A stretch of 64,000 bases of DNA, taken from contig JAAZAV010000061.1 in assembly GCA_012514145.1 (NCBI GenBank), forward strand, positions 25,009 to 89,008, in the 5' to 3' direction. Position numbers and translations under genes: made by a program. The notes below the pieces were generated by a model, which saw only the letters and a list, made by a program, of their open reading frames with translations, searched no databases and had not been told where the DNA came from. Below are positions 1 through 64,000 of the stretch, piece after piece. This stretch comes from Clostridiales bacterium (GTDB taxonomy: Bacteria > Bacillota > Clostridia > Oscillospirales > CAG-272). The first letter of the stretch is position 1. Each line of letters starts with the position of its first letter.

Positions 1-2
1 AA

Positions 3-1091
3 AGCCTGCCGAAGGGGATACTCTTCTGGCGCTGTTTTACCCACTGGCTGGGCGGCATGGGCGTGCTGGTATTTCTGATGATTCTAAACCCTCTGACGGC
101 AAAGAACAGCGGCGAGAACATGCACCTGCTTCGCGCCGAAAGCCCGGGCATTCGCACGTCAAAGCTGGTTCCGCGAATGAAGGACAGTGCTACAATACTG
201 TACCTGATATACATCGGGATGACGCTTCTGCAGGTTATTATGCTCCTGTTCGGAGGCGAGAGCGTCTATGATTCGGTGTGTATCGCCATGAGTACGGCGG
301 GAACCGGAGGGTTCTCGGCTTATAATGACTCGATGGCATCCTTCTCGTCCTATACCCAGTGGGTGACTACGGTATTCATGCTGCTTTTCTCAATAAACTT
401 CAGCATATGGTTCATGTTGCTGCTTGGTCAATGGCGCAGGGCGCTTTCAAACGGCGAGCTGCGAACCTTCCTCTTGATTGTTGCCGGCGCTGTCGGACTG
501 CTGATGTTCTCCACACGCGGCATGTTCTCCGGTATCGGCGAGAGTTTTCGGGTATGCGCATTCAACACCGCATCGATCATAAGCACCACAGGCTACTGTA
601 CCGTTGACTTTGATCTCTGGCCGGAGTTTGCCCGCATGCTGATGGTCATGCTGATGATGATAGGAGCCTGCGCGGGCAGCACCGGCGGCGGTGCCAAGGT
701 TATCCGTATAAAGCTGCTCATAAAGATTATTCACCGTTCGATACACAACGCTTTCAATCCGAACAAGGTTAACCTGATTCATGAGGACGGCGAGATAATC
801 GACGACCGCACCGTAAGTTCGGTCAACAGTTATTTCCTCATCTATTTTACGATAATAGCGTTGGTATCGCTGCTCGTGTCGCTTGACGGTTTCAGCTTTG
901 AATCGAGCTTTTCGGCTGTGGTGTCGTGCATAAATAATGTGGGTCCCGGACTCGGTGCTGTGGGAGCGGTTCGCAACTACGGCGGATTTTCGGTTTTCTC
1001 AAAGCTGTTGCTTACTCTTACCATGATTACCGGCAGACTGGAGCTATACCCGATTCTCGTGTTCTTAGTGCCGTCGGTCTGGAAGAAGTGA
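3..1091 (+). CDS. trkH: TrkH-family potassium uptake protein, copy 1 (5' end outside window)
   Basis: Frame is open from position 3 (SLPKGILFWRCFTHWLGGMGVLVFL), so the true start lies upstream. TrkH P-loop motifs STAGTGGF, STTGYCTVDF, NNVGPGLG and the GSTGGGAK loop are present. Closely similar to the adjacent copy. Confidence 0.93.
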   Translation, partial: SLPKGILFWRCFTHWLGGMGVLVFLMILNPLTAKNSGENMHLLRAESPGIRTSKLVPRMKDSATILYLIYIGMTLLQVIMLLFGGESVYDSVCIAMSTAGTGGFSAYNDSMASFSSYTQWVTTVFMLLFSINFSIWFMLLLGQWRRALSNGELRTFLLIVAGAVGLLMFSTRGMFSGIGESFRVCAFNTASIISTTGYCTVDFDLWPEFARMLMVMLMMIGACAGSTGGGAKVIRIKLLIKIIHRSIHNAFNPNKVNLIHEDGEIIDDRTVSSVNSYFLIYFTIIALVSLLVSLDGFSFESSFSAVVSCINNVGPGLGAVGAVRNYGGFSVFSKLLLTLTMITGRLELYPILVFLVPSVWKK

Positions 1092-1128
1092 AGTCCTTAA
1101 GCGAAAATAATGTGCTTATGGTTTTAAC

Positions 1129-2577
1129 ATGAATTACCTGATGATCTTATCAATAGTCGGCAAGGTCCTGTGTGTCGAAGCCGTCTTCATGCTGCCGCCA
1201 ATGGTGATATCGCTCTGTCTCGGCGAGTACCGGGCGGCGTTGGCATTGGTTTTGTCGGCTGTCGCCGCAGCAATTGTCGGACTGCCGATGGCACTGCATA
1301 AGCCAAAGAATACCTGGCTGTTCGCCCGTGACGGATTGGTGACGGTCGGCGTGGTGTGGATAATCGTGTCGGTTTTCGGCGCGCTGCCATTCTGCTTCAG
1401 CGGTGCGATACCCGGGTTTGTCGACAGCCTGTTCGAGTCGGCGTCCGGCTTTACCACCACGGGTGCCACTGTGATTGCCGATGTTGAGAGCATGCCTAAG
1501 GGAATACAGTTCTGGCGCTGTTTCACTCACTGGCTGGGCGGCATGGGTGTGCTGGTATTTCTGATGATCCTCAACCCTCTGACGGCAAAGAACAGCGGCG
1601 AGAACATGCATCTGCTTCGCGCCGAAAGCCCGGGCATACGCGCGTCAAAGCTGGTTCCGCGAATGAAGGACAGCGCAACGATATTATATCTCATATATAT
1701 CGGCATGACGCTTGCCCAGTTTGTACTGCTGCTTTTCGGAGGCGTGAGCGTCTATGATTCAATATGCTTAGCCATGAGTACGGCGGGTACCGGCGGCTTC
1801 ACGGCCTATAACGATTCGATGGCGTCCTTCTCGTCCTACACCCAGTGGGTGACGATGGTGTTTTTACTCCTGTTCTCGGTAAACTTCAACATATGGTTCA
1901 TGCTGCTTTTGGGGCAATGGCGCAAAGCGCTTTCAAACGGTGAATTGCGAACATTCCTGATGATTACAGCCGGAGCGGTGGGACTGCTGATGTTCTCCGT
2001 CCGGGGCGTGTTCACCGATATGGGCGAGTGCCTGCGGGTGTGCGCATTCAAAGCCGTATCTATTCTAAGTACCACCGCATACACTACGGTGGACTTTGCC
2101 ATATGGCCGGAGTTTGCCAGGATGCTGATGCTGCTGATGATGATTATAGGAGCCTGTGCGGGCAGCACCGTCGGCGGCGCCAAGATCATCCGAATCCGGC
2201 TGCTGTTCAAGATAATACGCCGTTCGATTCACAACGCCTTCCATCCCAATAAGGTAATACTTATACACGAAGACGGCGAAATAGTCGACGACTACACTGT
2301 AAACAGTGTCAGCGTCTACTTTCTTACATATTTTGTTATCATCGGGCTTGTGTCACTGCTTGTGTCTATCGACGGCTGCAGCTTTGAAACGGGCTTTTCC
2401 ACGGCGGTAGCATGTATCAACAATGTGGGCCTCGGACTTGGCGAAGTCGGTGTGATTGAGAATTTCAGCAGATTTTCGGTGTTTTCGAAGCTGGTGCTCA
2501 TAATAACAATGATTACCGGCAGACTTGAGATCTATCCGATTCTCGTGTTCTTCGTGCCGTCGGTGTGGAGGAAGTGA
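1129..2577 (+). CDS. trkH: TrkH-family potassium uptake protein, copy 2
   Basis: 482 aa with FTTTGATV, STAGTGGF, STTAYTTVDF and NNVGLGLG P-loop segments; tandem paralogue of the upstream ORF. Confidence 0.93.
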   Translation: MNYLMILSIVGKVLCVEAVFMLPPMVISLCLGEYRAALALVLSAVAAAIVGLPMALHKPKNTWLFARDGLVTVGVVWIIVSVFGALPFCFSGAIPGFVDSLFESASGFTTTGATVIADVESMPKGIQFWRCFTHWLGGMGVLVFLMILNPLTAKNSGENMHLLRAESPGIRASKLVPRMKDSATILYLIYIGMTLAQFVLLLFGGVSVYDSICLAMSTAGTGGFTAYNDSMASFSSYTQWVTMVFLLLFSVNFNIWFMLLLGQWRKALSNGELRTFLMITAGAVGLLMFSVRGVFTDMGECLRVCAFKAVSILSTTAYTTVDFAIWPEFARMLMLLMMIIGACAGSTVGGAKIIRIRLLFKIIRRSIHNAFHPNKVILIHEDGEIVDDYTVNSVSVYFLTYFVIIGLVSLLVSIDGCSFETGFSTAVACINNVGLGLGEVGVIENFSRFSVFSKLVLIITMITGRLEIYPILVFFVPSVWRK

Positions 2578-2698
2578 AGAACATCAAGCGGGATGACATG
2601 AGCATATCCGAGTGAATGTGATTATTTCAATGTGCCGTTAAAAACAACAATAATAACATGAAAGCCGGGCAAAATTTACAATTTGTTTATCAGCACTA

Positions 2699-2727
2699 TT
2701 GCAATCCGGATGTTTGTGGTATATAAT
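2699..2727 (+). promoter_or_regulatory. Sigma70-type promoter upstream of ireB
   Basis: TTGCAA (2699-2704), 17-nt spacer, TATAAT (2722-2727). Confidence 0.65.
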
Positions 2728-2806
2728 ATGATAGTATTATTGGGAGCCGCCCGGCGGCGCAGTTCCGGGGCAGCAGTCGGCTTATCGCACGGAAAGGATG
2801 AGACAT

Positions 2807-3064
2807 ATGGCAAATTACGATAATGATGCGACGCTCACCTTCTCACTGAAGGACGAGCACGAGCAGGAAATGCGGACAATCCTTTATACGGTATATACTG
2901 CCCTTACCGAAAAGGGCTACAATCCGGTCGACCAGATTGTGGGCTATATTCTCTCCGAGGATCCGACCTATATAACCAATCACAAGAACGCCCGCGCACT
3001 GATACGCAAGATCGACCGTGAGGAGCTGCTCACCTCACTTGTGCGCAATTATCTGAAGCTGTGA
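2807..3064 (+). CDS. ireB: IreB family regulatory phosphoprotein (UPF0297)
   Basis: [59 protein letters not shown] is characteristic of IreB. The ORF also has an upstream ATG at 2798. Confidence 0.93.
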
Positions 3065-3077
3065 GTGTATCGGCTGA

Positions 3078-4133
3078 ATGACAGTTTATTCCTTAAGCGG
3101 GGCAGACGGTATCGTCTGTCCCTTGTTCGTCAACAGAGGCGGAACGCCGAGCCTTGAGGAAGCGCGCAGACACGGCTTCCCGACAATGCCCGACACTCCG
3201 TTTTACAGCCAGACCGCCCCGCGAACCGGATTTCGGGCGCTTGAGGGCAGTCCGGCGGAGATTTTTGCGGGCACCGGCACCGCGGTGGCGCTGGGCAACT
3301 TCGACGGCGTACATGTGGGGCACGCGGAGCTGCTTCGCCGCACGGCTGAATATGCCCGGGAATCGGGGCTTGTTCCGGTGGTGCGCACCTTTTCTTCGGA
3401 CTGCAAAACCGACAGGCTCACCTCGGACAGCGAACGGCTGGAACTGTTCGCACATTATGGAATTAAGTACGCGGTCATTGACGATTTCGAGAAGCTGCGG
3501 ATAATGCCGGCGGCGGTGTATGTGCGCAGCCTGCTGGTTCGCGACATGAACTGCCGGATGGCGGTCTGCGGCTTCAATCACCACTTCGGACACGGAGCAG
3601 TAGGCACAAGCGAGACACTGTCGGCACTTATGCTGACCTCCGGCGGTCGGGCTCATGTGGTACAGCCGATTTTCAGAGGCGGTATGCCGATAAGCTCCAC
3701 ACGAGTCAGAGCGGCGCTTTCCGACTGCGATACAAAACTAACCATCGAGCTGCTCGGCCGTCCCTACTCGGCGGCCTTCGAGGTAATTCACGGCCGTCAG
3801 ATCGGACGCACAATAGGACTTCCGACAATAAACCAGATTTTTCCGGCGAACAGACACATGCCGGGCAACGGTGTATACGCCGGCCTTTGCGAAGTGGTGC
3901 CGGGTGTGTACCGTCCGTCGGTTATAAATATCGGCCGCCGTCCCACCGTGGGCGGGGACGATTCGGTGGTCTGCGAAACACATATTTTAGACTGGTCGGG
4001 GGATCTTTACGGACATTCGCCGAGGGTATTCTTCATGAGATACCTCCGCCCCGAAGAGAAGTTTGATTCACTTGAGTCGCTTAAAAACCGAATCGCCCTT
4101 GATATCGCGGCGGTAAGAGCAATGGAGCTTTGA
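3078..4133 (+). CDS. ribF: Bifunctional riboflavin kinase / FAD synthetase
   Basis: GNFDGVHVGH nucleotidyltransferase motif plus C-terminal flavokinase (GRQIGRTIGLPTIN, GVYAGL). N-terminal extension of about 65 aa. Confidence 0.9.
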   Translation: MTVYSLSGADGIVCPLFVNRGGTPSLEEARRHGFPTMPDTPFYSQTAPRTGFRALEGSPAEIFAGTGTAVALGNFDGVHVGHAELLRRTAEYARESGLVPVVRTFSSDCKTDRLTSDSERLELFAHYGIKYAVIDDFEKLRIMPAAVYVRSLLVRDMNCRMAVCGFNHHFGHGAVGTSETLSALMLTSGGRAHVVQPIFRGGMPISSTRVRAALSDCDTKLTIELLGRPYSAAFEVIHGRQIGRTIGLPTINQIFPANRHMPGNGVYAGLCEVVPGVYRPSVINIGRRPTVGGDDSVVCETHILDWSGDLYGHSPRVFFMRYLRPEEKFDSLESLKNRIALDIAAVRAMEL

Positions 4134-4165
4134 TAAGAAAAAGCAGAAATAAACGGGATGATAAA

Positions 4166-5503
4166 ATGCATTTAACCCGCAGAATAACTATTCTGCTGCT
4201 GGCTGCGGCGAGTGTGATGTGGATGCTTGTGCTCCCACTGAACCTGAGTGCCGCCGATGCCGCAACCGGCGCACCCGAAATAGATTACGCGCGTTTTGCG
4301 TATGTTTACCACATAGAGAGCGGCACCGAGATGTTCGTCAAAAACGGCGATACCAAATGTTACCCCGCCGCATCGGTGAAGCTTATGACCGGACTGATTG
4401 CCGCGGAGCATCTGTATACACAGCAGTCAAGGAAAGTCATCGTCACTGCCGAGGAACTGCAGGGTGTGAGAGGCAACAATATCGGCCTTAAAGTCGGTGA
4501 GGAGCTTACTGTCGGCGACCTGCTGGCGGCGCTTATCACCGGAAACGCCAACGATGCGGCTCAGGTACTGGCATACGAGATAGCCGGCGGTATTGAGCCA
4601 TTTGTTAAGATGATGAACGCCCGCGCCGCCGAACTCGGCATGAACTCCACCGTTTATACGAATGTCACCGGACTTCACGACGCTGCGATGGTCACCACGG
4701 TGCGGGATACCGCAAAGGTGGCGCTTGCCTGCTACCGCAACGACACCTTTCTGGAGTTATCCGGTGAGGTCAGGTATGTGCTTGCTCCCACCAACATTAA
4801 CCGTTCGGAACGGCGCATAACCAACAAGAATCTGTTTATCTGCGACACTATTGACGATCGCTACCGCAATCGTTACATGCTTGGTCTGAACGCCGGCTCT
4901 ACCCCCCAGGCAGGGCACTGCGTCACAGCCATCTGTGACAACGGCTACTATACATACCTTTGCATAGTGATGGGAGCGTCCTCGGATGCCGACCACATCT
5001 ACTCATATGTGGAGTGCAGCAAACTGCTTGACTGGGCATTCGAGGGCTATGAATACAAGACCGTACTCAACCGCTCCGAGGTCATAGGCGAGATACCGGT
5101 AACGCTTTCATCCAAGACCGACTTTGTATCGGCTCTGCCAGAGCGCTCTGTCGAGATGTATCTGCCGACCGATATCGATGTGTCTTCGGACATGAGCCGG
5201 GTTGTGTCATTTTCGGTTGGTTCGCTGTCGGCTCCCGTACCCGAGGGGCTGGAAGTGGGCGAGCTGAGGCTCTTTTATCGCGGAGAACTGGTCGACACGG
5301 TTAAGCTGGTGACAAAATATCCGGTTGACCGCTCGGAACTTGAATACCGCAAAGGGCAGCTTAAAACGCTTATCAAACAACCGGTGTTTAAGATATCAGC
5401 CGCGGTTCTGGCGCTTCTCGGCGTTATGTATGTGCTTCTGGTCGCGTTCATAAGAAGCAGGCGCGCACGCCGCAGGAAAAGCAGGGATATTATAAAGCGC
5501 TGA
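4166..5503 (+). CDS. D-alanyl-D-alanine carboxypeptidase-like (DacF/PBP5 family) protein with altered catalytic motifs
   Basis: Signal peptide, peptidase S11-like fold (LKVGEELTVGDLLAALITGNANDAAQVLAYEIAGG...FVKMMNARAAELGMNSTVYTN), C-terminal TM. ORF track starts at TTG 4130; ATG 4166 is preferred. Confidence 0.85.
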   Translation: MHLTRRITILLLAAASVMWMLVLPLNLSAADAATGAPEIDYARFAYVYHIESGTEMFVKNGDTKCYPAASVKLMTGLIAAEHLYTQQSRKVIVTAEELQGVRGNNIGLKVGEELTVGDLLAALITGNANDAAQVLAYEIAGGIEPFVKMMNARAAELGMNSTVYTNVTGLHDAAMVTTVRDTAKVALACYRNDTFLELSGEVRYVLAPTNINRSERRITNKNLFICDTIDDRYRNRYMLGLNAGSTPQAGHCVTAICDNGYYTYLCIVMGASSDADHIYSYVECSKLLDWAFEGYEYKTVLNRSEVIGEIPVTLSSKTDFVSALPERSVEMYLPTDIDVSSDMSRVVSFSVGSLSAPVPEGLEVGELRLFYRGELVDTVKLVTKYPVDRSELEYRKGQLKTLIKQPVFKISAAVLALLGVMYVLLVAFIRSRRARRRKSRDIIKR

Positions 5504-5565
5504 TATGTCCCCTATGCAGACACGATCTGATAAGGTTAACAAGATATATTATTAACAGGTGAAAA

Positions 5566-8500
5566 ATGGCATCCTCATCCGGTAAATCTAACAATACAAA
5601 AAAAGCACCGGCAAAAAACAGGTCGGCTTCTGCGGCAGGTAAAAAGAAAAACACAAATTCAAAATCCGCGTCAAAAGCCGAAGCCGCGCAGCGCAGTGAC
5701 CCGCATGTGCGCCGTTCCGCAAGGGATGAGCGTGATGAATATCGCAGCGACGCGTGGGAGGAGCAGCGGTACAATATTTATTGTCAGATCATGCCCTTCG
5801 CTCTTATCTGCCTGTCGGTGCTGATACTCGTTTTTTATATATTGTCCGACAGGGCAGGCTTTGTGGGTTCGGGCATACGAACCGTTCTGGCGGGGCTTTT
5901 TTCGGGAGCGGGACTCTGCTGCCCGGTGCTGCTCTTTATAACGGCTGTCTACTGGCGGCGCGACCACGAGAAGAAAATGGTTCGTGTGAAGCTGCTGCTG
6001 TCGCTGCTGTTTATGCTGCTGCTGGCGGTGCTGCTGCATGTCTGGGCGACCCGTGCCTCCGGCAGATGGGCGGAGGCGAGCGAACTGCTCGATATACGCA
6101 CACACTGGACAAACGGTGTGGCGCTGAAGGGCGGAGGAGCTTTCGGCGGTATGCTGGGAGCGCTGATGGTGCGGGCTTTCGGCAGAGTGGGCACCGTAAT
6201 AATCGCCGCGGTTATACTCTTTTGTACCGGGCTTCTGATCTTCGGTCTGACCCCACATTCACTTCGCATATGGATATCCTACCGAATACATGAACACCGG
6301 GAACGCCGCGCCGAGGAGCTTGAAGCCGCCCGCGCCGAAATCGAAGCCGAGGAGGCACTGAGACACAGGCAGTTAAATGCCGGGTACAGAGTAACACACC
6401 AGACGGGAAGCAACGGTGAAGCGATTCCGGATCGGACTCAGGTGCAGGCCGAGCCGAAGGTGACGATAACACCAGCCGGCCGCAGAAAAGGCAAGGTGGA
6501 TATCGGCAAATATGCTGTACCGTCAGGCACGGGAAGCGGTGTATTCGGAGAAAAAATCGAAGAAATGCTCACCGATCTGTCAGACGACAGGAAGGTCATG
6601 GCGGCAGAGGATAAAAAGACCGCCCAAGCCGACAATGCAGTTGAGACGGATATTACAGCAGCCCGTATTGGTGACGAGATAATCATAGCTCCCGAGGATA
6701 TGCGTCCCGAGACAGAGGCGGAGGAAGGAAAGCTCATAGACGAGACTCTGCTCAGTTCAGTGCCTGCATATTCAAGCAGAAATACTGAAAGTAGCAGCGG
6801 AGCACAATCAATCTCCGATGAACTGCAGACGTCAGGAGAGGATACGGTTGACCTTACCGATACCGCCGCCGGGCGAACGGTTCAGCCCTCGGGCGGCGTC
6901 ATTCTCACCGAAATGGATGACGATGATACGGCAGACACGGAACCGGGAAATAATGATCTGCCGCCCTTTGACACAGCGGAGGCCGATTCCTATTCCCAGG
7001 CTTCCGCACCCCGCAGAATTACCGGTTCGGGAACGAGGAGAGGCACTGTATCGGCACTTGCAAAGGAGCCTCCCGCCGATGAAGATGAGAACGAATCGGT
7101 TATCCCTGCCGAACTTCTCGCAAGTGTTACGGCGAAGCGGTCATCAGAATCGACCGCGGTCGAAGCGGTCACCGCCGCTGAACTTGAGCCGGCTCCCGCC
7201 CCCAAAAAAGAGTATCGGCTGCCCCCTGCCCAGCTGCTGAAAATAGAGAATCCGGCAGCCAACGAGGATGTCAGCGAGGAGCTGCAGACCACGGCAAAAA
7301 AGCTGGTTGATACACTTAAGAGCTTTAAGGTTCACACAAAGATAGTGAATATTTCGCGCGGTCCTACAATAACCCGCTATGAACTTCTCCCTGATGAAGG
7401 GGTGCGCATACGCTCGATTGCCAACCTTGTGGACGATATCGCGCTGAATCTGGCGGCTACCGGCGTGCGCATAGAAGCTCCCATACCCAACAAATCGGCG
7501 GTGGGAGTTGAGGTGCCCAACCGGGTAGTTTCCACCGTATGGCTGCGCGAGCTGATTGAAAACCCGAAATTCGGCGAAGCCGCAAGCAAACTCACAGTCG
7601 GCCTCGGCATGGATGTGGCGGGCGAGGCTGTTTACCTGAATATCGCTAAAATGCCTCACCTGCTTATTGCCGGCGCCACGGGTATGGGTAAGTCGGTATG
7701 CATAAACAGCATGATAGTGTCGCTGCTCTGCAAGGCAACGCCGGCTGAGGTACGCATGATCCTGGTCGACCCGAAAAAGGTTGAGCTGTCTATCTACAAC
7801 GGACTGCCCCATCTGCTGGTGCCGGTGGTAAGCGACCCCAAGAAGGCAGCAGGCGCCCTTTACTGGGCGGTGACCGAGATGGAGCGCCGCTTCCAGCTAT
7901 TTGAGGAGTCCAATTCCCGCAACCTTGCCCAGTATAATCAATATGTATCGTCGCAGCTCGATGAGCTGGAGCTGAATCCCGCCCTTGGCTTCGAAACCGA
8001 TGCTCTTACCGGCGAGGTGATTGAACTGCCCCGTCCCGAACGCCTGCCCGAGATAGTGATTATCATAGACGAGCTTGCAGACCTTATGATGACCGCTCCC
8101 GACGACGTTGAGGACAATATCTGCCGTCTTGCGCAGAAGGCTCGCGCCGCCGGAATGCATCTTATCATAGGTACACAGCGTCCCTCGGTGGACGTTATAA
8201 CCGGTCTTATCAAGGCAAACATTCCATCGCGTATCTCTTTCCGCACAGCTTCTCAGACCGACTCGAGGGTAATTCTCGATACCGTCGGCGCCGAGAAGCT
8301 GATAGGGCGTGGCGACATGCTCTGCCAGCCGGTGGGCGCTACAAAGCCCATGCGTGTCCAGGGCGCGTATGTCAGCGAGGGTGAAATCGAGCAGATCATT
8401 AAATTCATCTGCGATCAGTCTTCGGGCATAGGCTATGATGACAGCATCATCGAGGATATCGAGCGCGCAGCGGAACAGTGCGGCGTAACCGGCATCGGCA

Positions 8501-8778
8501 AAAAGGGCTCACCGGGTTCAGATGCGGGTAATAATGTTCTTGACGATAACAGTGATGATGTGATGCTGAAACAGGCGATAAAACTTGCGGTTGAGAGCGG
8601 GAAGATTTCTACATCGTTGATACAGCGCAAGTTAAGTTTGGGTTACGGCCGGGCGGCGAAACTGATCGACCGGATGGAGGAGATGGGCATTGTGTCCGGT
8701 CCCGACAATCAGAAGCCGAGAAATGTTCTCATCTCGAATCAGGAGTACATGGAAATGGTACTCAACAATACGATATAA
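5566..8778 (+). CDS. ftsK: DNA translocase FtsK/SpoIIIE
   Basis: N-terminal TM segments, long linker, motor domain with IAGATGMGKSVCINSMIVSLL, IDELADLMM and GTQRPSVDVITGLIKANIPSR, C-terminal gamma winged helix. Confidence 0.96.
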   Translation: MASSSGKSNNTKKAPAKNRSASAAGKKKNTNSKSASKAEAAQRSDPHVRRSARDERDEYRSDAWEEQRYNIYCQIMPFALICLSVLILVFYILSDRAGFVGSGIRTVLAGLFSGAGLCCPVLLFITAVYWRRDHEKKMVRVKLLLSLLFMLLLAVLLHVWATRASGRWAEASELLDIRTHWTNGVALKGGGAFGGMLGALMVRAFGRVGTVIIAAVILFCTGLLIFGLTPHSLRIWISYRIHEHRERRAEELEAARAEIEAEEALRHRQLNAGYRVTHQTGSNGEAIPDRTQVQAEPKVTITPAGRRKGKVDIGKYAVPSGTGSGVFGEKIEEMLTDLSDDRKVMAAEDKKTAQADNAVETDITAARIGDEIIIAPEDMRPETEAEEGKLIDETLLSSVPAYSSRNTESSSGAQSISDELQTSGEDTVDLTDTAAGRTVQPSGGVILTEMDDDDTADTEPGNNDLPPFDTAEADSYSQASAPRRITGSGTRRGTVSALAKEPPADEDENESVIPAELLASVTAKRSSESTAVEAVTAAELEPAPAPKKEYRLPPAQLLKIENPAANEDVSEELQTTAKKLVDTLKSFKVHTKIVNISRGPTITRYELLPDEGVRIRSIANLVDDIALNLAATGVRIEAPIPNKSAVGVEVPNRVVSTVWLRELIENPKFGEAASKLTVGLGMDVAGEAVYLNIAKMPHLLIAGATGMGKSVCINSMIVSLLCKATPAEVRMILVDPKKVELSIYNGLPHLLVPVVSDPKKAAGALYWAVTEMERRFQLFEESNSRNLAQYNQYVSSQLDELELNPALGFETDALTGEVIELPRPERLPEIVIIIDELADLMMTAPDDVEDNICRLAQKARAAGMHLIIGTQRPSVDVITGLIKANIPSRISFRTASQTDSRVILDTVGAEKLIGRGDMLCQPVGATKPMRVQGAYVSEGEIEQIIKFICDQSSGIGYDDSIIEDIERAAEQCGVTGIGKKGSPGSDAGNNVLDDNSDDVMLKQAIKLAVESGKISTSLIQRKLSLGYGRAAKLIDRMEEMGIVSGPDNQKPRNVLISNQEYMEMVLNNTI

Positions 8779-8807
8779 CAATAACGACAGACCAGTGAGG
8801 TAACAAT

Positions 8808-9365
8808 ATGGTAGCGGTATTTCTTGCGGAAGGCTTTGAAGAAATAGAGGCACTGACGCCGGTGGATGTTCTGCGCAGAGCGGGAGCCGATGTCAAGACA
8901 ATAGCGGTAGGCCGCAGCAAGACGGTTAAAGGTGCCCACGGGATACCGGTAGTGGCGGATATGACACTTTCGCAGCTCGGTGAAGATGTGAAGCCCGAGA
9001 TGCTGGTGCTCCCCGGCGGCATGCCCGGCACACTTAATCTTAAAAAGAACAAACGGCTCATGTCCATGGTTAAGGAAGCTGCAGACGAGGACCGCTGGGT
9101 GGCGGCTATTTGCGCGGCTCCTTCGATACTCGGTGAACTTGGTCTGCTTGCCGGACGCCGTGCGGTATGCTATCCGGGATTTGAGTCCTCTATGAGCGGC
9201 GCCACACTCGCCCCCAAGGCAAAGGTTGTGCGCGACGGCAATATCATAACCGGAAAGGGCATGGGTGTTGCGCTGACCTTCGCGCTGGTGCTAACCGGCG
9301 TGCTTTTCGGACCGGATAAGGTTGACGAGATTTCAAGTTCGATTCTTACCGACGCACAGAGCTGA
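8808..9365 (+). CDS. DJ-1/PfpI family protein
   Basis: MVAVFLAEGFEEIEALTPVDVLRRAG; nucleophile elbow AAICAAPSILGELGLL. Confidence 0.9.
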   Translation: MVAVFLAEGFEEIEALTPVDVLRRAGADVKTIAVGRSKTVKGAHGIPVVADMTLSQLGEDVKPEMLVLPGGMPGTLNLKKNKRLMSMVKEAADEDRWVAAICAAPSILGELGLLAGRRAVCYPGFESSMSGATLAPKAKVVRDGNIITGKGMGVALTFALVLTGVLFGPDKVDEISSSILTDAQS

Positions 9366-9946
9366 TGTACGAGGTCAGAACCGAAAAAAAGCGTATGCGT
9401 GCGGCATATTCCGAGCGCCGCAATGCCATACCGGTCGACAGACGGAGTGAACTCAGCGCGGCGGTCTGCCGCAGATTCATATCGCTTGTCACCTACCGTT
9501 ACTCCGGCAGCCTGCTTATGTATTCGCCGATAGGCTCCGAGACGGACATATCGGATATAGCCCGTCAGGCTCTGGCGGACGGGAAGACGGTGGCATATCC
9601 CCGCTGTTATGAGGACAGCATAATGAAATTTCACATTATCGGCAGCCTTGACGAGCTTGAACGCGGCATGTACGGCATATACGAGCCGCCCGAGAGTCTG
9701 CCGGTGTTCGACCCGGCTTCCGACCATACAGCGGCATGTCTGATACCCGCGCTTGTATACGATAAGGGCGGCTATCGCCTCGGTTATGGCAAGGGCTACT
9801 ACGACCGCTATCTGACTGCCTTCAAAGGTGTTAAGGTGGGCGTGGTTTATAACGATTTTGTTGTAAAAAGTGTTCCGCGCGGACGCTACGACATTGCGGT
9901 TGACATGCTTGTCACCGATAAGGGAGTGATATCCCTGAATGGCTGA
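9365..9946 (+). CDS. 5-formyltetrahydrofolate cyclo-ligase
   Basis: C-terminal RLGYGKGYYDRYL motif; overlaps the preceding stop codon. Confidence 0.92.
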   Translation: MYEVRTEKKRMRAAYSERRNAIPVDRRSELSAAVCRRFISLVTYRYSGSLLMYSPIGSETDISDIARQALADGKTVAYPRCYEDSIMKFHIIGSLDELERGMYGIYEPPESLPVFDPASDHTAACLIPALVYDKGGYRLGYGKGYYDRYLTAFKGVKVGVVYNDFVVKSVPRGRYDIAVDMLVTDKGVISLNG

Positions 9947-11342
9947 GGATAAAATTAATCCCGGTGAAAGCCGGGATACGGAAAATGTCGAAGAATTCGA
10001 TTTTGAGGGCATGTCCCGCGGCGAGCGGAAAAGGCATCAGGAGCAGTCGGAGTCCCTGCGCCGCGACCGTGAACTGCGCGAGAAGATAAAACGCGATTCT
10101 ATCGGACGCGGCATGCTGGGCGAAGAACGCAGCAAGAAGCGCAGAGGGCGTTTTTTCAGAGACATATTTGGGGATTTTGACGAGCTGATTGACGAAAAGA
10201 AGCCTGTTGACGATGACAAAGAAGAGGGCGACTCGATCACCGGTAAAGCCAAGGCTTCCGAAAAGACTTCAAAGCGGAACAAAACATTCCGTGTGAAGGT
10301 CAAAACAGCCGGAAGAGCCGGCGCGGACGATGCGTCATACTCATCCGGAACGGCATCGGCAGCCGCAGCCAATCAAAACCGGAACGCGGGACAGGCGGGA
10401 GCCATGTCCAAACCGGTAGTAAGGGTTTACGGAAACGAGCCGATTCTGGCGCCCGTACTGACCGCGGTTATAATACTGCTTGTTATCTGTTCCGATCTGG
10501 TGGATACGGCGATAATTAAATACAATGAGAATATTTACCTGTCGGTCATTATTCTCAGCATGCTCAGTTTCCTGCTGCCGACCATATTTTTCTGCCGGAT
10601 CAAGGGTTCCGGGTATATCTCGAAACTGAATCTGCGTCTTTTCCCGCCGAGGATGATACCCTTTACCCTATGGTCTCTTGCGGTTATGCTGTCAGGCGGT
10701 ACGATTATCAAGCTGCTGATGTATGCATCCGGTACCTACTCAGGTGACTATCAGGTCTATTCCTATATTATTCCGAATTCCATGGCGTTGGGAAACGCAG
10801 TTCAGACGGCATACGCGGTGATCGCCTGCGCGGTGCTTCCGGCAGTGTGCGAGGAGTTGGTTTTCCGTTCGGTATTAATCAGTGAATATGCGAAGGGCGG
10901 CGCGGTATGCGCCGTTATCGCCACCACACTGCTGTCGGCATTCCCCTATCTGCGCCCCGAGGCGATGCCGCTTTACATTTTCTACGGTCTGATATTGGGA
11001 ACTGCGGCATGTGTCACACGCTCGGTCGCAGCTCCGCTTATAATACATGTGGCAGTCAACTGCCTGGAGCTTTCTTTTGAACAGCAGCTTGGCATGCTGA
11101 TTCGGCAGACTTCCGGCACGGTAGTGTATTCTTTTATAATCGTCATTGCATTTTTCATATTTCTGTTTCTTGCATTCGGAGAGGCGGAGCGTATCTACAG
11201 CGGTTACGCCGTTTCCCGTCACAGCGATGTTATGCCTCGTGGGTCGCTGTCCTCAAGACTTATCGAAGCGATGCTCTCTCCGACCATGATAATATGTCTG
11301 TTTCTCTATGTGGCAGGCATTATAGTCAGGGCGATCGGCTGA
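9939..11342 (+). CDS. CPBP family intramembrane metalloprotease
   Basis: EELVFRSVLISEY motif and multiple TM segments; charged N-terminal region of about 160 aa. Confidence 0.85.
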   Translation: MAEDKINPGESRDTENVEEFDFEGMSRGERKRHQEQSESLRRDRELREKIKRDSIGRGMLGEERSKKRRGRFFRDIFGDFDELIDEKKPVDDDKEEGDSITGKAKASEKTSKRNKTFRVKVKTAGRAGADDASYSSGTASAAAANQNRNAGQAGAMSKPVVRVYGNEPILAPVLTAVIILLVICSDLVDTAIIKYNENIYLSVIILSMLSFLLPTIFFCRIKGSGYISKLNLRLFPPRMIPFTLWSLAVMLSGGTIIKLLMYASGTYSGDYQVYSYIIPNSMALGNAVQTAYAVIACAVLPAVCEELVFRSVLISEYAKGGAVCAVIATTLLSAFPYLRPEAMPLYIFYGLILGTAACVTRSVAAPLIIHVAVNCLELSFEQQLGMLIRQTSGTVVYSFIIVIAFFIFLFLAFGEAERIYSGYAVSRHSDVMPRGSLSSRLIEAMLSPTMIICLFLYVAGIIVRAIG

Positions 11343-11369
11343 CAATTTCCCCGCAGCAGAGGTTATTTA

Positions 11370-13100
11370 ATGAACTACAATCCAAACAGTCAGTCCGGTT
11401 CGAACAGGCAGCCGCAGAACCGGGAACAGCCCTATGAGGTACCGAAAAGAAGGGTACCGGCACAGGGCAGACCAATCCGCACCCCTCAGCCAATAAACGC
11501 GGTCGGGCAATCAGGCAAGCCGACCGGCGCGCAAGCGCGCGGACAATCGGATGTAAGACCGGGCGTAAGACCCGTTGGGCAGTCCGGCGGTCAGGACCGC
11601 ATGCGTACGCCCGGGCAGAATCCTCCTCAGCAGCATTCATCACGGCCGTCACCCGACAGAGGAGCGCAGCGTGCCGGTGTTTCCGAAGCCGGCAGTATGC
11701 CCCGCCGTCAGATGCCGCCCCCGGTGAATCCTCCCCGCGCCGAACGGGGAGCCGGTATTGTTGCCAGAGCCGAGGCGGCGACAAAGTCCCCTCATTCAGT
11801 ATCATCCGGACGGCAGAACCCGGGAACAAACCCGCGTGCAAACGCGCAGCCGCAAGCGAATGTTCAGAGCAGCCCGCATCCGTCTCCGCGTCGGGGGGAT
11901 CAGCTTCCGGCAAAGCGGTCATCCTCATCACAGGTGAGCCGTGACAGCCTTCGCAAAAACGCCAGGCGCGCCAAACTGCGCGACAGCAGTACGGTGACGA
12001 ATCTGCCGCTGGACGATGAGAACAATCCGGGCGCCTCGCTGGTCTCTTCGATACTGAAAACGGTTATATATATCGCGGTGATCTTCGTTATATCGGGTAT
12101 ATTCAGCTACTATATAATACAGGTGGGAAACGAGTGCTTTGCCTTTGTAAAAGAAGACAGGCCGGTCGAGGTGGTTGTCGGAGCTAATTACGATATCAAC
12201 GACATTGCCGATATGCTCTCCGAAGAGGGTATTATCGAACACCCCGAGTTTTTCCGCTTCTACGCAAAGATGCGCAAAAAAGCTGATGTCGAGTTTGAGC
12301 CGGGCACATACACTGTCTCTACCGCCACAAGTTACGATAAACTGATAGCCGGTTTCCGCAAGTATGCCGGTAAGGTTCGTACAGAGATAAGCATTACAAT
12401 ACGCGAAGGTATGACGGTTGACGAGATAATCGAACTCTTCCTGTCACACGGAATAGGTACCCGCGAGGGCTTTGTCGATGTTATACAGAACGGAGAGTTC
12501 GACTTCTGGTTCATGGAGTCGCTGACCGCGGATAAGCTCAGCCCCAACCGCACCTATCGTTTGGAGGGCTATCTCTTCCCCGATACCTATTATTTCTACT
12601 CGGATTCCAGCGAAAAACAGGCGATATACAAGATGCTCTTCCGCTTTAACCAGCAGTTTGATGAGCGTTACCGCGCATCCTGCGAAGCCATAGGCATGTC
12701 GGTTGACGAAGTTATCACCATAGCATCCATGATACAGGCGGAAGCAAAGTTTGTCACCGATTACGGTCTCATATCATCGGTATTCCATAACCGTATCAAC
12801 AATCCCGGCGGTGAGACCCAGGGTTATATGCAGTCGGACGCCACCGTCAAATACTTCCTTGAAGAAAAAAGAGTGGTAGAATCACAGGACCTTGATATAG
12901 ACAACCCCTATAATACATACATATATAAAGGTCTGCCTCCCGGTCCGATCTGCAATCCGTCGCTGGACGCCATGAGCTACGCGCTCTATCCCGATCCCTC
13001 CAACTACTTCTACTTCGTAACCAAGTCCAACGGCTGGGCGCTCTTTGCCGAGACCTATACAGAGCAGGCTCAGAATATCCGCATAGCACGGGGCGGCTGA
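11370..13100 (+). CDS. mltG: Endolytic transglycosylase MltG
   Basis: YceG-like domain: EGYLFPDTYYF, ITIASMIQAEAK, SSVFHNRI, YNTYIYKGLPPGPICNPS. One TM after a disordered basic N-terminus. Confidence 0.93.
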   Translation: MNYNPNSQSGSNRQPQNREQPYEVPKRRVPAQGRPIRTPQPINAVGQSGKPTGAQARGQSDVRPGVRPVGQSGGQDRMRTPGQNPPQQHSSRPSPDRGAQRAGVSEAGSMPRRQMPPPVNPPRAERGAGIVARAEAATKSPHSVSSGRQNPGTNPRANAQPQANVQSSPHPSPRRGDQLPAKRSSSSQVSRDSLRKNARRAKLRDSSTVTNLPLDDENNPGASLVSSILKTVIYIAVIFVISGIFSYYIIQVGNECFAFVKEDRPVEVVVGANYDINDIADMLSEEGIIEHPEFFRFYAKMRKKADVEFEPGTYTVSTATSYDKLIAGFRKYAGKVRTEISITIREGMTVDEIIELFLSHGIGTREGFVDVIQNGEFDFWFMESLTADKLSPNRTYRLEGYLFPDTYYFYSDSSEKQAIYKMLFRFNQQFDERYRASCEAIGMSVDEVITIASMIQAEAKFVTDYGLISSVFHNRINNPGGETQGYMQSDATVKYFLEEKRVVESQDLDIDNPYNTYIYKGLPPGPICNPSLDAMSYALYPDPSNYFYFVTKSNGWALFAETYTEQAQNIRIARGG

Positions 13101-13133
13101 TATCAAACAAATCATCCGAATGAGGTAACACAT

Positions 13134-13904
13134 ATGAGAATACTGATAATCCGGCACGGCGATCCCGATTACGCCAGGGATTCACTTACAGAGAAGGGCT
13201 TCCGCGAGAGAGCCTGTCTGCTTGAGACCCTTAAGAAAGAGGGAATCACATCCATATATGTCTCACCTCTCGGCAGGGCACAGCGCACCGCCGAGCCTAT
13301 CGCCGAATACTGCGGAATAGAGCCGATCACACTTGACTGGCTGCGTGAATTTCCCGGTTCGGTGAAACCTCCATATGAGGAACTGGGCATCGTACCAGCC
13401 TGGAATACCAACTGCCCCTGGAACCTTATGCCCCAGTACTGGACAACTCAAAACGAGTTTTACAGCAACGAAATGTGGGCGGATCACCCGCTTTACGACG
13501 GTTCCGGGGTACACAAAACCTGTGCGGCGATAGATGCCGGCTGGGAAGCCCTTATGGACAGACATGGATATGAACGGAACGGTCAGCTCTACGACATCAA
13601 GCCGGATACCGATGAATCTCAGACTATTGCTCTTTTCTGCCATCTCGGACTTGGCCTGGGTCTGCTGTCGCGCATCTTAAAGGCTCCGCTGCCCTTTATG
13701 TGGCAGTCCTTCTTCCTGCCCTGTTCATCTGTCACCACTGTATACACCGAGAAATACAAGCCCTACCTGAATCAGTGTATTCTGCGGGTCATTGGTCTGG
13801 GCGACGTGTCCCATCTGCGCGTGGGCGATGAACCGGTTTCCTCCTCCGGTCTTCATAGCCAGATCCTCCTGCCTCCGGACGGCGATCCGGCATTCGGTCA
13901 CTGA
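13134..13904 (+). CDS. Histidine phosphatase family protein
   Basis: LIIRHGDPDY (RHG motif), SPLGRAQRTAEPIAEY. Confidence 0.9.
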   Translation: MRILIIRHGDPDYARDSLTEKGFRERACLLETLKKEGITSIYVSPLGRAQRTAEPIAEYCGIEPITLDWLREFPGSVKPPYEELGIVPAWNTNCPWNLMPQYWTTQNEFYSNEMWADHPLYDGSGVHKTCAAIDAGWEALMDRHGYERNGQLYDIKPDTDESQTIALFCHLGLGLGLLSRILKAPLPFMWQSFFLPCSSVTTVYTEKYKPYLNQCILRVIGLGDVSHLRVGDEPVSSSGLHSQILLPPDGDPAFGH

Positions 13905-13913
13905 TCCATGTAT

Positions 13914-13953
13914 AAAACAACACGCCCGGTCGCATGATCGGGCGTGTTGTTTT
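13914..13953. terminator. Bidirectional intrinsic terminator between convergent genes
   Basis: Perfect 15-bp stem AAAACAACACGCCCG / CGGGCGTGTTGTTTT. Confidence 0.9.
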
Positions 13954-13967
13954 GTTATATAATCCGA

Positions 13968-14696
13968 CTATTCTTCGTCAGTGTCGTTCTTATCGGTTTT
14001 TCCGGCTTTCTCAAGCTCGGAAACCTGTCTTTCAAGCCGCTCTATCTGGACGCGCAGGCGGCAGAGTTCCTGGGATACCGGGTCGGGGATATGAACATGA
14101 TCCAGTTCTTCGTTGAGCACCTTCTGATTATGGCGCCTTACCACGCGGGCGGGAATTCCCACCGCCGTGCTGTCCGGAGGAATCTCTTCAAGAACCACGG
14201 CGTTGGCGGCAATCTTGCTGTTATCGCCGATTCTGAAGGGACCGAGAATCTTGGCGCCCGAGCCAACCATGACATTATTGCCGAGTGTAGGATGCCGCTT
14301 GCCTACATCCTTGCCGGTACCTCCGAGAGTGACGCCCTGATAAAGAGTGCAGTTGTCGCCTATTTCAGTGGTCTCACCTATGACAACGCCGCTGCCGTGG
14401 TCGATAAAAAGCCCCCGCCCGATGGTTGCGCCCGGGTGTATCTCGACTCCGGTCAGAAAACGGGCTGCCTGACTGATAAAACGGGCGGGGAAGTGCATTC
14501 CTCGCTTGTACAGGGCATGAGAAATACGGTGCGCCATAATCGCGTGCAGACCTGAATATAGCAGCAGCACCTCAAGCGACGAGGTGGCAGCAGGGTCGCG
14601 TTCCTTGATGGCGGCGATATCCTCCTTAAGTTCCTCATAGGCGGCGGCACAGGCGAGCAGCAGACGATCTGTGGGGGTATATTCTTTTTTGTTCAT
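13968..14696 (-). CDS. cysE: Serine O-acetyltransferase
   Basis: Left-handed beta-helix hexapeptides ([47 protein letters not shown]). Confidence 0.95.
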
Positions 14697-14740
14697 AATA
14701 GAATCTGCCTCATAATCGGTTTGTAATTTTCAGCAAAAGC

Positions 14741-14769
14741 ATTATATAACGACTTGACCGGCTTGTCAA
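14741..14769 (-). promoter_or_regulatory. Perfect consensus sigma70 promoter for cysE
   Basis: On the minus strand: TTGACA (14769-14764), 17-nt spacer, TATAAT (14746-14741). Confidence 0.85.
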
Positions 14770-14845
14770 GGCGGTTAAGTTGTCTTTACACTTCATTCAC
14801 GGACTGCATGGAAATAATTTAACATTTTAATGATACAATTCTGCA

Positions 14846-15070
14846 GATATATGTGTACGAACTAATCTGTCAGAGCCTGCCGGAATATCCTCCGGCTTTG
14901 CTCAGGTATGATCGCCCGGTACCTGGGTTTTCTCTGCGGATGGATTTATATGCTTATAGAAGGCTTGTTGCCGGAGAGCCGTGCAGATGTGCAGTTGCAC
15001 GGCGGCCGTAAACTCCGGAACCGACAGGCTTTATCGTGTTGCGCACATTTATATTCAGGGTGCGCTTTTT
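14846..15070 (+). ncRNA. Candidate structured RNA / leader ending in an intrinsic terminator, upstream of the RNase J gene
   Basis: Long-range stem AGAGCCTG (14872-14879) with CAGGCTTT (15025-15032); internal stems GCCGGA/TCCGGC, CCGGAG/CTCCGG enclosing CCGTGC/GCACGG. Terminator-like GCGCAC/GTGCGC+TTTTT at 15041-15070. 5' end approximate. Confidence 0.5.
15041..15070 (+). terminator. Intrinsic terminator upstream of the RNase J gene
   Basis: GCGCAC-loop-GTGCGC followed by TTTTT. Confidence 0.65.
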
Positions 15071-15135
15071 AGGTTACACGCGGCAGATACGGCAGGTGTT
15101 TCGCCGCTGCCGCGTTTATACAATAAGGAGAATTT

Positions 15136-16833
15136 ATGGCAAAAAACAAAAATGGCGGCTCCAGGGCATCATCAAAAGGAAAGTTAAAAGTATGTATGCT
15201 CGGGGGTCTCAACGAAATAGGCAAGAATCTGGCGGTGCTGGAGTTCGGTGAGGACATAATCGTAATCGACTGCGGACTTGGCTTTCCGGATGACGACATG
15301 CTGGGTATCGACCTGGTTATACCCGATGTGAGCTATCTGGAGAAAAACAGCGACCGGGTTCGCGGCTTCTTCATCACCCATGGTCATGAGGATCATATCG
15401 GAGCGCTGCCTTATGTGCTGAAAGTCGTGCATGCCCCGATCTATGCCACACGCCTGACCTGCGGCATACTAAAGAACAAATTCGCCGAGCATCGTTACGA
15501 CACCGAGCCGGAGCTTCGGAGCGTAGAAGCCGGCGACATTATAAAAGCCGGCTGCATGTCGGTCGAGTTCATTCGGGTAAACCACTCGATAGCCGACGCC
15601 TGCTGTCTGGCGATACGCACACCGGTGGGTACAGTTATACATACCGGCGACTTCAAGCTTGACCTTACCCCCATAGACGGCGAGATGATGGATATTGCCC
15701 GCCTCGGTCAGATCGGCAATGAAGGCGTTGCCCTGCTGATGTGCGAGTCTACAAACTCCGAGCGCCCGGGTTATACTCCATCCGAGCGTGTCGTGGGACG
15801 CACACTTGACAATATTTTCATGATGAACGCCGACAAGCGGATTGTCATTGCCACCTTCTCGTCAAATGTGCACCGGGTGCAGCAGATAATCAACACCTCG
15901 GCGGTGCACGGCAGAAAGGTTGCGGTTACCGGCCGTTCTATGCTCAATGTCGTCCACGCGGCGGTTGAACTGGGATACATGAATGTCCCCTCCGGCGTGC
16001 TCATTGATATAAACGAAATTAAGCGCTATCCGCATGAGCAGATAACCGTTGTCACCACAGGTACCCAGGGTGAGCCCATGTCGGCACTCTACCGTATGGC
16101 GTTTTCGAACCACGACAAGGTTCAGCTCGGACCGCGCGACCTGGTGATACTCTCGTCATCGGCGATTCCCGGCAATGAGAAGCTTATCGGCAAAATAATA
16201 AACGAGCTGTATAAAAAAGGCGCGGCGGTAATACGCGACTCTGTGGTGGAGGTTCATGTGTCGGGTCACGCCTGCCAGGAAGAGCTGAAACTCATGATGG
16301 CGCTGACCAAGCCAAAGTATCTTATGCCTATCCACGGCGAGTATAAGCACATGGTGCATCTGAAAAATCTCGCCATGACCATGGGTATACCCGAGAACCA
16401 GATTTTCATCCCGGATATAGGCAAGGTGCTGGAACTGGACGAACGCGGAATGCGCGCCGGCGGCAGCATCCAGGCCGGGAATGTGCTGGTTGACGGTTAT
16501 TCTGTGGGCGATATCGGCAATATAGTGCTCCGCGACCGCCGGCACCTGGCGCAGGACGGGCTGATAGTCATAGTGGCGCAGGTGGATATCGAGAATCGTT
16601 CGGTTTACGCCGGTCCCGATATAGTCTCCCGCGGCTTCGTTTATGTGCGCGAGTCGGAGGAACTGATGGAACAGATGAGGATGATTGCCCGCGATGCGCT
16701 TGAAGATTCGCTGGAGAGCAATATTACCGACTGGACGCAGTTAAAATCACGTGTCAAGGATGATCTGGCTAAATTCCTGTATAATAAGACCAGACGAAAG
16801 CCGATGCTGCTGCCCGTCATAATGAATGTCTGA
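15136..16833 (+). CDS. rnj: Ribonuclease J
   Basis: Metallo-beta-lactamase/beta-CASP protein: ITHGHEDHIGALPYVL, TGDFKLD, TGTQGEPMSALYRMA, HVSGHACQEELKLM, PIHGEYKHM. Confidence 0.95.
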   Translation: MAKNKNGGSRASSKGKLKVCMLGGLNEIGKNLAVLEFGEDIIVIDCGLGFPDDDMLGIDLVIPDVSYLEKNSDRVRGFFITHGHEDHIGALPYVLKVVHAPIYATRLTCGILKNKFAEHRYDTEPELRSVEAGDIIKAGCMSVEFIRVNHSIADACCLAIRTPVGTVIHTGDFKLDLTPIDGEMMDIARLGQIGNEGVALLMCESTNSERPGYTPSERVVGRTLDNIFMMNADKRIVIATFSSNVHRVQQIINTSAVHGRKVAVTGRSMLNVVHAAVELGYMNVPSGVLIDINEIKRYPHEQITVVTTGTQGEPMSALYRMAFSNHDKVQLGPRDLVILSSSAIPGNEKLIGKIINELYKKGAAVIRDSVVEVHVSGHACQEELKLMMALTKPKYLMPIHGEYKHMVHLKNLAMTMGIPENQIFIPDIGKVLELDERGMRAGGSIQAGNVLVDGYSVGDIGNIVLRDRRHLAQDGLIVIVAQVDIENRSVYAGPDIVSRGFVYVRESEELMEQMRMIARDALEDSLESNITDWTQLKSRVKDDLAKFLYNKTRRKPMLLPVIMNV

Positions 16834-16846
16834 TAAAGGTGACTAT

Positions 16847-17719
16847 ATGAAAAAGATTACAAAGGCTGTGATACCCGCGGCGGGTCTGGGTATGCGCATG
16901 CTTCCCATAGCACGCGCCGTTCCGAAGGAAGTGCTTCCGATAGTCGACCGTCCCGCCATATCTTGCCTGGTTGAGGAGGCTGCCGACAGCGGCATAACCG
17001 ATGTGCTCATAATAACCGGCAGGGGAAAAACCGCCATCGAGGACTACTTCGATTATTCGCCTGAATACGAAAACAAGCTCATCTCGTCGGGTCGGAGCGA
17101 TGAGATTCCCGAAATGCGCCGCATCGCCGAGCGCTGCAATGTGCACTTTATACGCCAGCATGAGACAAAGGGTCTGGGGCATGCCATATACCGCGCCCGT
17201 TCCTTTGTTGGGAATGTGCCCTTTATGGTGCTTTACGGCGATGATATAATCTTCGCCGAGACACCCGTCTGCCGCCAGCTTATGACCGCATACGAGAAGT
17301 ACGGTCTGGCAGCCTGCGGAGTGAAGGAGGTTTCGGAAGAACTGGTGATGAAATACTGTACCCTGAAAGCCGACCCTCTGGGCGATAACATGTACCGTGT
17401 TACCACCATGATTGAAAAGCCGACGCGCGAGCAGATATACACCCGCCTTTCCATATTGGGCAGAGTGCTGCTGACGCCCGATATCTTTGACATTCTTGAG
17501 AATCTGGCTCCCGGCGCCGGCGGCGAGATTCAGCTTACCGACGCGATGAAACTGCTTTCCGAAGCAAAGGGCATGATCGCCGTCGACTTTGAAGGCAAGC
17601 GCTATGATCTCGGTTCTAAGCTGGGTTTTTTGAAGGCTAATGTAGAGCGGGCATCCGTGGATCCCGAGCTGGGCGAGGAATTCAGAGCCTATCTAAAGGA
17701 ATTCGCCGCCACGCTCTGA
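16847..17719 (+). CDS. galU: UTP--glucose-1-phosphate uridylyltransferase
   Basis: KAVIPAAGLGMRMLPIARAVPKEVLPIVDRPAI; GGEIQLTDAM. Confidence 0.95.
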   Translation: MKKITKAVIPAAGLGMRMLPIARAVPKEVLPIVDRPAISCLVEEAADSGITDVLIITGRGKTAIEDYFDYSPEYENKLISSGRSDEIPEMRRIAERCNVHFIRQHETKGLGHAIYRARSFVGNVPFMVLYGDDIIFAETPVCRQLMTAYEKYGLAACGVKEVSEELVMKYCTLKADPLGDNMYRVTTMIEKPTREQIYTRLSILGRVLLTPDIFDILENLAPGAGGEIQLTDAMKLLSEAKGMIAVDFEGKRYDLGSKLGFLKANVERASVDPELGEEFRAYLKEFAATL

Positions 17720-17766
17720 CATCCTGTTCGGCATAACCTTATCCTCTGAACGGAGAGAACACAAAA

Positions 17767-18255
17767 ATGGAAAGAGTTTCCAAAACCAATTATTACCTTG
17801 ATATAGCCATGACGGTGGCAGAGCGGTCAACCTGTCTGCGCAAGTGTTACGGGGCTATTATCGTCAAGAATGACACCATAATCTCCACCGGTTACAACGG
17901 CGCGCCGAGAGGCCGGGCAAACTGCTGTGACCTGGGTACCTGCCTCCGCGAGAAGCTGGCAATACCCCGGGGCGAGCGTTATGAGCTATGCCGTTCGGTG
18001 CATTCCGAGGCAAACGCCATAATCGCCGCTTCGAGAGAGCAGATGTTAGGCTCAACCCTGTACATGGCATGTGTAGACCCGCGCACCCGTGAGATAATAC
18101 CGGGAACCACCTCCTGTTCGATGTGCAAGCGGTTTATAATCAACGCCGGCATAGAGCGTGTGATTGTGCGCGAGACGGCGAATGAATACCGCGAGTACCT
18201 TGTCTCCGATTGGGTGGAGCAGGACGACATATCCGATGTGAGTTTCGGATACTGA
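17767..18255 (+). CDS. dCMP deaminase family protein (ComEB-like)
   Basis: Zn-binding HSEANAI and CSMCKRFIINAG motifs. Confidence 0.92.
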   Translation: MERVSKTNYYLDIAMTVAERSTCLRKCYGAIIVKNDTIISTGYNGAPRGRANCCDLGTCLREKLAIPRGERYELCRSVHSEANAIIAASREQMLGSTLYMACVDPRTREIIPGTTSCSMCKRFIINAGIERVIVRETANEYREYLVSDWVEQDDISDVSFGY

Positions 18256-18291
18256 AACGAAAACCGACCGAACTGTGAGAAGCTGATATAA

Positions 18292-18930
18292 TTGAAAAAG
18301 ACATTCTGCAAAATCATATTTTTACTTCTTGCCGCTTTGCTGCCGATAGCGGTCTTCATTTCCTGCTCATCGGGAATAGTAAAGATAACATATGAGGACG
18401 GCAAGTATATTGACAAGACCAACGGCATAACCTATCTGCCTGCCGGTGATAGCTATGAGCCGACGGCTATAGGTGAGCCATACGCCGAATATGACGGCGG
18501 AACATTATACAATATCCCGGGGCTTGACCCTGAGCTCTGGCTCGCAGAGGAGTATGACGGCATCGGCTCGATATTCTACTCGGAAGAGACGGAACTGCCC
18601 GCGCTTGAGAACTTCGGTGCGACTGAGGCGTATATCTGTGTCGAGGACGCAATAACAATGCATCTGCAGACAATCGACAATCAGTCCGTCATAAACCGAA
18701 TAATCGAGGCTCTGACCGGGTGCGAGGACAACCTTCAGCTTCCCTCCGGCGGTACATCGTATCATATAAAGTTCATGTCAGAGACATATCCCGGCATCTA
18801 CTATGACATACTCTATGTGGAGTGCGACAGCGGAGACTATCTTTATGATCGCGACACAAAACAGTGCTGCGACGCGGGACGTATTCTCAAAGCCTACCTG
18901 AGCGACACACCCGAAACCGAAGGGGCATAA
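18292..18930 (+). CDS. Hypothetical lipoprotein
   Basis: TTG start; hydrophobic signal with lipobox-like AVFISCSS; no recognised domain. Confidence 0.7.
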   Translation: MKKTFCKIIFLLLAALLPIAVFISCSSGIVKITYEDGKYIDKTNGITYLPAGDSYEPTAIGEPYAEYDGGTLYNIPGLDPELWLAEEYDGIGSIFYSEETELPALENFGATEAYICVEDAITMHLQTIDNQSVINRIIEALTGCEDNLQLPSGGTSYHIKFMSETYPGIYYDILYVECDSGDYLYDRDTKQCCDAGRILKAYLSDTPETEGA

Positions 18931-18931
18931 A

Positions 18932-19486
18932 ATGAGTGTGAGTACGAACGAAAAGAATACCGGAGGAATTCCCTCCGCGGTGCTTCCCGACATAAATATC
19001 GGAGCAGACCCGCTTTCATCTCTGATTCCCGGACTTGAGCCGCTGCGTCCCCAAAAGATATGCTTCGTCTGTACCGGAAATACCTGCCGCTCTCCAATGG
19101 CGGCAGCGGTGCTAAATCATCTCGGCAGCCGCTACGGTTTCACCGGAGTATCGGCGGGCATCTACCCAAATGTGGGTGAACCTATCGCCGAAAATGCGGT
19201 AAAGGCCCTTAAAGCCGCGGGCATAGAGCCTTCGCCCGGCAACGAGTATACCTCACACACCGCCTGCCGGGTCAGCGCCGAACTGCTTTCGGGCTGCGAT
19301 AAAATCATCGGTATCAGCGGCAGCCACACCCTTACACTGCTCGCTCTGTTTCCCCAGTACGCCTCGCGTATCACCGCATTCAACGAGGATATAGCCGACC
19401 CCTGGGGCGGCAGCGAGGAAATATACGACGAGTGTTTGAAGCAGATAACAGAAGGCATACGCGCCATGTTCGGTCTTTATGACTGA
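18932..19486 (+). CDS. Low-molecular-weight phosphatase family, probable protein-arginine phosphatase (YwlE-like)
   Basis: P-loop CTGNTCRSPMAAAVL. Confidence 0.82.
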   Translation: MSVSTNEKNTGGIPSAVLPDINIGADPLSSLIPGLEPLRPQKICFVCTGNTCRSPMAAAVLNHLGSRYGFTGVSAGIYPNVGEPIAENAVKALKAAGIEPSPGNEYTSHTACRVSAELLSGCDKIIGISGSHTLTLLALFPQYASRITAFNEDIADPWGGSEEIYDECLKQITEGIRAMFGLYD

Positions 19487-19943
19487 AATAACCGTCTCTG
19501 GCATGTCGTCTGCCGACATACCGGCTGTCTCCAAGCTGGAACGGCTCTGTTTTTCCGATCCCTGGAGCAGCGAGGCGATATCGACTCTTGTGCTCTCACC
19601 CGAACGCTCGGACAGTTTCAGACAGCTGACCTTTGCAGCTCATATCGGCAGCCGGCTCGCCGGTTATGCCATCGTATATCTTGTGGCTGGTGAAGGACAG
19701 CTTGAGCGCATAGCCGCATCACCCGAGTTCAGACGTATGGGAGTGGGAAAGGCGCTGCTCGGCGCTGTAATGGATGAGATGCGGGAGCTTGGAGCCGGAC
19801 GGATAACCCTTGAGGTGCGGGAATCAAATGCCGCAGCCAGGGCGCTGTATGAATCATCCGGCTTTGTCACCGACGGCATACGGCGGCGATTCTACCGCGA
19901 CCCCACCGAGGATGCGGTGCTTATGTCGGCGGAAATAAAATAA
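19479..19943 (+). CDS. rimI: Ribosomal protein S18-alanine N-acetyltransferase
   Basis: GNAT fold: LERIAASPEFRRMGVGKALL, LEVRESNAAARALYESSGF; directly upstream of tsaD. Confidence 0.9.
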   Translation: MTEITVSGMSSADIPAVSKLERLCFSDPWSSEAISTLVLSPERSDSFRQLTFAAHIGSRLAGYAIVYLVAGEGQLERIAASPEFRRMGVGKALLGAVMDEMRELGAGRITLEVRESNAAARALYESSGFVTDGIRRRFYRDPTEDAVLMSAEIK

Positions 19944-19959
19944 CAGGTTTATACTATTT

Positions 19960-20958
19960 ATGCTTATACTGGGCTTTGAAACCTCATGCGACGAGACCTC
20001 TGCGGCGGTAGTTGAGATGGCCGACGGGAGCCGGCGCATATTATCGAATATTGTGGCGTCCCAGATACCGATACACACGGTATACGGCGGCGTCGTGCCC
20101 GAAATAGCCAGCCGCGCCCACGCCGAAGCAATAAGCGGAGTAACCCGTGAGGTGCTTGACAAGGCGGGAATAACAGTGTCCGAGGTTGACGCAATAGCCG
20201 TGACAAACCGGCCGGGACTTATCGGCTCGCTGCTTGTGGGTGTCAGTTTTGCAAAATCTCTGGCATTGGCATACGGCAAACCGCTGGTGCCGGTGGATCA
20301 TATTCCGGCTCATGTTGCCGCCAACTACTTCACTCATCAGGAACTAGATCCGCCTTTTTTCGCGCTGGTGGTTTCCGGAGGACATACCTCCCTGATACGA
20401 TTTGACAGCCATACCGAATACGAAACGGTGGGGCGCACCCGTGATGATGCCGCCGGCGAGTGCTTTGACAAGGCTGCGCGAGTCATGGGTATACCTTACC
20501 CCGGCGGTGCCGAACTGGACAGACTGGCGCATCTGGGCAGGGACAACGTGAAGCTCCCCACGGCAGCCTTACGGGACGATACGCTTGACTTTTCCTTCAG
20601 CGGTCTCAAAACCGCGATTATCAATCATCTGCACAACCTGGACCAGAAGGGGGAGAGTTACTCGCGGGAGGATGTGGCGGCATCGCTGATGGCGGCGGTA
20701 GCCTCATCCTTCACCTCACAGCTCGGGCGGGCGCTGGAGATTTACTCCGTCAGCCGGCTGGTGCTGGCGGGCGGCGTGGCGGCTAATTCACACCTTCGCA
20801 GCGCTCTTCAGTCATTTTCAGACAAACGCGGCATACGGCTCTATCTGCCCGAACGTTCTCTCTGCGGCGACAACGCCGCCATGGTGGGCGCGCAGGGCTA
20901 TTACGAATACCTGGCGGGTCATACCGCTGGTTCGGAGCTGAACGCCTACTGCTCATAA
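19960..20958 (+). CDS. tsaD: tRNA N6-adenosine threonylcarbamoyltransferase
   Basis: LGFETSCDETSAAVV, VDHIPAHVAANY, ALVVSGGHTSL. Confidence 0.97.
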   Translation: MLILGFETSCDETSAAVVEMADGSRRILSNIVASQIPIHTVYGGVVPEIASRAHAEAISGVTREVLDKAGITVSEVDAIAVTNRPGLIGSLLVGVSFAKSLALAYGKPLVPVDHIPAHVAANYFTHQELDPPFFALVVSGGHTSLIRFDSHTEYETVGRTRDDAAGECFDKAARVMGIPYPGGAELDRLAHLGRDNVKLPTAALRDDTLDFSFSGLKTAIINHLHNLDQKGESYSREDVAASLMAAVASSFTSQLGRALEIYSVSRLVLAGGVAANSHLRSALQSFSDKRGIRLYLPERSLCGDNAAMVGAQGYYEYLAGHTAGSELNAYCS

Positions 20959-21019
20959 TACAAAGGCTCACGGGAATGTGCATATACACTGCATGAATTC
21001 TACACGGAATACACGGGAG

Positions 21020-21052
21020 TTTTCCACAACCTGTGTAAAACTCTGTGGACAA
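21020..21052. promoter_or_regulatory. Pair of inverted DnaA-box-like 9-mers
   Basis: TTTTCCACA (21020-21028) and TGTGGACAA (21044-21052, reverse complement TTGTCCACA), each one mismatch from TTATCCACA. Confidence 0.35.
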
Positions 21053-21141
21053 TGTACATTTTGCGTTACTTTAACATCCCGGATGCCGGTAAAAAGGCGA
21101 AAAAACAAGCTATATCATACAGTTGAAGCATGAGGCGAAAC

Positions 21142-21196
21142 GTATTTCGCAGCGAAACGGAATACAGTTTCATGTGGAATTCCGTAAATATGAAAC
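21142..21196 (+). promoter_or_regulatory. Hairpin-forming leader upstream of the isocitrate/isopropylmalate dehydrogenase gene
   Basis: GTATTTCG/CGGAATAC, GTTTCAT/ATGAAAC and the alternative CGGAAT/ATTCCG pairing. Confidence 0.4.
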
Positions 21197-21224
21197 CAAA
21201 AAGGTTAATAAGGAGACACACACT

Positions 21225-22403
21225 ATGAAGGGCAATTACGAGAATGAGATAAAGAATGCGCTGGAGAAATTCGAGGTTATCCTTCGCGGACAGCTGGAGC
21301 GCTGCGAGAAAATCGCCGACAGCCGCGAACCCATGGATTTCGCCGCAATCGACAAGCTGACCATAGGCATCTGCGGCGGCGACGGCATCGGCCCCACCAT
21401 AACGGCGGCTTCAAAACGAGTTCTCGCCTATCTGCTTGCCGATGAACTCGAGAGGGGAAGCGTTGTTTTCAAGGACATCGACGGTTTGACAATCGAGAAT
21501 AGGGCGGCATGCGGCAAGGCCATTCCCGACGATGTCATGGAGGAGCTTTATCAGTGCCCCGTTATCCTTAAAGGCCCCACCACTACTCCCAGGGCGGGCG
21601 ATCCCTGGCCGAACATAGAGAGCGCCAATGTTATGATGCGCAAGAAGCTGGATCTTTTCGCCAATGTCCGTCCCGTAAAGGTTCCCGATAAGGGCATCGA
21701 CTGGACCTTCTTCCGCGAGAACACCGAGGGCAGCTATGCTGTCGGTTCCCAGGGTGTGAATGTCACCGATTACCTTGCGATAGATTTCTGTGTTACCACC
21801 ACTACCGGCACCGAGCGAATAGCCCGTCTGGCTTACGAGTATGCCCGCAAGAACGGCAAGAACCGTGTATCCATAGTAACCAAGGCAAATGTAATAAAGA
21901 CCACCGACGGCAAATTCCTCAATCTCTGCAAGAAGATCGGCGAGGAATACCCCGAGATCACAACCGACGACTGGTATATCGACATAATGACGGCAAAGCT
22001 TGTCGACGAGAAGCGCCGCACCGAATTCCGTGTGTTCGTGCTGCCCAACCTCTACGGCGACATCATCACCGACGAAGCAGCCGAGTTCCAGGGCGGTGTC
22101 GGCACCGCAGGTTCCTCCAACATCGGCTCCCGCTACGCCATGTTCGAAGCGATTCACGGTTCGGCTCCCCGTATGGTACAGGAAGGCCGTGCGATCTACG
22201 CCGACCCCTGCTCAATGCTCCGCGCCACGGTTCTGCTGCTGTCTCACATCGGACGCCAGGATAAAGCCGACCTGCTTGAAAGGGCGCTGGACATATGCAT
22301 GTTCGAGGAGAAGAAGCTGAAGATAACCGGCCGCGATACGGGCGCCACCTGCGAGCAATACGCCGACTATGTAATGGAAACCATAAAGGCTCTTCAGGCC
22401 TGA
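21225..22403 (+). CDS. Isocitrate/isopropylmalate dehydrogenase family protein
   Basis: CGGDGIGPTIT, RENTEGSYAVGSQG, GTAGSSNIGSRYAMFEAIHGSAPRM. Start chosen at ATG 21225 after AAGGAG; the ORF track gives 21123. Confidence 0.92.
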   Translation: MKGNYENEIKNALEKFEVILRGQLERCEKIADSREPMDFAAIDKLTIGICGGDGIGPTITAASKRVLAYLLADELERGSVVFKDIDGLTIENRAACGKAIPDDVMEELYQCPVILKGPTTTPRAGDPWPNIESANVMMRKKLDLFANVRPVKVPDKGIDWTFFRENTEGSYAVGSQGVNVTDYLAIDFCVTTTTGTERIARLAYEYARKNGKNRVSIVTKANVIKTTDGKFLNLCKKIGEEYPEITTDDWYIDIMTAKLVDEKRRTEFRVFVLPNLYGDIITDEAAEFQGGVGTAGSSNIGSRYAMFEAIHGSAPRMVQEGRAIYADPCSMLRATVLLLSHIGRQDKADLLERALDICMFEEKKLKITGRDTGATCEQYADYVMETIKALQA

Positions 22404-22412
22404 TAAGAATCA

Positions 22413-23048
22413 GTGAAAGACAAATCAACTCCCTCCCAGGCGGTAAGTGGACGGCTGCCCGGCTACCTGCGTGTGCTGCGGGGACTGATCGGCAACGATA
22501 TAATGCGGGTCAGTTCCTCTGAACTGGCGCGCCTCATGGATTCAACTCCATCACAGGTGAGGCAGGACCTCTCCTTTTTCGGAGAGTTCGGTCAGAAGGG
22601 ATACGGCTACAACGTCAGGTATCTCTATACCGGCATCTATTCGGCGCTCTGCCTGTCTGACAGCCGCAGCGCGGTGATAATCGGCGCCACACCAATAGGC
22701 GAAGCGGCGGCTTCCGAGCCGGTGCTTGCCAAGCACGGTGTGCGTCTCATCGGAGTATTTGACGATGACCGTGCCGGTGAGACTCTGGGCGGTCTGACGG
22801 TTCGCCCGCTCGGCGAGCTGTCCGGATGCGGAGCCGATATCGCGGTTATCTGCACCCAGGGTATCGACGCAAGATTGAGAAAGCTGCTGGCGGATTCGGG
22901 ATTTTTAGGTATATGGAATCTTTCAGACAGCAGCCTGACCTCCGATGAGCTGCCCGGACAGCCGGTAATCCGCAGCCTTTCGCTGGGCGATTCGCTGATG
23001 CTGCTCTGTTACGAAATCGGCAGAACGCAGTCCGAACCTAAGCAATAA
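22413..23048 (+). CDS. rex: Rex-family redox-sensing transcriptional repressor (divergent)
   Basis: Winged helix LMDSTPSQVRQDLSFFGEFGQKGYGYNV is typical of Rex; Rossmann domain diverges (VIIGATPIGEA). GTG start. Confidence 0.88.
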   Translation: MKDKSTPSQAVSGRLPGYLRVLRGLIGNDIMRVSSSELARLMDSTPSQVRQDLSFFGEFGQKGYGYNVRYLYTGIYSALCLSDSRSAVIIGATPIGEAAASEPVLAKHGVRLIGVFDDDRAGETLGGLTVRPLGELSGCGADIAVICTQGIDARLRKLLADSGFLGIWNLSDSSLTSDELPGQPVIRSLSLGDSLMLLCYEIGRTQSEPKQ

Positions 23049-23093
23049 CCACCGGTCTGTTCCTCATGGAACGCCGGGAATAACAATTTTACA

Positions 23094-24092
23094 ATGGATA
23101 TAAAAATCAATTACGGCAGCTCGCCGGCGGTTTTTCCCGACATAAGAGGCGTTAAAGGATGGACGGCTTCCGACATATCGGTGCTCGCCGCGCTCTGCTT
23201 TGAAGCATCACTGAGGGGAGACCTTAACGCGCTTGCGACAGCTGTAAAGTCAACAACCGATGCAGTGCAGACATCTCTTGCCTTCTGGAGCGCCGCAGGA
23301 ATTATAACGGAGGCGGATCTGTCTTCAGTCTCGGGAGCAGCAGAGGGAACAAAGGTTCCCGATGTCATCCCACTGCCTCCCGATGTCCGACCAAGCTATA
23401 CCGGCAAAGAACTGGCGGAGGTTATCGACAGCACCAACGGTCTCAAGCGGCTTATTGATGAGTGTCAGCGCATAGCGGGCAAACTCTTCTCAATGGCGGA
23501 GATAGGTCAGCTGGTGGGTCTTGTGGACTACCTTCACCTTGACGCCGAGTATGTTATAATGCTTTTCATGTACTGTGTCGAGCGGGACAAGAAATCGGTG
23601 CGCTATATAGTACAGACAGCATACAACCTGGCGGACGAGGGTATTGCCACCATCCCGCATCTTGAGGAATACATGCAGCGCCATTCGCGGCTCAACAACC
23701 TGACCGGACGACTCAGAAAGCTGTTCGGCTTCGGCGACCGCGAGCTCACCGCAAAAGAAGATGAGTATGTGAACCGCTGGTGCATGGAATTCGGCTATGA
23801 GTTTGACGTTATAAAACGCGCCTATGAAATAACCATAGAGAGCACCTCAAAACACAAACTCTCGCTGCCATATCTGAACAAGATTCTCCAGAACTGGAAT
23901 ACCGCCGGCTACCGGACACTGGATGAGGTGGACGCCGCTCTTGCGGCCTACCGCCGCAGCCGCGAGGAAGCCCGGTTACAGACGGTAGTCCCCGAATCCT
24001 CTTTCAGCACCGATGAGTTCTTTGAACTGGCATTAAAGCGCAGCTATGAAAAACTGAGTAAAAACAGCTCCGGCGGAAAGGACGGTAACTGA
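23094..24092 (+). CDS. DnaD domain-containing replication/primosome protein
   Basis: C-terminal DnaD-like segment (YVNRWCMEFGYEFDVIKRAYEITIESTSKHKLSLPYLNKILQNWNTAGYRTLDEV), adjacent to a helicase-loader gene. Confidence 0.87.
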   Translation: MDIKINYGSSPAVFPDIRGVKGWTASDISVLAALCFEASLRGDLNALATAVKSTTDAVQTSLAFWSAAGIITEADLSSVSGAAEGTKVPDVIPLPPDVRPSYTGKELAEVIDSTNGLKRLIDECQRIAGKLFSMAEIGQLVGLVDYLHLDAEYVIMLFMYCVERDKKSVRYIVQTAYNLADEGIATIPHLEEYMQRHSRLNNLTGRLRKLFGFGDRELTAKEDEYVNRWCMEFGYEFDVIKRAYEITIESTSKHKLSLPYLNKILQNWNTAGYRTLDEVDAALAAYRRSREEARLQTVVPESSFSTDEFFELALKRSYEKLSKNSSGGKDGN

Positions 24093-25075
24093 TGGCCTAT
24101 AATTCCGCGAATGTCGCAAGGCTCCGTCAGGAGTTTGAGGCGAAGCATCTCCGGGCAATTGAGGATGCCGATCGCCGCACCGCCGAACTTTATGTCAAAC
24201 TGCCCGAACTCCGTGCCATCGATTCGGAGCTGGCGGGAACCGGTGTGCGCATTATGCGCGCCATAAACGGTCAGGAGGGTCACGGCACACTGGATGAGCG
24301 CATAAATCAGGTGCGCAGCATGAACGAAGATTTACAAAAACTGCGAAACGAGTGTCTTACCTCGGCGGGTTACCCCTCCGACTACACCGACCCCGTATAC
24401 GAATGCCCGGCATGTCAGGATTACGGATTTGTCGATACCCGCATGTGTGTCTGCCTGAAAAGGGCTCTTGTCATGGCGGGCTATGAAAGCTCGGGCATAG
24501 GAAGGCTTATCGAGACTCAGTCATTTGATACCTTCTCGCTGGACTATTATTCCGAGGATACCCGGGCGCTGGAGAACATGAGGCGGGTGCTGGCGCTCTG
24601 CAAAGATTATGCCGAGAATTTCGGCAAGAACGGCGGGAATCTGCTGCTCTGCGGCGCCACCGGGCTTGGCAAGACCCACCTATCCACCTCCATCGCGAAG
24701 GTTATTATAGAGAACGGTTATGATGTGGTGTATGACACCGCCTCCAATATATTCGCTGATTTCGAGTATGAGCGTTTCAGCCGAAGCTATTCTGACACTT
24801 CCGAGGTTAGAACCGCCAGGTATTTCGCCTGCGAGCTGCTGATCATGGATGATCTCGGAACAGAGGTATCGAATCAGTTTACAATATCCTGCCTGTATAA
24901 TCTCATTAACACCCGTATCAACAACGGGCGGTGGATGATAATCAACACAAATCTCACCCGTGACGAGCTGCGCAGGCGTTACGCCGACCGCATAACCTCA
25001 CGTCTTTTCGGCGAGTTTTCACCGCTGATGTTCTATGGCCGCGACATCCGCGCCCAGAAGCTGGCAAAACAGTAA
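24092..25075 (+). CDS. DnaC/DnaI-like ATP-binding protein (helicase loader)
   Basis: Cys motif CPACQDYGFVDTRMCVC, Walker A GATGLGKTHLSTSIA, Walker B ELLIMDDLGTE. Confidence 0.92.
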   Translation: MAYNSANVARLRQEFEAKHLRAIEDADRRTAELYVKLPELRAIDSELAGTGVRIMRAINGQEGHGTLDERINQVRSMNEDLQKLRNECLTSAGYPSDYTDPVYECPACQDYGFVDTRMCVCLKRALVMAGYESSGIGRLIETQSFDTFSLDYYSEDTRALENMRRVLALCKDYAENFGKNGGNLLLCGATGLGKTHLSTSIAKVIIENGYDVVYDTASNIFADFEYERFSRSYSDTSEVRTARYFACELLIMDDLGTEVSNQFTISCLYNLINTRINNGRWMIINTNLTRDELRRRYADRITSRLFGEFSPLMFYGRDIRAQKLAKQ

Positions 25076-25090
25076 TGCGGGTCTGCGCTA

Positions 25091-25119
25091 TTGACAACGA
25101 CGGCAAAATTGTGTATACT
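25091..25119 (+). promoter_or_regulatory. Strong sigma70 promoter upstream of a P-loop kinase gene
   Basis: TTGACA (25091-25096), 17-nt spacer, TATACT (25114-25119). Confidence 0.8.
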
Positions 25120-25160
25120 GATCTCACGGCTTGAGCCGACAGTCTGAGCAGCATGATTTT

Positions 25161-25180
25161 TTAACAATTATTAACAATAA
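25161..25180. repeat. Tandem direct repeat TTAACAATTA / TTAACAATAA in the leader
   Basis: Two 10-nt units in direct orientation. Confidence 0.6.
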
Positions 25181-25204
25181 AAAGATGAATATAAGGAGCA
25201 AAAA

Positions 25205-25930
25205 ATGAGCAAGAAGACCTTCAAGAAGCGTTTCATAATCGTTTCGGGACCGGTTTGCAGCGGCAAGACCACCCTCGCGCTTAATATTGCGAAGAACAGC
25301 GGCGGCTGCTATTACTTTGACAAGGACGACCTGGTTCCCACCTCAAACGCCTGTTTCGATGCAGTTGAGCAGCTGGTACCCAAGGATGTTGAGCTGAAAT
25401 ATGACCGCGACACCCTGCAGAAGCGTGACCGGCACTCCCAGTTCTTCAAGGACTATATCCGCAACCCCGAGTACGAGTCAACACGCGATGTTCTCATCAA
25501 GGGCCTGCAGTTTTCCAACCTTGTGATTGTCAATGCTCCATATACCTCCGAGCTGAAGAAGGAAGCCGCCGGAAACTGCCCCGCATTCGATGAGTTCCAT
25601 CGCTTCTTTGTGAAGGAAGACTGCGAATTCTTTGTGGTCTTCGTTCATATCAGCAAGGAAGAACTGAAGCGCCGTCTGCTCAACCGTCTCGCCGAGGACC
25701 CCAAGGCCGCCGAGCGCGACAAGAACGTTTATACCGATCTCGACGCCTATATCGCCGCCGAGAACGTTGCGCCTCCGGCACTTGAGAACTCGAAGAATGT
25801 AGACAGACTCTTCGTGTTCGAGGCGGACACCGATGAGCTGCGCGATGCCTCCTATGAAAAATTAATGGCGGTTCTCGGTATCACCGACTACGAGCCCTAC
25901 AACCGTAAGATCGAAGTAAACAGAGTCTGA
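25205..25930 (+). CDS. P-loop NTPase / predicted small-molecule kinase
   Basis: Walker A SGPVCSGKTTLALN; DKDDLVPTSNACFD; basic lid region LKRRLLNRLAEDPKAAERDK. Confidence 0.75.
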   Translation: MSKKTFKKRFIIVSGPVCSGKTTLALNIAKNSGGCYYFDKDDLVPTSNACFDAVEQLVPKDVELKYDRDTLQKRDRHSQFFKDYIRNPEYESTRDVLIKGLQFSNLVIVNAPYTSELKKEAAGNCPAFDEFHRFFVKEDCEFFVVFVHISKEELKRRLLNRLAEDPKAAERDKNVYTDLDAYIAAENVAPPALENSKNVDRLFVFEADTDELRDASYEKLMAVLGITDYEPYNRKIEVNRV

Positions 25931-25941
25931 TATAGATAATG

Positions 25942-25977
25942 CCGGGGATACGTACAACGCTGCGTATCCCCGGTTTT
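25942..25977 (+). terminator. Intrinsic terminator
   Basis: CCGGGGATACG / CGTATCCCCGG stem followed by TTTT. Confidence 0.85.
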
Positions 25978-25995
25978 GACAACGGAGGTTGAATT

Positions 25996-27495
25996 ATGAG
26001 AATTCGTCTGATAGCAGGAGTCACCGCCCTGATGTTAATCCTTGCTTCCCTGTCTGTGCTGGCATCCTGCAGCCCGGCAGCCGACAACACCCCGGGAGCC
26101 GCCGATACCGCCGCCGCGGCTGCCGCCGAAACCACTGCTGTCGAACCTGCTGAAACAGAACTGCGCGACAATCTCCCCGAGCGGGACTTTAACGGCAAGG
26201 AAATGGTGTTTGCGGTATATCCCGATAACATCGAGGACATTCTGGTTGAAGCCGAGACTGGCGACGTCTGCAACGACGCGGTATTCCGCCGCAATATGCT
26301 GGTTGAGGAGCGTTTTAATGTAAAAATAGTCGCCACCACCCCGTCGGCGAGTATGTACAACTGGTACGACGATATCGTCAAGCTGGTTATGGCGGGAGAC
26401 GACACATTCCATGTGGGCGGTCACTATGCATACATGCTCTACAAGGCGGTGAACAATAGGATCTATCAGGACTGGCATCAGTGCGATTACATCGACTTTG
26501 ACGCAAGCTGGTGGTGCAAGGAAATCAACGACTCGTCAACGATCAACGGCAAGCTCTACGGTATAGTCGGCAATCTGGGCATGTCGCTGCTTCAGTATAC
26601 CGTGGCTTTCTACTACAACGTCCGCATGGCGGAGAATTACGGGCACCTGCCTGCCGATTTCTACGAAATGGTGCGGAGCAGCACCTGGACCTTCGACGTT
26701 TTCTCGAAGATGGTCAGCGAAATGTATATCGACGTGAACGGCGACTCGATACGCAACAATGGCGACATCTTCGGCTGGACGATGATTACCAGCTCGATAT
26801 ACGACATCTGGCAGAATGCCTTCAACCTGCCGTTCACCGGCAGAGACAAGGACGGCAAAATAACTCTCAACTACATGACCGAGAAGCGTCAGGCGGCGCT
26901 TGAGCGGATGGTTGACTTCTACTCAAACAATCCCGGAGTTTTCAAGTATACCGAAAAGCCGATACAGACCGACTGGCTGTGGACAGAGGGAGCATTTTTC
27001 GCGGCAGGGCTGCAGGTATTCAACGCCGGTCCGGTTATGGCGCCCTACAAGATTTTCCGCGAAATGGAGGACCCTTACGGTATTCTGCCGCTTCCGAAGT
27101 GGGATGAGGCTCAGGAAGGTTACTACACCTACCTCAACGACAGACATACCGTGTGGGGCATTCCGATTACCACCACGGAATATGAGTTCATCGGCATCAT
27201 CACCGAGGCTTTGGCCTGCGAATCATTGAAATCGGTTTACCCCGCATTTTTCGATGTTGCTTTGAAATCCAAGTATTCCGAGGACGCCGACACCGCCGAG
27301 ATGATTGACATAGTAATGGCGGGGCGTCAGTTCGATGTGGCGTTCACCTTCGGCGAGACAAACTCGGTGTTCTGCAATCTGCCATACATCTTCCGCGATC
27401 TCTGCAAGGCGAACAGCACGGACCTTGCATCCAAATACGCCTCAATAGAGGATAAAATTCTGGCAAATCTCGAGGGGCTTTACGAATTGTATTAA
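25996..27495 (+). CDS. Extracellular solute-binding lipoprotein (paralogue 1)
   Basis: Lipobox LASCS; LPERDFNGKEMVFAVY; long SBP-like sequence similar to the ORFs at 46715-48172 and 62311-63786. Confidence 0.82.
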   Translation: MRIRLIAGVTALMLILASLSVLASCSPAADNTPGAADTAAAAAAETTAVEPAETELRDNLPERDFNGKEMVFAVYPDNIEDILVEAETGDVCNDAVFRRNMLVEERFNVKIVATTPSASMYNWYDDIVKLVMAGDDTFHVGGHYAYMLYKAVNNRIYQDWHQCDYIDFDASWWCKEINDSSTINGKLYGIVGNLGMSLLQYTVAFYYNVRMAENYGHLPADFYEMVRSSTWTFDVFSKMVSEMYIDVNGDSIRNNGDIFGWTMITSSIYDIWQNAFNLPFTGRDKDGKITLNYMTEKRQAALERMVDFYSNNPGVFKYTEKPIQTDWLWTEGAFFAAGLQVFNAGPVMAPYKIFREMEDPYGILPLPKWDEAQEGYYTYLNDRHTVWGIPITTTEYEFIGIITEALACESLKSVYPAFFDVALKSKYSEDADTAEMIDIVMAGRQFDVAFTFGETNSVFCNLPYIFRDLCKANSTDLASKYASIEDKILANLEGLYELY

Positions 27496-27515
27496 GAAAT
27501 TAAACAAATAAAACT

Positions 27516-27549
27516 CCCGGCAGGGACGGCGCAAACCGTCCCTGTCGGG
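27516..27549. terminator. Bidirectional intrinsic terminator
   Basis: CCCGGCAGGGACGG / CCGTCCCTGTCGGG, 14-bp stem with one G-U pair, between convergent genes. Confidence 0.85.
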
Positions 27550-27566
27550 ATTGCTGTCTTTATAGG

Positions 27567-28388
27567 TTACCTCTTTCCCTCAGCCTTTTCGATAGCGGCA
27601 AGGGTGTATTCGGCATTTAACCTCGGCTGTTCGATATCGCGGTCAAACATGCCCACCAGTACGCCGTCGCCGGGCTTCATAGAGGCAAAGGCTTCTTCGA
27701 ACACTTCCTTCACCTGCTGCTGATCGGCGCAGCGCCTGCCGGCTCCGAGGATCTTCAGAGCGATGACCGGCGCGGACAGGGAGCGGATGGTTTTATACAT
27801 GCGCGGAATGTCGCTGTCCTCGAAGCGCTCGCCGTCGGGATTGACATCATGAGAGCGGTCGGGCTGAGTGATATTGTAGAGCGACGCCATGTAGTAATCG
27901 GGCGCCCAGCCTTTCTCCTCGCAGTATTCAAGCACCTCGGGAAAGTGGGCGCAGACCCCGGTAGGCAGGCCGCGGCGGCGCACCGAATCCAGAAGAGCCT
28001 TCAGACGGTCGATACGCCCGGTGAGATAAAGCTCATCGGCAAGCTCGCCGTGAATACAGATGGCTGCGGGATTGTACTTCATCAGCTCGTCAAGTTCCTC
28101 CTCAAAGGTGATCTCGTTCTTGCCGGTCTGGCAGAGGTAGAGCAGTCTGCCGCCTGAAGCACGATAACGTCCGATGATACCCATTGAAGGCTGGGAGCCG
28201 CGGGATTGGACGGCGTTGATACCGGCTTCCTCACAAGCGCGGAGGGTAGCGAAAATCTGCTCCTCGGTGAAGTAATCCTTCATGGCGCTGTCGGTTTCTT
28301 TATCAAGGTGAGATTTGCCGGTAAAAGGGTTGGTTCCGACCACAAGACGGGTAACGTCCAGGTCGCCGATTTTCATTGTAGGCAGCAT
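27567..28388 (-). CDS. Predicted TIM-barrel protein (aldo/keto reductase-like beginning), function unknown
   Basis: MKIGDLDVTRLVVGTNPFTGKSHLDKE; acidic/His-rich barrel-like motifs. Start placed at internal ATG (MLPTMKIG). Confidence 0.65.
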   Translation of the reverse strand: MLPTMKIGDLDVTRLVVGTNPFTGKSHLDKETDSAMKDYFTEEQIFATLRACEEAGINAVQSRGSQPSMGIIGRYRASGGRLLYLCQTGKNEITFEEELDELMKYNPAAICIHGELADELYLTGRIDRLKALLDSVRRRGLPTGVCAHFPEVLEYCEEKGWAPDYYMASLYNITQPDRSHDVNPDGERFEDSDIPRMYKTIRSLSAPVIALKILGAGRRCADQQQVKEVFEEAFASMKPGDGVLVGMFDRDIEQPRLNAEYTLAAIEKAEGKR

Positions 28389-28620
28389 AATGTTAACTCC
28401 CGAAACATTCATATAATGACGGTATTCTACACGATTGCAATGAAAAAATCAATATCTTAGGCGATAATTGTCTGTTAACCGGTGATTTACAGATATGCAA
28501 ATGTTCAGTCCCTCCGGCTTGTCTCAATATTAACACGCACGTAACAACAAAACACAACACATGTGATACAATTCAGAGTTAGCCGAAGGGCATAAAAAGA
28601 GAACCGCGGAGTATATATAC

Positions 28621-29109
28621 ATGGCAAAGAAAGAAGAAAAGACTAATGTAACGCGCATACTGGAGCAGTTAAAAATAAACTGTTCACAGCACGAATACAG
28701 CGTTGAGGACAATCATATCGAGGCGATGAGTGTGGCTGAGAAAATCGGCAGACCGCCCGAAAGCGTATACAAGACACTGGTGACAAAGGGCGCCGGCGGT
28801 CAGTATTTCGTGTTCTGTCTGCCCTCAAACGCCGAACTTGACCTGAAAAAGGCTGCGAGAGCCTGCGGCGAGAAGTCGGTGGCGATGATCCCGGTAGCCG
28901 ACATCAACAAGGTTACAGGCTATATCCGCGGCGGCTGCAGCCCCATCGGCATGAAGAAAAAGTATACAACCGTCATTCACGAGGCGGTGCTGGCGCTGGA
29001 TACCGTGTGTCTGAGCGCCGGACGCGTCGGCAGTCAGGTGGAACTTGCCCCAGCCGACCTGCTTCGAGCCGCGGAGGCATCGACTGCCGATATAATATCA
29101 GCGCCCTAA
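28621..29109 (+). CDS. Cys-tRNA(Pro) deacylase (YbaK/EbsC family)
   Basis: [39 protein letters not shown]...[20 protein letters not shown]. Confidence 0.92.
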
Positions 29110-29130
29110 CAGCATTGAACAGAGGAGAAT

Positions 29131-31959
29131 ATGTCTGCAAAAAGCATTGTAATAAACGGCGCGCGGGTACATAACCTCAAGAATGTATCCCTCGAGATTC
29201 CCCGCGACAAATTTGTGGTTATAACAGGTCTGTCCGGTTCCGGCAAGTCGTCTCTTGCCTTTGACACCCTCTACGCCGAAGGGCACAGACGATTTGTGGA
29301 GTCACTGTCATCATATGCCCGGATGTTCTTGGGACAGCTTGACAAGCCGGAGGTTGACTCCATCGAAGGATTGTCGCCGGCAATTTCCATAGACCAGAAA
29401 ACCACCTCCCGCAATCCCCGCTCCACGGTGGGTACGGTAACCGAGATATACGACTACCTGCGTCTGCTCTATGCCCGGGTAGGTATACCTCACTGCCCCA
29501 TATGCGGCAGGGAGATTCGTCAGCAGTCGGTTGACCAGATCCTCGAGCGGATTTTCGAGCTGCCCGAGGGAACCCGATTCATGGTACTGGCGCCGGTGGT
29601 GCGGGCAAAGAAGGGCAGGCACGAGAAGGTCTTTGACGACGCGCGCCGCTCGGGCTATGTCCGAGTGCGTGTCGACGGCTATATGTACGACCTGTCGGAG
29701 AACCAACAGTTAGATAAGAATAAGAAGCATACCATTGATATCGTCGTCGACCGTCTGGTGATGAAGCCGAACATCCGCACCCGGCTCTCAGACTCGGTGG
29801 AGACGGCGCTTAACCTTGCCGAGGGCATGCTGACCATCGCGGTTATCGAAGGCGAGGAATTGAGCTTTTCACAAAATTACGCCTGCGAGGAGCACGGGAT
29901 ATCCCTCGGCGAGCTGACTCCCCGTATGTTCTCATTCAACAACCCGGCGGGCGCATGCCCCGACTGTGCGGGTCTGGGTGAGCTTAGGGTGGTTTCCCCC
30001 GAGAAGGTAATACCCGATCCGACACGTTCGCTGCGTAATATGGCGATACAGGTCAACGGCTTCAAGAGCGCCGATGAAGAAACCTGGATGGGCCCGCTTT
30101 TCGAGGCGGTGCTGAAGGATTACGGCTGCGATCTTGACACCCCCGTCCGTGACATGCCCGAGGAGGCAAAGAACGCGCTTCTTTACGGCACAGGCGAGAA
30201 AACCTATGAAATCACCCGATACTTTGGCGGCATGGGGCACAACTCGGTGACCAAATATTCGGGCATAATCGATGTTATCCAGCGCCGTTACGAGCAAACA
30301 CAGAACGAATATTACGAAGAGTTTGTGGAGGAAATTCCCTGCCGCACCTGTAAGGGCACACGCCTGCGCCCCGAGGTACTGGCGGTTACCGTCGGAGGGA
30401 TAAATATCCATGAATTCTGTGTTATGTCGGTGGTGGACGCCTTTGATTTCATCGAAAACCTGCAATTTACTCCCACCGAGCTTGCCATTGCCGCCGAGAT
30501 AATCAAGGAAATCAAGGCTCGACTCGGTTTCATGCGCAGTGTTGGGCTTGAATATCTCACCCTTTCGCGAAAAGCCGGCAGCCTCTCGGGCGGCGAAGCG
30601 CAGCGTATACGTCTGGCAACACAGATAGGCTCCTCACTTGTGGGAGTAATGTACATACTCGATGAACCCAGCATAGGTCTGCATCAGCGCGACAACAGCA
30701 AACTTATTGACACACTGAAGCGGCTGCGCGATGCAGGCAATACCGTCATAGTGGTTGAGCACGATGAGGAAACCATGTCTGCCTCCGATTGGATAATCGA
30801 CATAGGTCCGGGCGCCGGCGTGCACGGCGGTCATATAGTAGCCGCGGGCACTCCCGAGCAGATCATGGCATGCCGCGAATCAGTGACCGGTGATTACCTG
30901 TCGGGACGCAAATCAATACTGGTACCTGCCGAGCGCCGTCAGGGCAACGGTCAGTACCTGAAAGTCTATGGTGCAAGAGAGAATAACCTAAAGAATATAG
31001 ATGTGGCATTCACCCTTGGCTGTTTTATATGCGTCACCGGTGTGTCGGGTTCGGGAAAGTCATCGCTGGTCAACGGCATACTCAACGCCGCGCTGGCACG
31101 TCAGCTTAACCGCGCCTACACTTATCCCGGAAAGCACGACCGTATAGAGGGCATGGAGCATCTTGACAAGGTCATTACCATAGACCAAAGCCCCATAGGA
31201 CGCACTCCCCGCTCCAACCCCGCCACATATACCGGGCTGTTCAACGATATTCGTGAGCTCTTCGCAAACACCACTGACGCAAAGGTGCGTGGCTACAGAG
31301 CGAACCGCTTCTCGTTCAATCTGAAGGGCGGTCGCTGCGAGGCGTGTGAAGGCGACGGAGTCAAGCGCATAGAGATGCATTTTCTGCCGGATGTTTACGT
31401 AACCTGCGATGTCTGTCGTGGCAAGCGCTATAACCACGACACCCTTGAGGTAAGATACAAGGGCAAGAACATATTTGACGTGCTGGATATGACCGCCGCA
31501 GAGGCATACGACTTCTTCTCTTCGGTGCCCAGACTGGCGAGACGTCTTAAAACACTGTGTGACGTGGGTCTGGGATATATCAAACTCGGACAGTCGTCAA
31601 CTACACTTTCGGGCGGCGAAGCGCAGCGTGTCAAGCTTGCCACCGAGCTTTCGAAGCGCTCCACCGGGCGTACCGTCTATATACTGGACGAGCCTACCAC
31701 CGGTCTCCATTCCGCCGATGTGGCACAGCTGCTTGATGTGCTCAATAAGCTCACCGACGGCGGCAACACCGTCATCGTTATAGAGCATAACCTGAACATT
31801 ATCAAGACCGCCGACTATATAATCGACCTGGGACCCGAGGGAGGTGACGGCGGCGGGACTGTCGTTGCATGCGGCACTCCCGAGCAGATCGCGCAATGCG
31901 AAGCCTCATACACCGGAATGTATCTGAAAAAGGTACTGCCGCCGTCCAAATCCGAATAA
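29131..31959 (+). CDS. uvrA: Excinuclease ABC subunit A
   Basis: [37 protein letters not shown]; two ABC domains and Cys4 zinc motifs. Confidence 0.98.
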
Positions 31960-31972
31960 GTCCTGATAAAAG

Positions 31973-32014
31973 ATATCGTCCCCGCTGTCATATTAACGAC
32001 AACGGGGACGATAT
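31973..32014. terminator. Bidirectional intrinsic terminator between uvrA and the A2M-like gene
   Basis: ATATCGTCCCCGCTGTC / GACAACGGGGACGATAT. Confidence 0.88.
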
Positions 32015-32042
32015 TTATTTGTGGAATTTTTTCCTCGACTGC

Positions 32043-35000
32043 TTAATCAAAGGTAACGGTGAGCGAATCGCTGTAAGCCATGGTATTGCCGCTCAGCGCC
32101 ACAGCCGGTTCAACCGTGTAGCTGCCGGGGAAAGCGCCGCGGATGATGTAGCATACCGAGCCGGTGACGGTACGAGTCTGGCGGCCGGAGAGCTTGTCGC
32201 CCACAGGATTGCAGACGGTTATTCGCCCGTTCATCATCTGAGCGCTGTTATACAGCCAGGCGTAAGTGTACCTGGAGTATTCACCTTTGTTCAGACCCAG
32301 GTCGGCGGTGCGCACATAGCGGGCGCCGGATGGGATGCGGTCGTTCAAGTTGAAACAGAGGTAATCGCTGTCAATAACAGCGGTGTAGGAGATTTTGACC
32401 ATCCAGAATCCCCGCTTTTCGTCATACTTCTCAACCGTCTTGGTGAGCTTCAGCGAATCGGAGGCGTCCGCATAATCGGCGGCTTCGGCGTAGCTGCCCT
32501 TGTAGGCAGCGTAAATCAGAAGCTTGTCAGCGCCGGAAGTGAGCTTGAAGCTATTCCAGCCCGCCTTGTCAAGGGTGATGCAGTGTCTGCCCAGAGGAGA
32601 CAGTGTGAAGTCAAGACTCTTGCCGTCGGCGGTGCAGGTGATTTCAAGCTTTTCTGCGGAATCGGCAGGATAGTAGGATGCCGCGAACGCCGCCAGCTGC
32701 AGGGCATAGGTGTCGATCGACGAGGTATGGGTGGTGATATAGCGTGCCATGTCCTTTGCTGTATCGGGCAGCAGACGGGATGCGGCAAGCAGCGCCGTGG
32801 CAGTGAGATCGAGGTTTGATTCCGTGTCGTTCGACTGGTCTGCTTTGAAATACGAGCCGCTTTGCGATTCGGTAAAGTACCTGTCGGCTACGCTGTTGTA
32901 AAGCGGGAGGGCGGACACCCTGTCGCCCATTGCCGCAAAGGCAGCCGCCAGGATCAGCTTGGCTTCATCGGTGAGGTAAGGATTGGAAATGAGCTGACGA
33001 AGCTCGGGCAGCACCGGACGTCCCAGAGCGCTCAGTCCCAGATAGGCAGCGCAGAGTTCGGTGATATCGGAATTGTCGGAGCCGTTTATATATCGGACAA
33101 AAGCCGCGGCAAGGCTGCTCTTGACCTCATCGGTCAGCGAATCGGGGGAGGAATAGGCAATCATTGCCGAGAGGGTTACATTGCCTTCGGAATAGGGCAG
33201 CAGACGGATAAGTCCGTTGTCGGCGATATAGCTGCCTGCAAGTTCGCTTCTGATCTGCTTGAGCGATTCGTCGAAGCCGCGGTTGTCAGCCTCGGCGCTT
33301 AACTTCTCAACCAGCTGCATAGCCGCATAGTTGGCAGCCATCGAATCGGCACGCGAGTTCCCGCCGCCCCTCATGATTGAAGATATGACTTCAACAACCC
33401 CTGCATATTCGGCACTGATAAATGAGAGGGTTACCGGGTACATAACCGGTTTCAGTGTGGACAGATTCCCGGCTTTTACGGTACGGCGGACATCGGTGAT
33501 GAGTCCGCTGTCGGCAACCGTGAATGGCAGTTTCACGGCATCGGAGTATTCGCCGCATACCGCGGTGATCGTTACGGTGTAGTTTCCGTTCTTGAGATTG
33601 TCTCCGATAGTGAAAGCCCTGTATTCGCCGGCAGCGCTCTCAGCGGAAGTCTCGAATACAGTCTTGCTGCCGTCCTCAACCTTTACGGTGTAGCTTACGG
33701 AGCTTCCGGTTTCCAGTTTGCTGCCGTAGACTCTCGCCGAGGCGGTTATGCTGTCGCCGGTGACATATAGTTCGCTGATCTCTGCGTTGACGAAGAAGGG
33801 AAGAGTGCAGATTATACCGCCAACCGCCGCTCCGAGCTTGCGGGAGGATTTAACGCCGATATCGCCCAGACATTCGGCTGCGGCGGTGAGACGCCATTCG
33901 GTTATGTTGTCGGGAGCCTTGAAGGCAAAGCGGGCGGTGCCGGTTTCATCGGTGACTGCGGTTTCAAAGAGTGGATTGTCGAGGAAACTCTCGCGGACGA
34001 CAATTTCGCCGGAACCGCCGCCTCTGCCGCCGGCGACCGGCATTTCAGCGGCGCTATCATATACCATAGCCGATTCAGAGCCCGCCATGCCTCCTGCAAA
34101 AGCCTTTGCACCCATATCCCTGGTCATTGCTGTATTATATTTACCGATACCGCCATTGAATCTTGAGCCGGCAAGCGAAACACGAATGTCACGGGGGTAA
34201 TAGATATATCGGCTGCTCAGATAGTATGAGTCAAGCGGCTCAATGTTCTGTTCACCGAGTGCGAAACATGCCTGGTCAACCATGGAAAGGGTTACAGACG
34301 CGCCGCTCACCGGCTTGCCGTCGATATCGGTGACGGCGGCTTCCACTTTCACTTCGCTGCCCGGACGGTAGGATTCGGCGTCGGGGGTAAGGGAAATATT
34401 CAGAGCAGAGCCTTTTTCGTAGTCATATATCGGCGTATAGTTTAACTGCAGGAAGGATGAGCCGTCCCATACGGTTACAAACACGGTGCAGCCGCCGACG
34501 AGACTGTCGGTATACTCAAAGTCCAGACTGCCGCCGGCGGTCACGCCGTATGAGCGTCTGCCAGACACGTTGTTTATCGTATAGATGGCGGGAGAATCCG
34601 ACGGTTCGCTGCCGTATAAAAGGTTCAGTTTTACAGTCTCGCCGATGAGCCAACGCTCCTTTTCAGCTTTCAGTTCGTAGTATTGGTATTCGCCGTCGCC
34701 GTACATGGGAGGAACATCCTCGCTTGAACCGGCGGTGGCGTATGAATAGTGCTTGTAGCTGCATCCGGCAGCCTCATCATGAAAGACCACTTCATAACGG
34801 TAGTAGCCTTCAAAGCCTTTCTCCGGCACCACATGCTCGAGACGCAGCGTACCGTTGATGTCGGCGGTATAGCTTTCGATCTCCTTCTCATCGACTCTGA
34901 AATCATAGACTTGGCTGGTGGTTTTACTGATGGGGTCATATCTGGTACCCGAAATGGTGCGTACATACTTGTATTCGATGAGCCTTACATCGACTTTGCC

Positions 35001-37337
35001 GGATGCGGGTGATCCGATGGTATTGTCGGGGAATACCTTGTAGTCGAAGTCCTCTTCGGTGAGAAGCTTTGAGGTGTCAAGATTATTGAGCCGAACCTCG
35101 GAATAGGACTGTCCCTCCTCGGGAACGATCCGCTCCACCGAGAATACATAGTCGCTGTTGAAATACTTCGTATCGGCAGAGAGATACAGGTGGCTCTCTT
35201 CCTCGCCGATAAGTTCTGCATAGGCATAGATATTCTGGGGACGGGTGGAGCGGCTGTCAAGTGCCGTAGTCTTGAAGGTGTGCACCGCCTCGCCCTTCTG
35301 ATCGGTGGTAAGGGCGATGCCGTTGTTTATAAAATTCGTTGTTATAAGGTTGAAGGTCAGCCCGGGTGCGGGAGTGCCGTCGTAGAACGCGGCGCTGATT
35401 GTGAGTGTTGCCGTGTCGCCGCGGCGATAGAAGAGCCGGTCAAAGCTGATATTGCCTCTATATACCGGCTTATCCTCCTGGGTGACCGAGATGTACTTGG
35501 AAATAACGGTGTTGTCGTCGGCGTCATATATGCGCAGGCGCATGCCGTAGCTGGAAATCGCCTCATAGCTTATGCTGCCCGAGAAACTGCCGTCGGGCGC
35601 AACCTCCAGCACAGCGGGGGAGAGCTGCGAACCCAGGGTGGCAAAGAGCCTGTCGGGTATGGTTTTCCCGACTGCCTTAGGTGCTATGATGCCGCGAAAA
35701 TTCACCGTGTCGTCGGCGAAATAGGTTTCACGGTCGGCGAACAGGAAGTACATCCAGTTATCCGAATAATCTGCGTAATCGAGCGATGCGATAAGCAGCA
35801 GTGTATCTTCGCCGGAAGTGATTACTGTCAGCGCGGTGTTGCCTGTCGCTTCCGATTCGGTAATGACCGCAATGCCGTTTTCGTCGGTTACGGCACTGAC
35901 AGCCTTAAACTCATTGCCGTCCGCGCCCCAGCCCTCGGTGTAGTCGAAGAATTCAGCAGTCACCGATGCGGATGCGGCAGGACTGCCGTCCTTCATAACC
36001 CAAAGAAGCATGCCGCCCCCCGCCTCGGTGTAGGCGTTTAGCGAGGTGACCTGTATAAGAACCTGCTGGTTAAATGTGAATCCTTTTCCTCCCAGAGAAC
36101 ATTCCACAGTTACATTCGCAAGGTATGCGCCCCGTTCCAGCTTGGGGATATTTACCTTGCCGCTGATATTGCTGTATGTTTTATCCGATTCGTCAGCCCC
36201 GCCCGTGAGCCTTGCCGCAACAGACAGACCTTCGGTCGGGAAGATATACTTGTCCTCTGAAGATTGTGCCTTCTTTACCTCCTCGGTGAAGGCTTTGAAG
36301 GAAGGATATTTAAAAAGCTCGCCTGAGGTACTGACATACTTAAGCCGGTTATCCCTGTTGTAAGACCAGCAGTAGACCTGATATTCGAGTCTGTTTGTCA
36401 CACCCGGAGCGAATACTGCCTCGGATACCAGATTGAACATCACGGAAGCATTGTCGTCATGGGTGGTGTAAGCGCCGGTACGGAAGCGCACAGTTTTGGA
36501 ATCGCCCAGCCTTTCGCCGTTCACCGAGGTAATGTCTTCGGATATTTCAAGGTAATATGCCTTGCCGCCTTCGAGATACTCAGACGGGATGAAAACCGCG
36601 GTGCGGCAGTCGGGATAGAGGCGCACTTCGCCTTCAACCGCGCTGCGCCCGTCACCGGTGCCGGTGTAGACCTTCATGCCGTCTTTTACGCTGTCGGAGG
36701 TCACGGGCATGGTGAAGGTGACCTCTATTCCGGTGTTTGTGGGAACCTCGGTGGATGTGTCCGCCGGCAGTGTTTCCTTGACCGCCAGTTTTGTGCCGGT
36801 CTGGAAAGCGTAGCTGTAGCGGGAATGATCCGGGTCGATTATCGTCAGATCCTCATCCTCGTTACAGTACTCACAAATTGTGATGCGGTAGACAGTGTCC
36901 GGGACAAGCTCACGCTCGGGCACGACCTTGAATCCGCCCGACGCGTTCGGAAACATCTTTAATCCCACATCCGGGGTTATGGATATTGCTCTCTGCAGCC
37001 GTTCGATATCCATATCGCCGGAGCATTCAACATTGAAGTATGAGTCGGTGGGGATAAGCCCGCCGCTCTCACCGTGGGCGGTGACCGATATCTCACCCAG
37101 ACTGCCGCAAATAGCCCCGGTCTGAATAGTGTGTATGGTCAATTCGTTCTCCTTAATTCTGTTGTCATCCGGAGCGGTTGCCGTCTCGGCTTTGTCTGCT
37201 CCCATTGCAGATGATACGATGCCGCCCATAACCTGCGACACCGTCTGCGCGCAGCCGGGGAAAATCATCAGTGCTGACAGCAGAAGACATATAAGCACAG
37301 CTTTTTTGCCGCGCCGCGTGTTTGTGTTAAGTTTCAT
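32043..37337 (-). CDS. Alpha-2-macroglobulin family lipoprotein (1764 aa), no thioester motif
   Basis: Lipobox MIFPGCAQ; MG domains; VRESFLDNPLFETAVTDETGTARFAFKAPDNITEWRLTAAAE is an A2M hallmark; C-terminal helical and receptor-binding-like regions. Confidence 0.9.
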   Translation of the reverse strand: MKLNTNTRRGKKAVLICLLLSALMIFPGCAQTVSQVMGGIVSSAMGADKAETATAPDDNRIKENELTIHTIQTGAICGSLGEISVTAHGESGGLIPTDSYFNVECSGDMDIERLQRAISITPDVGLKMFPNASGGFKVVPERELVPDTVYRITICEYCNEDEDLTIIDPDHSRYSYAFQTGTKLAVKETLPADTSTEVPTNTGIEVTFTMPVTSDSVKDGMKVYTGTGDGRSAVEGEVRLYPDCRTAVFIPSEYLEGGKAYYLEISEDITSVNGERLGDSKTVRFRTGAYTTHDDNASVMFNLVSEAVFAPGVTNRLEYQVYCWSYNRDNRLKYVSTSGELFKYPSFKAFTEEVKKAQSSEDKYIFPTEGLSVAARLTGGADESDKTYSNISGKVNIPKLERGAYLANVTVECSLGGKGFTFNQQVLIQVTSLNAYTEAGGGMLLWVMKDGSPAASASVTAEFFDYTEGWGADGNEFKAVSAVTDENGIAVITESEATGNTALTVITSGEDTLLLIASLDYADYSDNWMYFLFADRETYFADDTVNFRGIIAPKAVGKTIPDRLFATLGSQLSPAVLEVAPDGSFSGSISYEAISSYGMRLRIYDADDNTVISKYISVTQEDKPVYRGNISFDRLFYRRGDTATLTISAAFYDGTPAPGLTFNLITTNFINNGIALTTDQKGEAVHTFKTTALDSRSTRPQNIYAYAELIGEEESHLYLSADTKYFNSDYVFSVERIVPEEGQSYSEVRLNNLDTSKLLTEEDFDYKVFPDNTIGSPASGKVDVRLIEYKYVRTISGTRYDPISKTTSQVYDFRVDEKEIESYTADINGTLRLEHVVPEKGFEGYYRYEVVFHDEAAGCSYKHYSYATAGSSEDVPPMYGDGEYQYYELKAEKERWLIGETVKLNLLYGSEPSDSPAIYTINNVSGRRSYGVTAGGSLDFEYTDSLVGGCTVFVTVWDGSSFLQLNYTPIYDYEKGSALNISLTPDAESYRPGSEVKVEAAVTDIDGKPVSGASVTLSMVDQACFALGEQNIEPLDSYYLSSRYIYYPRDIRVSLAGSRFNGGIGKYNTAMTRDMGAKAFAGGMAGSESAMVYDSAAEMPVAGGRGGGSGEIVVRESFLDNPLFETAVTDETGTARFAFKAPDNITEWRLTAAAECLGDIGVKSSRKLGAAVGGIICTLPFFVNAEISELYVTGDSITASARVYGSKLETGSSVSYTVKVEDGSKTVFETSAESAAGEYRAFTIGDNLKNGNYTVTITAVCGEYSDAVKLPFTVADSGLITDVRRTVKAGNLSTLKPVMYPVTLSFISAEYAGVVEVISSIMRGGGNSRADSMAANYAAMQLVEKLSAEADNRGFDESLKQIRSELAGSYIADNGLIRLLPYSEGNVTLSAMIAYSSPDSLTDEVKSSLAAAFVRYINGSDNSDITELCAAYLGLSALGRPVLPELRQLISNPYLTDEAKLILAAAFAAMGDRVSALPLYNSVADRYFTESQSGSYFKADQSNDTESNLDLTATALLAASRLLPDTAKDMARYITTHTSSIDTYALQLAAFAASYYPADSAEKLEITCTADGKSLDFTLSPLGRHCITLDKAGWNSFKLTSGADKLLIYAAYKGSYAEAADYADASDSLKLTKTVEKYDEKRGFWMVKISYTAVIDSDYLCFNLNDRIPSGARYVRTADLGLNKGEYSRYTYAWLYNSAQMMNGRITVCNPVGDKLSGRQTRTVTGSVCYIIRGAFPGSYTVEPAVALSGNTMAYSDSLTVTFD

Positions 37338-37551
37338 TTATAGTTCTCCTCTCTTTGGGAATTGTATCCTATCTGTTGTTTAGATCTGCTGTTTAGACGC
37401 CTGGCTTTTCAATAAGTTCCGATTATGGGATGTAAAACCACACAAATTGTATTGAAAAAATAACAAAAAATCAGCGAAAATACTGTTTTATTCATGAAAT
37501 GTTTAACATTAAGGTGTATAATGAACAAACATTTCCCTATGGAGGTTAACG

Positions 37552-38403
37552 ATGACAGCAAGACATCGGTTCAGAACAAATATTGTACTGCTTTTGCTGC
37601 TGACTTTTGCCGTTCTGCCGATACTTACGGCATGCGGTGAAGAGATTTCCGATGCACCCGGAGTGCTGACACATGACGCGATATGTATCAGCTTTGACGG
37701 CAGCGGCGGTACTGTGACAAAAGGCGATCCTGACTCAGCCATTATAACCGAGAGACGCTGCGAGCTGGTATACGGCGGCGCATACAGCCTGTCGGGCAGC
37801 TTTTCGGGGCAGATTATCGTAGCCGTTTCTCCGGATGAGCCGGTGGAACTGATTCTCGACAATCTGACGGTTAACAGCCATTCGGCGGCGATACGCATCG
37901 ACAGTACGTCCGGAGCAACCATAACACTTCCGGCAGGCACATCCAGCACACTGTCCGACTCTTCGCAGTACAAAGATACCCGCGCCAACGCATGTCTCGC
38001 CGCAGCCACCGATCTTACAATCCGAGGCGAAGGCAAACTGAGCATTACCGGTAATTACAACAACGGTCTTGATACCTCTAAGAATCTGATTATAGAGGGC
38101 GGCTCCATTGAGGTTAACGCCCCGAACAATGCGGTTCGCGGCAATATCTCGGTGACGGTCAGCGGCGGCTCCATGCGGATTATTTCGGGCGACGACGGTA
38201 TAAAAACCGCCTCCAAGAAGGACGGTACGGTGGGCAACTTCATCATGACCGACGGAGATATTGTCATTAGCGCCGCAGACGACGGCATACAGGCCGCCAT
38301 ATCGGTAAATATAACCGGCGGGCGTCTTACCATATCCTGTGCCGGCGAGTCGATAAACAGCCCGATAAAGTCGGTTGCCGCCGGTTGCCTTATTACATCC
38401 TAA
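37552..38403 (+). CDS. Carbohydrate-binding domain-containing (DUF4353-like) lipoprotein, short form
   Basis: Signal with LTACGE lipobox; beta-helix repeats (LTIRGEGKLSITGNYNNGLDTSKNLIIEGGSIEVNAPNNAVRG). Confidence 0.8.
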   Translation: MTARHRFRTNIVLLLLLTFAVLPILTACGEEISDAPGVLTHDAICISFDGSGGTVTKGDPDSAIITERRCELVYGGAYSLSGSFSGQIIVAVSPDEPVELILDNLTVNSHSAAIRIDSTSGATITLPAGTSSTLSDSSQYKDTRANACLAAATDLTIRGEGKLSITGNYNNGLDTSKNLIIEGGSIEVNAPNNAVRGNISVTVSGGSMRIISGDDGIKTASKKDGTVGNFIMTDGDIVISAADDGIQAAISVNITGGRLTISCAGESINSPIKSVAAGCLITS

Positions 38404-38415
38404 CGGAGGCAAGCC

Positions 38416-39090
38416 GTGAAATTAAGACACGAATATAAATTTCCGATAAGCGAGACGGACATACAGGTGCTTCGCATGCGTCTCGGTGCCGTGCTTCAGC
38501 GTGATAAGTATACAATGGCGGACGGCAGGTATCGGGTGCGCAGTCTTTACTTCGATAATCTATACGATAAAGCGCTGCTCGAAAAGCTTGACGGACTCCA
38601 ATACCGGGAAAAGTTCAGAATCCGCTTGTACAACGGTGACCACAGTTTCATAATGCTTGAGAAAAAGAGCAAGTACAACAACCTGTCGCGCAAGCTCCAG
38701 ACCCGGCTCAGATATGACGAGGTGGCGCAGCTGATTGAAGGACATACCGACTGGATGCCGCTGAGGGGCGACCCGCTTATAAACGAACTGCATGCCAGGA
38801 TGAAGAATGATTTGCTGCGTCCGCAGACGGTGGTCGAATATCTTCGCGAACCGTTTACCTATCCTGCGGGCAATGTGCGGATTACCATAGATTCGGACAT
38901 CCGCACCGGTATTCTGTCAAAGGCATTCCTTGATCCGGATCTGACGCTGCTTGAAGCTGCGCCGGGTGAAGCGGTACTCGAGGTCAAATATGACGAGTAT
39001 CTGCCTGACCTGATACGCGGGCTTGTGAATCTCGGAACCAGACGGGCATCCTCCTTCTCCAAATACGCGGTCAGCCGCCGCTTCGGCTGA
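38416..39090 (+). CDS. VTC domain-containing protein (polyphosphate polymerase-like)
   Basis: LRHEYKFPIS...YRVRSLYFDNLYDKALLEKLDGLQYREKFRIRLYN...FIMLEKKSKYNNLSRK. Confidence 0.88.
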   Translation: MKLRHEYKFPISETDIQVLRMRLGAVLQRDKYTMADGRYRVRSLYFDNLYDKALLEKLDGLQYREKFRIRLYNGDHSFIMLEKKSKYNNLSRKLQTRLRYDEVAQLIEGHTDWMPLRGDPLINELHARMKNDLLRPQTVVEYLREPFTYPAGNVRITIDSDIRTGILSKAFLDPDLTLLEAAPGEAVLEVKYDEYLPDLIRGLVNLGTRRASSFSKYAVSRRFG

Positions 39091-39136
39091 TACAGTTAAA
39101 CACAAAAATACAAATATTATAAATCGGAGTTTTAAT

Positions 39137-39811
39137 ATGACATTCAAGGATATTTTTAAATCGAGCTTCCTCGAGAACTTCAATGCCATAAGCATGCTGG
39201 ATATGGTACTTGCGATACTCCTCTCCTTCGCGGTCGGCTGCTTTATATTCTACATTTATAAGAAGACCTACCCGGGCATAATGTACTCCCAGAGCTTCGG
39301 CGTCACCCTGATATCCCTCACCATGATCACTACCATTGTCATTCTTGCGGTAACCTCCAATGTGGTTCTTTCTCTTGGCATGGTTGGAGCACTGTCCATT
39401 GTGCGCTTCAGAGCCGCCATCAAGGATCCCCTTGACATAGTTTTCCTTTTCTGGGCTATAGCGGTGGGTATAGTTCTGGCTGCAGGGCTTATCCCGCTGG
39501 CGGTTATCGGTTCTATAGTCATCGGCGTTATCCTTGTGGTATTCGTCAATGTAAAGGTGTTTGACACTCCTTATATCACCGTGATTACCTGCGAAAACGA
39601 AACGGCGGAGCGCGAAGTTACTTCCTACCTCTCAACCAATGTCAGAAAGTCTGTCGTAAAGAGCAAAACAGTAGCTCCAGGCCGTATTGAACTGAACTTT
39701 GAAGTCAGACTCGAAAAGGGCGGCGATACATCATTCGTAAACGGACTCACTGCAATTAAGGGCGTCACCAACGCCATTCTGGTGAGCTACAACGGCGACT
39801 ATACGGCTTAA
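39137..39811 (+). CDS. DUF4956 domain-containing membrane protein
   Basis: N-terminal TM segments, SLGMVGALSIVRFRAAIKDPLDIVFLFWAIAVGI. Confidence 0.88.
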   Translation: MTFKDIFKSSFLENFNAISMLDMVLAILLSFAVGCFIFYIYKKTYPGIMYSQSFGVTLISLTMITTIVILAVTSNVVLSLGMVGALSIVRFRAAIKDPLDIVFLFWAIAVGIVLAAGLIPLAVIGSIVIGVILVVFVNVKVFDTPYITVITCENETAEREVTSYLSTNVRKSVVKSKTVAPGRIELNFEVRLEKGGDTSFVNGLTAIKGVTNAILVSYNGDYTA

Positions 39812-39970
39812 TCTGCCGGTTATGTAAAAAACGGAATCATTGCCGCACCAGACTGATCACACCATAAACCCGATATACCGGATGTTTCGACAATCAGCCG
39901 AAAATCAGCATACGGTGTATAGTGCGGAAAATGCGAAACACGGAAAATGCTGAAAATTAATAAATAGTTA

Positions 39971-39999
39971 TTGTTTTGGCATATTATTTATGCTACAAT
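39971..39999 (+). promoter_or_regulatory. Sigma70-type promoter of pgk
   Basis: TTGTTT (39971-39976), 17-nt spacer, TACAAT (39994-39999). Confidence 0.6.
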
Positions 40000-40033
40000 A
40001 ACAGCAAATATTATACATGAGGTGAATATCGAC

Positions 40034-41332
40034 ATGGCAAAATACAATAAGAAAACCATCGAAGATATCGATGTGTCCGGTAAGAAAATAATTGCCCGCT
40101 GCGACTTCAATGTTCCGATGAAGGACGGTGCCATCACCGATGACAAGAGAATTGTCGGTGCGGTTCCCACCATAAAGTATCTCATTGAGAAGGGCGCGGC
40201 TGTTATACTCTGCTCACATATGGGCAGACCCCACAATGTTTTTAATGATAAGATCAAGCTTGACAGCAAGGAGAAGGCTAAGGTTGCCGCTCTCCCCGAA
40301 GCTGAGCAGGCTGCGGCGGAAGCCGCTCTCATAGATAAAGCAAAGGGCGATGTGAAGAAGCTCTCTCTCGCTCCGGTTGCCGCTCGTCTCAGCGAGCTCC
40401 TCGACATTCAGGTTATCATGGCTGCCGACGTTATCGGCCCCGATGCCAAGGCTAAGGCTGCCGCCCTCAAAGCAGGTCAGGTAATGCTTATAGAGAACGT
40501 TCGTTTCCACGCCGAAGAAGAGAAGAACGATCCTGCGTTCGCCAAAGAACTGGCTTCCATGGCTGACATCTTCGTGAACGACGCGTTCGGCACCGCTCAC
40601 AGAGCCCATGCCTCCACCGCCGGTCTGGCTGATTATCTCCCGGCAGTCTGCGGCTATCTTATCCAGAAGGAAATCTCTATAATGGGTCAGGCTCTCACCG
40701 ACCCGAAGCGTCCCTTCGTTGCAATCCTCGGCGGCGCAAAGGTTTCAGACAAGATCGGCGTTATCAACAGCCTGCTTGATAAGGTTGACACCCTCATTAT
40801 CGGCGGCGCTATGGCATACACCTTCTTCAAGGCTCTCGGCAATGAGACCGGTGCTTCCCTCTGCGAGCTGGACAAGCTTGACCTGGCGCTTGAGATTATC
40901 AAAAAAGCCAAAGAGAAGGGCGTTTCGCTCCTGCTTCCGGTCGATAACGTAATAGGCCGCGAGTATAAGGAAGACACTATTTACATGCGTATATATTCCG
41001 ACGCCATTCCGGATGGCTGGATGGGTCTGGATATCGGTGACAAGACTCAGGAGCTCTATGCAAAGACCATCCAGGGGTCCGGCACCGTTGTATGGAACGG
41101 TCCCATGGGCGTTTCCGAGTGGGAGCATTTCTCCAGCGGAACCAAGTCGGTTGCCAAGGCTGTTGCGGAATCGGGCGCCATCTCCATCATCGGCGGCGGC
41201 GACTCGGCAGCTGCGGTTGAGGCTCTCGGTTATGCCGATAAAATGACCCATATCTCCACCGGCGGCGGCGCGGCTCTTGAGTTCCTCGAGGGGCTTGAGC
41301 TTCCCGGTATCGCCTGCCTGCAGGATAAATAA
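40034..41332 (+). CDS. pgk: Phosphoglycerate kinase
   Basis: [44 protein letters not shown]. Start at MAKYNKK. Confidence 0.97.
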
Positions 41333-41362
41333 ACCCGAAAAGGGCAATAAACGTACACTAAG

Positions 41363-41408
41363 TCGGACTGCCCGACCGTTAACGCGGGTAGGGCAGTCCG
41401 ATATTTTA
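41363..41408 (+). terminator. Hairpin between pgk and tpiA (terminator/attenuator)
   Basis: TCGGACTGCCC / GGGCAGTCCGA stem followed by TATTTTAA. Confidence 0.6.
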
Positions 41409-41437
41409 AGCAACGACTGATATAGAAGGTAATATAT

Positions 41438-42208
41438 ATGAACAAGGCACTTCGCAGACCTTTAATCGCCGGCAACTGGAAAATGAATAAAACTCCTACA
41501 GAGGCAAAGGAACTCATTGCCGACATCGTACCCGCAGTCAAGGACGCCGACAACTGTGACATAGTTATATGCGTTCCCTTCATTGACCTGGCTTTGGCGG
41601 TTGATATGACCTATCAGACCAATGTCAAGGTCGGGGCACAGAATGTTCACTTCGCACCGAACGGCGCCTATACCGGCGAGATTTCGGCAGCCATGCTCAA
41701 AGAGTTAGGTGTTGAATATGTCATAATCGGACACAGCGAACGCAGACAGTACTTCGGCGAGACTGATGAGACCGTCAACCTCCGCGTGAGAGCGGCACTT
41801 GACGCAGGTCTTAAGGTTATCCTCTGCGTGGGTGAGAACAAGGATGAGCGCCTTGCAAATATTACCAATGAGATAGTATCCAAGCAGACCAAGCTCGGTC
41901 TTGCCGATGTAGCCACCGAGGCGCTTGCCAACGTGATAATTGCCTATGAACCGGTTTGGGCAATAGGTACCGGACTCACCGCCACTCCCGAACAGGCTGA
42001 AGAGGTTTGCTCATTCATCAGAAGAGTGATTGCTGAAAAATATGGCACCGATACAGCAGACAAGGTCATCATACTGTACGGCGGTTCCATGAATGCTGTC
42101 AACGCCCGCGACCTTCTTGCAAAGGAGGACATCGACGGCGGACTTATCGGCGGCGCTTCGCTGAAGGCGAAAGACTTCTCGGTTATCGTCAGCGAAGCTA
42201 ATGCATGA
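41438..42208 (+). CDS. tpiA: Triosephosphate isomerase
   Basis: AGNWKMNKT, IGHSERRQYFGETDE, AYEPVWAIGTG, GGLIGGASL. Confidence 0.98.
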   Translation: MNKALRRPLIAGNWKMNKTPTEAKELIADIVPAVKDADNCDIVICVPFIDLALAVDMTYQTNVKVGAQNVHFAPNGAYTGEISAAMLKELGVEYVIIGHSERRQYFGETDETVNLRVRAALDAGLKVILCVGENKDERLANITNEIVSKQTKLGLADVATEALANVIIAYEPVWAIGTGLTATPEQAEEVCSFIRRVIAEKYGTDTADKVIILYGGSMNAVNARDLLAKEDIDGGLIGGASLKAKDFSVIVSEANA

Positions 42209-42573
42209 ATGCATAGATATATAAAAGCATAAGGATAAAGGACTGCGGGGGGATCCGAAATCGGTACCCCCCAATGTCCGGGATTGCTTTTCGCCGTTTC
42301 GGAGCGTACGGTACAAAACGACACAGTATCGTGAAAACGTGAAAAATGTCGTTTCAAGTTGATTGAATCGTGCGCCGCGATATGCCGTAAAAGCAGCGAT
42401 TTCATTGAATAAAAACCGTTCTGATACATAGACCCGGATAAGCGGTTTATCAATATACGGGAAGAAATCCGTTTTTATTTTTACGGTTGAGACAGACTGT
42501 ATTGTATTTAAAACAGCAGAATCACCCGTTACGGCATCGGAAAATAACAGATCAAATACGACGGAGGTAGTAA

Positions 42574-45555
42574 ATGAAGCGGACAATAAAAATTGCTCTC
42601 GGGATACTGGCGGTCATAATAATCACAGCGGTGCTTTGTATAACAGTATCAGCCGAGGGGATTGAAACCGCGCTCGTCTCCGCGCTGCTTAAAAATGACT
42701 GTACAACACTTGAAATCAAGGCTGTTGTCAGCGCCGAATATGTGAGTGCGCACAAGGGCGAGAAACTCATGCTGTATGAGCTGGAGCCATACACCAGCGT
42801 ATCCAGGCTGGCGGAGCTGCAGCCCATAGCCTCCGAAAAAGCGGCGGAAAACATGACCTTCAAACTCGACTTCGATCCGGAGAACCGCGCCCGGCTCTAC
42901 TCCAAATATATCCTTGCGGGCATCAGCGGCAGCGGACAGTATGAAATTCTCTGCGCCGCCCGCTATATTGACAATATCGAAACCGCAGCTGACGAAACCT
43001 ATGCTTTCCCAACTCCTACTTCCTCCGCGTACTCTCGCAAGAAGGGTCTGCAGGTTCAACTTTCCGGCGATGCCCAGGAACTGGGAGTTTCACACACCGT
43101 TATCAACCTGCCGGTAAACGATTACATATCAACAGTCAGCAATTCCAATACCTACTCATATGTCTGGGACGGACACACATACTATGTAAACAAGCCGCAG
43201 ATTGATAAGCTTGATCAGAGGATCAAGGGTTTTACCAATGCGGGAATAACGGTATATCTCAACATTATGCTCAGCCGTCCCGAAACCGGCTTCCCGGCTG
43301 ACCTGCGCCATCTCTACTTCGACAACGCTTTCGAGACCTCATACCTTTACGGTTTCAACATAATGAACCGGGACTGCGCTCTTACTCTCGAGGGATTCCT
43401 CGACTTTATCGCGGAGCGCTACACCCGTGCGGACAAAATGTACGGCTTTGCCGGCGCTTTCATATTCGGCTATCAGGTGAACTCGAACCGCACCTGGAAC
43501 AACATGGGCGCCCTGCCGATGAATAATTACCTGGACTATTATATCGCGGGCTTCCGCATAGCCGATACGGCGCTGCGCTCCAATTACGCCAACGGCAGAG
43601 TTTATGTTTCGCTGGCAAACAACTTTAACGCCTGGAGTTCGGATACCACCGTTCTCGGCGACTCGACTATGGACTATGCAGGCCGTGATTTCCTTGAGAC
43701 TTTTAACACAAAGCTGGCATATTCGGGCAATCTGCCCTGGAATCTCGCAATAAATCCCTATCCCTCAGACCCGGAAAACAGCCGTGTCTGGAACGACTCC
43801 AAGGCGACCGACGACTACAACACCACCGAATTCATCACCATGAAGAACATAGAGCTTATCTGTGACGCTCTCGGCGGTGAGGCGTTCCTCTACAACGGCA
43901 GGAAACGCACTGTTCTTGTCAGCGAATTCGGTGTCAGCGGCGTAAATTATCGGGAAGCCACCGCTCAGGATGGCATTGCGCTTGTCGACGACGACACCAC
44001 CACCGACCAGGCGGCGTCCTTCGTATACGCCTATTACAAGGCGCTCTTCAATCCGGATATTGAGGCTCTGATCTGGCACCGTCATGTAGACCATCTCGGA
44101 GAGAACGGTTTATATTACGGCCTCTGGACCGCGGACAGCGAGTCTATCGTCACTCCGGCAAAGAAAAAGACCATATATTCGGTATTCGAATACATAGACA
44201 CTGAGCGCTCACTCGATGTAGCTAATTTCGCCCTTAAAATTATAGGCGCTGGCGACTGGAGCGAGGTAATCCCCGGTTTTAAGGACAGCGAACGGCTGGC
44301 GCTTCGGGACACCATCGAAACCATACCGGTGTTAGCTGACGATATCGGCCGCGGCTACTCGGACGAGCTGTTATATGACTTCTCCCGCGGTGAATTGTTC
44401 GGCTTTGATATCTCCGACAACGCCGACTATATAGAGCTGCGCCGCGACTCGGATTCCGGCAAGTCCATGCTCTACGCCACGATGTCTACACTATATCCCA
44501 CAGAATACATGGGCATCTGCCGCATCTATGAGAGTGGAAACGGTCTGTCGCTGAAGAATACAGATTATCTGACGATCAATATCAAGGTCGAGGCTCCTTC
44601 TGATGTGCGAGCGGTCAATCTGATGCTGCGTCTCGGCAGCGAAGGCAGCGCCACAGCCAATCAGGCAAGCTATGAGGGACTGGCACAGATCACACCCAAC
44701 GAGTGGGAGGAGGTCACCTTCAAGATCGACGGTTTCACCCTCAATCGTCCCACTGTTGATTCCATGCGTATCTGGATAAAGCCATATGATGATAAGCTGC
44801 ATACCGGCAATTACGGAATGTGGATTTCCGATATGTCGGTGTATACCAAGAGCAACTCCGGTATTATTACTTTCGTTATCATTGCGATTCTTGTCATAGC
44901 GGTACTTGCCTTCGCAGCGTTCTTCTTCTCGAGCATACGCGAGCGCTTTACCGAGTATATGGCACGCCAGCGCAATGCAGCGCGTTCTAAAGCGCTTAAA
45001 GAACGTACAAGAAGCCGGCGCGAAGTGGAGCAGGAGCGCAGGCGTGAAGCAAACTACGATAATTACCGCCAGTATCTGAACTCTCAGCAGACGCAGCAGC
45101 AGATTCCGCCGATTCAGCCTCAGACACAGCAGCGTCCTCCGAGGCAGCAGCCGCAGGGACAGTACGGCAATCAGACAGGGCAGTACGACACCCGGTCAGG
45201 CCCCTACAACACTCAGAGCGGACAGATAAGTTCTCAGCAGACCGGACAGTATAATACACGGTCTATGCCCTATGGCACTCAAAGCGGGCAGCCAGGCTCT
45301 CGCCCTCAGCCGACAGGACAGACCGGCACGCCTCAGAGCCAGTATTACAATCAGTCAGGCGCGTATACAGCGACGGGTGCGGGCATACAGCCGCGTCAGC
45401 CGCGGCGTACACCACAGCGCCGTCCGCAGTCAGGCTCAGGTGCGGGTGATAACACTCAGCAGGGAAACATACGCAGACCGTCACAGCAGCCTGATTCCGG
45501 TTATGGCAATGCGGGTCAGCAATTCGACGATAACAGAGGCGACAGGAACAGATAA
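42574..45555 (+). CDS. Membrane-anchored DUF5722-like protein with Q-rich C-terminal tail
   Basis: N-terminal signal, large extracytoplasmic region with TIM-barrel/glycosidase-like features (NRDCALTLEGFLDFIAERYT, LVSEFGVSGVNY, EALIWHRHVDH), TM SGIITFVIIAILVIAVLAFAAFFF, then a basic and Q/G/P-rich tail. Confidence 0.75.
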   Translation: MKRTIKIALGILAVIIITAVLCITVSAEGIETALVSALLKNDCTTLEIKAVVSAEYVSAHKGEKLMLYELEPYTSVSRLAELQPIASEKAAENMTFKLDFDPENRARLYSKYILAGISGSGQYEILCAARYIDNIETAADETYAFPTPTSSAYSRKKGLQVQLSGDAQELGVSHTVINLPVNDYISTVSNSNTYSYVWDGHTYYVNKPQIDKLDQRIKGFTNAGITVYLNIMLSRPETGFPADLRHLYFDNAFETSYLYGFNIMNRDCALTLEGFLDFIAERYTRADKMYGFAGAFIFGYQVNSNRTWNNMGALPMNNYLDYYIAGFRIADTALRSNYANGRVYVSLANNFNAWSSDTTVLGDSTMDYAGRDFLETFNTKLAYSGNLPWNLAINPYPSDPENSRVWNDSKATDDYNTTEFITMKNIELICDALGGEAFLYNGRKRTVLVSEFGVSGVNYREATAQDGIALVDDDTTTDQAASFVYAYYKALFNPDIEALIWHRHVDHLGENGLYYGLWTADSESIVTPAKKKTIYSVFEYIDTERSLDVANFALKIIGAGDWSEVIPGFKDSERLALRDTIETIPVLADDIGRGYSDELLYDFSRGELFGFDISDNADYIELRRDSDSGKSMLYATMSTLYPTEYMGICRIYESGNGLSLKNTDYLTINIKVEAPSDVRAVNLMLRLGSEGSATANQASYEGLAQITPNEWEEVTFKIDGFTLNRPTVDSMRIWIKPYDDKLHTGNYGMWISDMSVYTKSNSGIITFVIIAILVIAVLAFAAFFFSSIRERFTEYMARQRNAARSKALKERTRSRREVEQERRREANYDNYRQYLNSQQTQQQIPPIQPQTQQRPPRQQPQGQYGNQTGQYDTRSGPYNTQSGQISSQQTGQYNTRSMPYGTQSGQPGSRPQPTGQTGTPQSQYYNQSGAYTATGAGIQPRQPRRTPQRRPQSGSGAGDNTQQGNIRRPSQQPDSGYGNAGQQFDDNRGDRNR
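45175..45291 (+). repeat. Imperfect protein-coding repeat TGQY(D/N)TRS(G/M)PY(N/G)TQSGQ, two copies 66 nt apart
   Basis: 45175-45225 TGQYDTRSGPYNTQSGQ; 45241-45291 TGQYNTRSMPYGTQSGQ. Confidence 0.85.
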
Positions 45556-45562
45556 ATATATG

Positions 45563-45596
45563 AACAGAGCGGTTTCCGTGCGGAAACCGCTCTGTT
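45563..45596. terminator. Bidirectional intrinsic terminator
   Basis: AACAGAGCGGTTTCCG / CGGAAACCGCTCTGTT, 16-nt arms. Confidence 0.88.
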
Positions 45597-45657
45597 TGAT
45601 TTAATATGGAACCGGTCGGATAAACAGGCATCCGGCAGGTCTGTTGTCTAACACACG

Positions 45658-46695
45658 CTATGCCTTGCCAAAGAGATCATCGGCGATAGCGTTGTGAACG
45701 CGCTCACGCATTCTCATGGTATCGCCGTAGTCATATCCCTTGAAGCCCGAACGGATGTTGGAATAACGGGTGGTGTTGGTCAGCAGTATGACGAACATAT
45801 CCAGTTCGCGGTTCATGAAGAAGGAGGTGCCCGTGTGACCGCAGTGCCCGAAGCTGCCCACCGGGAATAGACGCCCTGTCTGCTTGTAGGTCTCGGTGAC
45901 ATAAAGGTAGCCCAGCCCACGTCCTTCGGAGAAGTTGGGTGTATAATTCAATTCGCTTTCGGCGTGAAGTTCGGGAGCATATAACTTGCCATCCTTTGCA
46001 AAGACCGAATCAATATAACGGCGTATGTCGGCGGCAGTCCAGAAGGAGGCGCCGTTTCCGGCGACACCGCGGAGTATGCGCACATTACGGTCGTCAGCCC
46101 GATACTCGCCCATCTCACGGCGGGAATAGGATATGACGGCATTCGGCTCGTCGCCCGCGATATTGAAGGTTGAGCGGGTAAGTCCCAGGGAGGGTTTGAT
46201 ATACCTGAAATACAGCTTATCCAGCATATCACCGTAAACTATCTCGGCGATGAAGCCCAAAAGTATATATCCGTTGCAGGAGTAGACATAATCGCTGCCC
46301 GGCGCATATTTCAGCGGATTTGCGATAATCAGCTTTGCCTGCTGTTCCCGGGTATAGCCGGCAGCCTCATCGGGAAGCTCAAAACGCACGATACCGGATG
46401 TGTGCGTGAGCAGCTGGCGGACAGTAATCTTATTCCTGTCATCCGGCACATCCGCGAAGAATTTATCGAGAGTGTCATCAAGCGAAAGCCTGCCTTCTCC
46501 GGCGGCACGGAGGATGAGCGCGGAAGTAATCAATACCTTGCCCATGCTTGCGATATCGAAATAGGTATCCTTGTCAACATTTTCCGAGGATATAAAAGTC
46601 TCGTCCCCGCCTTTATATACCAACAGGGCATAATCGCCGAAAGTCCCCTTGGCAAGTTCGTCGGTCATAAGCTGTTCTGTGTATTTAAGTTTCAT
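45658..46695 (-). CDS. Serine hydrolase (class C beta-lactamase family)
   Basis: SMGK (SxxK), YSCNGYILLGFIAEIV, HCGHTGTSF. Confidence 0.88.
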   Translation of the reverse strand: MKLKYTEQLMTDELAKGTFGDYALLVYKGGDETFISSENVDKDTYFDIASMGKVLITSALILRAAGEGRLSLDDTLDKFFADVPDDRNKITVRQLLTHTSGIVRFELPDEAAGYTREQQAKLIIANPLKYAPGSDYVYSCNGYILLGFIAEIVYGDMLDKLYFRYIKPSLGLTRSTFNIAGDEPNAVISYSRREMGEYRADDRNVRILRGVAGNGASFWTAADIRRYIDSVFAKDGKLYAPELHAESELNYTPNFSEGRGLGYLYVTETYKQTGRLFPVGSFGHCGHTGTSFFMNRELDMFVILLTNTTRYSNIRSGFKGYDYGDTMRMRERVHNAIADDLFGKA

Positions 46696-46714
46696 TATAT
46701 ACCTCCGCTGTATT

Positions 46715-48172
46715 TTAACCGGCGAATTTCTCGACGAGTTCCGCCAGTTTCGTTTCCAGTGTATCGATGTTTGCGGCGTAGGCGCTTGCCCAGTTGGTGT
46801 CGTTGCCGCTGACCATGCTGCGGATCTTGCCCGGGATGCTGTTCAGCCCGCCCATTGAGAACACGCGGCCGAAATCATAGGTGACCGAGGATCGGATGAT
46901 GTCATACATACGCGCCGAGTCGTTGTCGGAGGAGTATTTGACCTTGAGCGCCGTCTCAAAGAAAGCGGGAGCCAGCTCGTAATAACCCTCGATGGCGAGC
47001 GCTTCCATTATGGCGGAGGACATGTCGGCGTCGACGGCGTCCAGAGGGATCGAATAGAGCGAGCCGAGATATGAGGTGGTGGAACGATATTCCTCCTGTG
47101 TCTCGTCCCACTTTGGAGTAGGCAGAACGCCGTATTCAAATTCAGTGTCGCGCAGGGAAGTAGACGCCACTTTCAGGCCCGACAGAAAGAATATGGTATT
47201 GCCGTTTATGAAGCTCTTGACGGGCGGACCGTCCTCGTTGCCGAAGTTACAACCCACGGTATTATGGAAAGCATTGCACATCTTCTCGACCAGTGTGGAC
47301 ATCTTCTGACTGCCAAAGTCCTCGGAGACCTTCATACCGCCGGTCCCGTCGGGTATCACACAGCTCATACCGCAGGAATAGTAGAAGTTATCGAAACTGG
47401 TGACCTGGGAGTAGAGACCGTAGAAGTCCTCCTCATCCCGCTTGTCGTTGCTGTTCAGGTCGGTGTAGATTTCGCTTGCCATGCCGAACATTCGATCTAT
47501 CGTCCACTGACCGGCATCAACAATTTCATAAGGGTTGTCCAGCTTGTAGTTCTCAAGCAGTTTCTTGTGGAAGATAACCGAGAAGGATGTACCGATGGTG
47601 TTGGTGGAGATGTCGCCAGACGCGAAATAGAGCTTGCCGTTGACGCTGAGGTTTTCTACCAGACTGTCAGACCACCAGGGCTGATCGAAGTCAATGTACT
47701 TCGTATCGGTAAGGTTGCCGAAGAGCTGTTCCACAGCCAGGTCGGAGATGAAAACGCCGTAACCTGCCACGATGTCGTAAGCTTGTTCGCCCGCCTGTAT
47801 TGCAGAACGGATCACACCCTTGAAGGAGTTCTGATCCGCCCAGAGACCGGGGGTCATATACCAGCCCAGTTTGATATTCAGCCGCTCCGCAACCGCTAAA
47901 TTTCGGGCAAAAACGGCGTCCGATACAATGTCGCCGGTCTGCTCCGCGTCAAACTCTATAACCGGCAGATCGCTGGCGGCATAGATTGTGACCTCCGTGC
48001 CGTTAAAATCCAACTCGGGCAGTGAATCGCGGGGAGCGGCGGTCTCGGACTCGGTAATAGTCGAAGCCGTTGTTGTAGCCTCGTCAGCCGTCTTGTCGCC
48101 GCTGCTGCAGGATGTCGCCGATATCGTGAGCAGAACCGCAAGCAACAGCGCGGGAATACGTTTCTTTTCCAT
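46715..48172 (-). CDS. Extracellular solute-binding lipoprotein (paralogue 2)
   Basis: Lipobox SATSCS; LPELDFNGTEVTIY; similar to the ORF at 25996-27495. Confidence 0.82.
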   Translation of the reverse strand: MEKKRIPALLLAVLLTISATSCSSGDKTADEATTTASTITESETAAPRDSLPELDFNGTEVTIYAASDLPVIEFDAEQTGDIVSDAVFARNLAVAERLNIKLGWYMTPGLWADQNSFKGVIRSAIQAGEQAYDIVAGYGVFISDLAVEQLFGNLTDTKYIDFDQPWWSDSLVENLSVNGKLYFASGDISTNTIGTSFSVIFHKKLLENYKLDNPYEIVDAGQWTIDRMFGMASEIYTDLNSNDKRDEEDFYGLYSQVTSFDNFYYSCGMSCVIPDGTGGMKVSEDFGSQKMSTLVEKMCNAFHNTVGCNFGNEDGPPVKSFINGNTIFFLSGLKVASTSLRDTEFEYGVLPTPKWDETQEEYRSTTSYLGSLYSIPLDAVDADMSSAIMEALAIEGYYELAPAFFETALKVKYSSDNDSARMYDIIRSSVTYDFGRVFSMGGLNSIPGKIRSMVSGNDTNWASAYAANIDTLETKLAELVEKFAG

Positions 48173-48335
48173 ACAATACCTCCGTTCGTTTAAAATCCCA
48201 TCATTAGTGATTATACACTTGCCTGACAGGTATTACAAGATTGAAATATAAAACATACAAATGAAAAACACCCGGCGGAGCGATTAGTACGCCTGACGGG
48301 TGCGGTGTATTCGGAGATGTTATGTTCAGATGGAT

Positions 48336-48620
48336 CTATTCGTGCCAGCTCAGTGAAAGGAAATCAGACTCATCGGCTGTATGGCTGAGCATACGGCGGA
48401 GCCGTTCGGCATACGGTCCGAGCGTGTCTTTTAGCCTATTGCCGTTTATAACAGTCAGCTCCACAGGTTCGCGGATGTCGGTGAGGCAGTCGTGAAGGGC
48501 ATCCAGGTTCTTGCCGTACCATACGGGCAGCCCCAGCCCGGCAGCAAGGAGTGTATGGAGAGTTTCGCGGCTGTCCACCGCCGCGCCGTCAAGAGTAAAT
48601 TTCATAAATGTCACCGTCAA
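48336..48620 (-). CDS. Barstar family protein
   Basis: LAAGLGLPVWYGKNLDALHDCLTDIREPVELTVINGNRL. Confidence 0.9.
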   Translation of the reverse strand: MTVTFMKFTLDGAAVDSRETLHTLLAAGLGLPVWYGKNLDALHDCLTDIREPVELTVINGNRLKDTLGPYAERLRRMLSHTADESDFLSLSWHE

Positions 48621-48625
48621 TGTTT

Positions 48626-49288
48626 CTACTTCCTGCCCTCACTGTCGTAAAGCAGAGCAAAAGATTCGTAGTGGTCGTCCGTATAGTAGATAAGTCCGTC
48701 ATTCGAGAAGACTATGCGCTTGGCTCCACGTGATGATTTTTCCAGGGTGTCGATGTCACATTCGGTCCAGCTGCGCCCTTTTTTGTCGGGCAGCAGCCCT
48801 TCGTAGTTGCCGAATCTGCTTCCGCCGATACAGCAGCCCGGAGCGTAACGCTCAAGTGAACCGCCCGTCCAGCCCAGTTCCTCCGCCTCCCGCTTTGTCA
48901 TGTAGTTGGGCGGCAGCTCTCCGTAGGTGTGAATGTAGAGCGCCACATCGTCCTTTGACGAATATGAGCCGTCTTTGTCAATCGCAGGCTCATTTTTGGC
49001 GGGTGCAGCAGCCTTTGCAGTCTTCTGAGTTGTTTTTCCGGCTTCCTTTGCAGTTTCGGCAGGCTCCGGGGTATCATCCGCGGGGGAACCGTCATACTCG
49101 TTCGCAAAAGGGGTATCATAGCCATTCGCCGCATCCGCCTCGGATATGACTCCGGCAAGATCAACCGCCGCGCCGGCTATTTCCGCCGCGTCACCGAGGC
49201 TGCAGCCTCCGATTCCAAGCAGAATTGCCAGCAGGAGCGGCAGAAGTCTGCCGGCGGTTTTCAGCATTGATTTTCTGTTGAATCTCAT
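48626..49288 (-). CDS. Barnase-like ribonuclease with N-terminal lipoprotein signal
   Basis: Barnase core VALYIHTYGELPPNYMTKREAEELGWTGG...APGCCIGGSRFGNYEGLLPDKKGRSWTECDID...RIVFSNDGLIYYTDDHYESF; lipobox LGIGGCS. Confidence 0.88.
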   Translation of the reverse strand: MRFNRKSMLKTAGRLLPLLLAILLGIGGCSLGDAAEIAGAAVDLAGVISEADAANGYDTPFANEYDGSPADDTPEPAETAKEAGKTTQKTAKAAAPAKNEPAIDKDGSYSSKDDVALYIHTYGELPPNYMTKREAEELGWTGGSLERYAPGCCIGGSRFGNYEGLLPDKKGRSWTECDIDTLEKSSRGAKRIVFSNDGLIYYTDDHYESFALLYDSEGRK

Positions 49289-49329
49289 TTGTATCGCCTC
49301 TGTATTGCATCGCTCTTAAATTTGCCGGG

Positions 49330-49358
49330 ATTATATCACAAAAGCCGGTGAAATGCAA
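49330..49358 (-). promoter_or_regulatory. Promoter of the barnase gene
   Basis: Minus strand: TTGCAT (49358-49353), 17-nt spacer, TATAAT (49335-49330). Confidence 0.6.
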
Positions 49359-49362
49359 TAGC

Positions 49363-49372
49363 GGGGGGGGGG
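49363..49372. repeat. G10 homopolymer (C10 on the barnase coding strand)
   Basis: Ten consecutive G, four bases upstream of the barnase -35 element. Confidence 0.9.
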
Positions 49373-49483
49373 TCCAATGACGAAACATTGTGCTAATAAG
49401 AACCGTTCGCAAAATTTGGTGTGTCTTTATTTGCGGTTTAATGAGAAAAGCGGCGGCTCCGAATCAAATTTGTAAAATTACTG

Positions 49484-49512
49484 TTGTAATCGATGAATGG
49501 CTGATGTATAAT
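49484..49512 (+). promoter_or_regulatory. Promoter of the DUF4838 gene
   Basis: TTGTAA (49484-49489), 17-nt spacer, TATAAT (49507-49512). Confidence 0.6.
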
Positions 49513-49560
49513 CTTTATTAGGCGAGAACAACACCACATAAACGATTCAGGAGGTTTCAT

Positions 49561-51141
49561 ATGCGTAAGCTGATAATACTTGGCAAAGAAATCACCGCGC
49601 TGAAGCTATCGGCGCCCGATACCCCGGTCGGCAAGTATGCTGCGGGCGAGTTCTCAAAGTATCTCGAAAAAACCTGCGGTATAAAGCCTGTTTGCTGCTG
49701 TGACTGCGAGGCGTTTAAGATAACTCTTAATGAGGACAAGGAGCTTTCCCGCGACTCATACCGGATATGCGTCTGCGGCGAATGCGGCATCTCTATCTGC
49801 GGCGGCAACGGCAGAGGCATACTTTACGGCGTCTATGCGTTCTTTGAGAAATATGCCGGTGTGAGGTACTTCATGCCCGGTCTTGAGACCCTGGGCGAGG
49901 GCGATATCGTCATTGACGAGGGATTTGAGTTTACGCCGCCCTTCGAATATCGCCAGTCCGACTGGCAGTGCGGCAACGACTTCGACTGGTGCGTCAAAAA
50001 CGGTGAGAACAGCCGTCCGATTCCAAACGAAATGGGCGGGCATATCAAGTACGGCATCTTCGTTCATTCGATGGAGCGGCTAACCGGCACCCCCCAGAGT
50101 CAGCAGCCCTGTCTGAGCGATCCCGCCGTTCTCGAGCGCGCTATCACCGAAGTCCGGGGCATTTTGGCTGCCGACCCGAACATTACGATAATTTCGGTTT
50201 CTCAGAACGACAACTACAACTACTGCAAGTGCGAAAAATGCGCCGCGGTGGACGAGGAGGAGGGAAGCCACGCCGGAACCCTGCTGCGCTTTGTCAACGC
50301 CGTTGCGGACAATATCAGGGATGACTACCCCAATGTAGTCATCGACACCCTGGCGTACCAGTATACCCGCCATGTGCCGTCGATCACAAAGCCGAGACCC
50401 AATGTCTGCATACGTCTTTGCTCCATAGAGTGCTGCTTCGCGCATCCGCTGGACGACCGTTCCTGTCCCGAAAACAACGCCTTCTTCAATGATATAATTG
50501 ACTGGAACAAAATCTGTGACCGCATCTACATCTGGGACTATGTAACCAACTTCTCACACTACATTCCCACCTTCCCCAACTTCGGCGTGCTGCGTCAGAA
50601 TATGCGGTTCTTCGCCGAGCACGGCGTGCGCGGCATGTATCCCGAGGGCAACTACAACTCACCCAAGTCGGGTGAATTCGGCGAGCTGCGCTGCTATCTG
50701 CTGGCAAAGCTGATGATGAATCCCTACATGTCAACGGTGGAGTATTACCGCCATATGGACGAATTCCTGGCGGCTTACTACGGCGAAGGCTGGCGGTACA
50801 TCAGGGCATATATCGACTTCACCTGCGCCGAGGCTGCGGGCGGTCATATGAAGATATGGGATCCTCCATTCTCGATTATCCCCCGCGAAAAGTATGAAGC
50901 GCTGGAGGAGACCATAGACAACTGGTGGAACAAGGCAGAGGAAATGGCGGGCGACCGTCTCGAGGCTGTAAAACGTTCACGCTTCCAGTGGCGCTATATA
51001 AAACTTATGCTGCATCCCGACGCCGTCGAAGGCAGGAAATTCCGCGAGGATGTGGAAGCTGCAGATGTTCTTTGGAACGAGTGGCGCAAACTGCCCGAGA
51101 AGGTGGACTATTCTAAGGAGCCCAACCGCTGGTGGGAATGA
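49561..51141 (+). CDS. DUF4838 domain-containing protein
   Basis: AAGEFSKYLEKTCG, GRGILYGVYAFFEKYAGVRYFMPG, ISVSQNDNYNYCKCEKCAAVDEEEG. Confidence 0.88.
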   Translation: MRKLIILGKEITALKLSAPDTPVGKYAAGEFSKYLEKTCGIKPVCCCDCEAFKITLNEDKELSRDSYRICVCGECGISICGGNGRGILYGVYAFFEKYAGVRYFMPGLETLGEGDIVIDEGFEFTPPFEYRQSDWQCGNDFDWCVKNGENSRPIPNEMGGHIKYGIFVHSMERLTGTPQSQQPCLSDPAVLERAITEVRGILAADPNITIISVSQNDNYNYCKCEKCAAVDEEEGSHAGTLLRFVNAVADNIRDDYPNVVIDTLAYQYTRHVPSITKPRPNVCIRLCSIECCFAHPLDDRSCPENNAFFNDIIDWNKICDRIYIWDYVTNFSHYIPTFPNFGVLRQNMRFFAEHGVRGMYPEGNYNSPKSGEFGELRCYLLAKLMMNPYMSTVEYYRHMDEFLAAYYGEGWRYIRAYIDFTCAEAAGGHMKIWDPPFSIIPREKYEALEETIDNWWNKAEEMAGDRLEAVKRSRFQWRYIKLMLHPDAVEGRKFREDVEAADVLWNEWRKLPEKVDYSKEPNRWWE

Positions 51142-51196
51142 GCCGTCAACGGTTGACCGAAAACTGTAACACTTAAATACATACGGAAGTGAACAC

Positions 51197-52261
51197 ATGA
51201 TACATAAACTTGGAATTATAGGCTGCGGCGGAATGGCAATCGGCCATCATCTGAATGCGGTGAGGGCGGCGGATGTGCCTTTTGAAGCGGTCGCCGGCTA
51301 CGACATAGACCCGGAGCGTCTTAAAATTGCAGCCGAAAAAGGGCTAAAAACCTATGATGACCTTGACAAGTTCCTTGCATCAAAGGAATTTGAGATGGTT
51401 CTTGTCGCCACCTCCAACAACTACCACTGCGAGATGACCTGCCGCGCCCTTGAAGCCGGCTATCACGTAATGGTGGAGAAGCCGGCAGCCATGAACTGTG
51501 TTGAGCTGCAGAAAATGATCGACACCTCCGAGAGGTGCGGAAAGCTCTTCACCGTGCATCAGAACCGCCGCTGGGACGGCGACTTCATGCGCATATGTCG
51601 CTGCATAGAGGAGGGAGCTGTCGGCACTCCCTACATGATTGAATCGCGCATTCATCCCGCAAACGGCAGCGGCTGCATGTACAACTGGCGCGGCATGACC
51701 GACCACGGCGGCGGAATGCTGCTTGACTGGGGTGTGCATATGCTTGACCAGCTGCTCTACCTCATCAAATCGCCGGTTAAAACGGTATACAGCGACATAA
51801 AGAAGCTGTGGTCGGAGGAGGTCGACGACTATTCCAAGGTTATCATCACCTTCGAAAACGGCATGACCGCGCAGATGGAAGTCACCACCTACGCACCTCA
51901 GCCCCTGCCGCGCTGGGCGGTTTACGGCAACCGCGGCGCCATGATTATGACTTCCGATTCGCAGCCGGTGAAGATTCGCCGCATCAAGGAGGAAACCACA
52001 GAAGTTGTAAAGGTTCCCGCCTATGAAAACCACGCGAAGACCTTCAGAGACCAGCGTGTCCACCATATTCAGAGCTTTGAGGAATTGGATGGACCGAAGG
52101 TCATGCCCGAGGGCAACTGGAATTCGGTATACAAGAATATCGCCGGCGTGCTGGATGGCAAAGAAGAGCTTATTGTAAAGCCCTCCGAAGTCATGCGTGT
52201 GTTCAGAGTAATCGAAGCGGCTTTCAAATCCTCAAAAGAGGGAATCGTCGTCCGCTTCTGA
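51197..52261 (+). CDS. Gfo/Idh/MocA family oxidoreductase
   Basis: LGIIGCGGMAIGHH, VMVEKPAAMN, DHGGGMLLDWGVHMLDQLLYL. Confidence 0.93.
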   Translation: MIHKLGIIGCGGMAIGHHLNAVRAADVPFEAVAGYDIDPERLKIAAEKGLKTYDDLDKFLASKEFEMVLVATSNNYHCEMTCRALEAGYHVMVEKPAAMNCVELQKMIDTSERCGKLFTVHQNRRWDGDFMRICRCIEEGAVGTPYMIESRIHPANGSGCMYNWRGMTDHGGGMLLDWGVHMLDQLLYLIKSPVKTVYSDIKKLWSEEVDDYSKVIITFENGMTAQMEVTTYAPQPLPRWAVYGNRGAMIMTSDSQPVKIRRIKEETTEVVKVPAYENHAKTFRDQRVHHIQSFEELDGPKVMPEGNWNSVYKNIAGVLDGKEELIVKPSEVMRVFRVIEAAFKSSKEGIVVRF

Positions 52262-52298
52262 TATGAGTTAATAAACGAACAATCCCATAGCGAAAAAT

Positions 52299-52341
52299 AA
52301 CAGAGCCTTATGTATTGCTTTTGCAGACATTAGGCTCTGTT
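52299..52341. terminator. Intrinsic terminator between convergent genes
   Basis: AACAGAGCCTTATGT / ACATTAGGCTCTGTT with one mismatch. Confidence 0.8.
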
Positions 52342-52372
52342 CTATTTAACTATTGACGAATAACAAAGTATT

Positions 52373-53017
52373 TTATAGCGTCCGATGCAGCTTCGCCCGG
52401 GATGCGACGGCTGGGTCATGGGTGACCAGCAGTATGGCGGTGCCGAAGTCGTTGTTGATTCTTTCGAAAAGGGAAATCACATCTTCGCCGCTGGCTTCAT
52501 CAAGATTGCCGGTAGGCTCATCGGCCAAGATTATGCCGGGATCGCAGGAGAGGGCGCGGGCAATCGCAACTCGCTGCTGTTGACCGCCCGAGAGGGTCGC
52601 CGCCTTCTGGTTTGCATATTCGCTCATCCCGATCTCGGAAAGCAGGGTGATTATCTTATCTTTCCGCTGCTTCGGCGGGATATCGGCATACATCATGGGA
52701 ATTTCGATGTTTTCATAACAGGTGAGCGACGGGATCAAAAAGAACGATTGAAACACGAACCCGATCTCTTTCCCCCGCATACGGGCGAGCTGTTTCTCTG
52801 ACATCTTTGATACATCCTCGCCCTTATAGAGATATTCACCGCTGTCATATGATTCAAGACAGCCCAGTATATAAAGAAGTGTCGATTTCCCGCAGCCGCT
52901 CCGCCCCCTTATTGAGATGAAATCTCCGGGAGCTATGTCAAGACTGAAGTCGGTAAGAACATTCCGTACAGCTTCGCCTTTGCCGTAAGATTTATAGATG
53001 TTCTTTAATGAAATCAT
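52373..53017 (-). CDS. ABC transporter ATP-binding protein (LolD/MacB-type)
   Basis: GRSGCGKSTLLYILG, LSGGQQQRVAIARALSCDPGIILADEPTGNLD. Confidence 0.95.
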   Translation of the reverse strand: MISLKNIYKSYGKGEAVRNVLTDFSLDIAPGDFISIRGRSGCGKSTLLYILGCLESYDSGEYLYKGEDVSKMSEKQLARMRGKEIGFVFQSFFLIPSLTCYENIEIPMMYADIPPKQRKDKIITLLSEIGMSEYANQKAATLSGGQQQRVAIARALSCDPGIILADEPTGNLDEASGEDVISLFERINNDFGTAILLVTHDPAVASRAKLHRTL

Positions 53018-53862
53018 ATGTTATCCCCGTATCTTACTCTGTCGAGCATATCGACGGCGCGCAGCCGTATCAGCGTGACCGCCGCGGTTGCAAGGATTAT
53101 GAACAGGTATACGAACAAGCCGTATACAAGCGCTCCGGCTTTCGGCGCAAAGGATAAGGGTATTACACCCACATCGGCACCGGCACCGGCAAAAACCCTC
53201 ACAAACGGCGACAGTATGGCGCCCAGCACGGTACCCGCAGCCGCGCCCGCGAGAGTGACAAGAAAGTATTCAGCCAGTGTCGCCGATATCAGCCCGCCTT
53301 TCGACGCGCCGCAGACATATTGTATAGAAAGGTCGTATTCCCGCCGGTATAGACTTATCAGCAGCACCCCCACGAGACCGATAGCCGTGGAAGTCATCGT
53401 GATCAACAGCAGGAGCTTCAATATACTATTGAAGTTCAGCGCTCCCGAACCTGATTTTTCAATCTGCTTCACGGTGTTCTTAGTATAAATGCTATACCCG
53501 ACACCGGAAGAATCGACTGCCGTCTGAATCTTCTCCATCAGAGATGTCTGTTCCGGGATGCTGAGGCGTATATTAATGAATACCGTCGATTTCATTATCA
53601 GCTCCGCTCCCTCATCCCCGATAGCCGCAGTTATGCTGTCATAGGCGAGAGTGCAGGAGGATTCGTCGCTGAATTCATACATTATGTCATAAACATCGGC
53701 GTTTTCGGTATTTTTCGCCTGACTTAGCTGCATTTCTACCGTCAGATTGGTATTAGCTATCACGAAAAGCAGTGCGAAAACGACCATTGTCTGAACGAAC
53801 AGCGCCCTGTAAAGACCGCGGTTCATTTTGATATAGTGCCGCAGCAGCTTTGCTTTAGTCAT
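53014..53862 (-). CDS. FtsX-like ABC transporter permease
   Basis: N-terminal TM, extracytoplasmic domain, three C-terminal TMs; overlaps the ATPase gene. Confidence 0.82.
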   Translation of the reverse strand: MTKAKLLRHYIKMNRGLYRALFVQTMVVFALLFVIANTNLTVEMQLSQAKNTENADVYDIMYEFSDESSCTLAYDSITAAIGDEGAELIMKSTVFINIRLSIPEQTSLMEKIQTAVDSSGVGYSIYTKNTVKQIEKSGSGALNFNSILKLLLLITMTSTAIGLVGVLLISLYRREYDLSIQYVCGASKGGLISATLAEYFLVTLAGAAAGTVLGAILSPFVRVFAGAGADVGVIPLSFAPKAGALVYGLFVYLFIILATAAVTLIRLRAVDMLDRVRYGDNI

Positions 53863-54938
53863 GCTTTCACCCCGCTTTCCGTCTCAAGCCGTCTTAACAG
53901 CTCAATGGGTTTGCGCGAGCAAATTTTCCTCGAATACCTCGCCGCGATATAAACCGACTCAGCCAGACTCAGCAGCAGGGGAATAACCACACAGGCAAGT
54001 CCGAATTCCCACGAGATGAAATTGTTAAGCAGCCCGCCTGCAATCTGAAAGCATAGAATCAGAATCAATTGTGACATAAGCATAACGGCGAAATACTCGG
54101 CGAAAAGCCGTCTTGCGATATCGGTTCTGTCCGCGCCCAGCGAGATCAGTATACCGTATTCCCGGATTCGGTTCGCCGTGTTGAATTTTACGATATTCCG
54201 AATCTGAAGCAGGTTCAGGAGCAGAGCAGCCGCTCCCAGCAAGAGCGCTGTCAGCATCTTGACCGACGCGCCGTGAAGTGTTGCCGCAAAATACTCCCGG
54301 GAGGTCTGACTTTGCGTCATAAGTGATTCTTTCAGTGCCGGCACAGCGGCTTTTTCTGCGGCTTCAGGTGAATCCGCCGTCAGCATGTAGTTGATTATAT
54401 CCGCCCGGAGCCGAGGTGATTTCATTAGTGTGCCGTAGGGGAGGAATATTCTGCCCCGCAGGTTGTTTGTCTCTATTACTCCGATCACCCTAAGTTTCAG
54501 ATCTGCGACAGCAAATACATCACCCGCGGAAAGTCCGGCGCCTGTCTCGGCGACACAGATATCATCTTCGGACAACGCTTCCTCACCGGTGAAAAACCGC
54601 CCATCATTGACGACAAAGCGGTGCTTTTCGGCAAAACGGTCGTCGATACCGGCAAGATAAACGCTTTGCCCGGAGATATCGTCGGAATAATATGCGCCGC
54701 AGATAACCGAACCGGAGCCTTCAAACTGCCAGCTGCTCAGGGCGACAGGTTCGCTTGTCGTGACAAAAACGATGCCGTCGCCCCCGCTGCCTATCCTGTA
54801 GCTTGAAACATCCGAGAAAAAAGCGTCGATATACCCGCCGGCTATAAAGATGCCGATAAAGCCCGCCGCAAAGGATATAATTAGCAGCAGGTTTACCCAT
54901 ATGTTGGAATAAAGGCTTTTAAGCGTCAGCTTCATCAT
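53859..54938 (-). CDS. FtsX/MacB-like ABC transporter permease
   Basis: MacB-like periplasmic domain (FFTGEEALSEDDICVAETGAGLSAGDVF...VIGVIE), ...REYGILISLGADRTDIARRLFAEYF. Confidence 0.87.
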   Translation of the reverse strand: MMKLTLKSLYSNIWVNLLLIISFAAGFIGIFIAGGYIDAFFSDVSSYRIGSGGDGIVFVTTSEPVALSSWQFEGSGSVICGAYYSDDISGQSVYLAGIDDRFAEKHRFVVNDGRFFTGEEALSEDDICVAETGAGLSAGDVFAVADLKLRVIGVIETNNLRGRIFLPYGTLMKSPRLRADIINYMLTADSPEAAEKAAVPALKESLMTQSQTSREYFAATLHGASVKMLTALLLGAAALLLNLLQIRNIVKFNTANRIREYGILISLGADRTDIARRLFAEYFAVMLMSQLILILCFQIAGGLLNNFISWEFGLACVVIPLLLSLAESVYIAARYSRKICSRKPIELLRRLETESGVKA

Positions 54939-54971
54939 ATTCAGCCTCGTTTATCCGATTACGGGTCAATA

Positions 54972-55628
54972 TCAGTATCCGTATTTCTCGTAGTTAGGCT
55001 CAACCACCGTTTTGTTGTAGTCGCTGCCGCCGGGGAAGTTGGCGCTCTTGAGAATGCCGGGTGTAATGCCGCGTGCCAGCAGCTTCTCCACCACCACCGA
55101 GGTTATGCTCCACATAATGTAGTTTGAAGCGATTCCCGATGCCGCGGCGAAGCGCGCCTCGATACCCTCAACCTCAAGCATGGCTTCTGCAGCCGGAGCG
55201 CAGTTGTCCACCGCAAGAGTTACGAATTCATAAAGTTTTTTGCCGGAGGGATGCACCGGATCCACCTGACAGGCATATTCCATACTCGTGAAGGCGATAA
55301 CCGTGATGCCGCGCTCCATAGCCTCATATGCCATCTCTACAACGTGGGCGGTTCTGCCCGAGACCGAGCTGACCACCAATACATCGCCGGGCTTCAGTTT
55401 GTCCCAGTGCTCGGCTTTGTCGAACTTCTTGTAGAATATTGGACCGCCGCCGCGATAGATCAGGTCCATCTGTATGCTGTGGCATATCTCGGCAAGATAA
55501 ACCTTTCCGCCGGAAGCCACGCTGTCGGCAATGAGCTGTCCCGCTTTTTCAATGGTCTCGGTCTGGGTGGCGCGCACCTTGGCGAAGAGTTCATCCACCG
55601 CCTTCTGATATCTTTCGATTAACCGCAT
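54972..55628 (-). CDS. SIS domain sugar isomerase / phosphosugar-binding protein (UPF0309-like), copy A
   Basis: GGKVYLAEICHS, GDVLVVSSVSGRTAHVVEMAYEAMERGITVIAFTSMEY...HPSGKKLYE. Confidence 0.88.
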   Translation of the reverse strand: MRLIERYQKAVDELFAKVRATQTETIEKAGQLIADSVASGGKVYLAEICHSIQMDLIYRGGGPIFYKKFDKAEHWDKLKPGDVLVVSSVSGRTAHVVEMAYEAMERGITVIAFTSMEYACQVDPVHPSGKKLYEFVTLAVDNCAPAAEAMLEVEGIEARFAAASGIASNYIMWSITSVVVEKLLARGITPGILKSANFPGGSDYNKTVVEPNYEKYGY

Positions 55629-55640
55629 ATTAATATACTC

Positions 55641-56621
55641 CTATTTATATATTTTGGGTTTATTTATGTCAAAAGTGAAGTCGCCGTAAAGCGAATTGAA
55701 ACGCTCCCGTCCGGTATCGTCGAAATTTCCATACTCCTCGAGCCAATGGTGCAGCATTATGCCGATAATCGGCTCAAAGGGTGGAATAACGATTCGACGG
55801 GAAGGGCACTGATTGCGAATAACATCGACAAAGCTGTCGAAGATCAGCCGGTGTCCCCGCCATACGCTTCCGGATATGGTGAGGGGCAGGCTGTCGGGCA
55901 GGGAATTGCGTTTAATGAGCGATACCATCTGCTCACCTAAGATTTTCCCGGTGCGCCGAAGCAGGTCAAGAGCAACCGGGTCGCCGCCGCCGGTCTCGGC
56001 GGCTATTGTCACAAGCGGTGCGCAGGACGCCACGCAGGCAGCCGGCGATTTCGCATTCTGACCGTATATTGAGAAGATTGCCTCGGGCAGCGTCGGACGG
56101 GCGAAGTGACGGCAGACCAGCTCGGTCAGCAGGGTAGGCTCACTCCGCTCCTCATAGTCTGCTATGGCGGCGTTGATCGCTTCGCGTCCCATCCAATAGC
56201 CGCCGCCCGCATCCGACACGGCAGCTCCGTAGCCGCCGCCGCAATAGCTGTTGCCGTCATACTTTGCGAACACGGTGGCGCCGGTGCCCGAGAGGGTGAG
56301 CAGTCCGTCGCTGAAGATTCCGGCGGCATGGAGTCCCGCCTCAAGCTCACCCAGCCCCGCAAAGCGTTTGATTTCGCATATGCCGGCGATACGTCTGTGC
56401 AGACTGCCTTCCATTGTGCCCGAAACCCGTTCAAGCACATCGCCTTTCTTTAGTTCCAGCTTTTCCACGATGTCGCTGAGATTCCGCTCGATGAGCTCTG
56501 CCGAGGTGGTATTATCGCGAAGACTGCCGGTGCGTGCAATCCGAAGCGGCTCGAATTTTTCGTTATATAAAATAGCCTGTACCTTCGTGCCGCCGGTATC
56601 AAGTGCAAGATATTTTTTCAT
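55641..56621 (-). CDS. BadF/BadG-type ATPase / N-acetylglucosamine kinase-like sugar kinase
   Basis: LALDTGGTKVQAILYN, LTLSGTGATVFAKYDG, SDAGGGYWMGREAI. Confidence 0.88.
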   Translation of the reverse strand: MKKYLALDTGGTKVQAILYNEKFEPLRIARTGSLRDNTTSAELIERNLSDIVEKLELKKGDVLERVSGTMEGSLHRRIAGICEIKRFAGLGELEAGLHAAGIFSDGLLTLSGTGATVFAKYDGNSYCGGGYGAAVSDAGGGYWMGREAINAAIADYEERSEPTLLTELVCRHFARPTLPEAIFSIYGQNAKSPAACVASCAPLVTIAAETGGGDPVALDLLRRTGKILGEQMVSLIKRNSLPDSLPLTISGSVWRGHRLIFDSFVDVIRNQCPSRRIVIPPFEPIIGIMLHHWLEEYGNFDDTGRERFNSLYGDFTFDINKPKIYK

Positions 56622-56662
56622 ATTATCGTATTATTGTATTGTCGTCTGTCAGCCGTCCGGCG

Positions 56663-57400
56663 TTACATGTAAAATATGTTGTCCCGGTATTCCTCGAAAA
56701 TGCGGGCATTGTGGGCGTCTCCGCCGTCGAGATTCGCACTCATAAACACCGGTGGAACCAAACCGTCGGCAATCATTTTCTCCACTGCATCGATAATTAT
56801 CGCGTTAAGGATAGCGGTCCCCACGGCGGTTGAAGTGGGACCTATCTTCTCGGCAAGTCCGTCAAGTTTTATGGCTGCATCGCCCTTTTCACCACAGTTG
56901 TCAATGACGATATCGCAGACCTCGAACAGCCGCTTCCCCGACGGATGACGGGAGGTTACCCCGCGTGAGTAGTCAAGATTTGTGATGCAGACCGTTGAAA
57001 TACCTGCCTTTTTCGCTTCGATTGCCATCTCAACCGGCACGGTATTTCGTCCCGACACCGAGTGAATTATTAGCAGGTCGCCCGCCGAAACATGATTTTG
57101 CGCAAGAATTATCTTTCCCAGTCCCTCCACACGCTCAAGAGAGCTTGTCATGGTTATTGGGCGGGTGTTGAGCATAAAGCCGGGGAAGAAGATGGGGTTA
57201 ATCACCGCCAATCCGCCGGTGCGGTAAAAGACTTCTTCTGCCAATATTCCGGCGTGAGAACAGCCGAATACAAATATGTTGCGTTTTGCCTTGATTTTTT
57301 CTGCAATCAGCGCCGAGACTTTGTCAAATGTGTCCGTTTGGGTCGACCATGCCTTTTCTATGCAGGACATAACGATGCCGATGTACTTTTCTCCGTTCAT
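56663..57400 (-). CDS. SIS domain sugar isomerase / phosphosugar-binding protein (UPF0309-like), copy B
   Basis: NIFVFGCSHAGILAEEVFYRTGGLAVINPIF, GDLLIIHSVSGRNTVPVEMAIEAKKAG, HPSGKRLFEVCDIVIDNCG. Confidence 0.9.
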   Translation of the reverse strand: MNGEKYIGIVMSCIEKAWSTQTDTFDKVSALIAEKIKAKRNIFVFGCSHAGILAEEVFYRTGGLAVINPIFFPGFMLNTRPITMTSSLERVEGLGKIILAQNHVSAGDLLIIHSVSGRNTVPVEMAIEAKKAGISTVCITNLDYSRGVTSRHPSGKRLFEVCDIVIDNCGEKGDAAIKLDGLAEKIGPTSTAVGTAILNAIIIDAVEKMIADGLVPPVFMSANLDGGDAHNARIFEEYRDNIFYM

Positions 57401-57412
57401 ATATACCTCTCT

Positions 57413-58429
57413 TTATTCACTTATCATTCCCGATTTTAGTATCTCCAGCATCTCCCGGTCAACCCGGAAGCCCTTGTAGTTCTCCCAGACCGTGTCGGGT
57501 CTGCCATGCTCCGCAACACCGAATGAGCCGCGGAAGTTCCAGAGCGAATAGCCCCAGCGGTTCTCGCGGAAAACCTGTATCAGATCCTTAAGCCAGGCGA
57601 GGGCTGTTCTGTTCGAAATCTTATTATATACACCGAACTCGCCGATATGCACCTTTACGCCGCGAGCCTCAACCGCTTTCCAGGGCTTGTAGTATTCGCG
57701 TAGGCTGTCGATGTTCTTAACCCTGCCGTCAGGCAGTCTGAGCGGCCAGTCGGGCATCTCCATTTTATCGGCATTGTTGACCCATTCGGCTTTATAGTGG
57801 GTGATATTGAAGGGCTCATAACCCCGTCCGCTGTGAATCACATCGAGTGCAGGGTCGGCAAGCTCGGGAAGGGCGGAGCCGCCGCCGTCAAAGCCGTCAA
57901 TAACCAACTGGCGGGTCGGGTCAACCTCTCGTATGGCGGCAATGGTCTGACGAATCCTCTTTTCATGGTCGTCACGGGTACATGGGTGGGTAGGCGGCCG
58001 GTTGCAGGGTTCGTTCACCAGGTCAAAGGACAGCTTCGACGAGGGAATATGCTTATATCGTTCGGCGAACAGCTGCCAGAGGAAAATGAAGCCCTCAGCC
58101 GCCTCGTCGTCTGTCCAGAGATTGTGCTTTTCAAGTTCCGGGCGGTTGATGCAGTAGCCGGGCGCACGATGTAGATTCAGACTTGCGTGAAGTCCCCGGC
58201 TGTTGCAGGCGTCGATGTAGCGGTCGATATAGGCGAGAATGTTCTCATCCGGATGTAAGTAATCGAAGTCCTTTGTCCAGAAGGTATAGTCCGTGGGAAT
58301 TCTGACAAAGTTGAAGCCTTCCTCTGCGACAAAGTCAAGTTCCCGCGGATCGGGTTCGGCGGGAAGGGGATTCCGGCGATTTTTCGAGAACATCCAGAGA
58401 AAGTTGAAGCCGTAATAGAGCTGTGCCAT
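57413..58429 (-). CDS. Glycoside hydrolase family 5-like (cellulase-type) protein
   Basis: FNFVRIPTDYTFW, acid/base LSFDLVNEP, nucleophile region VHIGEFGVYN. No signal peptide seen. Confidence 0.87.
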   Translation of the reverse strand: MAQLYYGFNFLWMFSKNRRNPLPAEPDPRELDFVAEEGFNFVRIPTDYTFWTKDFDYLHPDENILAYIDRYIDACNSRGLHASLNLHRAPGYCINRPELEKHNLWTDDEAAEGFIFLWQLFAERYKHIPSSKLSFDLVNEPCNRPPTHPCTRDDHEKRIRQTIAAIREVDPTRQLVIDGFDGGGSALPELADPALDVIHSGRGYEPFNITHYKAEWVNNADKMEMPDWPLRLPDGRVKNIDSLREYYKPWKAVEARGVKVHIGEFGVYNKISNRTALAWLKDLIQVFRENRWGYSLWNFRGSFGVAEHGRPDTVWENYKGFRVDREMLEILKSGMISE

Positions 58430-58485
58430 GTATTGTCCTCCTGTTCTTTTTCTTTTTTCGCATTTCGCATAACGATTACCGTATT

Positions 58486-58515
58486 ATTATAACAGCATTT
58501 GGTGGCATATTGCAA
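58486..58515 (-). promoter_or_regulatory. Divergent promoter for the GH5-like gene
   Basis: Minus strand: TTGCAA (58515-58510), 18-nt spacer, TATAAT (58491-58486). Confidence 0.55.
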
Positions 58516-58545
58516 GTGAGTTTTAATAATTCGCAATTATAGTGC

Positions 58546-58574
58546 TTTACATGTCGCAATAAGGGTGGTATAAT
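58546..58574 (+). promoter_or_regulatory. Promoter for the DUF5107-like gene
   Basis: TTTACA (58546-58551), 17-nt spacer, TATAAT (58569-58574). Confidence 0.7.
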
Positions 58575-58608
58575 TCTCCTATCAATCTTTATATCGGGAG
58601 ACTGCATC

Positions 58609-60639
58609 ATGTCATCTGTACTGAAAATCGAAAAATACACAATGCCCTCCGCTTCTTTGGGAGCGCCGAGTCCGCTGCCCGACCTGCACAAGAATCTTGA
58701 TGCCCACTCGGCAATCAGTTACGACAGCGAACAGGTAACCGAGGAAGAAGCCCGCTATATGGGCTGGGGCAGGGTAAACGGCATACTGCCTTACACAATA
58801 CTGAACAACTACAACCGCACAAAGCGCGTGAAGGCATGGAAAGCCATTGTGCTTGAGAACGAGCATATACGCGCCACCTTCCTGCCGCAGCTGGGCGCGA
58901 GACTGTGGTCGCTAATCGACCGGCACACCGGCAGGGAACTGCTTCACTGCAATCCGGTATTCCAGCCCTGCAATCTGGCCCTGCGCAACGCATGGATATC
59001 CGGCGGCGTGGAATGGAATATCGGTATAATCGGACACACTCCCTTCACCGTCGACTCGCTTTACGCCGAGGCGCTTACACTGTCGGACGGCACTCCCGTG
59101 GTGCGCTTCTACCAGTATGAGCGGGTACGCCACCTGTTATACAGGATAGAGGCGGCATTGCCGGACGGCGCCCGTCAGCTTTTCGTCAGGGTACGCATAG
59201 ATAACGCCGGACTTGACGATACCGCCGTTTACTGGTGGAGCAATATCGCCGTTGATGAAAAGGATGATGTGCGTGTTATCGTACCGTCAAGGAAATCTTA
59301 CCGCTATGGCTACGGAGGAAAGTTGACGAAGGTGCCGGTGCCCTACAGCGATATATTCGGCGACATCAGCTATACCAAAAACCTTCCCCAGGCTATGGAC
59401 TACTTCTTCGACCTGTACAGACCGCAGAGACCCTGGATATCCGCCCTTGACGGCAGTGGCTACGGTCTGTGCCAGAGCTCTACGCCCGAGTTAAAGGGAC
59501 GCAAACTTTTCGTTTGGGGCATGGGCGCCGGCGGCAGACGCTGGCAGGAGTTCCTATCGGTACCCGGCTCCGCCTATATTGAGATTCAGGCGGGACTGGC
59601 ACATACGCAGCTTGAGCATCTCCCCATGCCCGGCGGCTCGACGTTGTCCTGGCTTGAGACATACGGTCCGCTGCAGGCAGACCCGGCGATAGTTCACGGC
59701 AAGGACTGGGATGCCGCCGCCGATGAGGTCAATGCGCGTCTCGAGGAGGGTCTGTCAAGCGAGGCGCTGGGTGCGATGCATAAGCGTATGGCAGACGAAC
59801 TTGACTCCCAAAAGGGAAGAATGCTTCACTTCGGTGACGGCTGGGGACGGCTGGAACAGCTTATCTGCGCCGACAGCAAAACCGCGGGCAGTGTCGGCAA
59901 GCTCCGCAGCGGCGTGTTGAAATTCTGCAAGCGGCGCATAGGCAAGGCGGAGGCTGAGTGGCTGGCGCTGCTAAATGATGGAGCGCTGCCCTGTCCCGAT
60001 CCGCTGGATGAGCCGAAGGGCTATCAGGTAAACGACCGCTGGCTGGCGCTGCTTCGTGAGTCCATAGATTCCGGCAAGGGCAGGCATTGGTACTCATACT
60101 ACCAGCTCGGTGTTATGCTGGCGTATCGCAGCGACGGCAAGGGCGCCGCAGAAGCCTTCAACAAATCACTGGAATACGCCCGTTCGCCCTGGGCACTGCG
60201 CTGTCTGTCTGTGCTTGCTCAGCTTTACGGCACCAAAGACGAGGCATGCGGCTATATGCTTGAAGCGGTGAGCATGTCCTCGCAGCGCAATCTGGCTCTG
60301 GAGGCGGTGAGTCTGTTGGTGAATACAGGCAGCCACGCCAAGGCGGTGGAGGTCATCGACAGACTGCCGGAGGAGGTTCGCCGTATCGGCAGGATGAGGC
60401 TTCTTCGCATTGAGGCGCTGCTGGGACTGGGGCGCATAGATGAAGCAGAAGAGCTGCTTATGAAGAAAATAGAACTCACCGACGTGCGCGAGGGCGAAGT
60501 GTCGCTTACCAGGCTCTGGTTCCGCATGGAAGCAATGCGCAAAGCCGCCCGCGAAGGTGTTCCGCTGACCGATGAACTGATAGCCGAGGTGACAAAGACC
60601 ATGACACCTCCGAAGAGACTGGACTTCAGAATGTCATAA
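58609..60639 (+). CDS. DUF5107 domain-containing protein with C-terminal TPR-like repeats
   Basis: LGARLWSLIDRHTGRELLHCNPVFQPCNLALRNAWISGGVEWNIGIIGHTPFT; alpha-helical C-terminus. Confidence 0.87.
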   Translation: MSSVLKIEKYTMPSASLGAPSPLPDLHKNLDAHSAISYDSEQVTEEEARYMGWGRVNGILPYTILNNYNRTKRVKAWKAIVLENEHIRATFLPQLGARLWSLIDRHTGRELLHCNPVFQPCNLALRNAWISGGVEWNIGIIGHTPFTVDSLYAEALTLSDGTPVVRFYQYERVRHLLYRIEAALPDGARQLFVRVRIDNAGLDDTAVYWWSNIAVDEKDDVRVIVPSRKSYRYGYGGKLTKVPVPYSDIFGDISYTKNLPQAMDYFFDLYRPQRPWISALDGSGYGLCQSSTPELKGRKLFVWGMGAGGRRWQEFLSVPGSAYIEIQAGLAHTQLEHLPMPGGSTLSWLETYGPLQADPAIVHGKDWDAAADEVNARLEEGLSSEALGAMHKRMADELDSQKGRMLHFGDGWGRLEQLICADSKTAGSVGKLRSGVLKFCKRRIGKAEAEWLALLNDGALPCPDPLDEPKGYQVNDRWLALLRESIDSGKGRHWYSYYQLGVMLAYRSDGKGAAEAFNKSLEYARSPWALRCLSVLAQLYGTKDEACGYMLEAVSMSSQRNLALEAVSLLVNTGSHAKAVEVIDRLPEEVRRIGRMRLLRIEALLGLGRIDEAEELLMKKIELTDVREGEVSLTRLWFRMEAMRKAAREGVPLTDELIAEVTKTMTPPKRLDFRMS

Positions 60640-60692
60640 GAAAAGCTGATAAAGCTCTTGTTCCGCATCTCTTCATACGAAATAACGAAAAT

Positions 60693-60722
60693 GACGCCGA
60701 TCGGTTTTTGCCGGTCGGCGTC
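60693..60722. terminator. Bidirectional intrinsic terminator
   Basis: GACGCCGATCGG / CCGGTCGGCGTC followed by GTTT. Confidence 0.8.
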
Positions 60723-60734
60723 GTTTGCATATCG

Positions 60735-62294
60735 CTATTTAAGTATTAAGTTAATCCCGTCGCGTCCGGGCGGCAGAGTGTCGCCCTTGTCGTAAAAGTC
60801 CTCGTGTGAGGTGTGCACCTCACGGCTGTCATATGCCTTCAGCGAAATACGGATGCCCGGGTCCGCGCCGATCACGCTTTCGGGAATATTGACAGTTAAT
60901 CTGTTCGGCGCGAAAAGAGTAAAGGGAGCGCGGTACAATACATTCCCGCAGATATCCGAAAGACAGGATATACCATTTTCCGACTCAATGGGCGCATTGG
61001 TGACATAAGTGTTCTCTCCGGCGGTGATATAAATCCTCAAAAATTCGCCGCCGGTGTCGCTCACGCTCAGATCTATTGCGTCAGCTGTTAAGACGGTCAG
61101 TGAAAGCCTACCGCCCCCGCGATGAACTTCAAGAGCGGTTATCGCGTGTCGGGGAGTGTGGTTTTCGTAGATATGCCCGCCGTAGCCTTCATGCTTACGT
61201 GACATGCCCCCGTCGTGAAAGCCTTTGAACACCGCCGAATCGCCGTCAAGCAGCAGAGTCTCTCCGGGATATTTCCGACCTTTGAGCCGTGCCGTATATT
61301 CGCAAAGGGCAAGATAATAATTGTCGGAATATCCGCCCCGCATCATTTCGATATCGCGGCTGTATTCATAATTGCAGCAGTCGACAAACACTATCGGTCG
61401 TTCCGGAGGACCCTGCCATCGTCCGGCGATCCATTCGTTCCAGCCGGTCACAAGTGTGTAGGGCACATCAGCCTCAAGTGCGCGCTCAAATTGTTCGATG
61501 AGATTATATGGCGTTTTCCAGGCACCCGGGGCGGGGTCGTTTGCGCCATTATGGTAAGCGCGTCCCCTGTTTGTTGTTTCACCGTACAGCACCGAATCGC
61601 CAAAACGAATCTGAGGATGCTGCGCTGCAGAGACATTTATGCACTCGGGCTTGCCGTCGAGACCAATGAATACACGCTGAGGACGGGTGAAGTCCATCCA
61701 GGGCCAGCCCCCTACTTTGTCCGGTTCATTCGGCCACTGGGGCAGTTTGATTGTGAAGAAATCGCGCACCTCGTCGGAGCACTCATCGGGGAAAGCAATT
61801 ATAGCCGGTCTGCCGTCGATTATATACCAGGTGTCGGGACAGTAACCCTCCCGGTATATAGCGCGGTAGATGCGCTCTGCGGTATCTCCCGAGGCGGTGT
61901 TGGTATAGAACATAACCTGCGGGATTCGGTGACCGTGATCGTGATATTCCTGCAGCACACGCATTACAAGCCGGGCGTTTTCCTCATACATGACGGCGTT
62001 AGTGGTGTCGAAGAAGAGAAAATCGATGCCCGCATGTATCAGCAGCTTCATGTGCCGCCGCACCACCCACTCGTCGTTCGAGTAATAGTAGCCGAACAGC
62101 GGCTCTCCCCAGTGGTGGTATGTGCCGACAGAGCCCCAGTATTCCGCCTCCGGGTGATATCCGGCGTCGGGATGCTCGGCGGTTATTTTTGAGATGTCGT
62201 AGGGGCGGTGCCTTCCGTGCTCGCCAAGCCAAAGAAAGTAGAACAGCCCTACCTGATTTTCTTTCTTCATAATGCCCTGATAATGCCCCATCAA
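60735..62294 (-). CDS. Predicted glycoside hydrolase (GH71/GH99-like TIM barrel)
   Basis: VGLFYFLWLG...LFGYYYSNDEWVVRRHMKLLIHAGIDFLFFDTTNA..., VTGWNEWIAGRW. Start may be at an internal ATG. Confidence 0.65.
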   Translation of the reverse strand: MMGHYQGIMKKENQVGLFYFLWLGEHGRHRPYDISKITAEHPDAGYHPEAEYWGSVGTYHHWGEPLFGYYYSNDEWVVRRHMKLLIHAGIDFLFFDTTNAVMYEENARLVMRVLQEYHDHGHRIPQVMFYTNTASGDTAERIYRAIYREGYCPDTWYIIDGRPAIIAFPDECSDEVRDFFTIKLPQWPNEPDKVGGWPWMDFTRPQRVFIGLDGKPECINVSAAQHPQIRFGDSVLYGETTNRGRAYHNGANDPAPGAWKTPYNLIEQFERALEADVPYTLVTGWNEWIAGRWQGPPERPIVFVDCCNYEYSRDIEMMRGGYSDNYYLALCEYTARLKGRKYPGETLLLDGDSAVFKGFHDGGMSRKHEGYGGHIYENHTPRHAITALEVHRGGGRLSLTVLTADAIDLSVSDTGGEFLRIYITAGENTYVTNAPIESENGISCLSDICGNVLYRAPFTLFAPNRLTVNIPESVIGADPGIRISLKAYDSREVHTSHEDFYDKGDTLPPGRDGINLILK

Positions 62295-62310
62295 TCAACG
62301 GTCGTAATTA

Positions 62311-63786
62311 TCAGCTCAGGAAAGCCGCAACCGTCTTGTCGATGGCAGTCTGGAGAGAGCTGAGTTTCGATTCAATTGTCGATGCGATTGCACCGCCGTT
62401 ATAAATCGCCGAGCTTACCGTACCCTCTATACCCGCCCAGGCGAAGATGTTGGCGTTGTCCATAGATACCGAATCCAGTATCAGGTCAAGCATTTTCACC
62501 GACTCCACGTCACGGACGAATTTGTCGGTCAGCGCCACCTCGTAGTATGCGGGGGTAAGATTGTTCAATGAATCCGCAGCCATCGCCTCAAGCAGAAAAC
62601 CGATCTTGTCGGGTTCAATGTTGGTTACCGGTACCGAGACCACGTTGACACACCAGCCGTCGGCGTAGCAGTGGTAGGCATCCTGATCCTCATCGTACTT
62701 GGGAGGCGGAATTATGCCGATGTCAACCTCACAGCCGCGCATGGTCTCGATGTGAAGCAGCACTTCGGGAGCAAATAGAACGCGTCCGTCCTGGAAGTAG
62801 ACAAGGTTGTCAGGATAGAGAGAATTGATCTTGGTTTCACCGCTGCAGGAGATGGCGGTGGAGCCGGCTATCTTCTCTGAAATTCCGTTCATGACAGACA
62901 GGGCGCGGTCACTGTTGCAGGCGATGTAGGGTATGTCGTCCTCATCCTTGGCGGTGAGCAGCTCGCCTGCGGCAAAGTAGAGAACCGAGCCGAGAGTAGT
63001 CTGAGCCATGGTTCCGAAACGGTCGTCCTCGCGGGTAATCTTATTGTCGCCGTTGATGTCGCCGCCCACAGCCTCGTTGAGCGCCATATACTTCTCAACA
63101 GTCCATACTCCGTCAAAGATCAGATCGTAGGGGCTGTCCAGATTGAACTCCTCCACCATGTTCTTGTTGAAGAAGAAGACGCGGGTTCCCTTGTTGTCAA
63201 CGATAAAGATATCACCGGTGGCGTAGTAATTTTTGAACCCGATGCTCAGCGAGCCGTTCATCATATGTGACCACCAGGTCTGTTCAAGATCGATATATTC
63301 AATATCGTTCAGGTCGTAGAGCATACCCTCGATGGCAAGAGCACCCGAGTCGTAGACATCGCAGACAATGGCATCAAAGCTGGCATCGCCGGCGGCGATT
63401 ACCGTTTTGAGCTGGGAGGCAACTTGATTGCTATCGCTTTTTATCACCGCCAGACTCACATTGTATGTGTCTTCGATGTAGTTGGTGCGCTCAAGGATGG
63501 CGTCGTTTACCAGTTCGCCGTCAGCTTCTTCGGCGATGATATCGATTGCCGTCCATGCCCCCTCATAAATGCGTCCGTAGAAGGTGAAGGTCTCGCCGTT
63601 GAAGTCGCGCTCGGGCAGGTTTGCCGCGACACGTGTGGTCTCGGCGGCCTCGGACTGTGTTTGTGCAGTGTCACTTGCCGGAGCGGTGCTGTCGCCGCTT
63701 CCTCCGCCGCATGATGTGAGCAGCATTGAAGCTGCCATAACAAGGATCACTAAAAGTGAAATTGCGCGCAGATGCATAGATTTCAT
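62311..63786 (-). CDS. Extracellular solute-binding lipoprotein (paralogue 3)
   Basis: Lipobox LLTSCG; NLPERDFNGETFTFYGR; similar to paralogues 1 and 2. Confidence 0.83.
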   Translation of the reverse strand: MKSMHLRAISLLVILVMAASMLLTSCGGGSGDSTAPASDTAQTQSEAAETTRVAANLPERDFNGETFTFYGRIYEGAWTAIDIIAEEADGELVNDAILERTNYIEDTYNVSLAVIKSDSNQVASQLKTVIAAGDASFDAIVCDVYDSGALAIEGMLYDLNDIEYIDLEQTWWSHMMNGSLSIGFKNYYATGDIFIVDNKGTRVFFFNKNMVEEFNLDSPYDLIFDGVWTVEKYMALNEAVGGDINGDNKITREDDRFGTMAQTTLGSVLYFAAGELLTAKDEDDIPYIACNSDRALSVMNGISEKIAGSTAISCSGETKINSLYPDNLVYFQDGRVLFAPEVLLHIETMRGCEVDIGIIPPPKYDEDQDAYHCYADGWCVNVVSVPVTNIEPDKIGFLLEAMAADSLNNLTPAYYEVALTDKFVRDVESVKMLDLILDSVSMDNANIFAWAGIEGTVSSAIYNGGAIASTIESKLSSLQTAIDKTVAAFLS

Positions 63787-63875
63787 GTTTTTCTCCGTTT
63801 CGATAATTGATGTGAATTAACTTAAATATTATAACATTTTCCGTCGGAAATTTCAACCCCCCGAAAGTAATTGTA

Positions 63876-64000
63876 GGGCATCTCTAAAAACCTCATGCAA
63901 TATTCGCCCAAATATGATATAATATACCTATGAAACAGATAAATTTTTTTGCCGAAGATAATCGCCTTGACAGGCTCAGTAAAATGGGTGACCCACTTGA
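63876..64000 (+). mobile_element. Left end of an IS5/IS1182-like insertion sequence, truncated by window edge
   Basis: Candidate terminal repeat GGGCATCTCTAAAAACCTC at 63876-63894, promoter-like TATAAT, then a transposase-like N-terminus. Confidence 0.6.
63930..64000 (+). CDS. Transposase N-terminus (IS5/IS1182-like), partial
   Basis: MKQINFFAEDNRLDRLSKMGDPL resembles IS5/IS1182-family transposase N-termini. Confidence 0.6.
   Translation, partial: MKQINFFAEDNRLDRLSKMGDPL

Follow-up and report, generated by a model that had tools for sequence, protein, structure and literature searches.

In Gram-positive bacteria, RNase J is one of the central enzymes of mRNA decay. The closest described systems are RNases that act on their own messages. 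E. coli RNase E recognises a stem-loop within the 5' UTR of its own mRNA (PMC3997798), and in B. subtilis RNase Y autoregulates, controlling its own mRNA (PMC10303841). Passages of a 2013 review name rne, pnp and rnc as autoregulated RNases, with rnj not among them. How the level of RNase J is set appears undescribed in the literature searched.

The locus considered here lies in a 64,000-nucleotide stretch of DNA from a Clostridiales gut bacterium (the window), where an initial annotation had placed a possible structured RNA between cysE and rnj. The region is best read, from its sequence and that of its relatives, as a cis-regulatory leader of the RNase J mRNA that is conserved widely in Clostridia, a signal through which the cell most likely tunes the amount of RNase J. 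The leader element is conserved, keeps its position and its hairpin context, and is specific for rnj; we are highly confident that it is a real RNA feature.

The region between cysE and rnj

By the gene coordinates within the window, the gap between the two genes measures 439 nt, and the element stands directly upstream of rnj (Table 1). The rnj product scores 617 bits against TIGR00649 (cut-off 400) and 713.5 bits against NF047419, the latter under the cut-off of that model. On the other side of the gap, cysE has a perfect 12/12 sigma70-type promoter (TTGACA-17-TATAAT, 14741-14769, minus strand) that diverges from the predicted rnj promoter. In relatives (L043, L075, L090 and other members of the class), RNase J often carries an apparent N-terminal extension of variable length, ~50-170 aa.

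Table 1. Features of the cysE-rnj region, in window coordinates
Feature	Position	Strand	Remark
cysE	13968-14696	-	5' neighbour of the gap
Predicted extended -10 promoter element TGATACAAT	14831-14839	+	TACAAT at 14834-14839; from sequence and the conserved motif offset; -35 weak
5'-proximal motif UGUACGAA	14854-14861	+	~+8 of the predicted transcript; 14 nt from TACAAT
AGAGCCTG	14872-14879	+	One arm of the enclosing helix claimed initially; sequence present
GCCGGA/TCCGGC hairpin	14879-14896	+	Named initially; sequence present
Conserved hairpin GCUCAGGUAU-GAUCGCCCG-GUACCUGGGU	14900-14928	+	Loop subtype C; pair probabilities 0.82-0.99
Large hairpin CCGGAG[CCGTGC..GCACGG]CTCCGG	14971-15018	+	In the MFE structure; sequence not conserved
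CAGGCTTT	15025-15032	+	Other arm of the claimed enclosing helix; sequence present
Terminator-like hairpin	15041-15070	+	GCGCAC (15041-15046) / GTGCGC (15060-15065), TTTTT (15066-15070); -9.3 kcal/mol
Shine-Dalgarno of rnj, AAGGAG	15125-15130	+	Read from the sequence
rnj	15136-16833	+	RNase J-family beta-CASP ribonuclease gene, proposed regulated gene; TIGR00649 and NF047419 matches

Positions 14846-15070 fold with a minimum free energy (MFE) of -85.3 kcal/mol (z -3.18), and 1 of 200 dinucleotide shuffles does as well. The region folds better than its shuffles, and a sequence check places every stem listed by the initial annotation where it had been drawn. However, the helix over ~150 nt that was said to join AGAGCCTG to CAGGCTTT and enclose the rest is absent from the MFE structure, with a pair probability of 0.0 at every pair. 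This ensemble value led to its rejection as a long-range helix, and the region folds as separate domains. Nor had the conserved core been named, neither its UGNNCG near +8 nor its hairpin with a GNNCG loop. The large hairpin has no detected homologue in relatives. The 5' arm of the terminator (15041-15050) can form ~7 bp (GAUGUGC/GCACAUU) with the loop of this hairpin, GAUGUGCAGU (14980-14990), a candidate antiterminator contact. Downstream of the terminator, and ahead of the Shine-Dalgarno sequence, lies another strong hairpin, GCGGCAG...CUGCCGC (15078-15115), with a possible influence on translation.

Could this be an RNA in its own right? The layout of promoter, strong structure and terminator would suit an independent ncRNA of ~225 nt with its own terminator, for instance a 6S-like RNA, and the initial annotation had entertained both. 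It had also recognised no known riboswitch consensus, and a scan with Rfam 15 (including 6S RNA, T-box, riboswitches and rne5) gave no match in the window at the gathering threshold. At a permissive threshold the region matched only TD-1, on the other strand (E 2.8). In 18 relatives there was no Rfam match, and in 20 further loci only sub-threshold, unrelated ones. The closing helix around a large central bubble expected of 6S RNA was not found, the enclosing helix having a pair probability of 0.0. In relatives, moreover, the core is kept between the promoter and rnj, including in the many leaders where no terminator was detected. With Rfam and position both against it, an independent RNA is the least probable of the readings weighed here, and the region is better treated as a leader of rnj.

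Two conserved motifs in rnj leaders

At the DNA level the window leader has no homologue in a set of 59 genomes or in 395 genomes of its family, where the best hits are 19-45 nt matches of chance length, so the structure was approached through rnj orthologues. The comparison set consists of 241 rnj upstream regions from relatives: a family set from the same family as the window (155 loci, 141 once near-duplicates were removed), a class set from 60 other genomes of the class, and a phylum set from 40 genomes that belong to the phylum but not to the class. A strong promoter lies ~100-330 nt 5' of rnj in most members of the family, which gives them a long leader. Two recurring features were first seen in the closest orthologues, whose RNase J is ~70-72% identical, and then confirmed by k-mer counts.

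The first feature is a short motif near the 5' end. Unbiased k-mer counts find TGTTCGT in 25 of the 141 family leaders (against 3.0) and TGTTCGGA in 10 of the 60 leaders from other families of the class (against 0.3). Once words from promoters, ribosome-binding sites and start codons are set aside, those enriched in the family include TGTTCGT, GACCGTT and CGCCCTCG, while TGTTCGGA, TGTACGGA, TGAACGGA and TGAGCGGA are prominent in the rest of the class. Together they lead to the common rule UGNNCG, which continues with GA in most Clostridia; in the family of the window, U or other bases come next. In other Clostridia it reads UGNNCGGA in 26/60 class leaders (counted as TGNNCGGA), where control 8-mers reach 1-2. 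Its position follows the promoter: in two independent sets, family and class, TG..CG peaks 13-16 nt past the last base of the -10 box, and permuted motifs give no comparable peak in either. The window has UGUACG at an offset of 14 nt, departing from the fuller consensus in ending CGAA rather than CGGA or CGU. From this sequence context we infer that the extended -10 at 14831-14839, an element that a promoter consensus scan did not list, drives transcription of the rnj leader. In Peptostreptococcus (L102, L103) the rnj leaders are very short and GUGUUCGUGA still follows directly past the promoter.

The second feature is a hairpin whose apical loop holds another GNNCG. Such a hairpin occurs in 62 of the 141 family leaders, against a shuffled mean of 9.4 and a maximum of 14, and other five-letter loop patterns counted in the same way reach 14-35; at the thresholds used, more than half of the family leaders are without it. 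In the class set TGNNCGG falls in hairpin loops in 6/60 leaders (against 0.2), and hairpins with a UGNNCGGA-type loop are found elsewhere in the class, for example at L268, L301 and L266. In the window, the second copy is UGAUCG (14909-14914), and its loop GAUCGCCCG, between promoter and rnj, is among the best-scoring of the 141 leaders. Among the loops there are three recurring subtypes, namely A (GKGCGUG), B (GGGNCGWWAUA) and C (GAWCGCCY). The strongest test counts how often loops B and C are flanked by a stem when no stem has been selected for. Of the 17 occurrences of motif C in leaders, 13 have a flanking stem, against 1 of 60 in 656 kb of control sequence; motif B has one in 12/12 leader occurrences and is absent from the control. 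At each of the five stem pairs counted, a set of 19 subtype C hairpins shows changes on both sides, but this count is illustrative, since the stems were picked as hairpins and the loop flanks trimmed for alignment; the stem-flanking comparison is thus the actual test. GUGCG, another GNNCG, often stands directly after the terminator U tract of family leaders (L170, L182 and L165, for example), in 15-19 of 141 against 1-2 on the reverse strand; the window is without it.

The fixed spacing of the first motif to the -10 box would also be expected of a promoter-proximal DNA site, read by a transcription factor or pausing the polymerase, with the hairpins incidental. Against this, the second copy lies at a variable distance and occurs in hairpin loops far above chance, which makes a DNA-level site very unlikely.

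Covariation, specificity for rnj and termination

Subtype A, which comes from one set of genera, could be aligned as a structure: 85% of cells are paired, 10 of 18 pairs are changed on both sides, and none of 500 shuffles reaches its covariation score. The initial annotation had named covariation across homologues as a check on its RNA; it was found, and the proposal withstands it. A covariance model of subtype A (R1), run against 395 genomes without knowledge of rnj positions, gave 16 matches with E <= 1.1e-5, all 16 directly upstream of rnj; nine of these are training sequences and seven are not, as judged by identical bit scores. L052 and L060, found earlier with R1, are likewise outside its training set. 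Five weaker matches (E 7e-4 to 9e-3) comprise one that precedes rnj (L162) and four that do not. That the significant matches all lie before rnj shows the existence of a conserved RNA in rnj leaders. For its part, the window has no significant match to R1 (2.5 bits, E 0.43 in 501 nt). It was placed in subtype C instead, its membership resting on the two core features. At 2.5 bits, an early proposal of homology between its large hairpin and the P2 hairpin of subtype A was given up as unproven.

A search for TATAAT-N12-17-TGNNCGGA covered the genome of the window and 20 others, picked mainly for having the motif in their rnj leader. The pattern has 59 sites in these 21 genomes, against 40 for a reversed control pattern. 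Most of the 30 loci inspected are inside genes, and ~11 stand before a gene outside any long conserved frame. The downstream gene is rnj at 8 of these 11 intergenic sites, so the element is essentially a feature of one gene. A regulon beyond rnj was rejected, the excess of sites being about the number of rnj sites. Outside the class, the element is found at the same place in a few leaders (L364, L366, L370).

Terminator-like sites are found in 77 of the 141 family leaders on the plus strand against 37 on the minus strand, and that of the window, a G+C-rich hairpin and U tract before the gene, is its best placed terminator. In the class set the counts are 13 and 9 of 60, so little enrichment that attenuation cannot be the general mechanism. 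In the family of the window it is plausible, judging from the sequences. The initial suggestion of an attenuator controlling rnj is supported in part: a structured RNA lies from promoter to rnj and has a terminator-like end, and a leader or attenuator of rnj is its best reading. A passive role has also to be weighed, in which the element would protect the 5' end or stabilize the mRNA, setting the access of decay enzymes with no regulatory input. A motif at ~+8, at the very 5' end, is what such protection would use; but protection alone would have no need of terminators, nor of a covarying stem that presents a conserved loop sequence, and we consider it improbable beside a regulatory leader.

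A proposed mechanism and its precedents

What would read the leader? RNase J forms oligomers. The 5' leader of the rnj mRNA would present UGNNCG ~8 nt from its end, then a hairpin with a second (U)GNNCG and, in the family of the window, a terminator. The GNNCG copies would form a putative protein-binding code; the protein reading it would signal RNase J activity, and the simplest candidate is oligomeric RNase J itself or its complex. Binding would lower rnj expression and so act as a brake on RNase J synthesis: in the family of the window it would favour the terminator, and in leaders without one it would expose the mRNA to decay or block translation. We infer both the identity of the binder and this direction of control. 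Autoregulation is the simplest reading because the element is specific for a single decay gene, and we regard it as an evenly balanced proposition that RNase J regulates rnj through its leader, partly via attenuation in the family of the window.

Could another factor be the real reader? Were the leader read by some other RNA-binding protein involved in decay, or by a small molecule acting on a riboswitch, rnj would be controlled with no feedback by RNase J. Conservation, loop motif and specificity for rnj do not name the binder, and the family terminators would suit any attenuator. However, an element specific to a single decay gene is most easily explained by autoregulation, Rfam riboswitch models have no match, and the conserved part, two short motifs amid variable structure, looks more like protein sites than a ligand pocket. 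Another reader is on balance rather unlikely, and autoregulation by RNase J remains the preferred reading. In its fullest form, put forward tentatively and a little short of probable, this reading gives the rnj mRNAs of many Clostridia, as well as of some neighbouring classes, a two-site code (UGNNCGGA at ~+8 and a copy in a hairpin loop) through which RNase J or its complex would autoregulate; in the family of the window, loop variants would have evolved and terminators been added.

The leader element is an RNA family missing from Rfam, and no prior description of an RNase J leader element was found in the literature searched, a scope that leaves most subscription journals outside. The rnj leader family and its motif appear new; cis-acting leaders of RNase mRNAs are as such already known. 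If true, the two-site code would be, in that literature, the first family of cis-regulatory RNAs described for a 5' exonuclease of bacteria. With the motif present upstream of rnj across many clostridial families, the question of level control becomes directly testable.

Among known systems, terminator-attenuation leaders such as the T-box and ribosomal protein leaders share the order of promoter, structured leader, intrinsic terminator and gene, although the rnj leader gave no above-threshold match to any family of T-boxes, riboswitches or ribosomal leaders. The E. coli rne leader is likewise the structured leader of a major RNase mRNA; there, a hairpin is recognised in cis, and similar negative feedback is proposed for the rnj leader. 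Unlike rne, rnj encodes a beta-CASP enzyme in a different phylum, and its leader combines UGNNCG near +8 with a GNNCG loop, has terminators in part of the family and matches no Rfam model. B. subtilis rny is the Gram-positive counterpart, an RNase mRNA that is self-adjusted, with cleavages in its 5' UTR (PMC10303841), and by analogy self-adjustment is proposed for rnj. Control of rny works through cleavages at many sites and persists when most of the 5' UTR is deleted (PMC10303841), whereas the rnj leader holds a hairpin loop and a motif that is both conserved and fixed in position.
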